From the NCBI GenBank assembly GCA_947497985.1, contig CANMIX010000018.1, positions 1-52,313 on the forward strand: DNA of 52,313 nt, in the 5' to 3' direction. The notes under the pieces were generated by a model, which was not told the origin of the DNA, ran no database searches, and was given only the letters and a program-made list of their open reading frames with translations. The stretch comes from an uncultured Paracoccaceae bacterium. Its GTDB lineage: Bacteria > Pseudomonadota > Alphaproteobacteria > Rhodobacterales > Rhodobacteraceae. Below, in pieces: positions 1-52,313 of the stretch. The position numbers were made by a program, and so were the translations under genes. Position 1 is the first letter of the stretch. Each line of letters opens with the position of its first letter.

Positions 1-21
1 CTTCGGTCGCTTGTTGGCCAT
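1..21 (-). CDS. IS3-like transposase OrfA, first 7 codons only
   Basis: The partial gene runs off the left edge. Visible residues are MANKRPK, preceded by GGAGGA (27-32) at 5-6 nt spacing. The opening is typical of the small helix-turn-helix OrfA protein of IS3/IS407-type elements, which is expressed with OrfB to make the active transposase. Nothing beyond the N-terminus can be assessed. Confidence 0.4.
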
Positions 22-63
22 GTGTTTCCTCCGTTTTACTAAACATAGCGGAGGACCACTTCA
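1..63 (-). mobile_element. End of an IS3-family-like insertion sequence (rest lies left of the window)
   Basis: On the minus strand the sequence beginning TGAAGTGGTCCTCCGCTATG looks like an IS terminus, followed by a short leader, a strong ribosome site (GGAGGA) and an ATG opening MANKRPK, which resembles the start of IS3-family (IS407-like) OrfA transposases. The element begins exactly where the neighbouring integrase reading frame collapses, which supports an insertion boundary at about 60-63. A 12-base palindrome (CCACTGAAGTGG) spans the junction. The other end, and therefore any target duplication, is outside the window. The family call rests on seven residues and the context, so it is moderate. 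Confidence 0.5.
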
Positions 64-897
64 GTGGGGGAAGGCCACATGGATGTAACGAGGATAAAGC
101 CACCCATCGCCGGACTGACGGAAAGCCTCTCTCATGGCCTTCAGCCCGTAGCCGACCAAGGGCAAGGATCTCTCGCTCCCTGTCGTCTTGAGGCGTCTCT
201 TAGGGTTTGGGCGGATGTGAATAACCTCTTGGTCAAGGTCTATGTCTTCGAGCCTCAGACCAACGACCTCACCAAGCCTGCAACCTGTCTCGCCAAGAAT
301 AGGCATCAGCAACCGGATTGGACTTTGCGACGATAGAGCCTCTTCATAGCCCTTCTGTAGCTGTTCTTTGGTGAAGGTGCCTCGCTTCTTTGTGTCTTGC
401 CCTTCGTTCTTGATGATCAGCCGAGAGAATGGATTCCGTTTTTCGATTTCCAGTTCAGCAAAGCCGTAGTTGAGCAGGGCGCAAATACTGTTGGTTCTCC
501 TGCGGATGGTCCCACTGGTGTTACCACGAGAGTGCAGAAGATTGACGAATGCCTTACTGTCGTCTCTTGTGTAAGAGGATATGTCCCTGTCCCCGGCAAC
601 CTCGCAAACCGCCTGCACGGCAAGTTCAATGGGTTTTGGCGCTATTTGTTTTAGCTCTAGATACTCAGACGCCACCTCTGACAGTCGTTTCACCTTTGGT
701 TCGAATGCCTCGGAGATAGATGCTAGGTCAAGCCTGTGACCCGATCGGAAACTTCTATCCAAGAGTCCCGTCAAGCGCTGGGCCAATATTGCAGCTTGGG
801 CCTCGTCAGTTCCAAGCTTCACTCGGATTGACGGTCCGTAAAGTCCAACGGCATTCTTTGGAGTCCTCCTATTGTAGTAGAAGGTCTGATTTCTCAT
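61..897 (-). pseudogene. Tyrosine recombinase (island integrase), 3' end lost to IS insertion
   Basis: The 278-residue remnant belongs to the phage/island tyrosine integrase family. The N-terminus (MRNQTFYYNRRTPKN) matches the AP2/DUF6538-like arm-binding start of such integrases, followed by a SAM-like core-binding region (about 65-160). The catalytic domain retains Arg207 (TGCRLGEVVGLRLED) and the beta-hairpin Lys237 (RRLKTTGSERSLPL). The protein stops shortly after WLYPRY, so the HxxR, H/W and nucleophilic Tyr motifs are missing; intact relatives are roughly 350-420 aa. The stop codon is the TGA at the IS edge. The start is taken as ATG at 897; a TTG at 960 is possible but lacks a ribosome site. 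The gene sits on the same strand as, and just downstream of, tRNA-Phe, the classic arrangement for a tRNA-targeted integrative element. It is very likely inactive. Confidence 0.8.
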
Positions 898-979
898 AAT
901 TGTGTACGGAATGTGTGACAATTTCTTAAGCTCCTGCGTCTGTTTATGCAGAATAATCAAGGACTTAAGTTTAATCTAA

Positions 980-1054
980 TGGTGCCCGGGGGCGGAATCG
1001 AACCACCGACACGAGGATTTTCAATCCACTGCTCTACCCCTGAGCTACCCGGGC
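980..1054 (-). tRNA. tRNA-Phe (anticodon GAA)
   Basis: A complete cloverleaf reads on the minus strand: acceptor GCCCGGG/CCCGGGC, D-arm GCTC/GAGC, anticodon loop TTGAAAA (anticodon GAA), T-arm GGTGG-TTCGATT-CCGCC, discriminator A and an encoded CCA. The anticodon stem has one T-T mismatch (GTGGA/TCCTC), which I recall as usual for alphaproteobacterial tRNA-Phe. The integrase remnant begins within 85 bases of its 3' end, making this tRNA the probable attachment site of the island to the left. Confidence 0.96.
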
Positions 1055-1132
1055 ACGGGAAGGCGTTTCGCCTTGGGTGGGGGCGTTCTATGCGGTCCCG
1101 CCGGGAGTGTCCAGAGGGATTTTACAAGTTTT

Positions 1133-1318
1133 TCAACTTTGTTCCGGCCGGGGGGCGTTTTCCAAAATATTTAGAGCGTCTTCAGCATCTTGCGGGTCTT
1201 GGCTGGGCATCGCATAGGACCCATTCATCCATTTCGCGAGGTCAATATCCGCACAGCGTCGGGAACAGAACGGCCGGTAGTCCGCCACGGTGTCTTCGGC
1301 GCAAATCGGGCAGCTCAT
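1133..1318 (-). CDS. yacG: DNA gyrase inhibitor YacG, zinc-finger protein
   Basis: A 61-residue protein with the YacG four-cysteine zinc site: CPICAED near the start, then CSRRC (residues 18-22) followed by DLAKWMNGSYAMP, the family signature. YacG proteins bind one zinc and inhibit DNA gyrase by contacting GyrB. The start codon overlaps the stop of the upstream RNase gene by four bases (ATGA), so translation is probably coupled. It is the last gene of the minus-strand housekeeping block, ending close to tRNA-Phe. Length and motif spacing are normal for the family. Confidence 0.9.
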   Translation of the reverse strand: MSCPICAEDTVADYRPFCSRRCADIDLAKWMNGSYAMPSQDPQDAEDALNILENAPRPEQS

Positions 1319-2337
1319 GGCAAAAGCTCCCGCACCGGAGTACGACCTCGTTTGCGCTGCAATTCAAAATGCCCGAGGTTGGTCCAGCCTACCATGATCG
1401 TCTCTTCGCTGTCGGATTTCAGGCTTGCGCGCAGCGCGGATTCAAAGGCGCGGCGGTCTTTTTTCGGCATCGGCGCGAGGTCCAGCACAATCTGCCCACC
1501 CAGTCCTCGCACACGCAGCACTCGGGGCAAGGCCTTTGCGCAGGCCATGTTTGCTTTGATCCCAGCGGCGAGCGATGTGTCTTGGCCTGTATTGACGTCG
1601 ACGGCGATAAGGGCGCGGGTGGGTTCTACAAACAAGAAGGCGCCACCGGACAGGGGCTCTTGGATCCCTTGAACCACATCCAATGCGTCGAGTACCGCGT
1701 GGCGTTCAAATCCGCCGGGGGTGCTTTCGATTACAGCAGGCTCCACCCAGTCGCGCCAGGCCAGCAGATGGGGACCATCGCCTTCTGACAACACTTCAGG
1801 ACCCTCGCCCGGGTCATCCAACACCTGGGTGGCAAGGTTGCACATGGTCTGGATATCATCGGCGATATCATCCGGGTCCACGCCCGCACAGGCAGAGCGC
1901 AGGATGAGCCCGTAGGGCAGCTCTCCGGCGATGTCATGGGCGATCTCCAGCAGGCGGTCACGCTCGTCCTCGTCTCGGATCGAGCGCGAAATGTTCAACC
2001 CCGGCGCATCTGGCGTCACAATGGCATAGCGGCTCTTGAACAATAGCTTTTGAGTGACTGGAATGGCCTTGCCGGGCTCAGCGTATCCAGTCACCTGCAC
2101 CAGCATCATCTGCCCCGGCGCAAGCCCCTTGACCTGCCGCAGAAACGCAGGACCGTCAGGGGTTGTCAGGAACATACCACCCTGCCCTTTGACCGGGCGA
2201 TCCGCACGGGCGCGATAGATTGTTCCAGGCGCTGGAGCATCGCTTTCGATGTAGAAATCTTCCAACACGCCGTCCACGATAAGCGCTGCGGCTTCGCGTT
2301 CGTTCAGATGGTCCAAGATGATAGAGCGGCCCTTCAT
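1315..2337 (-). CDS. Short ribonuclease E/G family protein
   Basis: A 340-residue member of the RNase E/G family, which cleaves single-stranded RNA in rRNA maturation and mRNA decay. A short S1-like region (about 25-105) precedes the RNase E/G core. The acidic catalytic motifs AVDVNTG and [11 protein letters not shown], expected to hold the metal-binding aspartates, are present. The protein ends at [11 protein letters not shown], just where RNase E/G of E. coli carries the CPxCxG zinc-link and small dimer domain, so these are absent. The start is the ATG overlapping the maf stop (ATGA); the long upstream extension of the open frame lies inside maf and is ignored. Stop and next start (yacG) also overlap. 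Coupled expression maf-RNase-yacG is likely. Confidence 0.85.
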
Positions 2338-2918
2338 TCGGCGACCTCCTGTTGAAAGACTGGCACGCCGGCGGCGCGCAGCAGATTTGCAGTTTCGGCC
2401 AAGGGCAAGCCGACAATTCCGGTGAACGATCCGCTGATCCAGGGGATAAAGGCCCCGGCCGGACCCTGGATCGCATAGGCGCCTGCCTTGCCTTGCCAAT
2501 CGTTGCTTGCGAGATAGGCATTGAGTTCTTCGTCAGACAGGCGTTTCATGCGCACCTGGCTGACCACATCGGTTGCCCAGACCCGGTCGCCCTTGCGTAC
2601 AGCGACGGAGGTAATCACGCGATGGCGGCGCCCAGACAGCGCCCACAGGTATTCGGCAGCCTGGCCAGCGTCCTTGGGTTTCCCCAGAATGCGGCGCCCC
2701 AAAGCCACGGTGGTATCCGCACAAAGCACCACGTCATCAGGTCCGGCTGTAACCGCATCCACCTTGGCGCGGGTCACACGGGTGCAATAGGGGCGCGGCA
2801 GTTCGGATTTGAGCGGGGTCTCATCCACATCAGGAGGGCTGACGGCCGAGGGTTCGACCCCCAACTGTCGTAACAAATCCAGCCTGCGCGGGCTGCCCGA
2901 TCCGAGAATGAACGCCAT
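2334..2918 (-). CDS. maf: Maf/YceF-type nucleoside triphosphate pyrophosphatase
   Basis: A 194-residue Maf-family protein, a cytoplasmic house-cleaning hydrolase that removes modified or non-canonical nucleoside triphosphates. The diagnostic N-terminal motif [13 protein letters not shown] is at the start, [18 protein letters not shown] lies in the middle, and ITSVAV and a C-terminal [11 protein letters not shown] follow. ATG at 2918 is chosen because GAGGAC lies just upstream; an ATG 18 bases earlier lacks a ribosome site. It overlaps the downstream RNase gene by four bases and follows infA after a hairpin terminator, so it probably also has its own promoter or receives read-through. Confidence 0.88.
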
Positions 2919-2965
2919 CTTGTCCTCAAAACTCATTGTCGCAGTGGTGATACGCCGGTGCGCCG

Positions 2966-2996
2966 AAAAACAAAAGCCCGGCACAGGCCGGGCTTT
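2966..2996 (-). terminator. Intrinsic terminator after infA
   Basis: A perfect 10-bp stem (AAAGCCCGGC / GCCGGGCTTT) with a 4-nt loop, followed on the minus strand by TTTTGTTTTT, lies just past the infA stop codon and before maf. It fits a rho-independent terminator that limits read-through from infA into maf. Confidence 0.8.
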
Positions 2997-3016
2997 GAAC
3001 ACCATTTCGGATCTGC

Positions 3017-3235
3017 TTACTTGAAGCGGTAGTTGATCCGACCTTTGGTCAGGTCATAGGGGGTCATTTCCACCTGTACTTTGTCGCCAGCCAGAACACG
3101 GATGCGGTTCTTGCGCATCTTGCCTGCCGTATGTGCGATGATCTCATGGCCGTTTTCTAGCTCGACCCGAAACGTCGCATTTGGCAGGAGTTCCTTCACG
3201 ACACCGGGAAATTCGAGCGTATCTTCCTTGGCCAT
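3017..3235 (-). CDS. infA: Translation initiation factor IF-1
   Basis: A 72-residue S1/OB-fold protein that is IF-1 along its whole length: [19 protein letters not shown], then [32 protein letters not shown] and a typical C-terminus [10 protein letters not shown]-1 binds the ribosomal A site during initiation. The start ATG at 3235 has GGAGAG upstream; an in-frame start six codons earlier is discounted. It sits in the alphaproteobacterial hisD-infA-maf order, but here separated from the phosphatase gene by three inserted genes, and has a candidate promoter of its own. Confidence 0.97.
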
Positions 3236-3281
3236 GGTCTCTCCTTTACACAACTTCCCGCATTCTCCACGGGACGTGGGC

Positions 3282-3311
3282 CTAAATGAGGGCTTTTTGC
3301 CTTTTTTTCAA
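3282..3311 (-). promoter_or_regulatory. Possible infA promoter
   Basis: On the minus strand TTGAAA (3306-3311) and ATTTAG (3282-3287) are separated by 18 bases, just past the stop of the nitrilase-like gene and 47 bases before the infA start. The -35 is good and the -10 weak, so this is a suggestion only. Confidence 0.3.
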
Positions 3312-3319
3312 GGGCGCAA

Positions 3320-4198
3320 TCACACCAAGCTGATATTTGAGGTCATTTTGATGCGTGCGGACTGTTCCTGCCAGTGGAGCCGGTTCAAAACACCCCCATC
3401 TGCGCGTACTTTGTCGATTTGTTCCAAGTTTACATCGCCATAGGTCCAGCCAGGCACGTTCAGTTCGCCCTGCGCGATGACCCCGGTGTCCGGAAACCCG
3501 TGATCTGGGGGAGCGAAAATGCCGCCTGCCCCGGTATTGATATCCACCGCCTCGGACCAATCGGCAGCCCCCACAATCGAGGACATTGCGGTGACGTATT
3601 GATTCTCTAACGCCCGCGCCATCGCACCAATGCGCACACGACTGTATCCGGCCAGCCCTTCTGTGCAGCTTGGTACAAGCACGACATCGGCCTCGGACAG
3701 CGCCCGCCCAAGCAATGGGAACTCGCTGTCGTAGCAGATCAACACTCCGATTTTTCCCAGAGAACTGTCAAACAAGCGCAGTCCGTCGCCTGGCACGATG
3801 TCCCAATCTTCGCGCTCGAACCGGGTCATGATTTGTTTGTCTTGGTGACCGCTTGAACCTTGTGGCGCAAAGAGCTGCGCGCGGTTTACGGGACGCGGGA
3901 AGCCTGCCATTACCGGAGCCGACGCGCCAAGAATATGAACCTGATGCTCGGCTGCGAGTGTTGCGTGCAACGCGTTGGCGTCCTCCATCCGTTCGGACAC
4001 AGCGTGGATAGAACGTTCCAGATCTGCGGCGACCTCTTGCCCCGCAAGCGTTGACAACTCCATTGCCGCGTATTCCGGGAAAACCAGCAGATTTGCCCCC
4101 TGTCCGGCGGCCTCAGCAACCCAGGCGGCAATCTTGTCCTCGTATTGGTTCCAACTGTCGAGCCAATCTAGCGGGTAGGCGGATGTTGCGATCTTCAC
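3320..4198 (-). CDS. Carbon-nitrogen hydrolase (nitrilase superfamily)
   Basis: A 292-residue amidase-like protein of the nitrilase superfamily, which hydrolyses or condenses C-N bonds with a Glu-Lys-Cys triad. With the GTG start used here the triad is Glu42 (VFPEYAAME), Lys121 (QDKQIMTRFERE) and Cys155 (VLICYDSEFP). The start is inferred from AGGAG placed six bases before GTG (4198), with the ATG at 4213 lying upstream of that ribosome site; the protein then begins VKIATSAYPLDWL. It follows a GNAT gene closely and probably shares its transcript. Such hydrolase/acetyltransferase pairs are common in amide metabolism, but the substrate cannot be named. Confidence 0.82.
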   Translation of the reverse strand: MKIATSAYPLDWLDSWNQYEDKIAAWVAEAAGQGANLLVFPEYAAMELSTLAGQEVAADLERSIHAVSERMEDANALHATLAAEHQVHILGASAPVMAGFPRPVNRAQLFAPQGSSGHQDKQIMTRFEREDWDIVPGDGLRLFDSSLGKIGVLICYDSEFPLLGRALSEADVVLVPSCTEGLAGYSRVRIGAMARALENQYVTAMSSIVGAADWSEAVDINTGAGGIFAPPDHGFPDTGVIAQGELNVPGWTYGDVNLEQIDKVRADGGVLNRLHWQEQSARIKMTSNISLV

Positions 4199-4225
4199 CT
4201 GGTTCTCCTGCATTGCGGGTACGAG

Positions 4226-4807
4226 TTAGAGTTTGCGCGCCCAGAACTGTAGCGTCTTGGTGCTCTCTTGAGTGTCCCCAACATCGACCCAGGAAAACCG
4301 CGCCGTCACACCCGGCATGGGCGCATAGCCGCGTTTGCCCCAAAACGCGTCCAAAGGTCGATAACCGGCGGGGCGCATCGGATGAGATGGCGGCCGGATC
4401 ACGCTGCAAAATGCGCTAGTGCCAAACCCATGTTGTCTCGCGAAATTTTCGCGGTGATCAAAGAATGCATGCCCAATGCCCTGGCCACGGTATTCGGGCA
4501 GCAGAACGCTTTCGGCACAGTAGAAGACATCGTCGATATCAACTGCATCTCCATGCAACTGGCTGGCGTCGCCGTGTTCTGCAAGCGGCATAGCAGTCGC
4601 CGCACCAATGATTTTTCCATCGCTTATCGCCGCAACAAGGACAGCCCGGGCCTTGTTTTTGTAGGACCGCAAGTAGTGTTGTTCATTCTCATCCGAGCCA
4701 TTGTACAGATAGGGAAAGGCGCGAAACACCGCGATCCGCAGGCGGGCAAGGTCCGGCAAGGCGCGGTCTAGCGCAGCACCTGACAGGCTCTCAATCTTGA
4801 CTGACAC
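4226..4807 (-). CDS. GNAT-family N-acetyltransferase
   Basis: A 193-residue GNAT protein expected to transfer acetyl from acetyl-CoA to an amine. Motif A is clear: ESVLLPEYRGQGIGHAFFDHRE, with the R/QxxGxG/A pyrophosphate loop at EYRGQGIG. Upstream strands (AISDGKIIGAATAMPL) and the C-terminal FWGKRGYAPM segment also fit. It starts 17 bases inside the preceding NTF2-like gene and runs 27 bases ahead of the nitrilase-like gene, so the three are probably co-translated. The substrate is unknown; the partner hydrolase suggests a small amide or amine. Confidence 0.8.
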   Translation of the reverse strand: MSVKIESLSGAALDRALPDLARLRIAVFRAFPYLYNGSDENEQHYLRSYKNKARAVLVAAISDGKIIGAATAMPLAEHGDASQLHGDAVDIDDVFYCAESVLLPEYRGQGIGHAFFDHRENFARQHGFGTSAFCSVIRPPSHPMRPAGYRPLDAFWGKRGYAPMPGVTARFSWVDVGDTQESTKTLQFWARKL

Positions 4808-5201
4808 CGGACGTCACCTGTGCAATCCAATCGGAGAGATTGTAATATGTGGTCACCCGCGCGATTTTGCCGTCGGCTAGATCAAAAAACGATCCGGCAG
4901 GTAGGCGATAACTTTGCCCATTGGCCACAGGCAGACCCTCATCAGTGGCCAGATACGTGCCGTTGACGATGTACTCCGCCGCAGCCCGTGTCCCGTCGGC
5001 GTTGGGAAAGATAACCATATCGGTCAGCTCTTCCTTGTAGCACCGGTCCATATGGGCGCAGAATTCGGCAAATTTCGCCTTGCCGACGCGGATCTTACCT
5101 TCGTTCACATGGTGGGCAATGTCATCGGACAGACAGGTCAGCATCCCATCGATGTCACCGGCGTTAAACGCTGCAAAGTAGCGTTGGATGGTCTCGCTCA
5201 T
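4791..5201 (-). CDS. NTF2/SnoaL-like (ketosteroid isomerase-fold) protein
   Basis: A 136-residue alpha+beta cone-fold protein: MSETIQRYFAAFNAGDIDGMLTCLSDDIAHHVNEG is the usual SnoaL/NTF2-like opening, and the C-terminus runs FFDLADGKIARVTTYYNLSDW. Members are small isomerases, hydrolases or binding proteins; no specific catalytic pattern lets me choose. The ATG at 5201 overlaps the phosphatase stop by four bases (ATGA) and has AAGGGA upstream. With the GNAT and nitrilase-like genes it forms an apparently inserted trio within a conserved housekeeping block. Confidence 0.7.
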   Translation of the reverse strand: MSETIQRYFAAFNAGDIDGMLTCLSDDIAHHVNEGKIRVGKAKFAEFCAHMDRCYKEELTDMVIFPNADGTRAAAEYIVNGTYLATDEGLPVANGQSYRLPAGSFFDLADGKIARVTTYYNLSDWIAQVTSGVSQD

Positions 5202-5656
5202 TCGAATTCCCTTGGTTCGCCCCAACGTTTGGTCAAACATTGGATGATCTGATCGCGTGTTTGGCGATACATCTCTAACTTGGCGTCCCGCGTTTCCCCT
5301 AGCCCAGTAGGGTCCATTATTGGCCAATATTCGACATCTAGATGGAAAAATCGGGTGAGATCCAAAGCACGGCGTTGGCTCGCAGGTGACAAGGCCACCA
5401 CCAGATCAAAGGACGACAGATCATCGCCCCATTGCTCCATCTCGTCAAAGGAACGGGAGCGGTGTCGCCCCAATTCAACATTGATTTCCTGACAAACAGA
5501 GATCGAAAACCCGTCAATCTCCATATCATTCTTGACGCCGACGGATTGAACGTACGTCCCGGCGCCATAGAATTTCTTCATGATCCCTTCTGCCATCGGG
5601 GACCGGACCGCGTTGTGGTCACAACAAAACAGGACCGAATGCGGCAGTTTCTCCAA
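5198..5656 (-). CDS. Low-molecular-weight phosphatase family protein
   Basis: A 152-residue protein of the LMW protein-tyrosine phosphatase / arsenate-reductase-like fold. The P-loop C(x)5R is CDHNAVR (Cys12 to Arg18) followed by SPMAEG, and the general-acid Asp is in WPIMDPTG. This version is the one usually found between UPF0262 and infA in alphaproteobacteria. The natural substrate is unknown; nothing supports arsenate specificity over phosphotyrosine. Its start lies two bases beyond the UPF0262 stop. Confidence 0.82.
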   Translation of the reverse strand: MEKLPHSVLFCCDHNAVRSPMAEGIMKKFYGAGTYVQSVGVKNDMEIDGFSISVCQEINVELGRHRSRSFDEMEQWGDDLSSFDLVVALSPASQRRALDLTRFFHLDVEYWPIMDPTGLGETRDAKLEMYRQTRDQIIQCLTKRWGEPREFE

Positions 5657-5658
5657 TG

Positions 5659-6138
5659 TCAGGCTCCAAAATGCAAAACACAGATCAGCGTAAACAGGCG
5701 GCGCGCAGTATCGGTATCGATCTCTGCTTTACCGTCAAGACGTTCCTGCAGCACGCGGCTTCCTTCATTGTGGATGCCTCGGCGCGCCATGTCGATGGTT
5801 TCGATCTGACTTGGCGGTAAATTTTTCACCGCATCAAAGTAGCTTTCGCAGATCTGGTAGTAATCTTTGACCACTTGGCGAAAAGGCGACAACGACAGAT
5901 GGAACTCCGCCGCCTTTTGCCCAGCTTCTGTATCCAGATCGAAAACCAGACGTTTGTCCCGGATCGCCAGGGCCAAATGATAGGGGCCATTGGGGATCTC
6001 TTGCCCGTCACGCGGGGGAAGGACGAAACTGTTTTCCTCGATCAGGTCGAAAATTGCCACTTTGCGCTCTTGGGCAATTTCCGGCGTGGGCGCGGGCAAA
6101 TTCCGGTCGTCCAGTTCAATTTGACTGATGTAGCTCAT
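5659..6138 (-). CDS. UPF0262 family protein
   Basis: A 159-residue conserved alphaproteobacterial protein of unknown function. Diagnostic stretches are IAQERKVAIFDLIEENSF, GPYHLALAIRDKRLVFDL and ETIDMARRGIHNEGS. ATG at 6138 is preferred over one 13 codons upstream because TGAGGT precedes it and because the family begins at this point. It lies between hisD and the phosphatase gene, its standard neighbourhood. No membrane segment or signal peptide is visible, so it is probably cytoplasmic. Confidence 0.85.
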   Translation of the reverse strand: MSYISQIELDDRNLPAPTPEIAQERKVAIFDLIEENSFVLPPRDGQEIPNGPYHLALAIRDKRLVFDLDTEAGQKAAEFHLSLSPFRQVVKDYYQICESYFDAVKNLPPSQIETIDMARRGIHNEGSRVLQERLDGKAEIDTDTARRLFTLICVLHFGA

Positions 6139-6266
6139 TTTATAGACCTCAGCACTTGATGGACCTTCACTCAGCATAAGCTGATCCTATGTAATTAGCT
6201 TATGCTGCAGCGCAGCACAATCCATCCAAGGTCGTAAGTTTCCGCAAATTTCCGGAAACGCTATCA

Positions 6267-7568
6267 TCAACCGTTTAAACTGTCCAATCGCGCACGCACC
6301 GACAGTCCATGCGCTTCCAAGCTTTCGCTTTGCGCCAATGCTTCCGCAGCCGGGCCAATGGCCGCGAGCGCGGCAGGTGTCATCTGGCTCAGCGTGGTGC
6401 GTTTCAAAAAGTCCATCACCGACAGACCGGATGAGAAGCGCGCAGAACGTGCGGTTGGCAGAACGTGGTTCGGCCCACCCACATAGTCGCCAATCGCCTC
6501 CGGCGTAAATTGCCCCAGGAAGATCGCACCGGCGTGCACTGTTTTGAGGCTCAACGCTTCGGGGTCCGCCACGCAGAGCTCCAAGTGTTCCGGTGCAATC
6601 CGGTTCGACAGTGCCGCCGCCTCGTCCAGATCACGCACAGTGATCACCGCGCCATAGTCGCGCCAGCTGGCACCGGCAATTTGACGCCGCTCTAAGGTCT
6701 CAAGTCGTGCATTCACCGCGTCAGCCACCGCACGGCCAAAGGCTTCGTCGTCGGTGATCAGCAGCGATTGCGCGCTTTCGTCGTGTTCAGCCTGGCTCAG
6801 CAGATCAAGCGCAATCCAGTCAGGCGTGTTGTCCTTGTCCGCAATCACCAGAATCTCGGACGGGCCAGCGATCATATCGATGCCGACCTTGCCAAAAACC
6901 CGACGTTTGGCCGCCGCGACAAAGGCGTTGCCCGGCCCCGTGATCTTGTCCACCGGCTGAATTGTCTCGGTGCCATAGGCCAAGGCCGCAATCGCCTGGG
7001 CACCGCCCACACGGTAAATCTCATCAACGCCCGAAATCCGCGCCGCCAACAGAACCAGCGGATTGACATCGCCGTCTGGGGTTGGAACCGTCATAGCCAG
7101 ACGATCAACGCCCGCGACCTTTGCCGGAATTGCATTCATCAAAACGGACGATGGATAGGTCGCAAGCCCGCCCGGAACATACAGTCCCGCCGCAGAGACC
7201 GCGGACCAGCGCCAACCCAATGTGGCGCCCGCCCCATCCGTCCATTGTTCGTCCCGTGGCATCTGCCGCGTGTGATAGGCACGGACCCGTTCGGCTGCCA
7301 ATTCAAGGGCGGCACGATCACTGTCGGAAACCTGCGCAATCGCCGCGTCGATCTCGTTTTCGCTAAACCGTAGATCCTCAGCCGAAAGTTCAAGCCGATC
7401 AAACTTGGCGGTCAGCTCCAACACAGCAGCGTCACCGCGTGCACGCACATCGGCGATGATATCTGCAACAATGGCATCAACATCCGGACTGTCTTCGCGT
7501 TTGGCGCCTAACAAAGCGGTGAAACGCGTCTCAAAGTCCGTGTCCGATGTGTTCAAAAATACGGGCAT
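6267..7568 (-). CDS. hisD: Histidinol dehydrogenase
   Basis: A 433-residue full-length HisD, which oxidises L-histidinol to L-histidine in two NAD-dependent steps at a zinc site. Recognised segments include GLYVPGGLATYPSSVLMNA, the PGNAFVAAAKR region, IAGPSEILVIAD, and the zinc/catalytic regions QAEHDESAQS and APEHLELCV. GGPNHVLPT is near the C-terminus. AGGAGA precedes the ATG. It is not with other his genes but in the widespread alphaproteobacterial position downstream of murA-DUF2948. Confidence 0.97.
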   Translation of the reverse strand: MPVFLNTSDTDFETRFTALLGAKREDSPDVDAIVADIIADVRARGDAAVLELTAKFDRLELSAEDLRFSENEIDAAIAQVSDSDRAALELAAERVRAYHTRQMPRDEQWTDGAGATLGWRWSAVSAAGLYVPGGLATYPSSVLMNAIPAKVAGVDRLAMTVPTPDGDVNPLVLLAARISGVDEIYRVGGAQAIAALAYGTETIQPVDKITGPGNAFVAAAKRRVFGKVGIDMIAGPSEILVIADKDNTPDWIALDLLSQAEHDESAQSLLITDDEAFGRAVADAVNARLETLERRQIAGASWRDYGAVITVRDLDEAAALSNRIAPEHLELCVADPEALSLKTVHAGAIFLGQFTPEAIGDYVGGPNHVLPTARSARFSSGLSVMDFLKRTTLSQMTPAALAAIGPAAEALAQSESLEAHGLSVRARLDSLNG

Positions 7569-7661
7569 GACGGCTCTCCTTTGCCCCCGAATAGCGAGGC
7601 GTGATCAGTTCCTCAAGCGTCGGGAGTATTTTCAGTATTGTTACGAGGCAAAATAACCGAG

Positions 7662-8138
7662 TTATTCGGGGTGCTGAGGCGCCTGGCCAGACGGCGCGCC
7701 GTAGGGGCGCGTAACATCTTTTAGACCGGCTTCCAGCGCTTCGACTTTCAACCGCACGCCGCCATCACCCGCAAGCGTGAGGTGAACAAAACCACTGCCC
7801 TCACCGGTTTCCTCGAACCCAACCGACAAAAGGGAACAGACCGTGTCGCGATCATTTCGATCGATACCCTGTGACGCCACTGCCAACACATTGTCGATGA
7901 CCAGAAGCGATTGCACACGTTCCACGGCGCGTCCCCGCTGTTCGGCGCCGACCCGATCTTCCCAACGAAACCGGTTCAGCAAGACCACAAAGCGGCGCTC
8001 ACTTGGCACCCACTTCATCTCGGTGATTGGAAACACCGCGTCTTGTGCAAGCGCAGAAAGGACCTCAAGATCTTGGGCATCCATCGCCCCAAGGTTCAGC
8101 GGCGCTTCGCGTCCGTCTTCAAACGTCGCGTCAGCCAT
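7662..8138 (-). CDS. DUF2948 family protein
   Basis: A 158-residue conserved alphaproteobacterial protein of unknown function, recognised by LGAMDAQDLEVLSALAQDAV, the ITEMKWVPSERRFVVLLNRFRWED core and the LTLAGDGGVRLKVEALEA end. The start codon shares one base with the murA stop (TAATG), so translation is coupled. There is no signal peptide or membrane helix. The constant location between murA and hisD suggests a housekeeping role, but no reaction can be assigned. Confidence 0.85.
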   Translation of the reverse strand: MADATFEDGREAPLNLGAMDAQDLEVLSALAQDAVFPITEMKWVPSERRFVVLLNRFRWEDRVGAEQRGRAVERVQSLLVIDNVLAVASQGIDRNDRDTVCSLLSVGFEETGEGSGFVHLTLAGDGGVRLKVEALEAGLKDVTRPYGAPSGQAPQHPE

Positions 8139-9409
8139 TACCCCTCCTTGACCCGCTCGATCTGGGCGCCGACACCGGACAATTTACGAACGACTTTTTC
8201 ATAACCGCGATCCAGGTGGTACACACGGCTCACGCGGGTCTCTCCTTCGGCGGCAAGACCCGCCAGAATCAAAGACACAGACGCCCGCAAATCGGTGGCC
8301 ATGACCGGCGCACCTTTTAGTTTTTCGACCCCGGTCACCTTGGCGGTTCCGCCAGAGACATCAATCTGTGCACCCATACGCATCAATTCAGGCGCGTGCA
8401 TAAACCGGTTTTCAAAAATTTTCTCTTCAAGGACACTGGTGCCCTCGGCTGTGCACAACAAGGCCATCATCTGCGCTTGAAGGTCGGTCGGAAATCCGGG
8501 GAACGGTTCGGTTGTCACATCCACGGCCTGTACGCGGCCATTCTTGCGCGAGACGAGAACGCCGTTGGGCGTCGCCTCGACGGACACGCCAGTTGCTTCC
8601 AGTTTCTCGACAAATGCACCGATCAGATCCATGCTACCGCCCAACAGCTCAACCTCACCGCCGCAAATTGCGGGTGCCAGCATATAGGTGCCCAGCTCAA
8701 TCCTATCAGCCACAACCGGATGAGTCGCGCCATTCAGGCGGTCAACACCCTGAACTGTAATGGTGGATCTGCCTTCACCTTCGATCTGGGCGCCCATCTT
8801 GCGAAGGCATTCAACCAGATCGACAATCTCAGGCTCGCGCGCGGCGTTATTGATGACCGTTGTTCCCTTGGCCAAAACCGCAGCCAACAACGCATTCTCG
8901 GTTGCGCCCACGGAAACAAATGGGAAATCAATTGTTCCACCGACCAGACGCCCACCCGGAGCCTTGGCGTGAACATAACCGTCCTTCAGCTCCAACTCAG
9001 CCCCCAGCGCTTCCAGAGCCTTGAGGTGCAGGTCAACTGGACGGGCACCAATTGCACAACCACCGGGCAGCGACACAATTGCATGCCCATCACGTGCCAG
9101 CATCGGTCCAAGCACCAGAATAGACGCCCGCATCTTGCGCACGATGTCGTATTCCGCCGTGTGGTTGTGGATGTCATGGCTGGACATTGCCAGTACCTTG
9201 CCATCCTGCAATGCGGACACCTCTGCTCCCAATGACTGCAACAGAACCGTCATTGTGCGAATATCGCTGAGCCGCGGCGCATTCGTCAGCGTCAACGGCT
9301 CCTCAGTCAACAGCGTCGCAGGCATCAAGGTCAGGCAAGCGTTTTTAGCGCCAGCAATTTCAATCTGTCCGTTCAATGGGCCATTGCCCGTCACCACAAT
9401 CGAATCCAT
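8138..9409 (-). CDS. murA: UDP-N-acetylglucosamine 1-carboxyvinyltransferase
   Basis: A 423-residue MurA, which transfers enolpyruvate from PEP to UDP-GlcNAc in the first committed step of peptidoglycan synthesis. The active-site cysteine loop [16 protein letters not shown] is intact (the Cys is the fosfomycin target in sensitive enzymes). The N-terminal substrate-binding [16 protein letters not shown] and the C-terminal [17 protein letters not shown] are also typical. It lies downstream of a 51-aa gene and overlaps DUF2948 by one base. Confidence 0.97.
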
Positions 9410-9418
9410 CGTATCGTC

Positions 9419-9574
9419 CTACCCTTCGGTTTTGCCTGCTGCATCCACCTGTTTCGTGGAACGCGCCTTCGCCTGAGCCTTGCGGCGGGCCATATTCGCC
9501 TTCAACGCAACCTTCAACCGGTCTTCCCGTGTTGCGCCGGACGTTTGTTTTTTTGGTGTTTTTGGATCAGCCAT
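9419..9574 (-). CDS. Small basic conserved protein upstream of murA
   Basis: A 51-residue, lysine/arginine-rich protein (NRL-like segment REDRLKVALKANMARRKAQAK) that resembles short hypothetical proteins seen before murA in Rhodobacteraceae. The start at 9574 follows AGAAG; an ATG further upstream would add an atypical N-terminus. It is nine bases from murA and is probably co-transcribed. It may form one basic helix and could bind nucleic acid or a ribosomal partner, but that is only a guess from charge. Confidence 0.65.
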   Translation of the reverse strand: MADPKTPKKQTSGATREDRLKVALKANMARRKAQAKARSTKQVDAAGKTEG

Positions 9575-9658
9575 GAAACTTCTGTAACTTAGTGTGAAAA
9601 AACCGTCTAGATCCTCTTGCATCCCTTTTCGAATATGCCTAGAAGCCCCCACACCGGC

Positions 9659-9733
<75 letters not shown>

Positions 9734-10111
9734 GGAAATTTCCTCGATTTTTCTAATGTCAAATCGGCCTTGTGACCCATTTTGCGGTCTGTAGTGCCGC
9801 CCACTTGATTGATTCCTTCGACGAAACCTCAGGGCCGTTGACTCAGACAGACGTTAATTTTGCAGAGCACCTCGGAAGGTGAGCGGTTTCCAAAAAGCGG
9901 CTGCAATCTCGAGTTTCACGCGATGATACTGTACCGCAGCCATCTGTTTCGAAGATTTAACGATACCATATATATCCATTTAAATCATAGTCTTACGATA
10001 GAACCCCATTCGAACCACGATCACAAAACACAACCTTAATGCGTTAAATTAACTCTCTATTCAATTCACGCTGCGTAACTTGCACTCCGTTCAGTTGTTT
10101 CGGAGGCCCCG
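9734..10111 (+). other. Intergenic stretch between tRNA-Thr and a chemoreceptor gene
   Basis: 378 bases without a convincing reading frame. The right half is AT-rich (9955-10055) and contains a perfect GTTAA-A-TTAAC inverted repeat at 10043-10053, about 59 bases before the chemoreceptor ATG, which has TCGGAGG as ribosome site. The AT-rich part probably holds the chemoreceptor promoter, but no clear -35/-10 pair stands out. Confidence 0.4.
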
Positions 10112-12223
10112 ATGAAGCTTCGTGTTGTAATGGTTACAATTATTCTACCTCTGCTTGCCCTTTCGGGCCTGTTTGCGGTGCTCCACCTTGAGACTGAGCG
10201 CGCTACTCGCGACCACGCCTTAACCTCGAGTAAGAAAATCCACGAAGAAACACATATCGCAAATCTGGTTCACGAGTTGCAGCGTGAACGGGGCTACACC
10301 GCTGGATTTCTTGCCTCACAAGGCAGCAATTTTTCCCCCGAACTCATCCAACAACATTCCGAGACTGACGTTCTGATTACTCCAGTCCTGCACGACACAC
10401 AGGATTTAAAAGAAGACCATGCGGATAGCTATGCCAAGATGACGGATGAACTGGCGCAGCTCACTGCCGTCCGTGAGAGTGTCGTAAAGGGGGACTACGA
10501 TCTGAAAGCAGCTGTAGAGTTTTACACCACGCTAATTCACGATCTACTCGCCGTATCTCATCATATCGAAAAGGGTGAAACTCGTGGATCCATCCAAGTT
10601 ATTCTAGAGATCAGAACACTTATCTCTGCCGCCAAGGAAAAAGCCGGCCTTGAACGTGCAGCCGGTGCAACGGGCCTTTCAACTGAATTCGACCTGCCAT
10701 TGTACAATCGCTTTGTCGCGTTAACTGGCGCAGAGCAGGGCCTGTTGGAGGAAGCGGAAATTCTCCTTCACGAGATGCAACTGGAGACTCGCATTTATTC
10801 AGGCGGTCATTTCGAAGCGCTCGAGGCGGCACGCCACATCATCAAAACCGGTTTTGGCACGGGCGATTACCAAGGTCTGACAGCGCCCCAGTGGTTTGAC
10901 CTTTCTACGCAGTGGATCGATCATCTGCGCAGCGTCGAGATGGACCTGGACAAACAAATCACGACGATGTCAGACTCAATATACGCCAAAGCAAATCAGA
11001 AACTGCAAAGCTTCCTGTGGATTTGCATTGGTACCATGGTTTTTATGGGGCTCTTCTCACTCTTCGTTTTCGAACGCATGATCTCGCGGATAAAAACTCT
11101 GACCACAGTTGTGCATGAGTTTGCACAAGGCAAATTCGATGTCTTTGTTCCGGGGATCAATCGAAAAGACGAGCTGAGCAAAATGGCTAAAGCGATCTAC
11201 CATTTTAAGCAAGAAACGCTGGCCATGCGCCGGGCCGCCGAAGAGTTAAAAGCCTCCGACGAAGCGGAATTGAACGCCAAACATGGCCGCGTCGTGGAGC
11301 TGGTGACCGAAGGGCTTGCCGCATTGGCAAAAGCAGATCTGACCAGCCACTTTGATGAACCATTGGACGGCCAGTACGATGAAATCCGCTGCGATTTCAA
11401 CACTGCTTCCGAGCGTCTACGGACCGTTCTTGCGTCTATTGCCGAAACAGTTTCCGACTTGGACCACGCGTCAGCCGCTATGAAGGCTTCCGCCCTGGAT
11501 CTGGCGTCCAGAACCAATGAACAGGTCGACACCATTCGTGATACGACCGAACGCGTTGACTCGTTGTCGACCGAGGTCGAAAGCTTTGGCAAAGAAATCG
11601 TCTCAGCTGCTGGCCTTGCAGGTGCCGCACGCGAACGCGCCAACACTTCTGCCGAAGTTATGCGAGAAGCGGTGGACGCTATGAGCCGCATTCAGAACTC
11701 GTCCGAACAGATCGGTCAGATCATCTCGATGATCGAAGATATTTCCTTCCAAACAAACCTTTTGGCGCTCAATGCAGGCGTTGAAGCTGCGCGGGCGGGA
11801 GATGCAGGCCGAGGGTTTGCCGTGGTCGCATCAGAAGTGCGCGCCTTGGCACAACGGGCCAGCAATGCTGCCATGGAAATTAAACAGCTTGTTGATGAAA
11901 GCGGAACACATGTGAACTCAGGTGTGCAATTGGTCGATCGCACCGGCGCCGCATTGGAGGAGATCTCGACCGAGATTACCCGAATGGACGATGTTTTGAC
12001 CCGCATTTCGGAAGCGTCCCAGGACCAGATCAGCAGCCTTCATGACCTCGCGTCCTCTATGAAAGTCATTAACAATCTTGCTGGGCAAAACACTTCAATG
12101 GCGAAGGAAACACAGTCCGCATCTGGCGACATAGCGACCCGGTCTAGCCGCCTGGCTGGTCTCATTTGCGACTTCAAACTGCACAAAAGGCAAGAAACGG
12201 CACGCCCCGGTCGCGCTGCTTAA
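10112..12223 (+). CDS. Methyl-accepting chemotaxis protein with NIT-type sensor domain
   Basis: A 703-residue transmembrane chemoreceptor. A membrane helix (about 5-25) leads to a roughly 275-residue periplasmic helical domain containing HELQRERGYTAGFLAS, the hallmark of nitrate/nitrite-sensing (NIT) domains. A second helix lies at about 302-322, then HAMP (to about 380) and a cytoplasmic coiled coil whose hairpin tip is [19 protein letters not shown] (around 540-560), the CheA/CheW contact region. There is no C-terminal NWETF-like CheR tether. The ligand is not determined; NIT domains have been linked to nitrate and nitrite but also diverged widely. It stands alone with no che genes in the window. 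Confidence 0.88.
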   Translation: MKLRVVMVTIILPLLALSGLFAVLHLETERATRDHALTSSKKIHEETHIANLVHELQRERGYTAGFLASQGSNFSPELIQQHSETDVLITPVLHDTQDLKEDHADSYAKMTDELAQLTAVRESVVKGDYDLKAAVEFYTTLIHDLLAVSHHIEKGETRGSIQVILEIRTLISAAKEKAGLERAAGATGLSTEFDLPLYNRFVALTGAEQGLLEEAEILLHEMQLETRIYSGGHFEALEAARHIIKTGFGTGDYQGLTAPQWFDLSTQWIDHLRSVEMDLDKQITTMSDSIYAKANQKLQSFLWICIGTMVFMGLFSLFVFERMISRIKTLTTVVHEFAQGKFDVFVPGINRKDELSKMAKAIYHFKQETLAMRRAAEELKASDEAELNAKHGRVVELVTEGLAALAKADLTSHFDEPLDGQYDEIRCDFNTASERLRTVLASIAETVSDLDHASAAMKASALDLASRTNEQVDTIRDTTERVDSLSTEVESFGKEIVSAAGLAGAARERANTSAEVMREAVDAMSRIQNSSEQIGQIISMIEDISFQTNLLALNAGVEAARAGDAGRGFAVVASEVRALAQRASNAAMEIKQLVDESGTHVNSGVQLVDRTGAALEEISTEITRMDDVLTRISEASQDQISSLHDLASSMKVINNLAGQNTSMAKETQSASGDIATRSSRLAGLICDFKLHKRQETARPGRAA

Positions 12224-12247
12224 TCCTGCGTCAAGCGAGCTCTGCAA

Positions 12248-12281
12248 ACCATCTGCGATGCAGGTGGTTGCACCCGTTTTC
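12248..12281 (+). terminator. Probable terminator of the chemoreceptor gene
   Basis: A nine-pair stem (ACCATCTGC / GCAGGTGGT, one G-T pair, 3-nt loop) 25 bases after the stop codon, followed after CACCCG by a short TTTT run. The U-tract is short, so efficiency is uncertain. Confidence 0.45.
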
Positions 12282-12332
12282 TGAACCATGCGCGACGAGG
12301 TCTCTATCGCATCAGGACTTGATTTCGGGCGA

Positions 12333-12351
12333 TGTTACCGCTACCGGTAAC
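12333..12351 (+). promoter_or_regulatory. Candidate CceR/LacI-type operator upstream of gap
   Basis: TGTTACCGCTACCGGTAAC contains an 18-base inverted repeat (GTTACCG...CGGTAAC) 56 bases before the gap start. TGTTACCGCTACCG agrees at 12 of 14 positions with the CceR consensus TGTTAnCGnTAACA as I recall it for Rhodobacter. A closely similar 12-mer lies upstream of zwf. A sugar-responsive LacI-family repressor or activator is the natural reading; this is inferred, not proven. Confidence 0.5.
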
Positions 12352-12406
12352 GCGATCATTCCGAATGACTCTAAATTCATCCCGGAAATTCCCGGAGGAG
12401 GCCCAC

Positions 12407-13411
12407 ATGACCCTGAAAATCGCAATTAATGGTTTTGGCCGTATCGGCCGTAACGTGCTGCGCGCCATTCTGGAAAACGATGTTCAAGACATCGAAGTTG
12501 TTGCCATCAACGACCTGTCTCCGCCCGAGACGCTGGCGCACCTGCTGAAATTCGACAGTGTTCACGGCCGTCTGGGCCAAGATGTCACCGTCGATGGTGA
12601 AACCATGAAAGTCGGCACCCAATCCATCCGCCTGACAGCAATCCGCAATCCCGAAGAGTTGCCATGGAGCGATGTGGACATCGCCTATGAATGCACCGGC
12701 CTGTTCACCGCGCGTGACAAAGCAGCGCTCCACCTGCAAAACGGTTCCAAGCGTGTGCTGATTTCAGCCCCCGGCAAAGAAAGCGACCGCACAGTTGTCT
12801 TCGGTGTTAACCACCAAGATCTGACCGCGGATGATGTCATCGTGTCCAACGCGTCGTGCACGACAAACTGCCTGGCGCCGCTGGCGAAAGTTCTGGACGA
12901 TACGTTTGGCATCAAAACAGGCTACATGACCACCATCCATGCCTACACAGGCGACCAACCGACGCATGATACCACGCACAAAGATCTGTATCGCGCACGT
13001 GCGGCGGCAATGTCGATGATCCCTACATCCACCGGCGCAGCCCGTGCGATTTCAGAAGTTCTACCCCATCTGAAAGGCCGTCTGGAAGGCTCTGCGATCC
13101 GCGTTCCGACTCCGAATGTTTCGCTGGTAGATCTGACTTTCGTTCCGGAAAATGAAGCCTCTAAAGAGGCGATCGATGCGGCGGTGAAAGCTGCTTCTGA
13201 GGGCAAACTCAAAGGTATCCTGGCCTTTAGCGACGAGCCGTTGGTCTCCATCGATTTCAATCACGACATCCACTCGTCAACCTATGCCGCGGCGCAAACT
13301 TCAGTTACGTCAGAAGGTTTGGTCCGTGTCGTGAGCTGGTACGACAACGAATGGGGTTTCTCCAACCGTATGCTGGACACCGGCCGGGCTATGGGCGCGT
13401 TGATCGCCTAA
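12407..13411 (+). CDS. gap: Type I glyceraldehyde-3-phosphate dehydrogenase
   Basis: A 334-residue GAPDH catalysing the NAD(P)-dependent phosphorylating oxidation of glyceraldehyde 3-phosphate. The Rossmann start INGFGRIGRNVLRA, active-site SNASCTTNCLAP (nucleophilic Cys) and C-terminal VSWYDNEWGFSNRM are complete. The ATG at 12407 is preceded by GGAGGAGG, making the upstream in-frame extension unlikely. A candidate sugar-responsive operator is just upstream and a strong terminator just downstream, so it appears monocistronic. Whether it serves glycolysis or gluconeogenesis mainly cannot be told from sequence. Confidence 0.97.
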   Translation: MTLKIAINGFGRIGRNVLRAILENDVQDIEVVAINDLSPPETLAHLLKFDSVHGRLGQDVTVDGETMKVGTQSIRLTAIRNPEELPWSDVDIAYECTGLFTARDKAALHLQNGSKRVLISAPGKESDRTVVFGVNHQDLTADDVIVSNASCTTNCLAPLAKVLDDTFGIKTGYMTTIHAYTGDQPTHDTTHKDLYRARAAAMSMIPTSTGAARAISEVLPHLKGRLEGSAIRVPTPNVSLVDLTFVPENEASKEAIDAAVKAASEGKLKGILAFSDEPLVSIDFNHDIHSSTYAAAQTSVTSEGLVRVVSWYDNEWGFSNRMLDTGRAMGALIA

Positions 13412-13436
13412 CACCGCACACATATTCTTGATTAAC

Positions 13437-13465
13437 AAAAGGGCCACGCATCGCGTGGCCCTTTT
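13437..13465. terminator. Bidirectional terminator between gap and a methyltransferase gene
   Basis: A perfect 13-bp stem (AAAAGGGCCACGC / GCGTGGCCCTTTT) with a 3-nt loop lies between two convergent genes. A/T tracts flank both sides, so it can terminate transcription from either strand. Confidence 0.88.
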
Positions 13466-13479
13466 GTGTGGCACAGACC

Positions 13480-15024
13480 TCAGAAAGTGATGCCGAGCTT
13501 CTTTAGAATCGGCAATCGCGTGACTGCGAATTCCTTGGCCTGGGCACAGAGCTCTGCCAGGTTTTCTTCAGGTGTTTCCAACTGACGTCCATCCTTCAAC
13601 ACGCGTTGCCCCTGCGGCGCCAGTATCATCCATGCCAACTCCGCCCATTGCTCAGGTGTTTCACGCCCTTCATGCATTGCGATTAAGAACAGCTGTTCAA
13701 ATCGGTTTACCTGAATGCCACCACCGGTCACTGGCGAAGCTAGGAAATGAATGTTTTCACTGTCTTCAGCGCGTTTGCAGACTGCCTTGTTCATCGCGTT
13801 GCAGGTCAATTCGCGCGCAGCCGCACCTTCCAAAGGCAGACAGGGAGTGATGTGGCTTGCTCCGACAAGTGTGGTCAAAAGATGCGTAATCTGACCCCAT
13901 GCCATTTCGCCAAATGCCCCTTGGTCTAGCAGGTCCTTGACCGTTGCCGGGCCCTGCGACAAAGCCCTCAGAATTGGCGCACATTGGTGCAGCTCCAACG
14001 GAACCAAACCAAGCCGCCATTTGATTTGCGGAAGTTCACCATTAAACGGGCGCGTAAGCGCAAGCGGTGTATCGAACCATGCTCCAACGGCGCCTCGTTC
14101 AGTATGGGCGTTGTTACCACGGATAAAGATGTCAGTCCGGAATTGCTCATTCACCAAAATGTCGCGCAGGCTTTCTCGCTCGATCGGGTCGACCTCCTGT
14201 TCCAACAACGCACTGTGTTCCGGTTGCAGATTCAGATCATCCAGGTGGTCGATCGGGTTTGCCGAGCCCAGGAAGGTCAACTTAGCACTGGCCATATCTT
14301 CCGCCATGTCCGAGAAGTGCACTGGCTGCCAACCCTTCGAAAGATACTCATGCGCGAGATAATTCTTGGACATGGACCGCATTTTCTTGAGCCGCTTTTC
14401 CAAGGCCGGATTGTCCGTAAAATACTTCGCGCCGGTGGCCTGAAGCATCTCACAAAACTCAAGCGCAGCTTCAATCCGATCTGCCACAGAACCTGTGCCG
14501 TTTTGAATTCGATCTGCAAAGAGACGGCTAAGCGGAGTGGCCGCCGCCCACCCGGGCAATGTATTGTAGCTCACATAGACAAGCCCGCCGGGCTTCAATC
14601 GCTTGGCAATAAAATCACGAATAACCTGTTGATTTTTCTTTGAAACCCATGTGTAGACGCCATGCAAGGAGATGACGTCAAACTGTTCAGGCAAGGAAGG
14701 CTCTGTGTGAAATTCATCAAAAGACTGTTCGTAAAGATGCAGGTTTTCCAGCCCCGCATCCTGCGCCAATTGAGAAGCTCCAACGATATGTGACGGATTG
14801 AAATCCATCGCATAAAACTGAATATGCGGATTGGCCGCTGCAAGAAGATTTGCAGCCATGCCATACCCGCAACCCAGCTCGCAATAGTTTAGGCCCTCCC
14901 CCTCTAGACCGTGACGCATGCCCTTTGAAGTGGCACAAAAGGCCAGCAAAGATGGCGTCAACTCGCGTTGAAAATCGTGGGTGTAATCAAGATCGGAGGA
15001 GTAACCTGCGGTCCAATCGTTCAT
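13480..15024 (-). CDS. Class I SAM-dependent methyltransferase with methyltransferase regulatory domain
   Basis: A 514-residue protein. Residues about 40-190 form a Rossmann methyltransferase with motif I YCELGCGYGMAANLLAA, motif II FYAMDFNPSHI, and a motif IV region FDVISLHGVYTWVS. The remainder (about 220-510) resembles the methyltransferase regulatory domain found after such enzymes, with an L-rich helical end LPILKKLGITF. Substrate unknown; related proteins often sit in polysaccharide or surface-modification loci, but here it is alone. The ATG at 15024 gives the family-like N-terminus MNDWTAGYSSDLDYTHDF; the ribosome site is weak. It converges on gap with a shared terminator. Confidence 0.75.
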   Translation of the reverse strand: MNDWTAGYSSDLDYTHDFQRELTPSLLAFCATSKGMRHGLEGEGLNYCELGCGYGMAANLLAAANPHIQFYAMDFNPSHIVGASQLAQDAGLENLHLYEQSFDEFHTEPSLPEQFDVISLHGVYTWVSKKNQQVIRDFIAKRLKPGGLVYVSYNTLPGWAAATPLSRLFADRIQNGTGSVADRIEAALEFCEMLQATGAKYFTDNPALEKRLKKMRSMSKNYLAHEYLSKGWQPVHFSDMAEDMASAKLTFLGSANPIDHLDDLNLQPEHSALLEQEVDPIERESLRDILVNEQFRTDIFIRGNNAHTERGAVGAWFDTPLALTRPFNGELPQIKWRLGLVPLELHQCAPILRALSQGPATVKDLLDQGAFGEMAWGQITHLLTTLVGASHITPCLPLEGAAARELTCNAMNKAVCKRAEDSENIHFLASPVTGGGIQVNRFEQLFLIAMHEGRETPEQWAELAWMILAPQGQRVLKDGRQLETPEENLAELCAQAKEFAVTRLPILKKLGITF

Positions 15025-15383
15025 GTTCAATACCTGCATAATTGGATGTATAATTGAGGCGATAGGCAATGAAAACACACACGTCTGGGATCTGGAGCAA
15101 TTGTCCAAACCCCGGCCAAACCGAACGCGTTATGAATTGTTGACCTGTCTTAATCATGCAGCGGTTTTAAGAAAAATGTCTGGATCAAACCTTTAGAAGA
15201 CTGACCAATCAGTTCACGTTCAGTAACTTAAATGTGATTGACCCGTCTTTTGTTCACGCTGTTATTCTGGATCAGCGGTTGCTGCTGGAAACACTCCAAA
15301 GGAAAGCTAGATCAAACGCCATTGCATCCAATGCGGCAGCGTCTGTCTTTATCCCATTTGTTGGTATCCTGAAGGAGAAGTTT
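15025..15383. other. Intergenic region between divergent genes
   Basis: About 360 bases separate the methyltransferase and the chalcone-isomerase-like gene. An open frame enters it from the right but lacks a ribosome site and reads through the likely promoter, so it is not taken as coding. It must hold promoters for both genes; only the rightward candidate at 15238-15267 is visible. Confidence 0.4.
15238..15267 (+). promoter_or_regulatory. Possible promoter for the chalcone-isomerase-like gene
   Basis: TTGACC (15238-15243) and TTATTC (15262-15267) are separated by 18 bases, about 115 bases upstream of the start codon. Both boxes deviate modestly from consensus; no other good pair is seen nearby. 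Confidence 0.3.
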
Positions 15384-15878
15384 ATGCTCAAACTTGCAGC
15401 GATATTGGTCTTTGCATTCTCTTCAGTCGCTGTCGCGGATGTTGGGCTTGCGAACGCTCAACCGTTGGGGAGCGCCTCTTTTCGCTGGCTCGGCGTCACC
15501 TTCTATGATGCGACGCTCTACACCCAACGGACCAGCCAATTCAGTTGGCAAACCCCCATGGCACTGGAGCTGAAGTATCGGAAGGGCGTTAGCGGACAGA
15601 AATTAGCAGGATCAGCCGCCATCGAAATCAGACGCTTAGAGGGTACGCCACATGACTATTCACAGTTTGTAGGCAAGTTGCAAAAATGTTTCCGAAACGT
15701 GGAAAAGGGCGACCGTTATGTCGCTCTCTCGTCTTCTCCCAACAAGTTGCAACTGTCACTGAACGGCCGCCAAACCTGCACGGTCGAGCATCCCAATGCG
15801 CGCCAACGGTTCTTTGGAATCTGGCTTTCACCGAACAGCCGTATGCCCACCCTGTCACGTCGGTTACGAGGCGAATGA
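15384..15878 (+). CDS. Chalcone isomerase-like exported protein
   Basis: A 164-residue protein with a cleavable signal peptide (MLKLAAILVFAFSSVAVA) followed by a domain like bacterial chalcone-isomerase-like proteins: PLGSASFRWLGVTFYDATLYT and LELKYRKGVSGQKLAGSAAIEI. In bacteria these are periplasmic, and I see no evidence of flavonoid catalysis; lipid or small-ligand binding is an alternative. AAGGAG sits seven bases before ATG 15384. It is 30 bases ahead of the sensor kinase gene on the same strand, so the two may be co-transcribed. Confidence 0.72.
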   Translation: MLKLAAILVFAFSSVAVADVGLANAQPLGSASFRWLGVTFYDATLYTQRTSQFSWQTPMALELKYRKGVSGQKLAGSAAIEIRRLEGTPHDYSQFVGKLQKCFRNVEKGDRYVALSSSPNKLQLSLNGRQTCTVEHPNARQRFFGIWLSPNSRMPTLSRRLRGE

Positions 15879-15908
15879 AGCAAACGTTCGGGAAACTGTA
15901 CGTAGCCA

Positions 15909-17927
15909 TTGTTCTGTGCAAAAATCGGCAAACTTCTTGACCACAGGATCCGTTTTTTGCGTTCAGTCCGCCTACGCTTGCTCCTTCTGGCGCTTTTGCC
16001 GCTCAGTGTTCTGATCCCGCTTCTTCTGGTGCTGGCGATGGCACGGTGGAATGCGGACTACGATGACGTTCTGATCGCCAAAGTGGAAAGCGATCTGAAA
16101 ATCGCAGGGCAATATTTGGAGCATTTGAAGGCCGGCTCAGGGAACCAGCTGCAAAGCCTCGCGGAATCTGAAACATTGAACGAGGTCTTGAACGGACCGG
16201 CGGGACGGCAGCAACAGTTTCTGGCACAACGACAGGACAGTTTGAAGCTCGACTTCCTATACTATGTCCCAGCCAACGACCTCAAAGAACGCCATCTCAA
16301 ATGGCCAATCATTCAAGCTGCCGCCAATGGTGAAACACGTTTTGCCATCGACATCTTTGCCGCGGAAGATCTAGAGGCGCTCTCCCCGCATTTGGCCGAT
16401 CAAGCCCGTTTACCGCTGATCAAAACTGAAGCCGCCGTGCCGACAACCCGAAAAGTCGAAGACCGAGGAATGGTCATACACTCTGCCGCACCTGTGCAAT
16501 TAAACGGTCATTCAGGTGTATTGGTGGGTGGCATTTTGTTGAACCGCAACCTCGACTTTATCGATACGATCAATGCGCTTGTGTATCAGGACCACACGTC
16601 AGGCTCGGGTCGACAAGGCACGGCCACTCTGTTCCTCGATGACACAAGGGTTTCGACCAATGTGCGTCTTTTTGAAGATGTCCGCGCTCTTGGCACACGC
16701 GTATCAGCGGCCGTGCGTCACGAGGTTCTGGCGCAGGGGCAAACCTGGTTGAACCGCGCCTTCGTGGTGAACGACTGGTATATCTCCGGTTATCTGCCAT
16801 TGACCGACAGTTTCGGCGAGCGGGTGGGCATGCTTTACGTCGGTTTCCTCGAAGCGCCCTATTCCGCGACCAAACGCGAGGCCTACTGGAGCATCATTGT
16901 CGTTTTCATCGTGGTGATGGCAATTTCTGCGCCGGTGTTCCTGTGGCTGGCCAAGGGGATTTTTGCGCCGCTGGAACGCATGACCAAGACGATGCGCCGC
17001 GTCGAACAGGGTAATCTGGCGGCCCGAATTGGACTGGTTTCCAACAAGGATGAAATCGGACAAGTTGCCCAGCACTTGGACATGTTGCTGGATCAGGTGC
17101 AGGAACGTGACCGTCGCTTGCGGGAATGGGCGGATGAGTTGAACGCCCGTGTCGAAAAACGCACTGAACAATTGAGCGACGCAAACGCCAAACTGGAAGA
17201 AACATACCAACAGCTGGTGATGAGCGAAAAGCTCGCATCAATAGGCGAAATCACTGCCGGTGTCGCGCATGAGATCAACAATCCTGTTGCCGTAATCCAA
17301 GGGAATGTGGACGTAATCAGGATGATGCTGGAGGACAAAACAGCCCCTGTTGAGACCGAATTGAACCTGATTGACAACCAGATCATGCGGATCAGCGCGA
17401 TTGTCGGAAAGTTGCTGCAATTCGCCCGTCCATCCGAGTTTGGGAATTTCGCCGAAAACCTGGATGTTGTTCCGGTCATCGAAGACTGTCTGGTTCTGGT
17501 AGCCCATAAAATTGCCCATCAGGAAATCGCAGTCCATAAAGAGCTCGCAGCGGTACCCGAGGTGCGGATTGACCCTGGAGAGTTGCAGCAGGTCTTGATC
17601 AATCTGATCATCAATGCGGCCCAGGCGATGCAGGGAAAAGGTGCGTTGACGCTGACCGCGCGCCCATTTGTACGCAATGATACGCAGGGTGTCGAAATTA
17701 CGGTGGCAGATACGGGTCCAGGTGTCCCAAGCGAGCAATTAAAGGCTGTTTTTGATCCGTTTTTCACCACAAAACGCGGCGACGGCACCGGGCTTGGTCT
17801 TTCGATCAGTCAATCGCTGATCCAACGGGCCGGTGGGATCATTCAGGCCCACAATCAAGCCACCGGCGGGGCGGTATTTACCATCTGGCTGCCGTCAGCT
17901 TTGGCAGTCGATGTTGCGGCGCAATAG
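15909..17927 (+). CDS. Membrane sensor histidine kinase with Cache-like periplasmic domain
   Basis: About 672 residues. A first helix (20-43) precedes a roughly 280-residue periplasmic sensor with Cache-like features (VHSAAPVQLNG-type strands near 190-215), then a second helix (327-347), HAMP, a coiled coil (395-440) and a HisKA domain with phospho-acceptor His454 in GEITAGVAHEINNP. The ATPase has the N box LINLIINAAQAM, G1 DTGPGVP and G2 GDGTGLGLSIS. No ATG precedes the first helix, so initiation is probably at TTG 15909 or another TTG close by; the start is uncertain. It converges with a response regulator gene only six bases away, its likely partner, and the fdh genes beyond suggest control of formate metabolism (inference). 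Confidence 0.87.
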   Translation: MFCAKIGKLLDHRIRFLRSVRLRLLLLALLPLSVLIPLLLVLAMARWNADYDDVLIAKVESDLKIAGQYLEHLKAGSGNQLQSLAESETLNEVLNGPAGRQQQFLAQRQDSLKLDFLYYVPANDLKERHLKWPIIQAAANGETRFAIDIFAAEDLEALSPHLADQARLPLIKTEAAVPTTRKVEDRGMVIHSAAPVQLNGHSGVLVGGILLNRNLDFIDTINALVYQDHTSGSGRQGTATLFLDDTRVSTNVRLFEDVRALGTRVSAAVRHEVLAQGQTWLNRAFVVNDWYISGYLPLTDSFGERVGMLYVGFLEAPYSATKREAYWSIIVVFIVVMAISAPVFLWLAKGIFAPLERMTKTMRRVEQGNLAARIGLVSNKDEIGQVAQHLDMLLDQVQERDRRLREWADELNARVEKRTEQLSDANAKLEETYQQLVMSEKLASIGEITAGVAHEINNPVAVIQGNVDVIRMMLEDKTAPVETELNLIDNQIMRISAIVGKLLQFARPSEFGNFAENLDVVPVIEDCLVLVAHKIAHQEIAVHKELAAVPEVRIDPGELQQVLINLIINAAQAMQGKGALTLTARPFVRNDTQGVEITVADTGPGVPSEQLKAVFDPFFTTKRGDGTGLGLSISQSLIQRAGGIIQAHNQATGGAVFTIWLPSALAVDVAAQ

Positions 17928-17933
17928 GCGCCA

Positions 17934-19283
17934 TCACAGCCCCCAGGACGCGCATTTGCGATCGATTGTTTTGCGAGAGACACCGAGGCGGCGCGCCGCT
18001 TCTGCCCTGTTGCCTTCGCAAGCGTCCAAAACATGCATGATGTGCCGCTGGGTCACCAGATCCAACGATTCAATTGCTGCCTGTCCGGTCACACCACCAT
18101 GCCCCGCAAACTCTTCCGGGAATTCCCCCAAGATCATTGAGCGTTCAATCAGGTTGCGCAGCTCACGCACGTTGCCCGGCCAATCATAGCGGCTGAACTT
18201 CAAGAGCGTGTCTTCGTTCAACTCAAGACCCGGCATGCCCAACGTTGTCGAAAACTGCTCCATGAACAGCGCTGCCAGCTCGACAATGTCTTCGACCCGA
18301 TCCTTCAACGGCGGCATCTTGATGTTTACAACATTGATCCGGTGATAAAGATCAGCACGAAAGCGCCCCTCTTGCACCGCCAATTCAAGATCTGCGTTGG
18401 TCGCAAACAGGAACCTGAGGTTCAGTGGTATGTCACGCTCTGCGCCCAGGGGACGAACGCGTTGGTCTTCAAGCACGCGCAATAGTGCCGCTTGCACCTG
18501 ATCCGGCATCTGCGCGATCTCATCCAGAAACAACGTGCCGCCGTCCGCATGCAAAAACAGCCCACCCTGGGTGCGGTCCTGCGCGTCGGCCTGACCAAAC
18601 AGCTCTTGTGCAATTCGGTCCGGTGGAATGGTGGCACAGTTGATGGCGACAAATGGCTTCTCTGCACGTTCAGACAGGGAATGCAGTGTGCGTGCCGCGA
18701 TTTCCTTGCCGGTGCCGCTGGCACCTGTGAACAGGACCGGCGTGGGCAACGGCGCCAGACGGTGTAACATATCGCGTGATTTGGTGATCGCTGCGGATTT
18801 GCCCAGCAACCGCCCGCGTGTTGCCCCACCTTCAATAGAAAGCTCGTGTTTCAACAGGTAGTTTTCACGCCGCAAGTATTTGCGGTCGAGTGCACGCGCC
18901 ACCGAATTCAAGATCTGATTGGCCCGAAACGGCTTCAAGACAAAATCCGCAACGCCGGTGCGCAGCGCCTGAATAGCGGTCTCCAGATCCGCATAGGCTG
19001 TCACCAGAATGGTATCCGCAAACAGCCCAACTTTGCGTTGTTCCTGCACCCACTCCAGACCCGTTTTCCCCGGCATGATATTGTCAAGAACCACCAGGTC
19101 GAAATGGCTTTGATCCAAGATCGCCGTCGCTTCATCGGCAGAGGCCGCCTGTTCCACACGTTTGCAGCGGGGTTCCAGAATTTTGGTCATGAAATTGCGC
19201 ATGCCCGGTTCGTCATCGATCACCAGGATCGATGCACCACTTAGGCTATCGCCGTATTCGTCACGTCCCGCCGCATTCAGCAT
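17934..19283 (-). CDS. NtrC-type response regulator lacking the GAFTGA loop
   Basis: A 449-residue regulator: receiver domain (17-130) with Asp67 in VVLDNIMPGKTG, AAA+ domain with Walker A GASGTGKE and Walker B GGTLFLDEIAQMP, and a Fis-type HTH end NRAEAARRLGVSRKTIDRK. Between ELFG and the Walker B region the usual GAFTGA sigma-54 contact loop is replaced by QADAQDRTQGGLF. In Rhodobacter capsulatus NtrC and HupR, loss of this motif accompanies activation through sigma-70 polymerase, so this protein may also act without sigma-54. The start ATG shares a base with the stop of a 44-codon upstream gene (TGATG). It converges with the sensor kinase gene and precedes fdhC on the same strand. Confidence 0.87.
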   Translation of the reverse strand: MLNAAGRDEYGDSLSGASILVIDDEPGMRNFMTKILEPRCKRVEQAASADEATAILDQSHFDLVVLDNIMPGKTGLEWVQEQRKVGLFADTILVTAYADLETAIQALRTGVADFVLKPFRANQILNSVARALDRKYLRRENYLLKHELSIEGGATRGRLLGKSAAITKSRDMLHRLAPLPTPVLFTGASGTGKEIAARTLHSLSERAEKPFVAINCATIPPDRIAQELFGQADAQDRTQGGLFLHADGGTLFLDEIAQMPDQVQAALLRVLEDQRVRPLGAERDIPLNLRFLFATNADLELAVQEGRFRADLYHRINVVNIKMPPLKDRVEDIVELAALFMEQFSTTLGMPGLELNEDTLLKFSRYDWPGNVRELRNLIERSMILGEFPEEFAGHGGVTGQAAIESLDLVTQRHIMHVLDACEGNRAEAARRLGVSRKTIDRKCASWGL

Positions 19284-19417
19284 CAATACGCATCGCCCAA
19301 TCGCACAGAGGGTCCCGATTGACGCTCTGCCGCAGCAAATCCGATTTCATCCAGTACAAAATCCGCAGCCACTGCGATGATAAAAATCGCTGCAAACCCA
19401 GCAAACATCACTTTCAT
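19283..19417 (-). CDS. 44-aa single-helix membrane protein coupled to the response regulator
   Basis: A short frame found by reading the gap before the regulator: it starts MKVMFAGFAAIFIIAVAADF and ends SGPSVRLGDAY. One hydrophobic helix (3-18) is followed by about 25 polar residues. TGA and the regulator ATG overlap (TGATG), strong evidence that it is translated. The ribosome site is modest (AGGCGGG, about 7 bases upstream). The N-in/C-out arrangement suggested by the lysine would expose the tail to the periplasm. Function unknown; a small accessory of the kinase/regulator pair or of the Fdh complex is possible. I recall similar small membrane frames in Roseobacter genomes, but this needs a search. 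Confidence 0.68.
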   Translation of the reverse strand: MKVMFAGFAAIFIIAVAADFVLDEIGFAAAERQSGPSVRLGDAY

Positions 19418-19538
19418 TTCTGATCCCGCCTATATGGCTCTATCCAATGTGTTATCAGCTGCGCGCCGGGTCTGTACAGCAGAACTCCCCGCGCGCTTTG
19501 GGCAACCACAGGACAGGTCGCCCGAGTTAAATCGCCGC

Positions 19539-20726
19539 CTACTCTGCGGGCTGTTGCGCAGCCGCTTTGGCTTTCTCTTCATCAAGCCAGATTGAGTGGT
19601 GCTGGTGCGCCCAAGCCTCATCAACCTCGCCGCTGCCCATCGCATCATAGGCGCCTTCCATCCCCACCGAGCCGATATAGATGTGAGCGATGACGATCGA
19701 CATCAGCACAAAGGCCATGATCGCGTGCCAAGCCTGCGCCAGCTGCATTTCTTCCTGTGCGGCCAATTCGGTGGGAAGGACGCCCAGGCCGACCATCTCC
19801 GGCAGGCCCGTGGTGTTGAGGAATGCAAAGGTCTTGGCAAATAGGGGCAGCGCATAGGGGAACAGCAGGGACACCCCAGACAGTGAGATCGAACCGCCAA
19901 ACAGGATCACCGACCAGAAAATCACCTTTTGGCCCGCATTGAACTTCTTGGCCGGAGGGTGGTTCTTGCCGATGATACCGCCGAATTGCTTGATCCAGAT
20001 GATATCACCGCGGTTCGGAATATTGTGACCAACCCACATCACAAAAACCATCAACAAGGCCAGCATAAAGGCCCAGGACACGCTGTTGTGGATCCATTTT
20101 CCGCCAATTAACAGGACCGAGTTCACCTCGTGCCCCAGATAGGGAAGGATGCCAACACGTCCGAACAAGGTCAGCAGGCCGGTGATCCCCAATAGGATGA
20201 ACGAACCTGCCAACATCCAATGGGCAAAACGTTCAATCGCCTTGAAACGGGTCACGGTCCGTCCAGTGGTTTCACCATCCACACCAATGCGTCCCCGCAG
20301 CAGGTAGAACAACACCAGCGCGCCGATCGTGCCCAACAACAGCCAGCCACCATAGGTCCTCAAAGGGCCTTCGCGGAAGGCCAGCCAAGCCATGCCCCCA
20401 TCTTGCACCAGCGTCGCCGCCACGTCGCCGCCAGCCGAGACGCGGATATTCACGCTATCGTATCGCAATGCGCGCCACAGATCAGGATCAGACGCCCCGC
20501 CCAAGGTACCCAGCTGTTCCGTGGTCGGCTTGGCCGCGCTTGGGTCGCCCGTATTTTCGCGACGGAACCCATCATCAACCTTCATCTGTTCCTGGCGCGC
20601 CAGAATATCGGACAGGGTCTGCGCGCCACCAGTGGCTGTTCGATCCGGCGCGTCTTGCGCCAGCGCAGGAACTGCCACCACCGAAACCAGCGCCGACCAT
20701 AGAATTGCAAAAGCAATGCGCAGCAT
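19539..20726 (-). CDS. fdhC: Formate dehydrogenase gamma subunit (membrane cytochrome b)
   Basis: A 395-residue subunit. A signal peptide (to VPALAQ, about residue 24) leads to a periplasmic stretch of about 90 residues, then a helix (127-145), and a cytochrome-b type four-helix core: FAHWMLAGSFILLGITGLL, WIHNSVSWAFMLALLMVFVMW, VIFWSVILFGGSISLSG and HAIMAFVLMSIVIAHIYIG, with histidines placed as heme ligands. It passes electrons from FdhB to quinone. The ATG at 20726 follows AAGGAG. A strong hairpin separates it from fdhB; it is the last gene of the fdh operon. The extended N-terminal region is usual for alphaproteobacterial gamma subunits. Confidence 0.9.
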   Translation of the reverse strand: MLRIAFAILWSALVSVVAVPALAQDAPDRTATGGAQTLSDILARQEQMKVDDGFRRENTGDPSAAKPTTEQLGTLGGASDPDLWRALRYDSVNIRVSAGGDVAATLVQDGGMAWLAFREGPLRTYGGWLLLGTIGALVLFYLLRGRIGVDGETTGRTVTRFKAIERFAHWMLAGSFILLGITGLLTLFGRVGILPYLGHEVNSVLLIGGKWIHNSVSWAFMLALLMVFVMWVGHNIPNRGDIIWIKQFGGIIGKNHPPAKKFNAGQKVIFWSVILFGGSISLSGVSLLFPYALPLFAKTFAFLNTTGLPEMVGLGVLPTELAAQEEMQLAQAWHAIMAFVLMSIVIAHIYIGSVGMEGAYDAMGSGEVDEAWAHQHHSIWLDEEKAKAAAQQPAE

Positions 20727-20771
20727 CGGCACACTCCTTAGATATAGATGAATTACAACTTTTCAGTGCTC

Positions 20772-20800
20772 GGGACGGCCCGGATATACCGGGCCATCCC
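20772..20800 (-). other. Strong hairpin in the fdhB-fdhC intergenic region
   Basis: A 12-bp stem (GGGATGGCCCGG / CCGGGCCGTCCC on the minus strand, one G-T pair) with a 5-nt loop. No T-run follows, so it is unlikely to terminate; a segmental mRNA-processing or stability element within the fdh transcript is more plausible. Confidence 0.6.
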
Positions 20801-20823
20801 AATGTGTCAGATCGCGGCGCGGT

Positions 20824-21417
20824 TTAGCCGCCCTTTTGATCGTAAGCCGTACCCCAGCCCCATGCGCCGGACCCAAAGCCGCGCGCCACAACGCGCTCAC
20901 GGTACACAGCCGACACAATGTCGCCGTCCCCCGCCAGCAACGCCTTGGTGGAACACATTTCAGCACAGATCGGCAGCTTGCCTTCTGCAATCCGGTTGCG
21001 ACCATATTTCTGGAACTCGGCGGCTGAGTTGTTCTCCTCAGGACCACCTGCACAGAAGGTGCATTTGTCCATCTTGCCCCGGCTGCCAAAATTGCCGGCC
21101 TGCGGGTACTGTGGCGCGCCAAAGGGGCACGCGTAGAAACAGTATCCGCAACCAATGCACAGATCTTTGGAGTGCAGAACGACGCCTTCCTCGGACTGAT
21201 AGAAACAATCCACTGGACAGACCGCCATACAGGGCGCATCCGAACAATGCATGCACGCGACCGAGATCGACCGTTCACCGGGTTCACCATCGTTGAGGGT
21301 CACAACCCGGCGACGATTGATGCCCCACGGCACTTCATGTTCGTTTTTACAGGCGGTGACACAGGCGTTGCATTCGATGCAGCGTTCAGCGTCACACAGG
21401 AACTTTGCTCTTGCCAT
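20824..21417 (-). CDS. fdhB: Formate dehydrogenase beta subunit (four-cluster ferredoxin)
   Basis: A 197-residue iron-sulfur protein expected to carry four [4Fe-4S] clusters that wire FdhA to FdhC. Cysteine groups are visible at CIECNACVTAC (13-23), CMHCSDAPCMAVCP (55-68), CIGCGYCFYACP (87-98) and CTFC...CAEMC (119-155). It has no signal peptide of its own and lacks the C-terminal membrane helix of E. coli FdnH, so it probably travels with the Tat-exported FdhA. It starts 12 bases after the fdhA stop. Confidence 0.93.
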   Translation of the reverse strand: MARAKFLCDAERCIECNACVTACKNEHEVPWGINRRRVVTLNDGEPGERSISVACMHCSDAPCMAVCPVDCFYQSEEGVVLHSKDLCIGCGYCFYACPFGAPQYPQAGNFGSRGKMDKCTFCAGGPEENNSAAEFQKYGRNRIAEGKLPICAEMCSTKALLAGDGDIVSAVYRERVVARGFGSGAWGWGTAYDQKGG

Positions 21418-21429
21418 AACGGTCTCTCC

Positions 21430-24324
21430 TTATGCTGCGCTGATCTTGCAGAGCGTACATTTCGTCTCTTGCATCTGCGTGACTGAGTCGTACCCGTAGG
21501 TCTGTGCTGTATTGGTGCTTTCGCCCAGAACGTACGGGTCGGCCCCTTCGGGGTATTTGTGGCGCAGATCTTCGCCCTGGAAATGACCGCCAAAGTGGAA
21601 GGGCATAAAGGCGACGCCTTCGCCAACACGCGGCGTGACCATGGCCATCACCTTGACCTTGCCACCTTCGGGACCTTCGACCCAAACCTGTTTGCCGTCC
21701 CGCACACCAAGGTTGTTGGCATCACGCGGGTTGATCTCGACAAACATGTCCTGCTGAAGTTCCGCCAACCAAGGGTTCGACCGGGTCTCTTCACCGCCGC
21801 CCTCATATTCGACCAAACGGCCTGAGGTCAGGATGATCGGATAATCCTTGGCCACGTCCTTTTTCTGGATCGAGGCATAAAGGGTCGGCAGACGGTAATC
21901 ATGCCGGTCCTCATAGGTGGGATAATCCGCAACCAGATCGCGACGGTTGGTGTAAAGCGGCTCGCGGTGGATCGGCACCGGATCCGGGAAAGTCCAGACA
22001 ACCGCACGTGCCTTGGCATTACCAAAGGGCGCACATTCATGTTTGATCGCCACCCGTTGGATGCCGCCCGACAGGTCGGTTTTCCAGTTCGCCTTGGGGC
22101 CACCGACAGCATCAATTGCCGCACGTTCTTCAGCGGTCAGATCACCATCCCATCCCAGATCCACCAGCATTTGCATGGTGAACTCCGGATAGCCATCCTG
22201 GATTTCAGAGTTCTTGGAATAAACCCCTTCGGCCAGCAGGTTGTCACCGTCACGTTCCACGCCAAAGCGCGCCCGGAAGGTCAAGCCCCCCTCAGAGACC
22301 GGCATCGACATATCATAAAGGTTCGGCGTGCCCGGATGGTTCATCTCGGGCGTGCCCCAGCAGGGCCATGGCATGCCATAGTAATCGCCGTCCGCAGGAC
22401 CACCAATGGCTTTGAGCGTGGTTTTGTCAAACGTGTGCTGGTTCGCCATATGCAGCTTGATCCGCTCTGGCGACTGACCGGTGTAACCGACCGTCCACAT
22501 GCCCGAGTTGAACTCGCGGGTGATGCTTTCGATGTTTGGCGTTTCCGCGTCTTCCATTTCGATATTGCGGAACAGACGATCACCAAAGCCGAACTTGTTG
22601 GCAAACTTCGCTATGATCACATGGTCGGGTTTGGATTCAAACAGCGGCTCAACCACTTGGTCACGCCATTGGATTGAGCGGTTGGAGGCCGTCACCGAAC
22701 CGCGCGTCTCAAACTGGGTCGAGGCGGGCAGCAGGTAAACGCCATCGGTGCGATCCTGCAGAACAGCCGTCACGGTTGGGTAGGGATCAACCACCACCAA
22801 CAGGTCCAGCTTCTCCATCGCGGTTTTCATTTCCGGCTGACGGGTTTGCGAGTTCGGCGCATGCCCCCAAAGAACCATGGCCCGCACATTGTTGGGCTGT
22901 TCAATATTGGCATTGTCTTCCAAAACCCCGTCGATCCAACGGCTGACCGGGATCCCTTTGAGGTTCTGCATCGACTTTTCTTTGCCGTCCGCACCGGTGA
23001 TGGATCCGAACTGACCAGACAACCAATCGGCATCTTCACCCCAGACACGTCCCCAATGCGCCCATGCGCCACCACTCAGGCCGTAATAGCCCGGCAAAGT
23101 GTGGGACAGAACGCCAAGGTCGGTTGCGCCCTGTACGTTGTCGTGACCACGGAAGATATTGGTGCCACCACCTGCGGTGCCCATGTTGCCAAGCGCAAGT
23201 TGCAAAACACAGTACGCTCGGGTGTTGTTGTTACCGGTGGTGTGCTGGGTGCCGCCCATGCACCAGATCACTGTGCCGGGACGGTTGTTCACCAGCGTGT
23301 GGGCCACACGGCGCAGCTGTTCACCGGGGGTGCCGGTCACGCGCTCAACCTCTTCGGGGTTCCATTTCTTCACCTCGGTGCGGATCTGGTCCATGCCCCA
23401 AACACGGGTGCGAATGAACTCTTTGTCTTCCCAACCGTTTTCAAAGATGTGCCACAAAAGACCCCAAACCAAGGCAACATCGGTGCCCGGACGGAACCGC
23501 ACATATTCGTCGGCATGGGCCGCTGTCCGCGTGAAACGAGGATCACAGACGATCAGAGGGGCGTTGTTTTCCTCTTTTGCTTTCAACACATGTTGCAGCG
23601 AAACAGGGTGCGCCTCGGCGGGGTTACCACCGATGATAAAGATCGCTCGCGATTTGTGGATGTCGTTGTAGCTGTTGGTCATGGCGCCGTAGCCCCATGT
23701 GTTCGCAACGCCAGCCACGGTCGTTGAGTGACAGATCCGCGCCTGATGGTCGACGTTATTGGTGCCCCAATAGGCCGCGAATTTGCGGAACAGATAGGCC
23801 TGCTCATTGCTGTGCTTGGCGGATCCCAGCCAATAAACACTGTCAGCGCCGCTTTCGTCGCGGATCTGCATCATCTGGTCGCCCACCTCGTCGATGGCCT
23901 GCTCCCAGGAAATACGCTTCCATTCGCCACCCTCTTTCTTCATCGGGTATTTCAGGCGACGTTCACCATGGGCGTGTTCACGTACCGAGGCCCCTTTGGC
24001 GCAGTGGGCGCCTAGGTTAAACGGGCTGTCCCAACCGGGCTCTTGCCCAATCCAGACGCCGCCTTGCACTTCGGCGACAACCGTACAGCCCACAGAACAA
24101 TGGGTGCAGACGGATTTGATGGTTTCAACAGCGCCCGCAGCGGCGGTTGCCGCACTGGCTTGGGTGACACTGCCACCGGTGGCGCTGATAGCTGCCAGGC
24201 CACCAATGGCCAGGCCGGATCCACGCAGGAACGCGCGGCGGTCTACGGATGTTTCCGCAACCTTGGACAGGATACTTGTCCGCTGGGAGCGTCTCGCAAC
24301 CCCGTTGGTCTTTTTCCTAAGCAT
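21430..24324 (-). CDS. fdhA: Formate dehydrogenase alpha (catalytic) subunit, Cys-type, Tat-exported
   Basis: A 964-residue molybdopterin enzyme oxidising formate to CO2. A twin-arginine signal (VDRRAFLRGSGLAIGGLAA) is at 28-46. One [4Fe-4S] cluster is bound by Cys73, 76, 80 and 108 (CTHCSVGC...C). The metal ligand is Cys198 in ARICHSTTVAGV, where E. coli FdnG has selenocysteine; His199 and the downstream Arg region are conserved. No SECIS or in-frame TGA is needed. The C-terminus has the pterin-binding LTSGRLVEYEGGGEETRSNPW. Context with a tungstate transporter suggests W, though Mo cannot be excluded. GGGAGG precedes the ATG. Confidence 0.96.
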   Translation of the reverse strand: MLRKKTNGVARRSQRTSILSKVAETSVDRRAFLRGSGLAIGGLAAISATGGSVTQASAATAAAGAVETIKSVCTHCSVGCTVVAEVQGGVWIGQEPGWDSPFNLGAHCAKGASVREHAHGERRLKYPMKKEGGEWKRISWEQAIDEVGDQMMQIRDESGADSVYWLGSAKHSNEQAYLFRKFAAYWGTNNVDHQARICHSTTVAGVANTWGYGAMTNSYNDIHKSRAIFIIGGNPAEAHPVSLQHVLKAKEENNAPLIVCDPRFTRTAAHADEYVRFRPGTDVALVWGLLWHIFENGWEDKEFIRTRVWGMDQIRTEVKKWNPEEVERVTGTPGEQLRRVAHTLVNNRPGTVIWCMGGTQHTTGNNNTRAYCVLQLALGNMGTAGGGTNIFRGHDNVQGATDLGVLSHTLPGYYGLSGGAWAHWGRVWGEDADWLSGQFGSITGADGKEKSMQNLKGIPVSRWIDGVLEDNANIEQPNNVRAMVLWGHAPNSQTRQPEMKTAMEKLDLLVVVDPYPTVTAVLQDRTDGVYLLPASTQFETRGSVTASNRSIQWRDQVVEPLFESKPDHVIIAKFANKFGFGDRLFRNIEMEDAETPNIESITREFNSGMWTVGYTGQSPERIKLHMANQHTFDKTTLKAIGGPADGDYYGMPWPCWGTPEMNHPGTPNLYDMSMPVSEGGLTFRARFGVERDGDNLLAEGVYSKNSEIQDGYPEFTMQMLVDLGWDGDLTAEERAAIDAVGGPKANWKTDLSGGIQRVAIKHECAPFGNAKARAVVWTFPDPVPIHREPLYTNRRDLVADYPTYEDRHDYRLPTLYASIQKKDVAKDYPIILTSGRLVEYEGGGEETRSNPWLAELQQDMFVEINPRDANNLGVRDGKQVWVEGPEGGKVKVMAMVTPRVGEGVAFMPFHFGGHFQGEDLRHKYPEGADPYVLGESTNTAQTYGYDSVTQMQETKCTLCKISAA

Positions 24325-24445
24325 TTAAACCTCCCTTGCTGTTCCGTTCGGGAACTCGCTCGGTGATAAAGTGGAGCCAGAGGCGGTCGGGCGTTTCGCA
24401 ACCAGTTGCCAGTGACGGGATCGGGTCAAAGAACCCAGTTCAAAA

Positions 24446-24640
24446 TCAGAACCGGATGCTTTCGTAATAGGCGCGGGTATGCGCGGTATCCTGCATCTTG
24501 TCGGATGACAGATCCGGCTCTGCCGCGGCCTGCGCCTCGGTGCCGGTTGTGGCCACGGCAATTGCCGCCGCCGGGGCGGTGGTCGCCGCCAATTTCAAGA
24601 AGTCGCGGCGGGAATTGCCGCCCTCTGCTTTCTTGCTCAT
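24446..24640 (-). CDS. Formate dehydrogenase-region TAT-signal peptide protein
   Basis: A 64-residue protein that is almost entirely a twin-arginine signal: SRRDFLKLAATTAPAAAIAV, followed by about 35 residues. It matches the small TAT-target proteins that regularly precede fdhA. AGGAGGAGG precedes the ATG. The role is unknown; proposals include a chaperone-like partner or an additional anchor for the exported complex. It lies between the TorD-like gene and fdhA, 121 bases before the latter. Confidence 0.82.
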   Translation of the reverse strand: MSKKAEGGNSRRDFLKLAATTAPAAAIAVATTGTEAQAAAEPDLSSDKMQDTAHTRAYYESIRF

Positions 24641-24719
24641 CAAAGTGAACCTCCTCCTGTTGGTCTTCGGGTCACGTTCCAATGGGGCCACCGCGTCACG
24701 GCCACCCCGGTTTCGCGCA

Positions 24720-25328
24720 TCACTGCACGCTCATCCGAAAGCCCTCTGCCTCGATCTCCATGAACACCCGGCCCACATGGGCAACAGAGGCATAGAAAAC
24801 CGAGGTTTTGGCACCTTCGAGATCGCTAAAGAAATGCCCGGCCCAGGGGCCGAGGTGCTTGTTAAAGAAAACTTTTTGGTCGCCCAGATCCGCCGGCGCT
24901 CCAAAGCGACCGATGATCAACGCGCCCATCATTTCCATGAGCGAGGCGATATTGTCTTCGGGCTCATAGACGTTTTGCGCCCGTGTCATGCCCCGGGCAG
25001 CCATATCCTGACGCAGCGCGGCCAGCGGTTTTTCATTGAGAAATCCGGTCAGGTAATAGCTCGCATAGGGCAGCAACTCGCCCCGTCCCAGACCGATGAA
25101 CAGCTTGTTGAACTCACGCTCGACACCGGCAGCTTTGGTCTGTTTGGCCACTTTGGCCAGCGACGTCACCGCCTGCCCCAACGCGCTGTCATCACCTGTC
25201 AGGCTGGCGGTTTGCTCCAACAGCATCTGCTCGGGTGGGTTCGCCAGCAACAGGCCAAGGAAATTATAGAGATCCGCGCGCAGGCGATCCTCTTCGGGAA
25301 CGGTCAGGGTTTCAGCCACTGCTGTCAT
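24720..25328 (-). CDS. TorD-family molybdoenzyme chaperone
   Basis: A 202-residue all-helical TorD-like protein. Features are RADLYNFLGLLLANPPEQ at the N-terminus, a central VEREFNKLFIGLGRGELLPYASYYLTGFLNEKPLAALR (the YxxxF/PYxSxY region of the family) and the C-terminal HLGPWAGHFFSDLE. Such proteins bind the Tat signal of the apo-enzyme and prevent premature export; FdhA is the obvious client. The ATG at 25328 is chosen from AAGGAGAAGG upstream; the frame opens six codons earlier with GTG overlapping the previous gene. Confidence 0.85.
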   Translation of the reverse strand: MTAVAETLTVPEEDRLRADLYNFLGLLLANPPEQMLLEQTASLTGDDSALGQAVTSLAKVAKQTKAAGVEREFNKLFIGLGRGELLPYASYYLTGFLNEKPLAALRQDMAARGMTRAQNVYEPEDNIASLMEMMGALIIGRFGAPADLGDQKVFFNKHLGPWAGHFFSDLEGAKTSVFYASVAHVGRVFMEIEAEGFRMSVQ

Positions 25329-25342
25329 GTCCTTCTCCTTCG

Positions 25343-25966
25343 TCACGCCTGGGCGGTTTCATCAAAATGGAACCGCATCCGGCCCATCGGGGCATCCTGC
25401 GTCGCATCTTGGGGTTCAAATTCTGGTGCGGGATCTCGCGTGCCAGCTGCGGCCTCGGTCGGGATAGCCTCCGTGTGATGCGCGGCCAAAACCGGGGGCT
25501 CAAGCTCCGCAGGAAGCGTGTCAATCGTGTCTTCGGAAACAGGTTCGTCCACCGGATTGGCCTTTTCCTCGGCTTGACGCGCCAGCTCTTCCACATGGGC
25601 AGTCATGCCTTTGCCAACCTGATAGGACGTCTCCATCCCTTCGATGATCAGCGCGGCGTCGGTGAAGTCTTCACCGTAATCAACCAACCCATCAACATTG
25701 GCGAGGATCGGGTTGACTCGCCACAGGCGGCGCATGGCGCGGGTGCGAATGCGCGAGGGCACGGCTTTGGACCAGAAGACCTTGAAATCATCCTCAACGC
25801 CCAACGTCTCGGGATCCGGCAAATCCAGCTGCTCTAAAATCTCAGCGTCGCTCAAACTGTCCAAATCGGCGTCTTGCGCTGCCAATTCGGCCTGCACATC
25901 GACAGTCTGCGCAACCTTGGCTTCTGCTTCCACGGCAGCTTTGCGACGGGCCCAGAAATCGCTCAT
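25343..25966 (-). CDS. DUF3306 protein (formate dehydrogenase-associated)
   Basis: A 207-residue protein with the family start MSDFWARRKAAVEAEAK and a core DDFKVFWSKAVPSRIRTRAMRRLWRVNP and DYGEDFTDAALI. The middle-to-end part is acidic, low-complexity and likely disordered. DUF3306 genes are almost always beside fdh genes and are thought to help maturation, but no biochemical role is established to my knowledge. It overlaps the DUF3305 stop by four bases (ATGA). Confidence 0.83.
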   Translation of the reverse strand: MSDFWARRKAAVEAEAKVAQTVDVQAELAAQDADLDSLSDAEILEQLDLPDPETLGVEDDFKVFWSKAVPSRIRTRAMRRLWRVNPILANVDGLVDYGEDFTDAALIIEGMETSYQVGKGMTAHVEELARQAEEKANPVDEPVSEDTIDTLPAELEPPVLAAHHTEAIPTEAAAGTRDPAPEFEPQDATQDAPMGRMRFHFDETAQA

Positions 25967-26532
25967 TGCAGGCGCTCCTTTCGGATCTGTCCCGGCGCGC
26001 GATAGACATCCGCCACCTGTTTGATCCGAACGTCACCAATGCCATCCTCGGTGTCGCCAACCGTGCGTTTATCCCGGCGGCGTTTCTTGAACTCTTCCTC
26101 TTTGAAATGCGCATCGGTGAACCGCTGGACCCACGCCACCAGCCCCTCGGGCATGGCGATTTTTTCCACCAACTCTTCACCGCTGTCGGCATAATCCTGC
26201 GCTTCAAACGGAGACGCGGTGACCAGCGTCACCTCCAATGGTGGATCTTGGCTGACATCATCGCGCAGCACCACATAGACGCAGGGCGGCGCGGCGGTCA
26301 GCCCCTGTTTGTAGGCCTCAGCATCCGCACGATGAAGCTCCAACGGAACAGTCGCCGCGTGATATTCACGCGCTTCACCTTCTTGGCGCAACAGCTGCCA
26401 ATTGGCGGGGCCAGCACCCGGAAGCACAGCAACCGCTTTCCACGACCACTTGGCCCAACGCGTCACCCCCGGCACCCGGCGGATGACAACGCCAAGCGGC
26501 ATCACTTCAGTTTTTTCAATATCACGCGCCAC
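25963..26532 (-). CDS. DUF3305 protein (formate dehydrogenase-associated)
   Basis: A 189-residue protein with the DUF3305 pattern PLGVVIRRVPGVTRWAKWSW, LLRQEGEAREYHAATVPLEL and LYV-like TAAPPCVYVVLRDD, and a basic C-terminal end. Its function is unknown. GTG at 26532 is chosen because GGGAGAGAG lies 8 bases before it; ATG at 26502 or TTG at 26550 are alternatives. It is the first gene of the seven-gene fdh operon ending with fdhC, and is divergent from the Fe-S protein gene. Confidence 0.8.
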   Translation of the reverse strand: MARDIEKTEVMPLGVVIRRVPGVTRWAKWSWKAVAVLPGAGPANWQLLRQEGEAREYHAATVPLELHRADAEAYKQGLTAAPPCVYVVLRDDVSQDPPLEVTLVTASPFEAQDYADSGEELVEKIAMPEGLVAWVQRFTDAHFKEEEFKKRRRDKRTVGDTEDGIGDVRIKQVADVYRAPGQIRKERLQ

Positions 26533-26870
26533 GCTGCGGCTCTCTCCCAATTCGTCATCGATCTTGCCGCAGGGGGAGGTTCGGGCTGAACAGCGTTTTT
26601 ACGCAGGTGACGCTTTTTCGGCATTTCAGGACAAATTGGGCAGGCCTGAATACTGTCGCATGCAAGGCCGGACGAAATGTCCATCTCGACTGTTTTTATC
26701 GGACTTTCCAAAGCTTGAGTTTCACGCGAATCACTTGGTGTTTTTGATGCCCCCGACCGCCCGATCCATCGCTTGAAAACGGTTTACGTCGCCACAGAAT
26801 CAGGTGTAGCAAGCTACATAAACCCGCGCATTTTCGTGCAAGACTTCACCCTGACGATCGTGAGGATACG
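26533..26870. other. Divergent control region between the two fdh operons
   Basis: 338 bases separate the divergent operons. It contains a perfect 6-2-6 palindrome (TGTAGC-AA-GCTACA, 26805-26818). A short minus-strand frame here overlaps the DUF3305 start and is not accepted as a gene. Promoters for both operons must be here; no unmistakable -35/-10 or -24/-12 (GG-N10-GC) pair was found. Confidence 0.5.
26805..26818. promoter_or_regulatory. 14-bp palindrome, candidate operator for fdh genes
   Basis: TGTAGCAAGCTACA is a perfect inverted repeat centred about 60 bases upstream of the Fe-S protein start and 280 bases from DUF3305. It is a plausible binding site for the neighbouring two-component regulator, but only one copy was seen. 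Confidence 0.4.
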
Positions 26871-28820
26871 ATGAATAAGCCATTGATTTTATGTGACTGT
26901 TCCGGAACCAATCCGATCGACACAGATCGTCTTGCGGCCCTAACCAATCGACCCTGCTCAAAACTGCATTCGGCACTTTGCACGGATGAAGTCGAGGTCG
27001 CAGCCGCCGCAATAGCAAAGGGTGAGGTCACAATTTGCTGCACCCAAGAAGGGCGGTTTTTTAGCGAACTTGCCGCCGAATTAGGCGCCCCCGAACCCGA
27101 ATACCTAGACCTGCGGGACCGGGCCGGATGGACCACGGATGAGGGTGATTTGATACCCAAAATGTCCGCCCTGATCGCAGAAAGTGCCCTGACTGTCCCA
27201 GCCGCCAAGACGGTGGATGTGCATTCGCACGGGCTTTGCCTTGTCATTGGACCGGCAAAAACAGCGCTTCCAGCTGCAGAAAAGCTGCAAGACACTTTGG
27301 GTGTGACTGTACTTTTAACGGATCAAGGTGACGCGCCGATGCACCGCGGATTTGACGTGATCCGGGGCGATTTGAAACGAGCGACGGGTGCGCTTGGACA
27401 ATTTCAGGTCCACATTGATGCCCTTCAACAACTCGACATCACCGGTCGCAACTGGGCCTGGACCACTGCCCGTGACGGGGGACAGTCTGACTGTGACATC
27501 ATCCTCGATCTGACCGGCGGCACCCCGTTGTTCCCTGCCCCCGAAAAACGCGAAGGCTACTTGCGCCCGGACCCCAAAGATCTCAATGCCGTCGCCGATG
27601 CCGTATTCACCGCCAGCCAGCTGGTCGGAACCTTTGAAAAACCCCTTTATATTCGCGCAGAGCCGCTGTTATGCGCCCATTCCCGCGCCAGCCAAACTGG
27701 CTGTAACCGATGTCTTGATGTGTGCCCAACCGGGGCCATCACCTCACAGGGGGATCATGTTAGTGTTGACCCGATGGCCTGTGCCGGATGCGGGTCTTGT
27801 GCGGCCTTGTGCCCCTCAGGCGCGCTGACGTATGACGCGCCACCGACCGACAGTCTTTTTGTGCGGGTTCAAACGTTGGCGCGTGCCTTCGCAGCGGCTG
27901 GGGGCACCGCACCGCGTCTGCTGGTTGTCAACGCCCACGGGTCCGAGATGATCCAACTTGCCGCACGCTTTGATCGTGGCCTGCCAGCGGATGTGGTCCC
28001 GATGGAAGTCGAAGCGCTCAACAGCTTTGGCCACGCCGAAATCCTTGCGGCGCTGGCCGCTGGTTTTGCCAAGGTCGACATCCTGTTGTCGCCAAAAGTC
28101 GAACGCGCGGTACAGCAGCGTGAACTGGATCTGGCGATTGCGATTTCCGGCCCCGACAGCGCGTCCTTGCTGGATCTGTCGGATCCGGATGCGCTGTCTA
28201 ACGCCATGTTTGCAGCAACCGCGCCCGCTGCCATTGCAACACCGATCCGCCCCATCGGCACCCGCCGTCAAATCACCCGCCAGGCAGCCAAGGCATTGGC
28301 GCCACAGGCAGATCACCTGCAACTGCCCGAAGGCGCGCCCTATGGTGCCGTTTTGGTTGACACCGGTGCCTGTTCGCTGTGTCTGTCCTGTGTATCGCTG
28401 TGCCCCTCGGGCGCTTTGGGCGACAACGAGGATAAACCTCAGCTCAGGTTCCAAGAGGACGCTTGCCTGCAGTGCGGCATCTGCGCCAACACTTGCCCCG
28501 AACAGGCCATCACCTATGAACCCCGCCTGAATCTCACAGACACGGCCCTGTCACAGGCGGTCGTGCACGAGGAAGAACCGTTTGAATGCGTCGAATGCGG
28601 CACCCCCTTTGGCGTCAAATCCACCATCGATAAGATCACCGAAAAACTGGCAGGCAAACACGCAATGTTCGCCACCTCAAACGCCGCACGAATGATCCAA
28701 ATGTGCGATGACTGCCGCGTTGCTGCGCAATACCACCAGCAAAGCGCGCCGATGTCTGGTGCCGCGCGACCCAAAGTGCGCACCACCGATGACTACCTCA
28801 GCAAACGGCGCGACCATTGA
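26871..28820 (+). CDS. Large 4Fe-4S ferredoxin-type protein of the fdh locus
   Basis: A 649-residue soluble protein. The N-terminal 260 residues resemble sulfurtransferase/NAD-like Rossmann segments without a sure family; the rest carries four ferredoxin-type [4Fe-4S] motifs: CNRCLDVCP, CAGCGSCAALCP (about 280-315), then CSLCLSCVSLCP and CLQCGICANTCP (about 500-545). A C-terminal CVECGTPFG...CDDCR looks like a zinc ribbon or extra cluster. Such proteins usually accompany Roseobacter fdh genes; roles proposed include electron transfer to, or metal/sulfur loading of, the formate dehydrogenase. GAGGA precedes the ATG. It begins the operon divergent from DUF3305. Confidence 0.8.
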   Translation: MNKPLILCDCSGTNPIDTDRLAALTNRPCSKLHSALCTDEVEVAAAAIAKGEVTICCTQEGRFFSELAAELGAPEPEYLDLRDRAGWTTDEGDLIPKMSALIAESALTVPAAKTVDVHSHGLCLVIGPAKTALPAAEKLQDTLGVTVLLTDQGDAPMHRGFDVIRGDLKRATGALGQFQVHIDALQQLDITGRNWAWTTARDGGQSDCDIILDLTGGTPLFPAPEKREGYLRPDPKDLNAVADAVFTASQLVGTFEKPLYIRAEPLLCAHSRASQTGCNRCLDVCPTGAITSQGDHVSVDPMACAGCGSCAALCPSGALTYDAPPTDSLFVRVQTLARAFAAAGGTAPRLLVVNAHGSEMIQLAARFDRGLPADVVPMEVEALNSFGHAEILAALAAGFAKVDILLSPKVERAVQQRELDLAIAISGPDSASLLDLSDPDALSNAMFAATAPAAIATPIRPIGTRRQITRQAAKALAPQADHLQLPEGAPYGAVLVDTGACSLCLSCVSLCPSGALGDNEDKPQLRFQEDACLQCGICANTCPEQAITYEPRLNLTDTALSQAVVHEEEPFECVECGTPFGVKSTIDKITEKLAGKHAMFATSNAARMIQMCDDCRVAAQYHQQSAPMSGAARPKVRTTDDYLSKRRDH

Positions 28821-28941
28821 CCGGTTGATATCACCCACATGGATCCGCGCGCTGATAGTACCCCGGATCGTTCAATGGTAGAAACGAACAAACCATGTCG
28901 CGCGGGAATGTCCGCGTCGCCAATACAAGGAGCAGACCTGC

Positions 28942-30009
28942 GTGTCCCTCACCCGTGAAACCGTTCTAGAGACCCTCAAAACCATCTCTGACCCCGCCTC
29001 TGGCCAAGATGTCGTCGCCGCAGGAATTATGCGTGCCCTGACCGTTGACGGTGACAGCGTGCGGTTTGTGTTTGAAATCGACCCTGCCCGCGCCGAAGTC
29101 TATGAACCCCTGCGCGCCGAGGCCGAGGCCAAGGTCAAAGTGTTACCCGGGGTCTCCAGCGTGTCAGCCATGATGACCGCGCACAGCCAAAAGGCGCCGC
29201 CGCCAGATCTGAAACCCGCGCGCCCGGCCGAACCCAAAGGCCCGCAACAAATCCCCGGCGTGAAAAAGATCATTGCGGTTGCTTCGGGCAAGGGTGGCGT
29301 TGGCAAGTCAACCGTCTCTGCCAATATCGCCTGCGCCTTGGCGCAAGCCGGCAAAAGCGTTGGCCTGTTGGACGCGGATGTCTATGGCCCCTCGCAGCCG
29401 CGCATGCTTGGTGTTTCTGGTCGGCCTGCCAGCCCGGATGGGAAAACCATCCTGCCGCTGCGCAATCACGGGGTCACCATGATGTCCATCGGCTTGATGA
29501 CAAACGAAGATCAAGCGGTGGTCTGGCGTGGGCCGATGCTGATGGGAGCGCTGCAACAGATGATGATGCAGGTCCAATGGGGCGCGCTGGACGTTTTGAT
29601 CGTGGACCTGCCACCGGGCACTGGTGACGTGCAGATGACCCTAAGCCAAAAGGCACATGTGGACGGTGCAATCATCGTCTCAACACCGCAGGATGTCGCC
29701 CTGATTGACGCCCGCAAAGGCATCGACATGTTCCAAAAGCTGAACGTGCCGATCCTGGGGATGATTGAGAATATGTCGACCCATATCTGCTCAAACTGCG
29801 GCCATGAAGAACACGTCTTTGGCCATGGCGGTGTCGCAGCCGAGGCCGCAAAGCTGGGCGTGCCCTTGTTGGCCGAAGTGCCCTTGCATCTGGACGTACG
29901 GCTCGCAGCCGATGGGGGCGCACCAATTGTCGTGTCCAAACCCGACAGCGCGCAGGCGCAGGTGTTTCAATCCATCGCCGCTGATCTGATCGAGAAAGCA
30001 CAGGTATGA
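28942..30009 (+). CDS. Mrp/ApbC-family iron-sulfur cluster carrier ATPase
   Basis: A 355-residue P-loop protein. The N-terminal MIP18-like domain (1-80, LETLKTISDPASGQDVVAAGI) precedes a P-loop ATPase with the deviant Walker A SGKGGVGKSTVS, switch GLLDADVYGPSQPRML, VDLPPGTGDVQ and a CSNCG metal/cluster motif. Mrp proteins bind and transfer [4Fe-4S] clusters. AAGGAG precedes a GTG start. Being fixed between the Fe-S protein and the ligase-like gene suggests it supplies clusters for the fdh system, beside a housekeeping role. Confidence 0.9.
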   Translation: MSLTRETVLETLKTISDPASGQDVVAAGIMRALTVDGDSVRFVFEIDPARAEVYEPLRAEAEAKVKVLPGVSSVSAMMTAHSQKAPPPDLKPARPAEPKGPQQIPGVKKIIAVASGKGGVGKSTVSANIACALAQAGKSVGLLDADVYGPSQPRMLGVSGRPASPDGKTILPLRNHGVTMMSIGLMTNEDQAVVWRGPMLMGALQQMMMQVQWGALDVLIVDLPPGTGDVQMTLSQKAHVDGAIIVSTPQDVALIDARKGIDMFQKLNVPILGMIENMSTHICSNCGHEEHVFGHGGVAAEAAKLGVPLLAEVPLHLDVRLAADGGAPIVVSKPDSAQAQVFQSIAADLIEKAQV

Positions 30010-30710
30010 CGCAGCCAACCTTCCCTCCATTAATGTCAGGTCATGCGCTTAGCGGGCAGGATGACCCGTTTGAGGTCGCACGACAAAAGGCCGTTCTGGG
30101 CTGCGATGCGGGGTTGGTGACGTATAATCTGGGTACGGACCAGATGGCCGCGGCGCTGATTCTTGCACCTGAGGTACCATTGGCCAAAGCCATGGCCATG
30201 CTGCCCGCCTGCGGCGTTGGGTTTCAAAATGCGCTGGGGGCCCTGGCACCGCCAGAGGTCGCGGTGCATTTTGAATGGAACGGCACGATCCGGATCAACG
30301 GCGCGGCTTGCGGACGACTGCGCGCAGCCTCCAGCGGTCTGGAGATCGCTCAGCCGCCTGAGTGGTTGGTGGTCGGATTTGAATTGCGGCTTTGGCCATC
30401 TGACACTGAAACAGGCCTCAGCCCGGATGACACAGCGCTTTATGCCGAGGGCTGCGCTGATGTGGCTGCACCTGCGCTATTGGAGGCCTGGACCCGGCAT
30501 ACTCTGCATTGGATTTCACGCTGGGAAGGGCACGAGGGAGCCAAGGCGCTTCATGATGAGTGGCGTGGACTGGTCCACAATATGGGCGAGCCGGTAACGC
30601 AAGGGGGGAAATCCGGGCAATTCCTCGGCGTGGACGAGGATTTCGGCATGCTCTTGCGTGACGGTGAGACCACCCATCTTTTGCCCCTCACTGAACTTTT
30701 GGAGGATTGA
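30006..30710 (+). CDS. Biotin/lipoate protein-ligase-like protein
   Basis: A 234-residue protein related to biotin/lipoate A/B protein ligases with a C-terminal Ig-like cap (about 175-234). Recognised parts are DQMAAALILAPEVPLAKAMAML and HFEWNGTIRINGAACGRLRAAS, the latter aligning with the biotin-ligase W..i.vNg.k..G segment. The ATP/biotin-adenylate GRGRxG signature and the catalytic Lys of GK(I/V)AG are not visible, so adenylation activity is doubtful. It overlaps the Mrp stop by four bases and is followed three bases later by DUF6505, so the genes form one operon. Confidence 0.68.
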   Translation: MTQPTFPPLMSGHALSGQDDPFEVARQKAVLGCDAGLVTYNLGTDQMAAALILAPEVPLAKAMAMLPACGVGFQNALGALAPPEVAVHFEWNGTIRINGAACGRLRAASSGLEIAQPPEWLVVGFELRLWPSDTETGLSPDDTALYAEGCADVAAPALLEAWTRHTLHWISRWEGHEGAKALHDEWRGLVHNMGEPVTQGGKSGQFLGVDEDFGMLLRDGETTHLLPLTELLED

Positions 30711-30713
30711 TCC

Positions 30714-31193
30714 ATGCTTTTGGCCCGCGCCATACATTTTGACGAAAGCGACATGAACGTCTTTTCCAATCCGGCACGTACCAGCGAATGGTGCGTCTCA
30801 GGAGGGTTTGAGTTTTCAAACTGGTCGCAGGGTGATCTGGTGGGCAAGCAACGCCAGGCCTTTGCCAACGGCTGGATGGGGTTAGAGACCGGAGGGCGCG
30901 TGACCTTTGTCGCGGTCACGCAAATTGAGCCTCACGAACTGACACAACTGATTGAGCTTTTGGCACAGCATTTTGTGACCTATTATGGCGCACCTGACCT
31001 CGCATCCGCCCGTCCTGTGGCGGAGGAGGAGCTGTCGCAGATGATGGAGCTGTGCGAGGAACATGCGGCGAATACGCTTCTGACCGTCGCCCGGGAGTTA
31101 ACCGACGCTGGGGTCAAAGAAAGCTACCGTGTCATCGAAGCGCAATCCGCAGGCCTGGAACAATTCGCGATCCACGCCGCGCCTGAAAGCTAA
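30714..31193 (+). CDS. DUF6505 family protein
   Basis: A 159-residue conserved protein of unknown function with MLLARAIHFDESDMNVF, a GWMGLETGGRVTFVAV strand pair and an acidic helix EELSQMMELCEEHAANTLL. No signal peptide, membrane helix or catalytic motif stands out. It ends the right-hand fdh operon and is adjacent to a ligase-like gene three bases upstream; accessory function for the Fdh/Fe-S module is inferred from location. Confidence 0.65.
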   Translation: MLLARAIHFDESDMNVFSNPARTSEWCVSGGFEFSNWSQGDLVGKQRQAFANGWMGLETGGRVTFVAVTQIEPHELTQLIELLAQHFVTYYGAPDLASARPVAEEELSQMMELCEEHAANTLLTVARELTDAGVKESYRVIEAQSAGLEQFAIHAAPES

Positions 31194-31253
31194 TCGCAAC
31201 CTCTCCCGCCTGTTCTGCTTCCTTTAAAAAAGGAACCGTCACAGTTGGGCATG

Positions 31254-31338
31254 GCGCCGCGCTGACGCGCGGCGCGGTTGCACTTAACCGGCACCATGCC
31301 TCTCAAGAACCGACCGCGCCGGGCCAAGGGCCCGGCGC
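31254..31338. repeat. Two adjacent strong hairpins between DUF6505 and tupA
   Basis: The convergent gap contains GCGCCGCGC/GCGCGGCGC (31254-31275, loop 4) and GCGCCGGGCC/GGCCCGGCGC (31316-31338, loop 3). Neither has a long T-run. They may stop or pause convergent transcription, or be a copy of a dispersed REP-like palindromic element; no second copy is present in this window. Confidence 0.5.
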
Positions 31339-31419
31339 TACGCCCAACCGCTCGTAGCAATCTATTGATTGCGTCCAGAGCGGGCGGGAGTGCCACGTTG
31401 TTGCAAATCAGGTTGGCCT

Positions 31420-32223
31420 TTAACGTTGGCCGTTGAACACAAACAGCGCTTCACCGTTGATTTGATAGGCATTGATCAATGTTTCGGCCTTCTTTGACAC
31501 CAGCCAGTCTTCCAACTGCGCAGCTTGTTCTGTCTGCACATGCAGGTGCTGTGCGGCGTTCACCGGGATATAGGCGTATTGGTTGAACAACACCGGATCC
31601 CCGGAAAACAGCAACTCCAGATCCCCTTTGTTGCCAAAGTTCAGCCAGCTGGCGCGATCAGACATGATGTAAGCATCCATGCCAGCTGCCGTGTTCAGTG
31701 CGGCCCCCATGCCAGCGCCAACCGCCCGGTACCACGTTCCAAAACCTTCAGCATCCAGTGCTGCGGCGCTCCACAGGCTCAGCTCCTTCTTATGGGTGCC
31801 GCTGTCATCTCCTCGACTGACAAATGCGGCTTGGGTATCTGCAATCTTTTGCAGAGCCTCAGCCGCGTTTTCAGCGTCATGGATATGTGCAGCATCCCCC
31901 TTGGGGCCAACAAAGACAAAGTCGTTGTACATGATCTCACGCCGGTGCGTGCCATACCCGCCCGCCAAAAACGCCTCCTCAGCTGCCTTGGAGTGTACAA
32001 GGATTGCATCCACATCCCCGGCCTCGCCCAATCGGATCGCCTGTCCCGTGCCAACCACCAAAAGCTGCACATCCAGGTCGAGGTCTTTCTTGATCTCAGG
32101 CAGCAAAGCGTCGGCCAGTCCTGAATTGTGAAAGGACGTGGTGACGGCCAGTTTCATCTCGTCGGCCCAAGCGGCCGTGTGGAGCGTGACCGCGGCAAGC
32201 GCGCCCAAAAGTAGATGTTTCAT
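31420..32223 (-). CDS. tupA: Tungstate ABC transporter substrate-binding protein
   Basis: A 267-residue periplasmic binding protein. Signal peptide ending at AWA (about 19), then LAVTTSFHNSGLADALLPE and VSRGDDSGTHKKELSLW, the oxyanion-binding TTS(F/T)xxSGL and SRGDxSGTH motifs of TupA/ModA-like proteins. The SRGDDSGTH form is typical of TupA rather than ModA or sulfate-binding proteins. Nearby AEGFGTWYRAVGAGMG also fits TupA. The start overlaps the tupC stop by four bases. It is adjacent to formate dehydrogenase genes, consistent with W supply. Confidence 0.87.
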   Translation of the reverse strand: MKHLLLGALAAVTLHTAAWADEMKLAVTTSFHNSGLADALLPEIKKDLDLDVQLLVVGTGQAIRLGEAGDVDAILVHSKAAEEAFLAGGYGTHRREIMYNDFVFVGPKGDAAHIHDAENAAEALQKIADTQAAFVSRGDDSGTHKKELSLWSAAALDAEGFGTWYRAVGAGMGAALNTAAGMDAYIMSDRASWLNFGNKGDLELLFSGDPVLFNQYAYIPVNAAQHLHVQTEQAAQLEDWLVSKKAETLINAYQINGEALFVFNGQR

Positions 32224-32930
32224 TCGATAATGTCTCCTCTCAAAAACGCGCGTCCCTCATCTGTGTTTGGCCCGGCAAAGAAATCGCCAGCCGATTGATG
32301 TTCCTGGATCTGCCCTCGGGCGACCAGGATGATCTCGGTGGCCAGACGTGACGCCTGACCCAGGTTATGCGTCGACATTACCAACCGCGTGCCAGCGGCA
32401 ACCGCGTCCGTCAGCAGTGTCTCAATCTCACGGGTGGCTCGCCCATCAAGCGAGGCGCAGGGTTCATCTAGGAACAACACCTCTGGCTTGCGGATCAGAG
32501 CACGGGCGAGTGCCAGCTTTTGCCGCTCTCCGCCGGACAGCACATTGGCAGAACGATCTGCCGCGGCCTCTAACCCGATACGCGTGACCCAGTCCAAGGC
32601 CCGCGCGCGCGCGTCGCCACGCGGCACCCCGATCAGGCGCAGGGGATAGGCCACGTTGTCCACAACCGAACGGCGCATCATCACAGGCTGCTGGAACACA
32701 AAGGCTTGGCGTTCCTGCGCCTCTGCCACCGAACAATTCCATGTCACAGACCCGCCATTCAGGCGCACAATCCCATGCAACATCTTCAACAGTGAGGTTT
32801 TGCCCGCTCCGTTGGGGCCAATGACAATTGTGATCCCCTGACCGTCCAGCTGCAAATCAACCGGGCCGATCAACGCCTTACCCCGACGGCGCACGGTTGC
32901 ACCTTTGGCGATCAGTGGCAGCAAAGTCAT
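32220..32930 (-). CDS. tupC: Tungstate ABC transporter ATP-binding protein
   Basis: A 236-residue ATPase: Walker A GPNGAGKTS, Q-loop VFQQPVMMRRSVVDN, signature LSGGERQKLALARAL and Walker B VLFLDEPCASLD, with an H-loop STHNLGQ. It is translated from an ATG overlapping the tupB stop (TGATG) and overlaps tupA by four bases. A longer frame extends upstream into tupB and is spurious. The subtype matches ModC/TupC-like transporters; specificity follows TupA. Confidence 0.88.
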   Translation of the reverse strand: MTLLPLIAKGATVRRRGKALIGPVDLQLDGQGITIVIGPNGAGKTSLLKMLHGIVRLNGGSVTWNCSVAEAQERQAFVFQQPVMMRRSVVDNVAYPLRLIGVPRGDARARALDWVTRIGLEAAADRSANVLSGGERQKLALARALIRKPEVLFLDEPCASLDGRATREIETLLTDAVAAGTRLVMSTHNLGQASRLATEIILVARGQIQEHQSAGDFFAGPNTDEGRAFLRGDIIE

Positions 32931-33634
32931 CACCAACGCCCCGTTCGTTCGGTTTGTCCCAACCAGTGGATACAAAGGTTCACCGCAACCGCCAGCCCGA
33001 TCAGTACAAAGCCAAGTCCAAGCGCCAGCGCAAATTCTCCCTTGCCGGTTTCCAGCGCAATCGCCGTGGTCAAAACCCGTGTGTGATGGTCGATATTGCC
33101 ACCCACCACCATGATCGCGCCCACTTCGCCAATGGCGCGACCAAACCCGGCCAGCGCCGCCGTCAACAGTGCCCGACGCCCGTCCCACAACAGCGTCTTG
33201 ATCCGTTGGGTCTGACTTGTATGTAGCGAGATCAGAAGATCATGGTAATCGCTCCACAATTCCCGCAACGATTGATGCGCGATTGAGGCGATCAGTGGCA
33301 CAATGATAATCACCTGTGCGATGATCATGGCCGTCGGCGTAAACAGCAGGCCAAAAACCCCAAACGGTCCGGCCCGCGACAGCATCACATAGACGACCAA
33401 ACCCACCACCACCGGCGGCAAGCCCATCAATGCGTTCAAGACGGCAATGGTTGCTCGTCGCAGTCGAAACCGGCGCACCGCCAATATCGCAGCCAGCGGC
33501 AGGGCAATCACAGACGCAACCACAAGCGCCGTGAGCGTCACCCGTAAGGAGCGCAACGTGATTTCCACCAGATCCGCATCCAGTGTCACCACCAGCCAAA
33601 AGGCCTGTGCTATTCCCTCCCACAGTTCTGACAT
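32930..33634 (-). CDS. tupB: Tungstate ABC transporter permease
   Basis: A 234-residue inner-membrane protein with about five helices, e.g. TALVVASVIALPLAAILAV, VVVGLVVYVMLSRAG and TAMIIAQVIIIVPLIAS. The EAA cytoplasmic loop is AALAGFGRAIGEVGAIMVVGGN. The ATG at 33634 has GGGGAGG about 11 bases upstream, a slightly long spacing; a GTG/ATG 12 codons earlier is not preferred. It is the first gene of tupB-tupC-tupA. Confidence 0.86.
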   Translation of the reverse strand: MSELWEGIAQAFWLVVTLDADLVEITLRSLRVTLTALVVASVIALPLAAILAVRRFRLRRATIAVLNALMGLPPVVVGLVVYVMLSRAGPFGVFGLLFTPTAMIIAQVIIIVPLIASIAHQSLRELWSDYHDLLISLHTSQTQRIKTLLWDGRRALLTAALAGFGRAIGEVGAIMVVGGNIDHHTRVLTTAIALETGKGEFALALGLGFVLIGLAVAVNLCIHWLGQTERTGRW

Positions 33635-33669
33635 CGCAGCCGCGCCCCCTCCCCTGGCAAATCTCGGCA

Positions 33670-33684
33670 ATTGGTTACCAATTT
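33670..33684. promoter_or_regulatory. Perfect 7-1-7 palindrome before tupB
   Basis: AATTGGT-T-ACCAATT lies 36-50 bases upstream of the tupB start, immediately after a possible TATCTT -10 on the minus strand. Its position fits a repressor operator controlling tungstate uptake; it does not look like a ModE/Mo-box. Confidence 0.5.
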
Positions 33685-33839
33685 AAGATAGCTGCAAAGC
33701 ACAGTGCCCGATGCCACAAAAGCGAAAAAATACAGTCGCATACCGTAATGGACAAAATGTCTGCGATGTTTTTTGAACCTGACGACCTTTGGGGCAATCT
33801 GTCCAAACTGATCCGCGTGCCGCGACGCGGACCTTGGGC

Positions 33840-35384
33840 CTATTCAAACCACTTGGCCCAACCTTCAAGGTAATAACCAACCAGCGCATGAGATTGGAGC
33901 TGGTTGACCTCCACCTCAACACGGCCTGTGTCGGCAGAAAACACCTGCGCCTGTGTCCAAGTATCGTCACTGACGAACCGCAGATCATCCGGCCAAGTCA
34001 ACGGCCGGTCTGCGGGCGCATAGGGGGCTGCCATCACAAACCCCCAATCACCAAAACTGGGCACATAGGCGTGATAGGGCAAGGTCCACAGGTCTTCGCC
34101 AACCTTTACTGGATTGCGGGCCGCGCCCAATGTCTGCGCCACCGACCAAAAGGCCTCGCGCGCATAAAAGGGCGACCCTGCCTGCGTCACCATGATCCCC
34201 TGCGCGTTCAACCGTTCGACCAACAGATTGTAAAACGCGCGACTGTAGAGTTTGGACAAGGCCAGGTTTTTGGGGTCCGGCAAGTCGATGATCACCAGAT
34301 CATATTGCTCGCTGCCATGTTCGACAAATTGCCAGGCATCTTGGTTGTGGATTGTCACACGTGGATCACGCAGGGCACCGCTGTTCAAGGCCGCCAGATC
34401 GTCGTGGGTTTGAAAAATCTCTGTCACCCGCGGATCCAGATCCACCAGCGTGACCTGTTCGACATCGGCCCAGCGCAGCACCTCGCGCGCGGCCATGCCA
34501 TCGCCGCCGCCCAAGATCAGCACATGCGTGCGCCGACTGGCCAACGCCATAGCGGGCTGCACCAGCATTTCGTGGTAACGGTATTCATCAAAGCTGTCGA
34601 ATTGGATGGAATGATCCAGAAACAGGCGTGTACGGTCGCGAAACCGGGTCACGGTCACCTGTTGATAGGGCGTTGTTTCGCTGAAGATTATGTCGTCGTC
34701 ATACAGCGCTGCCTCGGCCACGGTAACCAAACGCTCGGACTGAACCAGCCCAGCGCCGGTCAAGATCAGCGCAAAGCCCCAGACGCCCCATTGGCTGCGT
34801 TGCGCATCACCGCGAAACATCCATAACGACAGACCCGCAACACAAAGGTTCAAGCCACCAAAGGCGAGGCTGGCCGACATCAGTCCCAGCTGGGGAACGA
34901 TCAGCAATGGAAAGGCCACCGATGCAGCAAGCGCGCCGACATAATCCACGCTGAGGACGTTTTCAAATCGGAACTCGGGCACGCCGATTTCCTTGAGAAC
35001 CCGCGCAATCAACGGGATCTCCATCCCTGACAGAATGCCAACAGCGATCAACAGGCCAAACAGTGGCAGCTCAACCGCGCCAGTCCACGCATAGGCATAG
35101 AACACCACCGGCGCGAGGAAACCACCCAAGATCCCCAACAGGATCTGCGCCCAGATGAACCCGCGCAAGGCATGGCCAACAAACCGGGACAGATAAGCGC
35201 CAACCCCCATGGCCGACAGGAAGACCCCAATCACCAAGGAGAATTGGCGCACGCTGTCGCCCAGCAGATAGCTTGAAAGCGTCGCCGCGATCAGCTCGTA
35301 GATCAGCCCGGCCACCGCCACCAGAAAGGTTGCGACCAACAGCCAGATTTCACGCGTGCGCGCGCCCGGGGGCGCTGCGTTCAT
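33840..35384 (-). CDS. Membrane-anchored spermidine-synthase-like protein
   Basis: A 514-residue fusion. Residues 13-225 have about seven hydrophobic helices (e.g. LLVATFLVAVAGLIYELIA, LFGLLIAVGILSGMEIPLI). Residues 235-510 are a polyamine aminopropyltransferase-like domain with DEYRYHEML (267-275), the decarboxy-SAM site GGGDGMAARE (292-301), LVDLDP (313-318) and IIDLPDP (365-371). The motif-bearing residues of spermidine synthase are thus largely kept, though IIDLPDP differs from the usual DSSDP. The domain faces the cytoplasm by the usual topology. The family includes enzymes of uncertain substrate that sit in DUF350/DUF4178 loci; plain spermidine production is not assured. It overlaps the DUF350 stop by four bases. 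Confidence 0.78.
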   Translation of the reverse strand: MNAAPPGARTREIWLLVATFLVAVAGLIYELIAATLSSYLLGDSVRQFSLVIGVFLSAMGVGAYLSRFVGHALRGFIWAQILLGILGGFLAPVVFYAYAWTGAVELPLFGLLIAVGILSGMEIPLIARVLKEIGVPEFRFENVLSVDYVGALAASVAFPLLIVPQLGLMSASLAFGGLNLCVAGLSLWMFRGDAQRSQWGVWGFALILTGAGLVQSERLVTVAEAALYDDDIIFSETTPYQQVTVTRFRDRTRLFLDHSIQFDSFDEYRYHEMLVQPAMALASRRTHVLILGGGDGMAAREVLRWADVEQVTLVDLDPRVTEIFQTHDDLAALNSGALRDPRVTIHNQDAWQFVEHGSEQYDLVIIDLPDPKNLALSKLYSRAFYNLLVERLNAQGIMVTQAGSPFYAREAFWSVAQTLGAARNPVKVGEDLWTLPYHAYVPSFGDWGFVMAAPYAPADRPLTWPDDLRFVSDDTWTQAQVFSADTGRVEVEVNQLQSHALVGYYLEGWAKWFE

Positions 35385-35605
35385 GACAGGATCACAGCCG
35401 CAATGATGATCGCAATCGACAAGAACAAAAAGCCGATCAGGATGGCCAGTGCGATGTTCTGGTCTTTTTCAATCTCTTTCAGGATTGGAAAAGGTGTCAT
35501 CCAGTCGATCATTTTCCAGACCAGGAACATCAGCACCACGCCAATGAAGGTGTAGAAAAACGTGCTGACGATCTCAGCCAGTTGGATAGCGGAAAAAAGG
35601 TCCAT
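35381..35605 (-). CDS. DUF350 (YjfL-like) membrane protein
   Basis: A 74-residue protein with two hydrophobic helices, about 13-33 (STFFYTFIGVVLMFLVWKM) and 50-72 (ALAILIGFLFLSIAIIIAA), separated by a polar loop. This is the half-length form of DUF350 modules. Function unknown; the family has been linked to envelope-stress operons. GGGGGA precedes the ATG. It overlaps the synthase gene and follows the 52-aa gene by 11 bases. Confidence 0.78.
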   Translation of the reverse strand: MDLFSAIQLAEIVSTFFYTFIGVVLMFLVWKMIDWMTPFPILKEIEKDQNIALAILIGFLFLSIAIIIAAVILS

Positions 35606-35616
35606 AACGTCCCCCG

Positions 35617-35775
35617 TTATTTGACATTGCCACCGAAACCGCGACCACCGCTGGCGGCCCGGATCGAGTTTGAGATATCCCGGTTTTCACCGCCGATCCC
35701 GTTGTAAGAAAGGTAACTGGCCCCCACGACAATGGCGCAGGACATTACCAGAAAAATGATGCGGAACAGGTTCAT
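35617..35775 (-). CDS. 52-aa single-helix membrane protein of the DUF4178-DUF350 operon
   Basis: A short frame read by eye between DUF4178 and DUF350: MNLFRIIFLVMSCAIVVGAS, then polar Gly/Asn-rich ISNSIRAASGGRGFGGNVK. It has one hydrophobic helix (4-22). It starts three bases after the DUF4178 stop and ends 11 bases before DUF350, and the sequence is unlike the two large neighbours, so it is likely translated within the operon. Function unknown; the Gly-rich tail might interact with the membrane or with DUF350. Confidence 0.7.
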   Translation of the reverse strand: MNLFRIIFLVMSCAIVVGASYLSYNGIGGENRDISNSIRAASGGRGFGGNVK

Positions 35776-35778
35776 GGT

Positions 35779-37077
35779 CTAATCATCATCCTCATCCACC
35801 CAATCGCTGTCACGCCAGCGGGCCGCATTGTGCCGATATGCACGCCACCACGGCCATCCGGCCAACAAACCAAAAGCCGCAGCCGCAAAAACCATCCAAC
35901 GGATCACTTTGCGTCCCGCATCTACAGACACAGACAGTTGGTTCCATTGGCTTGGTCTTATCGCTCCGGACCCGGTCCACGCCCCTTCGCTATCGACATC
36001 AATGTAGAGTGTATAGTCACCATCCATCGGCGCTCGGAACGTGGCCTTGGCACGGTTGCTGCCTTCACTCCAATTTCCATCCGCGTCACGACCGGCATAG
36101 CGTTCGACCGCGCGGACGGTGCTGAACAGCACTTCGTCTTCTGGATCGCTTACTTCCAGTTCAAATTCGGACCACGTGTTGATCCCGTTGCCTGCCAGCC
36201 GCAGCTGTACCAACTCCCCTGCGGCAATGCCCTCTAACACCTGCTCAAACGGCAGATCGGCGCGGGACACCGACACCCGTCCCAAGATATCGCGGCCGGA
36301 CTGGCCTGCAAATACACCGGCGAGGACCAGGCACAGGACGGCAAAAATGGCGCTTGTCTTGATCTGAAACCCTGCATTTGGACCCGCCTTGAAGGACTGC
36401 AACGGATGCACGCGCGACGGTGCAAATCCGGGATCAATGCCAAAACCTTGCTTCACATCATCCGCGCTCAGATAGGTGGTCTGCTCCACCTCACGCTCGC
36501 GCCCGGTGGCGGAAAAGGACAACATCCGCGTATCGCCCAGGACGGTAACGGTTGAGGTCTTATCCGATTTGCGCGGCTGCCAGGAGAATTCACCCTCGGC
36601 ATAGCGGATCTCACTGGTGCTGCTCTCGTAGTATTTGAACTGCTCCCCGTTGTCCCACAGGCTCGGCCGGTGGTTGGCCCGCGCGACCTGATGGTCAGAC
36701 ATCCACAATGGTCTGCGATAGCGGCGGGAAAAAGTGCAGTGGCCTTGTTCAAGCGTTAACCAAGCATAGCCATGGGTCGGAGAATACAATTGGTGGTCAA
36801 GCCATGCATAAGTTTTACCGGCCCAGCGTTCAACCTGCTCCAACAGGCCAATCACCGTATAGTCGACACCCAGGATCGTTCCTGTTGTACCGATAGGAAA
36901 GGGCGTCTGCGGGCGCGGCACATCATTGAAACGCTTCAGCGCGCGGTAATTGTCCGTCGCGTCCAGCTTGGTTCCGCAATAGGGGCAAATATGGGTTGTG
37001 ACCCGACCGCCGCCCAAAACATCCAAGCCAGCTCCGCATGAGGTGCAGTTGATCGCTTTGACGGCCGTGAGGGTCAT
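35779..37077 (-). CDS. DUF4178 protein with zinc ribbon and periplasmic domain
   Basis: A 432-residue protein. A zinc ribbon (Cys11, 14, 31, 34) precedes a DUF4178-like region (60-225; PIGTTGTILGVDYTVIGLL, YAWLDHQLYSPTHGYAWLTLEQGH). A first helix (241-258) leads to a beta-rich domain (about 265-390; FELEVSDPEDEVLFSTV, DGDYTLYIDVDSEG) and a second helix (393-411) before an acidic tail WVDEDDD. Function unknown. It overlaps the first DUF4178 gene by four bases and is followed by the 52-aa gene after three bases, so all are one operon. Confidence 0.78.
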   Translation of the reverse strand: MTLTAVKAINCTSCGAGLDVLGGGRVTTHICPYCGTKLDATDNYRALKRFNDVPRPQTPFPIGTTGTILGVDYTVIGLLEQVERWAGKTYAWLDHQLYSPTHGYAWLTLEQGHCTFSRRYRRPLWMSDHQVARANHRPSLWDNGEQFKYYESSTSEIRYAEGEFSWQPRKSDKTSTVTVLGDTRMLSFSATGREREVEQTTYLSADDVKQGFGIDPGFAPSRVHPLQSFKAGPNAGFQIKTSAIFAVLCLVLAGVFAGQSGRDILGRVSVSRADLPFEQVLEGIAAGELVQLRLAGNGINTWSEFELEVSDPEDEVLFSTVRAVERYAGRDADGNWSEGSNRAKATFRAPMDGDYTLYIDVDSEGAWTGSGAIRPSQWNQLSVSVDAGRKVIRWMVFAAAAFGLLAGWPWWRAYRHNAARWRDSDWVDEDDD

Positions 37078-37691
37078 GACAGCACCTCAACCTCGAACGG
37101 ATCAAACCAGCGGCCCATGAACCAGGAATATTGATCGCCGTCAATTTCTGCGGACAGAAGGCCGCCATCCGCCCCTTGTAGGTTTACATATCGGTAGCTC
37201 TCTCCGACGTGCAGGGGTTCATCAAAACTGCCACGCAGGGCGATGCATTCACCAGTTGCATCCTCAACCACCCGAAAGCTTTCGCCATCATATTTGATGC
37301 CATGGCCAAGTTTCAGATAGCCATCAAAGCGGGGCCAATTGGCGGGCTGAATTTCCTGTTGCAGGATGATGTCACCCTCATCCACCGAGATCCAAACCGG
37401 AGCGCCTGCATGGTCCAGCGCGCAGAATTCATCCCATGTGCCACGCCCATAGGAAAACCGCGCGTGTCCAACGATATGATAGCTGCCACGCCCCAATCGG
37501 ATATGGCTGTTCAGTCCAAAAAGCAGCGGCACCTCGTGCATCACGCCCTGTTCACCCGCCATCTCGGCCGCTTGATCGGACAGGAAAAGCGACGTCCCAC
37601 AGGAGCCACAGGTCACCATCTTGACCGTCTGAAATGCTGGCGCGACGGAATTGCCGCAGTTGGGACACTGAAAATCGTGCATGTGAGCCAT
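37074..37691 (-). CDS. Soluble DUF4178 protein with N-terminal zinc ribbon
   Basis: A 205-residue protein: zinc ribbon CPNCGNS...CGSCGTS (Cys9, 12, 28, 31) then a DUF4178-type beta-rich module (LGRGSYHIVGHARFSYGRGTWDEFCALDH, LGHGIKYDGESFRVVEDATG). There is no membrane helix. ATG 37691 is chosen because upstream sequence reads like non-coding DNA; ATG 37682 is close. It is the first gene of the operon to the synthase. Two DUF4178 proteins side by side suggest a paired or heteromeric unit. Confidence 0.75.
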   Translation of the reverse strand: MAHMHDFQCPNCGNSVAPAFQTVKMVTCGSCGTSLFLSDQAAEMAGEQGVMHEVPLLFGLNSHIRLGRGSYHIVGHARFSYGRGTWDEFCALDHAGAPVWISVDEGDIILQQEIQPANWPRFDGYLKLGHGIKYDGESFRVVEDATGECIALRGSFDEPLHVGESYRYVNLQGADGGLLSAEIDGDQYSWFMGRWFDPFEVEVLS

Positions 37692-37886
37692 AAATCTTTG
37701 TTGCGTCACACATAGACACTCGCCATATGAAAACAAAGCATTTCTGCGCGCACGTGCAGCTAAAACGTTGCACAAGCAGCGTACGCAGGGTCGGCAACGC
37801 GTTTCGCTGCGAAACCCGTATTCCCCGGCTCCGCAGGGCCTGGCTTGGGTAAAACCGCCATCATATTTAGTGGTTACTTTTAATTC

Positions 37887-37900
37887 CGTTAGCGCTACCA
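37887..37900 (+). promoter_or_regulatory. Candidate CceR/LacI-type operator upstream of zwf-edd-eda
   Basis: CGTTAGCGCTACCA contains the perfect octamer TAGCGCTA and agrees with TGTTAnCGnTAACA at 12 of 14 positions. Its core GTTAGCGCTACC differs from the gap-upstream GTTACCGCTACC at one base. The distance to the zwf start is about 180 bases. A LacI-type regulator of sugar catabolism is the likely reader (inferred). Confidence 0.5.
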
Positions 37901-37936
37901 ATGCAGCAACGAATCCGAAACTGATTCGCGATAGTA

Positions 37937-37961
37937 GGGAAACAACTTTGCCACGTTTCCC
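37937..37961. promoter_or_regulatory. GGGAAAC-N11-GTTTCCC inverted repeat at the zwf promoter
   Basis: Seven-base arms separated by 11 bases (centre spacing 18) overlap a possible TTGCCA -35. The symmetry suggests a dimeric regulator site; the identity is unknown. Confidence 0.45.
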
Positions 37962-37977
37962 ACGTCTCATGCTATGT
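37948..37977 (+). promoter_or_regulatory. Possible zwf promoter
   Basis: TTGCCA (37948-37953) and CTATGT (37972-37977) with an 18-base spacer, about 100 bases before the zwf ATG. Shifted by one, TATGTT gives a 19-base spacer. Confidence 0.35.
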
Positions 37978-38079
37978 TGACCGTCAAAGATCAGCATCAG
38001 GACGCGACTGAAGCGCGATCAGAATTGAGACTTGAGCAACCACCCTTGTTGCCATTCGAGAAAGGCGAAAAGCTGAACC

Positions 38080-39531
38080 ATGGTGTCACGCGTTATTCCT
38101 GTAGATCACTTCGATCTGGTGTTATTTGGGGCGACCGGCGATCTTGCCCGCCGTAAAATCCTGCCCAGCCTGTTTCATAGATTTATCATCGGCCAGTTCG
38201 ATGAAAACTCGCGCGTTATTGGCGCATCGCGCAGCGCGATGACCCAGGCAGAGTTCCGCGAATTGGTGTCTGCTGCGCTGAAAGAATTCGCTCATCCCGA
38301 AGACGCGACCCCAGATAATATTGCAGCCTTTGTCGATATTCTGGATTATGTCGCCATCGACGCCAAAAGCGAACAAGGCTGGGCTGATCTGGCCAAGCCG
38401 CTGCGCGACAATGTGGTGCGCGCCTTTTACCTGTCGGTGGCTCCCAGCCTGTTTGCCGATATCGCCGGACGTCTGAAGTCCACCGGCATCGCAACCGATG
38501 ACAGCCGTGTGGTCGTCGAGAAACCCTTTGGACATAACCTTGCGTCTGCCAAAGCCTTGAACGCCGCCCTCAGCGCGCATTTCGAAGAGCATCAGATTTA
38601 TCGCATCGACCACTATCTGGGCAAAGAGACCGTTCAGAACCTGATGGCCCTGCGCTTTGCCAACTCTCTGTTTGAGCCGCTGTGGAATTCCTCGCAGATC
38701 GACCATGTGCAGATCACGGTTGCTGAAAGCATCGGTGTTGCGGGACGTGGCGAATATTATGACAAATCAGGTGCCATGCGCGACATGGTGCAGAACCACC
38801 TGATGCAGCTGCTGTGCCTCACCGCGATGGAACCGCCTGCGCGCTTTACGCCAAACTCGGTACGCAACGAAAAGCTAAAAGTGATCGAGGCGCTGAAACC
38901 GGTCACACAGGATGACATTGCCCGTGGTCAATATCGCGCGCGTGAAGGTGGCGACAGCTACCGCGAACATGCAGGCGACTCAAACAGCACCACCGAAAGC
39001 TTTGTTGCGATGAAGGTCGAAGTGGCGAACTGGCGTTGGGCTGGGACGCCATTTTACCTGCGCACAGGCAAATGCCTGCGCCAGCGCGCGTCCGAGATTG
39101 CGGTGTTCTTCCGCAACCCACCCCACAATATCTTTGAAGGCGACGCGCCTGCGGCCGGCAACTGTCTGGTGATCCGCCTGCAACCGGACGAAGGCATAAC
39201 CCTGCACACCACGATCAAAGACCCCGGTCCCGGTGGGATGCGCCTGACCACGGCAAAACTGGACATGACCTTTGCCGAGAGCCTGCCCGAAGCCGGTCGT
39301 CCCCAAGATGCCTATGAACGGCTGATCATGGATGTCATTCGTGGCAACCAGACCCTGTTCATGCGCGGCGACGAGGTTGAGGCAGCCTGGGCCTGGGCTG
39401 ATCCCATTATCGAAGGGTTTGCGGACAGCAACAAGGCGCCACAAGCCTATGACCAGGGCGGCTCTGGCCCGGATGATTCACTGCTGTTGATGCACCGTGA
39501 CGAGCGCCGCTGGCGCGATATCGGCGCGTGA
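38080..39531 (+). CDS. zwf: Glucose-6-phosphate 1-dehydrogenase
   Basis: A 483-residue enzyme oxidising glucose 6-phosphate to 6-phosphogluconolactone with NADP. The NADP-binding LFGATGDLARRKILPSLF and the substrate motif RIDHYLGKETVQN are intact, as is EKPFGHN. It heads zwf-edd-eda, the oxidative entry of the Entner-Doudoroff pathway that Roseobacters favour for glucose. A 6-phosphogluconolactonase gene (pgl) is not in this operon. Upstream candidate operator and promoter are listed separately. Confidence 0.97.
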   Translation: MVSRVIPVDHFDLVLFGATGDLARRKILPSLFHRFIIGQFDENSRVIGASRSAMTQAEFRELVSAALKEFAHPEDATPDNIAAFVDILDYVAIDAKSEQGWADLAKPLRDNVVRAFYLSVAPSLFADIAGRLKSTGIATDDSRVVVEKPFGHNLASAKALNAALSAHFEEHQIYRIDHYLGKETVQNLMALRFANSLFEPLWNSSQIDHVQITVAESIGVAGRGEYYDKSGAMRDMVQNHLMQLLCLTAMEPPARFTPNSVRNEKLKVIEALKPVTQDDIARGQYRAREGGDSYREHAGDSNSTTESFVAMKVEVANWRWAGTPFYLRTGKCLRQRASEIAVFFRNPPHNIFEGDAPAAGNCLVIRLQPDEGITLHTTIKDPGPGGMRLTTAKLDMTFAESLPEAGRPQDAYERLIMDVIRGNQTLFMRGDEVEAAWAWADPIIEGFADSNKAPQAYDQGGSGPDDSLLLMHRDERRWRDIGA

Positions 39532-39581
39532 CTTTTATTCTTTCAACCTATCGGTACCAAGAACTCTGAAAAGGCACCATC

Positions 39582-41390
39582 ATGACGTTGAACAAAACCG
39601 TACAAGCGGTGACCGACCGGATCATCGCCCGCAGCGAAACCACCCGTAGCGCCTATTTGGACCGGATGCGTGCGGCCCAAAAGAAGGGCCCCGCGCGCGC
39701 GCACCTCAGCTGTTCCGGTCAGGCGCATGCCTATGCGGCCGCTGGCGAAGATCAAGACCATCTGGCGACCTCCTCCGCCGGCCATTTGGGCATTATCACC
39801 GCTTACAATGACATGTTGTCGGCGCACCAACCGTTTGAGGTCTACCCCCAACGCATCCGCGACGCCGTGCGCAAGATCGGCGGCACCGCACAAGTGGCAG
39901 GCGGCGTGCCCGCCATGTGTGATGGCGTGACCCAGGGCGAAGCCGGCATGGAGCTGTCGCTGTTTTCCCGCGATGTGATTGCGATGGCAACCGGCGTTGC
40001 CATGTCGCACAACGTCTTTGACTCTTCGGTCTATCTGGGTGTCTGCGACAAGATTGTGCCCGGTCTGGTGATCGGCGCGCAATCCTTTGGCCATGTCCCT
40101 GCGGTGTTCCTGCCGGCCGGCCCCATGACCTCGGGCATCTCAAACGATGAGAAAGCCAAGACGCGTCAGGCCTTTGCCAAGGGTGAGATCGGCCGCGATG
40201 AGCTGCTGAAGTCCGAGATGGGTTCCTATCACGGGCCGGGCACCTGTACGTTTTATGGCACTGCGAACACCAACCAGATGCTGATGGAGTTCATGGGCCT
40301 GCACCTGCCGGGCTCGTCCTTTGTCAATCCAGGCACCGAGTTGCGTGATGCCCTGACCGAAGAAGGCGCACGTCGCGCGCTATCTCTGTCTGCTCTGGGC
40401 AACAATTACACGCCGGTTTGCGACGTGCTGGATGAAAAAGCCTATGTGAATGGCATTGCCGGTCTGATGGCCACAGGCGGATCCACCAACCTGTTGATCC
40501 ACCTTGTTGCCATGGCGCGTGCAGGCGGGATCATTCTGGATTGGCAGGATTTCTCTGAACTGTCCGACGTGGTGCCTTTGCTGGCACGGGTCTATCCAAA
40601 TGGTCTGGCGGATGTGAACCACTTCCATGCGGCTGGCGGTCTGGGTTACATGATCGGCGAGCTGCTGAAATCCGGCTATCTGCACCCCGACACCAAAACC
40701 GTTGCGGGCGAAGGTCTGGAAAACTACGTGATGGAACCCTTCCTTGGCGAAGACGGGCTGACCTGGCGCAAAGGCGCGGGCAAATCCCTGAACGACGCCA
40801 TTCTGCGCCCGGCGGATGCACCTTTCCAAGAAACCGGTGGCTTGAAGCGTCTGTCCGGGAAACTGGGCACCGGGGTTATCAAGATCTCGGCTGTGGCCAA
40901 GGAACATCAGGTTGTTGAAGCCCCTGTTCGGGTCTTCCACGATCAGGACGAAGTCAAAGAAGCGTTCAAAGCGGGTGAGTTCACCGGCGACGTGATCGTT
41001 GTGGTGCGCTTCCAAGGGCCCAAGGCCAACGGGATGCCGGAATTGCACTCCCTCACACCAATGTTGTCCATTTTGCAAGGTCAGGGCAAGAAAGTTGCGC
41101 TGGTGACCGATGGTCGGATGTCCGGTGCCTCAGGAAAGGTTCCAGCTGCCATACATGTTGTCCCCGAAGCACTGGACGGCGGACCAATTGCCAAGCTACA
41201 AGACGGCGACATCGTGCGGCTTGATGCGCCTAACGGTGTCCTTGAAATCCTGACGGATGGTGTTGGAAACCGCCCTGTGGCGACCGCCGATCTGTCTGCC
41301 AATGAGCACGGCACTGGCCGTGATCTCTTCCAAGCTTTCCGCCGCAGCGTTGCCTCTGCGGATGAAGGTGCAAGCGTATTTGGAGTGTAA
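39582..41390 (+). CDS. edd: Phosphogluconate dehydratase
   Basis: A 602-residue IlvD/Edd-family [4Fe-4S] enzyme converting 6-phosphogluconate to KDPG. Typical parts are ITAYNDMLSAHQPFEVYPQ, GVPAMCDGVTQGEAGMELSLFSR (cluster cysteine region), GTCTFYGTANTNQMLMEF and ATGGSTNLLIHLVAMA; VTDGRMSGASGKVPAAIHV is near the C-terminus. The length suits Edd rather than IlvD, and the zwf/eda context settles the choice. It starts 50 bases after zwf. Confidence 0.96.
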   Translation: MTLNKTVQAVTDRIIARSETTRSAYLDRMRAAQKKGPARAHLSCSGQAHAYAAAGEDQDHLATSSAGHLGIITAYNDMLSAHQPFEVYPQRIRDAVRKIGGTAQVAGGVPAMCDGVTQGEAGMELSLFSRDVIAMATGVAMSHNVFDSSVYLGVCDKIVPGLVIGAQSFGHVPAVFLPAGPMTSGISNDEKAKTRQAFAKGEIGRDELLKSEMGSYHGPGTCTFYGTANTNQMLMEFMGLHLPGSSFVNPGTELRDALTEEGARRALSLSALGNNYTPVCDVLDEKAYVNGIAGLMATGGSTNLLIHLVAMARAGGIILDWQDFSELSDVVPLLARVYPNGLADVNHFHAAGGLGYMIGELLKSGYLHPDTKTVAGEGLENYVMEPFLGEDGLTWRKGAGKSLNDAILRPADAPFQETGGLKRLSGKLGTGVIKISAVAKEHQVVEAPVRVFHDQDEVKEAFKAGEFTGDVIVVVRFQGPKANGMPELHSLTPMLSILQGQGKKVALVTDGRMSGASGKVPAAIHVVPEALDGGPIAKLQDGDIVRLDAPNGVLEILTDGVGNRPVATADLSANEHGTGRDLFQAFRRSVASADEGASVFGV

Positions 41391-41393
41391 CTC

Positions 41394-42044
41394 ATGCCTA
41401 TCACCCCCCAAGAGGCCAGCAAACAGGCCCGCGAATTGTGCAGCCTGGCCCCTATTGTGCCTGTCTTGGTTGTCGATGACGTCGCCAATGCAAAACCACT
41501 GGCGCAAGCCCTCATCAAAGGTGGATTGCCCGCGTTGGAGGTGACCCTGCGCACCCCCGTCGCCCTGGACGTGATCCGCGAGATGGCCCAGGTCGAAGGC
41601 GGCGTTGTTGGCGTTGGTTCGCTTGTGACCCCTGCCGACGTTGAAGCCGCTGTCGAAGCAGGCGCGACCTTTGGTGTTTCGCCTGGCGCGACGCCAAAAC
41701 TGCTGGACGCAGCCGAAGCGATTGGCCTGCCCATGTTGCCCGGTGTTGCGTCGGCATCTGAGGCGATGGCCCTGCTGGAGCGTGGCTATGACATGCTCAA
41801 GTTCTTCCCGGCCGAAGATGCGGGCGGGGCACCGGCCCTCAAATCCATTGGTGGCCCACTGGCACAGATCAGCTTCTGCCCAACCGGTGGTGTGAACCCC
41901 AAAAACGCCATGAGCTATTTGAGCCTGCCAAATGTCGTCTGCGCCGGCGGCAGCTGGGTCGCCCCCAAAGACTTGGTTGCGGCACGTGATTGGGCCGCGA
42001 TTGAAGCATTGGCATCCGAGGCGAGCCAACTTAACGCAGGTTAA
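41394..42044 (+). CDS. eda: 2-dehydro-3-deoxy-phosphogluconate (KDPG) aldolase
   Basis: A 216-residue class I aldolase cleaving KDPG to pyruvate and glyceraldehyde 3-phosphate. GLPALEVTLRTP holds the catalytic Glu region, GVSPGATPKLLDA is the phosphate-end strand, and the Schiff-base lysine is in YDMLKFFPAEDAGG. It begins three bases after the edd stop and is followed by a clear terminator, closing the zwf-edd-eda operon. Its product GAP can be taken on by the gap gene, which shares a similar upstream operator. Confidence 0.96.
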   Translation: MPITPQEASKQARELCSLAPIVPVLVVDDVANAKPLAQALIKGGLPALEVTLRTPVALDVIREMAQVEGGVVGVGSLVTPADVEAAVEAGATFGVSPGATPKLLDAAEAIGLPMLPGVASASEAMALLERGYDMLKFFPAEDAGGAPALKSIGGPLAQISFCPTGGVNPKNAMSYLSLPNVVCAGGSWVAPKDLVAARDWAAIEALASEASQLNAG

Positions 42045-42084
42045 GCGGATCGCTTCTAAGCTACGCATTCAATGCATAATTTGT

Positions 42085-42120
42085 AACCGGTCGATGAAAT
42101 TCGACCGGTTTTTATTTGTT
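42085..42120 (+). terminator. Intrinsic terminator of zwf-edd-eda
   Basis: A perfect 10-bp stem (AACCGGTCGA / TCGACCGGTT), 6-nt loop and a TTTATTTGTT tract, 40 bases beyond eda. Confidence 0.85.
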
Positions 42121-42246
42121 TTTGCCCGCGAAAATTCCTCACATCTTGCAACTTAGACGGAATCTTTACGACTCCAAGGCACCTATTTCAGAAAACTTCA
42201 TATGTGAATTACTTCGCAGATGAGAGAGTTTGCATCTTAGATCTGA

Positions 42247-44907
42247 ATGGACGCGCCAATGAATGTGAAATTATTGTCCCGGGATGGCTGGCTGATGCGT
42301 GCGATGGGCAGCATCGGAGCCAAGATTTTTTTGATCCTTCTCGCCATGGGGGCGACCTCAGCCATTGGTGGGCTGATGATCACCTCTGCGTTTGACAGAA
42401 TTACCGTCAATGTCGGGAACCTAACCGATAAAGATCTGCCAACCCTCGCACAGACATCCGATGTCAGCGAAGCTGTAAGTCAGGCGCAAAAGGCACTGAT
42501 CAACCTGTTGCTGGCTTCTGATGATGAGGAGTTACAGACCGCCTATGCCGGTGAGGCTGACGCATTGCATCACATCGAAGAAATCCTACCGAACCTAAAT
42601 TCGGACGCGACCAAGACATTTCAGGCGGAACTGATGGATGTGAACAAGGCTTTGAAAGCCCTGGTCGAAAACCGAAGTCTAGAGTTTATTGCCGCCGAAC
42701 AGATCAACGGTCAGGTCAGCGAATTGGCTAGGGCAACCATCGCTGCCCAAAGTCAACTGGCCCGCGCTGCGCAGGATGCAAAGGTCCGAATGCGTGCAAG
42801 CAGTCAAAAGATTGTAGAATTTATGGACACCTCGCTCAAAAACATGGTTGAGCGTGAGTTCGCAGCCATTCAAATGTTGATGCAGTTACGCACGGACGTG
42901 GCTCTGTTGGCGGTGGATGCTCTGGAAATCGAAACTGCTTCAACCCCAGAAGAGCGCCGCGAGCGGATCAAGATCGCAGAAGAGTTTTTGGGACAGACCG
43001 AGGCAAGTTTGCGAACCGTTTTGGACAACCCGGCCATTCGAGATGAGTTTGTAGAAACGCAAGCCGCAGTGGCGGCATGGGCTCAGTTGATCAATGCCGC
43101 AGACCGCTCTCATCTGAACCAATTACGTGACGCAGAGCTACAACAGTACAAGGCAGACACCGAGCTTGCAGGGCAGATCGACAATATGATGATGATGTTA
43201 CAATTCGCATCAGAACACGTCGGCGCCTCCAACTTGGAATCCACCAATGAACTGTTTGGCAATGAGGTAAACAAGCTTCTGCAATTGCTCAATATCAACA
43301 ACCGATTGGCCTTGTTCCGCTCAACCTCGCTTGAACTTGTGGTGATGGACAATCAACAAGGTGCCATTTTGATCGGGAAACGCTTGCCAGGTCTGTATCA
43401 AGGATTGCTGAAGGCAATTGATAAAGCCGAGGTTAACCTACGCGCCGACGCAAAGGACAAGATCGACGCGCTGGTGGCCGAAGACGGTGGCATCCTGAAC
43501 ACCAAAATCTTCTCACTCGACGCACGTGACGCGGCGCGTGATGCTTCTCTGGCGGCGGCCGTGGCGATGACTGAAATCGCAGAAACCGCCACTCTGCTGA
43601 GCCAGTCAAGCCGTGATGAGATCGGAAATATAGCTAACGAAGTGTCAGGTGATGTTGCCAGCGCGACAGATCGGTTGAATACGATCTTGATCGTCACCAC
43701 GGTGGTCATCATCCTGGGCATCTTCTTAACGTTCCAATTCATCCTACGCCCGCTGGTCCGATTGAGCGAAACAACCGAGCGTCTGGCTGGCGGCGACAGA
43801 AGCCCGGTCGATGGCTTCAATCGTGCGGGCACTGAAATCTCTCGTATCGCTCGTGCTTTGACAGTTTTCCGTGACGGGTTGGTGGAAAAAGAAGAAACCG
43901 AAGACCGCGTAAAAACCGAGCGCGAAGCCCGACAGGCGCAACAGACACTGGCGGTAAACGCGCTGGCCACCGGGCTGGAGCGGCTCTCCGAAGGGGACCT
44001 GACGGCGCGGGTTACCGAAGAGTTGGAAGGCGGTTACAAAAAGCTGCGGGATGACTTTAACGCGGCAGTCGAGCGGCTGGAACAATCGGTCCGGGTGGTC
44101 TCAAACAGCGGACGCTCCATCGTTGGCAACAGTTCCGACATCTCCACCTTGGCGCAAGATCTGTCCCAGAAATCGGCCGAAACGGCGGACACTTTGGCAG
44201 ATACCGCATCTTCGCTGAGCCGTCTGTCTGAATCAATTACCGGCACGGCCAAAGCGTCCAGTTCGGTCTCGGTTTCGGTGCAGGAAGCCCATACCACTGC
44301 GACCTCCAGCATCAAAGTGGTGGATGAGACCATTACAGCCATGCGGGATCTGCAAGCGAGTTCAGAAAAAATCGCCCAGATCATTGGCGTGATCGACGGC
44401 ATTGCTCAGCAGACAAACCTGTTGGCGTTGAATGCCGGTGTTGAGGCCGCACGGGCTGGTTCTGTTGGCAAAGGGTTTGCGGTTGTCGCCTCTGAGGTGC
44501 GTCAACTGGCGAACAAATCCAAAGCCGCAGCCGACGAAATTTCGCATCTGGTGCGCGAGAGCAGCGAGCAGGTCGAAATGGGCTCGGAACTTGTGCAGCG
44601 CACTGGTCAAGCGATCAGTGAGATTTCGGAGACTGTTTCCAACGCCGCAAACCGTATGAGCGAGATTGCATCAGCCGCCGAAGAACAATCCGGCGATCTG
44701 CAATCGATCAACCACGCAATGATCGGATTGGACAATACGACCAAGACCAACGACCAGTTGTTCCAAGGTGTCACTCAGTCTAGCGTTGGCCTGTCTGAGG
44801 AAGCGCAAGCCATGCAGGAAGCAATCGACCGCTTCCGGGTTGGCCACACTGACAGCGTGCTGCGCGAAGACGCCCAAGATCAAGCTTTTCTAAACGTCAT
44901 GGGCTGA
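42247..44907 (+). CDS. Methyl-accepting chemotaxis protein, long periplasmic helical sensor
   Basis: An 886-residue chemoreceptor. The first membrane helix (about 25-48) leads to a very long predominantly helical periplasmic region (to about 475), a second helix [20 protein letters not shown] (480-500), HAMP, and a cytoplasmic signalling domain with tip [19 protein letters not shown] (about 717-737). The sensory domain is about 425 residues, longer than a simple four-helix bundle, so a double helical-bundle ligand domain is likely. No CheR pentapeptide at the C-terminus. M1 or M5 could be the start; ribosome sites are weak for both. It stands alone between eda and ureG. Confidence 0.86.
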
Positions 44908-44918
44908 CTTAGGGGCTG

Positions 44919-45551
44919 TCAGGCGGCGCCCTGCGCCACCGGCAGCCCGCCAACCTCCGACAGAAGACGTGCGATCTCATCCACGCCTTCTCCGTGACGC
45001 TGGCTGGAAAACACAAATGGACGCCCTGCGCGCATACGCGTGGCGTCGCGCTCCATCACTTCAAGCGAGGCCCCGACATGGGGTGCCAAATCGGTCTTGT
45101 TGATGATCAGGATATCGGATCGGGTAATTGCAGGGCCACCTTTGCGTGGGATTTCTTCACCCGCAGCCACATCGATCACGTAAAGGGTCACATCCGCCAG
45201 TTCAGGGCTGAATGTTGCTGACAGATTGTCGCCGCCGCTTTCGATCAACACCATATCCAAATCGGGATGGCGTTTCTGCATCTCTGCCACCGCCGCCAGA
45301 TTGATCGAGGCATCCTCGCGGATTGCCGTATGCGGACAGCCGCCGGTCTCCACCCCGATCACTCGATCCTGCGGCAGGATCTGCATGCGCATCAGGGCTT
45401 CGGCGTCTTCCTGCGTATAGATGTCATTGGTGATAACACCAATGGAATGGGTTTTTGAGAAATGCCGCGCCAGATTTGCAGTCAGCGTCGTTTTCCCCGC
45501 GCCCACTGGGCCACCAATGCCAACCCGCAGCGGGCCATTCATGCTGCTCAT
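44919..45551 (-). CDS. ureG: Urease accessory GTPase UreG
   Basis: A 210-residue SIMIBI-class GTPase delivering nickel to urease. P-loop [28 protein letters not shown], metal motif [15 protein letters not shown] (CPH) and [11 protein letters not shown] are complete. ATG 45551 overlaps the ureF stop by four bases and has AAGGA upstream; a long in-frame upstream extension falls inside ureF and is ignored. Last gene of the urease cluster. Confidence 0.96.
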
Positions 45552-46192
45552 GATCGGAAAATCCTTGAGTATTGGGTTTCGTGTTTCATCGCGGCAATAT
45601 CCGACAGAAAGCCGGCCGACGCCAGATCTTGCAGGTTTCGGTCCAAGCCACGCTGTGTTGCCGCCTGTATCAATGGGATCAGCTGCATCAGAATACATTG
45701 TCCCTGCAACTGTCCAACTGGCAGCAATCGTTGCGCAGCGGCGATCAAATTGGAGCAGAACGCCTGCAGATAAAGGGTAATTGCGGCCTCCAGCCCCAGT
45801 TCTTTGGCGGCAACAGCTGCCCCAAATGCAACCGGATAGCTGCGAAGGTTCAGATCAAGCCCCCAGACCCCTGCGAGGGTACGCACAAAGGCCTCCCCCT
45901 GTTGGGTCATTTCAAACGCCCGCTCACGAGACGGTTGAAAAGCCAGAGCCTGCGCATCCAATCGGTCCAGTTCCGCCGCATCCGCTGCGTGAAAAGCTGC
46001 CGCAATAAAGAGCGCATCACTGCGTCCAGCGCCAAATTCCAACAGGTCGCACAACCAGTCTTGCAGGCTTGCGTCATCAACAAGCCATCCCGCATCCACC
46101 GCGGCTTCCAAACCATGGGAATAGGCAAACGCGCCAATCGGGAAAGCAGGTGACAGCCATTGCTGCAGCAACAGCGCCGCGTCAATGGTCAT
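45548..46192 (-). CDS. ureF: Urease accessory protein UreF
   Basis: A 214-residue helical protein with the UreF start [19 protein letters not shown] and the core [33 protein letters not shown] and [16 protein letters not shown]. UreF acts as GTPase-activating/fidelity factor in the UreD-UreF-UreG complex. It starts 11 bases inside ureE. The long open frame upstream is the ureE His tail in another frame. Confidence 0.93.
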
Positions 46193-46676
46193 GGCTGTGC
46201 TCGTGCGATGGCCCATGTGAATGGCCATGATCATGGGAATGGGTGCGCCCGTGGCCATAGGCCCCACCCTCGGGGGTAAATGGTGCGATAACTTCGGATA
46301 CTTCGGCGCCCAGCAGGCCCAACATATCGCGAATAACGTGATCATGTTGGATCAACAGACGATCCGCTTCGATTTGACAGGGGGTATGGCGGTTGCCAAT
46401 GTGCCAGGCGATCCGCGTCAAATCCGTGGCCCGGATTTCCAGCAAAGGTTCCGGCGCTGCGAGGACTTGGATCTCATCACCCGTTTGGGTAACAAGAACG
46501 CCGCCGTGGTCCAGAGAGGTCGTTTGCGCAAGGTCAACCAACAGACGTTCACCGCCTTCGGTTGTTAAAACCTTCCGCCGCAAAAACCGACCGGCGTAAT
46601 CCAAAACGACACGGTCCTGTGCGGTGCCGTGACCATGGTCACGGTAGTTCTGCGCAATCATTTGAGGAGCGGTCAT
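46182..46676 (-). CDS. ureE: Urease accessory nickel metallochaperone UreE
   Basis: A 164-residue UreE: N-terminal peptide-binding domain (VVLDYAGRFLRRKVLTTEGGERLLVDLAQTTSL), metal-binding domain with RIAWHIGNRHTPCQIE and DHVIRDMLGLLGAEV, and a histidine-rich tail (HGRTHSHDHGHSHGPSHEHS) for nickel binding. The tail is unusually long for a Rhodobacteraceae UreE but the type is common. It follows the DUF1127 gene by 28 bases. Confidence 0.94.
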   Translation of the reverse strand: MTAPQMIAQNYRDHGHGTAQDRVVLDYAGRFLRRKVLTTEGGERLLVDLAQTTSLDHGGVLVTQTGDEIQVLAAPEPLLEIRATDLTRIAWHIGNRHTPCQIEADRLLIQHDHVIRDMLGLLGAEVSEVIAPFTPEGGAYGHGRTHSHDHGHSHGPSHEHSHDH

Positions 46677-46704
46677 ATCCCGCTCCCCAGCATAGGATCA
46701 GTTC

Positions 46705-46923
46705 TTAGATGTAGAACTTGTCTGCAAATACATGCTGCACGATGTCTTCGCGCTTGAGGCCACGTTGTGCCAAGTCCGCGTCTGACATTTCTGTCAGTTT
46801 GCGCAAAGCTTGAACGCGCGTATTGGATTCGCCGATCTGGACCAAAAATTTGCCCAGTGCTACGAAAGGCTTGAATACCGCTGAAAGGTTCAGACCGGTG
46901 TGTGTGGTTGTCAAAGTCGCCAT
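46705..46923 (-). CDS. DUF1127 (YjiS-like) small protein between ureC and ureE
   Basis: A 72-residue protein with the DUF1127 C-terminal signature TRVQALRKLTEMSDADLAQRGLKREDIVQHVF. Such small basic proteins are known in alphaproteobacteria, where some bind RNA or influence phosphate and carbon metabolism. TAGGAG precedes the ATG. It lies inside the urease cluster on the same strand, which is either a passenger or a functional neighbour. Confidence 0.85.
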   Translation of the reverse strand: MATLTTTHTGLNLSAVFKPFVALGKFLVQIGESNTRVQALRKLTEMSDADLAQRGLKREDIVQHVFADKFYI

Positions 46924-47061
46924 TGGATATCTCTCCTAGTTCAGGGATATCCTCCCTATGAAAGACAACATAGCTGACCTTTTTTGCATGAGGTAGTGAC
47001 TGTTTGGAATAGCCGCCATGCACGTGCTGCAATGCAGAAAACACTTCGTTAACCTCTTGCG

Positions 47062-48771
47062 TTAAAATAAAAAATACCGTTGAGCCATCGGTAATTCTGT
47101 CGCTGGCTGACAGGTCAACAGCTCTCCGTCTGCACGCACCTCATAGGTTTCCGGGTGCACTTCGACTTCTGGCGTGGCGGTGTTGAGTTTTAGGTCGGAT
47201 TTGCCGATCTGGCGGGTGTGCTTTACAGCAACTGTCTGTTTGGCCAGCCCCAATTTATCACGCAATCCATCCGCTTGAGCGGCCTCCGACACAAAGGTCA
47301 CGGCGGAATGTTCAACCGAACGGCCATAAGCCCCCCACATCGGACGCGAATACACCGGCTGCGGCGTCGGGATAGAGGCATTGGGATCGCCCATCTGCGC
47401 ACAGACAATAGTGCCGGACATCAAAACCATCTCAGGCTTCACACCAAAAAATGCCGGGTTCCACAGAACCAGATCAGCGCGTTTGCCCTCTTCGATCGAG
47501 CCGATCTCATGGCTGACCCCATGCGCGATGGCCGGGTTGATGGTGTATTTGGCAACGTAACGGCGGACCCGGAAATTGTCGTTTTCACCGGACTCATCCG
47601 CCAGACGACCACGTTGTTTCTTCATCTTGTCAGCGGTCTGCCAGGTGCGGATGATCACCTCGCCGACCCGGCCCATCGCTTGTGAGTCTGATGCGATGAT
47701 CGAAAACGCCCCCATGTCATGCAGGATATCTTCGGCCGCAATGGTTTCGCGCCGGATACGGCTTTCAGCAAATGCCACGTCTTCGGGGATGGATTTGTCC
47801 AGGTGGTGGCAAACCATCAACATGTCCAAATGCTCTTCCACCGTGTTCACGGTAAAGGGGCGGGTTGGGTTTGTGGACGAGGGCAGGACAAATTCCTCAC
47901 CACAGATCTTGATAATGTCCGGCGCGTGACCGCCCCCTGCCCCTTCGGTGTGGAAGGCGTGGATGGTGCGGCCCTTCATGGCGGCAACCGTGTGTTCGAC
48001 AAAGCCGGATTCATTCAGCGTATCCGTGTGGATCATCACCTGCACGTCCATGGCATCGGCCACGCCAAGGCAGCAATCAATGGCCGCAGGCGTGGTGCCC
48101 CAGTCTTCGTGCAGTTTCAGCGCACAGGCGCCGCCCAAGATCTGTTCTTCCAGCGCGCCGGGCAAAGAGGCGTTGCCCTTGCCTGCAAAAGCCAGGTTCA
48201 TCGGGAACGCATCTGCGGCCTGCATCATACGACCAAGGTGCCATGCACCGGGAGTACAGGTGGTCGCCAATGTCCCATGGGCCGGCCCGGTGCCGCCGCC
48301 CAGCATAGTGGTGAGGCCGGAATGCAGCGCGTCTTCGATCTGTTGCGGGCAGATGTAATGGATGTGACTGTCAAAACCGCCTGCAGTCAGGATGCGACCT
48401 TCACCTGCGATGACCTCGGTTCCAGGGCCCACAATAATATCGACACCGGGCTGGGTATCTGGATTGCCCGCCTTACCGATCTTGTGAATACGTCCGTCTT
48501 TTAGGCCAACATCTGCTTTATAGATCCCAGTGTGATCCAGGATCAGCGCATTGGTGATCACCGTGTCAACCGCCCCTTCAGCACGTGTGGTCTGTGCCTG
48601 ACCCATGCCGTCACGGATCACTTTACCACCACCGAATTTAACCTCTTCCCCATAGGTCGTAAGGTCTTTTTCCACCTCGATCACCAGGTCTGTGTCGGCA
48701 AGACGCAGCTTGTCACCTGTGGTCGGGCCAAACATGGCAGCGTAATCAGCGCGGGAAATCTTGGCTGGCAT
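47062..48771 (-). CDS. ureC: Urease alpha subunit (catalytic)
   Basis: A 569-residue subunit hydrolysing urea with two nickel ions. Ligands visible: His136 and His138 ([11 protein letters not shown]), carbamylated Lys219 ([11 protein letters not shown]), His248 (QVMIHTDT), His274 (HAFHTEG), flap His322 (MVCHHLDK) and Asp362 (SDSQAMGR). Length is normal. It follows the DUF1311 gene by 29 bases and precedes DUF1127; the separate UreA/UreB/UreC form is typical of bacteria. Confidence 0.98.
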
Positions 48772-48800
48772 TATGTTGTCTCCTGAGTGTCAGGGGCGGG

Positions 48801-49208
48801 TCAATTGACCTCGCCAAAATATCGTAGATCTTCGGTGCGTAGACGGGTGAGGCGCGCTGCACAGCTTGAAAACAATAAGGGCTGCATCGAGCCACCACGC
48901 GCAAGCAGGCTTTCGGTTTCGCAGGCCATATCGCGATAGTCGATCCAAGCGCGTTGTGCATCGCGCAGGATCTCTACTGCAGGCCTATCTCCCAAATTTA
49001 GGTATTGGTCCATGCCCTGTGCATAGTTTCGGGCCTGCTTATAGGCGAGGTTAAGATCCTCATCCGCAATGGCATAGTCTTGCGCAGCACAAATGTTCAT
49101 CGCCGACTGGGTTTGCGGGTCAAGGCAGTTTACATCTTGCGAAACGACAGGATGCGCAATGGCTAGGCTCGTCGCCAACGCGGATACTATACAGAAAGAC
49201 CGGTTCAC
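48801..49208 (-). CDS. DUF1311 (LprI-like) exported protein in the urease cluster
   Basis: A 135-residue protein with a signal peptide ([20 protein letters not shown]...) and the DUF1311 pattern [32 protein letters not shown], plus the later [14 protein letters not shown]. Four conserved cysteines suggest disulfides. LprI-like proteins can inhibit lysozyme, but DUF1311 proteins are diverse. Its start overlaps the ureB stop by four bases, so it is translated within the urease operon, an unusual position. Confidence 0.85.
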
Positions 49209-49510
49209 AATGAGCCCATCACCTTTTGATTAAAGCCAAAGATCTTGCGCGCGCCCGAAATCGGGATCAGCGTCACTTCGCGGGCTTGGCCGGGTTCGAA
49301 CCGCACCGCCGTGCCCGCCGCGATATCCAACCGCATGCCATGGGCAGCGGCGCGATCAAAATCGAGACCGGGATTGGTTTCAGCGAAATGGTAGTGGCTG
49401 CCAACCTGCACGGGACGGTCGCCTGTATTGGCTACCATCAGGGTAATCGCCTCTGTCCCGTCGTTCAGGATGATGTCACCGTCAGCTGGGAACAATTCAC
49501 CTGGGATCAT
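49205..49510 (-). CDS. ureB: Urease beta subunit
   Basis: A 101-residue UreB with [34 protein letters not shown] and [27 protein letters not shown] 49510 is preceded by GGGGGC and overlaps the 55-aa gene by four bases. It forms the alpha-beta-gamma trimer with UreC and UreA. Confidence 0.96.
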
Positions 49511-49674
49511 TTGCGCCCCCAAAGAAAGCTGGCAACAATGGCTGCAATTCCGGCGGCAAAGGCGGCTGCGATCCAGATTTCCGCACCATGCGGGTGAATA
49601 TGCGCCCCACCATGTGCCAGCGCGGGACCCGCGGTGAGTGTTGCTGTCAGTGCGAGTACGTGCAGTTGTTTCAT
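49507..49674 (-). CDS. 55-aa small exported or membrane protein between ureA and ureB
   Basis: A 55-residue protein: a signal-like helix ([20 protein letters not shown]), a histidine-rich linker [13 protein letters not shown], and a second helix [19 protein letters not shown] ending GRK. I recall similar small proteins in Roseobacter urease clusters but no known function. The histidine-rich stretch could bind metal (nickel is the tempting guess). It overlaps ureB by four bases and is 57 bases from ureA. Confidence 0.72.
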
Positions 49675-49731
49675 CGTGTTACATCCTGTCAGAGAGTGCC
49701 CGGACATCGTTGGCCCGTGGTCATATATGAA

Positions 49732-50034
49732 TTATCGAATTGGGTTGTGAACGGTCACAAGTTTGGTGCCATCGGGAAAGGTCGCCTCGACCTGAACTTC
49801 GTGGATCATATCCGCCACACCGTCCATACATTGCTCACGGGCCACAACTTCGGCCCCGGCCTGCATCATTTCCGCAACCGAACGTCCGTCACGTGCGCCC
49901 TCGACAACGGCGTCGGTGATCAAGGCAATTGCTTCGGGGTGGTTCAACTTTACGCCGCGCGCCAACCGCTTGCGGGCCACTTCGGCGGCCATTGCCACCA
50001 AAAGCTTGTCTTTCTCACGCGGGGTCAGGTTCAT
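49732..50034 (-). CDS. ureA: Urease gamma subunit
   Basis: A 100-residue UreA, with [41 protein letters not shown], and [27 protein letters not shown], matching the family over its full length. It follows ureD by 34 bases and is the first structural urease gene. Confidence 0.97.
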
Positions 50035-50068
50035 TGGTTCGTGCCTTTCACGTCAAAGCTCTGATAAA

Positions 50069-50893
50069 TCATAGCCGCCAACTGCGTGGCAGCGTGTGTC
50101 CTGTTAATCGGTCCAAAATCGGCACCAGCGATTTACGCAGTTGGAAACCGTCCGCTGCAACAAGGCGCAGCACCAGTGTATTTTCTGCCAGTAAGGATGC
50201 GCCCGCTGTTTCCGGAAGCATCTCGCGGATCGGGTCCAGATGCCCTTCGGCTTCTGACGCGACAAAGACCACCGAGGCCATTGCGCAACCGCCGTTGGCA
50301 ACCGCAGGCCGGTCCAGCTGTGCTTGAATATCGGGTCCAAGATCCAGCCCATCAAGATAGAGCGGCTGACCATCCCGACGGAGCTCAATCCGATCCCACA
50401 GATGTGCTGCATGCACGGTTTCGCCCATGGCGGTTCGGCCAAAAACCAATGGCTCCACCATAAGGAACCGCCCATCGTTCTGGATATCTGCAACAAGTCG
50501 CCGTTTGAGGGCTGAACCCTCGAAAATCAGCGTCTCCTGTGGGAGCCAGCGGAGATAAGCGCCCGCCTCAACGGTGAGATGCGTTGTCAGTGTGCCAATC
50601 TGTCCAGGCAGCGCCTTGTAGGCCCGCTCCGCAGCTTGTGTGGTCAGGGTCAGCTGGCTGCCCGCCCCAGCAATGGCATCGACCTGAAATTGATCCCCGC
50701 CGGTGATACCGCCCGACGTGTTTACAAGCACCGCCTCAAGGTCGCGGCGCCCATGCGGAAACACCATCCGCAAGGCCCCGGTTTGGAACAAGTCATTCAG
50801 AACAGAGTGTTTGCTATCGCGCAGCTTGCTTGACACCATCGCCTGCCCAATGGCACGCGGCGGCTGCACAGATCCCGGATCTTTATCCGGCAT
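50069..50893 (-). CDS. ureD: Urease accessory protein UreD
   Basis: A 274-residue UreD (UreH in some species): VFPHGRRDLEAVLVNTSGGITGGDQF is the family core, and AERAYKALPGQ and LRWLPQETLIFEGSALKRR follow. It scaffolds UreF/UreG onto apo-urease and carries a channel for nickel. First gene of the urease cluster; candidate operators lie upstream. Confidence 0.95.
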   Translation of the reverse strand: MPDKDPGSVQPPRAIGQAMVSSKLRDSKHSVLNDLFQTGALRMVFPHGRRDLEAVLVNTSGGITGGDQFQVDAIAGAGSQLTLTTQAAERAYKALPGQIGTLTTHLTVEAGAYLRWLPQETLIFEGSALKRRLVADIQNDGRFLMVEPLVFGRTAMGETVHAAHLWDRIELRRDGQPLYLDGLDLGPDIQAQLDRPAVANGGCAMASVVFVASEAEGHLDPIREMLPETAGASLLAENTLVLRLVAADGFQLRKSLVPILDRLTGHTLPRSWRL

Positions 50894-51037
50894 TGTTATG
50901 GGTGCGCAAACTGTGATGGTCCTAACCGTCGCTGAAAATCAATCTGCGCAAGATGACCATTTATTGAGCGACATGACTATTTGCGGGGCTGGAAATTGGT
51001 AAACACACCGCTAAAAAGATTACTTATTAATCCAATT

Positions 51038-51098
51038 TCACATGTGAGATCATTTAATGTGCAGTTTGTGTTTTCAAATCGATTCGCACCACATGTGA
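51038..51098. promoter_or_regulatory. Pair of CACATGTGA palindromes upstream of the urease cluster
   Basis: TCACATGTGA (51038-51047) and CCACATGTGA (51089-51098) lie in the ureD leader, centres 51 bases apart (about five helical turns), roughly 150 and 200 bases before ureD. The intergenic stretch (50894-51156) is AT-rich. They look like a two-site operator; the protein is unknown. Confidence 0.5.
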
Positions 51099-51156
51099 AC
51101 AGGCTTGGCCTGTCTGCCAAATAGGCTGCACTCGCCCCCAATAGCTTGTTCAAATG

Positions 51157-52113
51157 TCACGAACGCTGACAGAGGTTTTGCGAAAACGCTGCAATCAAGG
51201 TCGAGAGCTGCGGGTGGTACACATGTTCCGCTGCCCGCGCTGCCGCGTGCCACGCGCGTCGATGTCCGTTTTCGACCCAGGTCCCGTATGGCAGCTCTTC
51301 TTCGACCCGCATGGCATGAAGTTGAACGGAACAAACAGCGCCCCATTTGATCACGGTATAATGCCCAAGCACGTGATCGGAAACCGGCCCGGAAATTCCG
51401 GCTTCTTCAAGCGCTTCCTTGGCTGCAGAGACTTGTGGCGACAGCCCCGGCTCACAGATACGCTTGGGCACGCCCCACCGTCGCTGTTTATTGGATGACA
51501 CAAGCAAGATACGGGCGCCATCTTGTGTCAATTGATACGGAACCACGCCTGATTGAGAGTAATAATAAGCCGGACGCGATCTGCGCTCCGCAGAGCCGGG
51601 TGCAGGATACGGGAAACTGTCCGGCAGATCGGTGTCAGACAGCATGAAATCCAATTCCGCATTCACGATACGGCCTGTCTGCCCGTCAAGCTCGATGGAC
51701 AAACTGGCCAATCGCCCAAGGCCAAATTCACTCGCAAAAGCCGGGCTTACGAGATGGAGCAACAAATCCTGCAAGGCCATCGCATGACCAAAATAGATGA
51801 GGTCGTTTCGCATCAAGTGCCGAGAGAGGATATCCAATTGTTCAGGCAACCCCGGCCGATACAGCCATTTGTCATATTGAATGCGCCGCACAGGTTTGCC
51901 GCAAACTTTGGCGGTTTTTTCCGCGCTAATCCGTGTACGCACCGCAGGCGAGGCCAAGAACGGGTGATCAATCCCATGTTCCAGCAGATAGGCTCCGAAC
52001 TTTTGCGCTGCACGTTTTGCCGAGCCTCGCAAAGGGCGCGCAAGGTCGTCGCCCTGCCAATCACGCTCTGTCTTTCCGTGGCAGATCAGTATCAAGGTTC
52101 GATGGTGTCGCAT
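51157..52113 (-). CDS. Histidine-phosphatase-like/Nudix hydrolase fusion
   Basis: A 318-residue protein. Residues 5-150 resemble a SixA-type histidine phosphatase: phosphoacceptor His12 in LICHGKTERD, Arg in SPAVRTRISAEKTA, second His in YFGHAMAL; the usual RHG is CHG here. Residues about 170-300 form a Nudix domain of the DIPP/PKG(E)PG type (RWGVPKRICEPGLSPQVSAAKEALEEAGISG), retaining EExxEE-like glutamates although the Nudix G and first E are altered. Domain order is reverse to mycobacterial MutT1. Substrate unknown. AAGGAG sits seven bases before ATG 52113. Confidence 0.72.
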   Translation of the reverse strand: MRHHRTLILICHGKTERDWQGDDLARPLRGSAKRAAQKFGAYLLEHGIDHPFLASPAVRTRISAEKTAKVCGKPVRRIQYDKWLYRPGLPEQLDILSRHLMRNDLIYFGHAMALQDLLLHLVSPAFASEFGLGRLASLSIELDGQTGRIVNAELDFMLSDTDLPDSFPYPAPGSAERRSRPAYYYSQSGVVPYQLTQDGARILLVSSNKQRRWGVPKRICEPGLSPQVSAAKEALEEAGISGPVSDHVLGHYTVIKWGAVCSVQLHAMRVEEELPYGTWVENGHRRAWHAAARAAEHVYHPQLSTLIAAFSQNLCQRS

Positions 52114-52313
52114 CCTCCGCTCCTTTTCGACTGGCGTCAGCATAGCAGAAAATGCACGCGCGGTCAGGCCCCGGCTACATAGGCGAGAATTTTGGAGCTG
52201 GCCAATCTCTCCACATCACGCCAACGACCGCTTTGAGCCAATTCTGTTGAAAAACTCATAATTTCCAGCGCCCTGCCTCACAGGAAGAATGGTTCCCGCC
52301 TTGATTTTACTGT
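52114..52313. other. Right-edge stretch with no certain gene
   Basis: About 200 bases at the window edge. A 31-codon minus-strand frame (52164-52259) begins MSFSTELAQSGRW but lacks a good ribosome site and overlaps no known family; it is left uncalled. The beginning of a further gene may lie beyond the edge. Confidence 0.3.

Follow-up and report, generated by a model that had tools for sequence, protein, structure and literature searches.

A marine bacterium, an uncultured member of the Paracoccaceae, carries a conserved membrane gene cluster of five genes in the window analysed here (the whole stretch of 52,313 nucleotides, contig CANMIX010000018.1), and what is new in it is a 52-aa peptide with a helix and a Lys-ended tail, while clusters of this type have already been published. 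To our knowledge, the question of what membrane spermidine-synthase fusions act on goes back to 2019 or earlier. What, then, does the synthase of this cluster modify? On balance, we consider it fairly probable that the synthase is a genuine dcSAM-dependent aminopropyltransferase and that it acts not on putrescine but on the Lys at the very end of a Gly/Ser/Arg-rich, membrane-anchored tail, which in this cluster belongs to the 52-aa peptide. The proposal rests on the SpeD counts in the family and on the Lys tails.

A five-gene cluster with a membrane-bound synthase

According to the ORF calls and a check of the sequence, all five genes lie on the - strand; simple ORF calls are used as gene calls throughout.

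37074..37691, - strand: DUF4178 protein A, 205 aa, with a zinc ribbon (CPNCG...CGSC) at the N-terminus, plus the DUF4178 domain
35779..37077, - strand: DUF4178 protein B, 432 aa, zinc ribbon, DUF4178 domain and acidic C-terminus
35617..35775, - strand: 52-aa membrane peptide, one helix, Gly/Ser/Arg-rich tail and Lys end; proposed acceptor
35620..35622, - strand: C-terminal Lys codon AAA of the 52-aa peptide, proposed modified residue; stop TAA at 35617-35619
35381..35605, - strand: DUF350 protein of 74 aa, a small YjfL-family membrane protein (PF03994, 46.8 bits, cut-off 26)
33840..35384, - strand: membrane-bound spermidine-synthase-like aminopropyltransferase, 514 aa (NF002956 match and AlphaFold model)
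34743..35363, - strand: membrane part of the synthase (residues 8-214), interpreted as seven helices
33840..34712, - strand: aminopropyltransferase domain of the synthase, residues 225-514, predicted extracytoplasmic

The two DUF4178 genes overlap by 4 bases, gaps of 3 and 11 bases set the 52-aa ORF apart from the second DUF4178 gene and from the DUF350 gene, respectively, and the DUF350 and synthase genes again overlap by 4 bases. An earlier note on this DNA had described a one-strand operon with just these overlaps and gaps, and its coordinates match exactly; its assignments to DUF4178, DUF350 and spermidine synthase agree with both Pfam and NCBIfam. PF13785 matches DUF4178 protein A with 67.8 bits (residues 64-198) and protein B with 49.7 bits, against a Pfam cut-off of 25, and membrane helices are predicted at 242-258 and 391-407 of protein B. 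At least two DUF4178 genes and a DUF350 gene are located within 5 kb of the synthase gene in all 26 Rhodobacteraceae-type loci (the window and L005-L029). The order DUF4178-DUF4178-DUF350-synthase, whose synteny the earlier note had wished to see checked, is found by script in 25 of the 26, the sole exception being L025, where the synthase frame is over-extended. Across these loci both the place of the 52-aa ORF and its terminal Lys are conserved. Because gene set, order and 52-aa ORF are all maintained, the operon is not a product of chance.

The synthase belongs over its full length to NF002956/PRK03612 (621.8 bits, residues 9-512, curated cut-off 472), and it also matches Spermine_synth of Pfam with 117.7 bits against a cut-off of 22.9. 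Its AlphaFold model (pLDDT 93.1, pTM 0.71) has a SpeE-like fold, and the dcSAM motifs D-x-x-D-P and GGGDG are present. In the membrane domain, E30, E122, D147 and Y148 are invariant in the alignment. The seven helices were counted without recourse to coordinates, with helix 140-189 taken as two, and from this topology the positive-inside rule predicts that the catalytic domain sits outside the cytoplasm; 64 of 64 sequences agree in hydropathy and positive-inside bias. The earlier note likewise gives seven helices, but its cytoplasmic placement of the aminopropyltransferase goes against this prediction.

Tails with a terminal lysine

The 52-aa peptide ends in ...GNVK. No family of Pfam or NCBIfam matches its ORF at E <= 1, no lipobox is visible by eye in it, and as a query in a protein search it gave 3 matches. 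To see such tails more widely, 134 loci were collected in three sets, of which 130 are distinct, since four synthases of sets B and C repeat those of set A. Set A consists of the window and the best 80 of 119 relatives; set B of 44 loci over the synthase cut-off from 43 genomes of the phylum (two loci from G402, and that of G000 itself omitted); and set C of nine loci of the family. Set A served to frame the Lys rule, which was then tried on sets B and C. In 24 of the 134 loci the tail was added by eye after the script had missed it, three of them with wider flanks; the tail of L025 was added on the ground that its synthase is identical to that of L228.

A Lys-ended tail is encoded in 119 of the 130 distinct membrane-synthase loci, and the proteins that carry it are of five kinds or more; in L183, L189 and L225 the tail and the synthase are encoded on opposite strands. 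Within the tails Arg outnumbers Lys by 189 to 8, a count that covers Lys-ended tails only, as does that at position -2, because the final Lys was the selection criterion. In seven distinct loci no tail of either kind, Lys or Gly-Gly, was found near the synthase; three of them are at contig ends, while L050, L069, L214 and L217 have adequate flanks, and none of the seven offers a qualifying Arg-ended ORF as a substitute. The contig that holds L217 does have two Lys-ended ORFs, but at a distance of at least 14 kb (L236), and they were left uncounted. No earlier mention of the Lys tail was found in the literature searched, a scope outside which most subscription papers fall.

In the remaining 4 of the 130 distinct loci, the Lys tail gives way to a protein that ends in Gly-Gly and is encoded next to a ligase of the glutathionylspermidine-synthase type; among the 134 loci the GSP_synth ATP-grasp gene was found by similarity only in L058, L075, L076 and L082. 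The window contains no GSP_synth ATP-grasp gene, and the Lys end of its peptide is not the Gly-Gly acceptor end of a peptide-spermidine ligase. The Gly-Gly loci share the same synthase family, and therefore the acceptor of the synthase cannot always be a protein Lys.

Donor supply and possible acceptors

Where does dcSAM come from? The earlier note had seen neither SpeD nor PspA; indeed, SpeD (AdoMet decarboxylase) is absent from the window, but it is encoded in the host genome on another contig (C4). Since SpeD is the expected source of dcSAM, the system is not self-contained as the note had supposed. Nor is it the canonical soluble SpeD-SpeE pathway, as the synthase has a membrane domain and speD is located elsewhere. 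Among 120 genomes of the family, SpeD is present in all 26 with an aminopropyltransferase (PF01564 matches below 55 bits excluded), including 9 of 9 that have the membrane type alone. Of the 94 genomes without any aminopropyltransferase, 1 has SpeD. The ESH/H/C motif, whose residues have catalytic roles, is readable in eight of those nine, G077 being missed by the search pattern. In the phylum sample, three AdoMetDC types were searched for and none of them was found in G156 and G176 (2 of 44 genomes). Class-2 AdoMetDC occurs in eight genomes, and in at least three (G422, G380 and G402) a soluble SpeE-like gene, which it may serve, is no more than 3 kb away.

The host has a separate route to spermidine, SpeA-CASDH-CASDC. 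In four of the nine membrane-only genomes there is no strong CASDC match. Matches below 383 bits were excluded throughout, one of 279.6 bits in G064, a genome with a canonical SpeE, among them. Three ideas were rejected: a donor other than dcSAM, suggested by the lack of SpeD in the window, as SpeD was found in the genome; the view that in this host the synthase stands in for spermidine synthase, as the carboxyspermidine route is retained; and PspA as a required part, missing from the host and absent or on other contigs in DUF4178 genomes.

The modification might proceed as follows. SpeD would make dcSAM, which would reach the outside perhaps through the seven-helix domain of the synthase; we know of no precedent for an extracytoplasmic pool of dcSAM. 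The 52-aa peptide, encoded two genes upstream of the synthase, would be oriented N-in/C-out, with the end of its tail in the periplasm, and the catalytic domain, predicted to be on the same side, would transfer at least one aminopropyl group to the terminal Lys. The product would be a polyamine-capped tail on the outer face of the inner membrane, and the DUF350 and zinc-ribbon DUF4178 proteins would be partners in assembly or control. The computation shows the operon with its conservation, its SpeD co-occurrence, the Lys-ended tail and the fold and motifs of an aminopropyltransferase. We infer that the terminal Lys is the acceptor, that it is modified on the outer side, probably outside the cytoplasm, and how many groups it receives. 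The polyamine-type modification at the membrane suggested by the earlier note is still the best reading.

It is also conceivable that at the membrane the synthase makes a small polyamine, for which spermidine converted into a tetraamine or a lipid head group carrying aminopropyl would be examples, and that the Lys peptide is a structural subunit or a sensor binding the product. Its motif aspartates and fold are like those of soluble enzymes (in fold comparisons covering mainly residues 220-492), and the Gly-Gly loci carry the same synthase without a Lys tail. We regard this as unlikely, however: Lys is final in nearly all loci, has no Arg-ended substitute in the seven exceptions and is avoided inside the tail, which suggests chemistry at the terminal Lys itself, and a fusion of this kind, as Li and colleagues reportedly saw in 2019, gave no spermidine and did not complement a spermidine synthase mutant. 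Less likely still is that the terminal Lys is an anchor of Braun type, its amine joined to peptidoglycan or another envelope polymer, with the synthase acting on something else in the assembly. The tails are predicted to lie outside the cytoplasm, end in a primary amine and show a lipobox-like motif in 10 of 78 cases; against this, the Lys tail tracks the synthase over different carriers, and the alternative of Gly-Gly and ligase points to C-terminal polyamine chemistry.

A Psp-type membrane-stress module, with PspA as its effector and polyamine merely as a level to be sensed, seems very improbable to us. Of the 130 distinct loci, 26 have PspA no farther than 5 kb from the synthase and 19 have a band-7 protein there, but no locus has both, and the link to PspA operons mentioned in the earlier note has been proposed in print (PMC11237479). 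However, PspA/IM30 has no match anywhere in the host genome, whose assembly is 99.1% complete (of 14 controls, 9 matched), so that a PspA system is not supported for this host, and in the seven DUF4178 genomes of the family PspA is absent from four and on another contig in three.

If Lys tails are indeed aminopropylated, bacteria would have an envelope modification of a new kind. More tentatively, and with clearly less confidence than in the Lys acceptor itself, one may picture a widespread bacterial modification in which an outside synthase domain, fed with dcSAM via its own seven-helix domain, builds a polyamine on the C-terminal Lys of a dedicated Gly/Ser/Arg tail, while a parallel branch of Gly-Gly and ATP-grasp ligase reaches the same capped end by an amide bond. 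Bacteria of many phyla would then decorate membrane proteins with polyamines via genetically encoded Lys tails; AdoMet decarboxylase, DUF350, DUF4178, DUF4247 and PspA operons would be joined in one chemistry, and a large group of unnamed envelope genes would be accounted for. The conserved C-terminal Lys makes the question of the acceptor testable in cultured genera (Leisingera, Phaeobacter, Shewanella); L008 and L010-L012 are loci of Leisingera or Phaeobacter type, and Shewanella oneidensis MR-1 is reportedly where the published example AAN56744-AAN56747, with its partner lipoprotein, comes from.

Comparison with known systems

An enzyme of the same class, an AdoMetDC with a membrane protein-spermidine synthase fusion, was reportedly described by Li and colleagues in Biochem J, with the acceptor left open; it resembles the host synthase in enzyme class and in its association with SpeD and DUF350, and a candidate acceptor is proposed here. 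YjfL-YjfM-YjfC and YgiC of E. coli are said, after work of Pederick in 2023, to be peptide-spermidine ligases. In the K-12 annotation, YjfL-YjfM-YjfC is like the host operon in its DUF350 neighbour, its Gly/Ser/Arg-rich protein and a C-terminus plausible as a polyamine site, but there an ATP-grasp ligase (YjfC/YgiC) goes together with an acceptor that ends in Gly-Gly, whereas the host combines an aminopropyltransferase with a Lys end. Braun-type lipoproteins bind peptidoglycan via a C-terminal Lys, which the 52-aa peptide also has. In hypusine (eIF5A) and silaffins a polyamine is built on a protein lysine, yet by other enzymes and on internal lysines, and not on bacterial membrane peptides.

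Among the closest published relatives is the PspA/CesT-Tir operon with DUF350, DUF4178, a lipoprotein and a 7TM-spermine synthase, as given by Ravi et al. (2024, PMC11237479). The host operon shares with it DUF350, DUF4178, the 7TM synthase and a small membrane-anchored partner, and differs from it in lacking PspA, which the whole host genome lacks too, and in having two separate DUF4178 genes and a 52-aa partner without a visible lipobox; in the main text of that paper, the word "lysine" has 0 occurrences. The same paper gives a variant operon with DUF4247 and DUF2617. In our loci, DUF4247-type partners are also Lys-ended (L072 and L079 by Pfam; L073, L074 and L083 by similarity to L072). A protein search with DUF4247 gave 8 matches: 6 with GSGK or GFGK at the C-terminus and 2 (P0009 and P0012) that look like adapter chimeras. 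The DUF4247-type proteins of the sampled loci have 159-256 aa, whereas the peptide of the window is a helix and a tail only.

The operon and the spermidine route of its host

ORF calls place five ORFs on the minus strand exactly where the earlier note had put them, and the protein families it assigned are borne out by Pfam and NCBIfam profile matches.

31420-33670: putative three-gene ABC transporter set (by sequence), left of the operon in window coordinates, downstream
33840-37691, minus strand: the operon (two DUF4178 genes, 52-aa peptide, DUF350, membrane synthase)
38080-39531: glucose-6-phosphate dehydrogenase gene, right of the operon in window coordinates

The transporter set, which we take to resemble the tungstate/molybdate type, includes a solute-binding protein (PBP_like_2) over the Pfam cut-off, the sole such match among two ORFs scanned, and ATPase-like and permease-like ORFs. 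Among the matches listed (the best 80 of 119), the nearest relatives of the window synthase come from marine Rhodobacteraceae, and identity to the Epibacterium ulvae synthase is 89%. The 26 Rhodobacteraceae-type loci examined (the window and L005-L029) all carry DUF350 and two or more DUF4178 genes no further than 5 kb from the synthase.

Does this synthase serve the bulk synthesis of spermidine? In the host genome, SpeA, a saccharopine-dehydrogenase-type CASDH and CASDC are clustered together. Strong CASDC matches (383 bits or more; genome G064, with 279.6 bits and a canonical SpeE, was left out) are found in five of the nine family genomes whose sole aminopropyltransferase is the membrane type, in none of 17 with canonical SpeE (Fisher p 0.002 between these two groups), and in 40 of 94 others. 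Therefore, the membrane synthase is not for bulk spermidine and has a purpose of its own in at least those five CASDC-bearing hosts. Genome G042 has a weakly matching SpeD homologue (C55:295343-295606, 78 bits) without an aminopropyltransferase by our cut-offs, the sole such case in 120 family genomes; perhaps it is a neofunctionalised SpeD decarboxylase of the kind described in PMC10407285. Eukaryote-type class-2 AdoMet decarboxylases occur in membrane-synthase genomes of the phylum (G422, G390, G298, G350, G402, G378, G380, G267), near a soluble SpeE-like gene in G422, G380 and G402.

The lysine-ended tail and its carriers

In relatives, a small membrane protein is encoded between the second DUF4178 gene and DUF350; its Gly/Ser/Arg-rich end and final lysine are kept while the rest varies freely. 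Candidates were collected by a rule that disregards the final residue and asks for a hydrophobic stretch at the N-terminus without a second helix, an end rich in G+S, and a gene close to the synthase on the same strand. The rule found one in 62 of 81 loci of set A (the window and the best 80 of 119 relatives), 15 of 44 phylum loci (set B) and seven of nine family loci (set C). The nearest candidate ends with lysine in 60/62, 15/15 and 7/7, respectively, against 10/104 for controls on the opposite strand or more than 5 kb off. A broader rule gave a final Lys in 99 of 134 loci (control, 12/120 Lys-ended); the next most frequent last residues were Asp (11) and then Arg (eight). After inspection by eye, wider fetches and collapse of equal synthases, 119 of 130 distinct loci have a Lys-ended tail, four encode a ligase and a protein ending in Gly-Gly, and the other seven have neither near the synthase: L045, L053 and L223, at contig ends, and L050, L069, L214 and L217. 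Two Lys-ended ORFs on the L217 contig, at least 14 kb away from its synthase, were left out of the count.

Why lysine? Among 99 unique tails with a Lys end, this Lys is preceded by Gly (64), Val (21), His (9) or Ile (5), and the 14 preceding positions hold 189 Arg vs eight Lys, while Lys makes up 34% of Lys+Arg in synthases of the same loci. Even in loci below 48% GC, where this synthase share is 57.5%, tails hold five Lys vs 65 Arg. No qualifying Arg-ended ORF replaces the tail in any of the seven loci lacking it. If charge were what matters at the final position, Arg would be permitted; if a primary amine is required, it would not.

Carriers of the tail include peptides (about 49-100 aa), DUF4247-type proteins of Bacillota and Nocardioides, and, in gammaproteobacteria, lipoprotein-like proteins of 311-387 aa that mostly have PspA nearby. 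Two proteins from the DUF4247 search (P0009, P0012) start with a sequence resembling read-through sequencing adapter. Where no separate peptide is seen, the tail sits on the DUF4178 protein itself, with one helix ahead of it in 8/8 fusions examined; DUF4178 proteins that occur alongside a peptide lack the Lys tail and have two helices (6/6), and L205 encodes a Lys-ended 273-aa DUF4178-like protein with three helices. In three Rhodobacteraceae genomes (L144, L145, L146 = G056, G058, G082) the Lys tail is on membrane proteins of about 200 aa. These loci form a second operon type of the family: SpeD, a 428-437 aa protein (in L146, a rhomboid-acetyltransferase fusion), the Lys-ended protein and the membrane synthase, with no DUF4178 or DUF350 found within the fetched stretch. 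Spirochaete loci L059, L061, L064, L065, L067, L068, L070, L071, L077, L078 and L081 encode a separate Lys-ended peptide and also a Lys-ended C-terminal extension of DUF350. Is this extension a second acceptor? PspA neighbours 26 and band-7 19 of the 130 distinct loci, never both within 5 kb; they may be alternative partners.

Side of the membrane

Lys+Arg is in excess on the side of the N-terminus and loops 2, 4 and 6 in 64/64 aligned synthases. Modelled helices span 8-41, 44-68, 72-101 (with a break), 105-133, 140-189 and 196-214; that of 140-189 is too long for a single crossing and is read as two. With the N-terminus inside and seven crossings, the catalytic domain is thus predicted outside. 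Tail proteins follow an N-in pattern in 67 of 78 (six ties, five opposite), so that enzyme and tail would meet outside, which makes the supply of dcSAM, the presumed donor, the main puzzle. Our guess is that dcSAM might pass through the seven-helix domain of the synthase, whose invariant residues are E30, E122, D147 and Y148.

Gly-Gly loci and known systems

A GSP_synth-type ATP-grasp gene is present in L058, L075, L076 and L082 (by Pfam for L075, by similarity for the others) and absent from the remaining loci of the 134. The partner protein ends with Gly-Gly, not Lys, in all four, an exception that supports the Lys-tail rule. Likewise, E. coli YjfM ends with Gly-Gly and its gene adjoins yjfL (DUF350) and yjfC, annotated as peptide--spermidine ligase, although this arrangement lacks a synthase. 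Pederick et al. (2023) name this activity in their title. Thus, there appear to be two branches: the one with Gly-Gly ends would link a preformed polyamine to the C-terminal glycine, and the Lys branch, that of the window, would build the polyamine on a genetically encoded lysine. The membrane synthase is also in the Gly-Gly loci, of which the simplest form of the lysine-acceptor idea gives no account; there, it might extend a polyamine already attached.

Li et al. in 2019 reportedly described the enzyme class, leaving the acceptor open. The cluster type is described by Ravi et al. (2024). Because both are published and the literature searched, in the parts consulted, holds no mention of the C-terminal lysine, the lysine-tail rule and the acceptor hypothesis are, to that extent, new; the operon itself is a known one, and the host version is a PspA-free member of this type.
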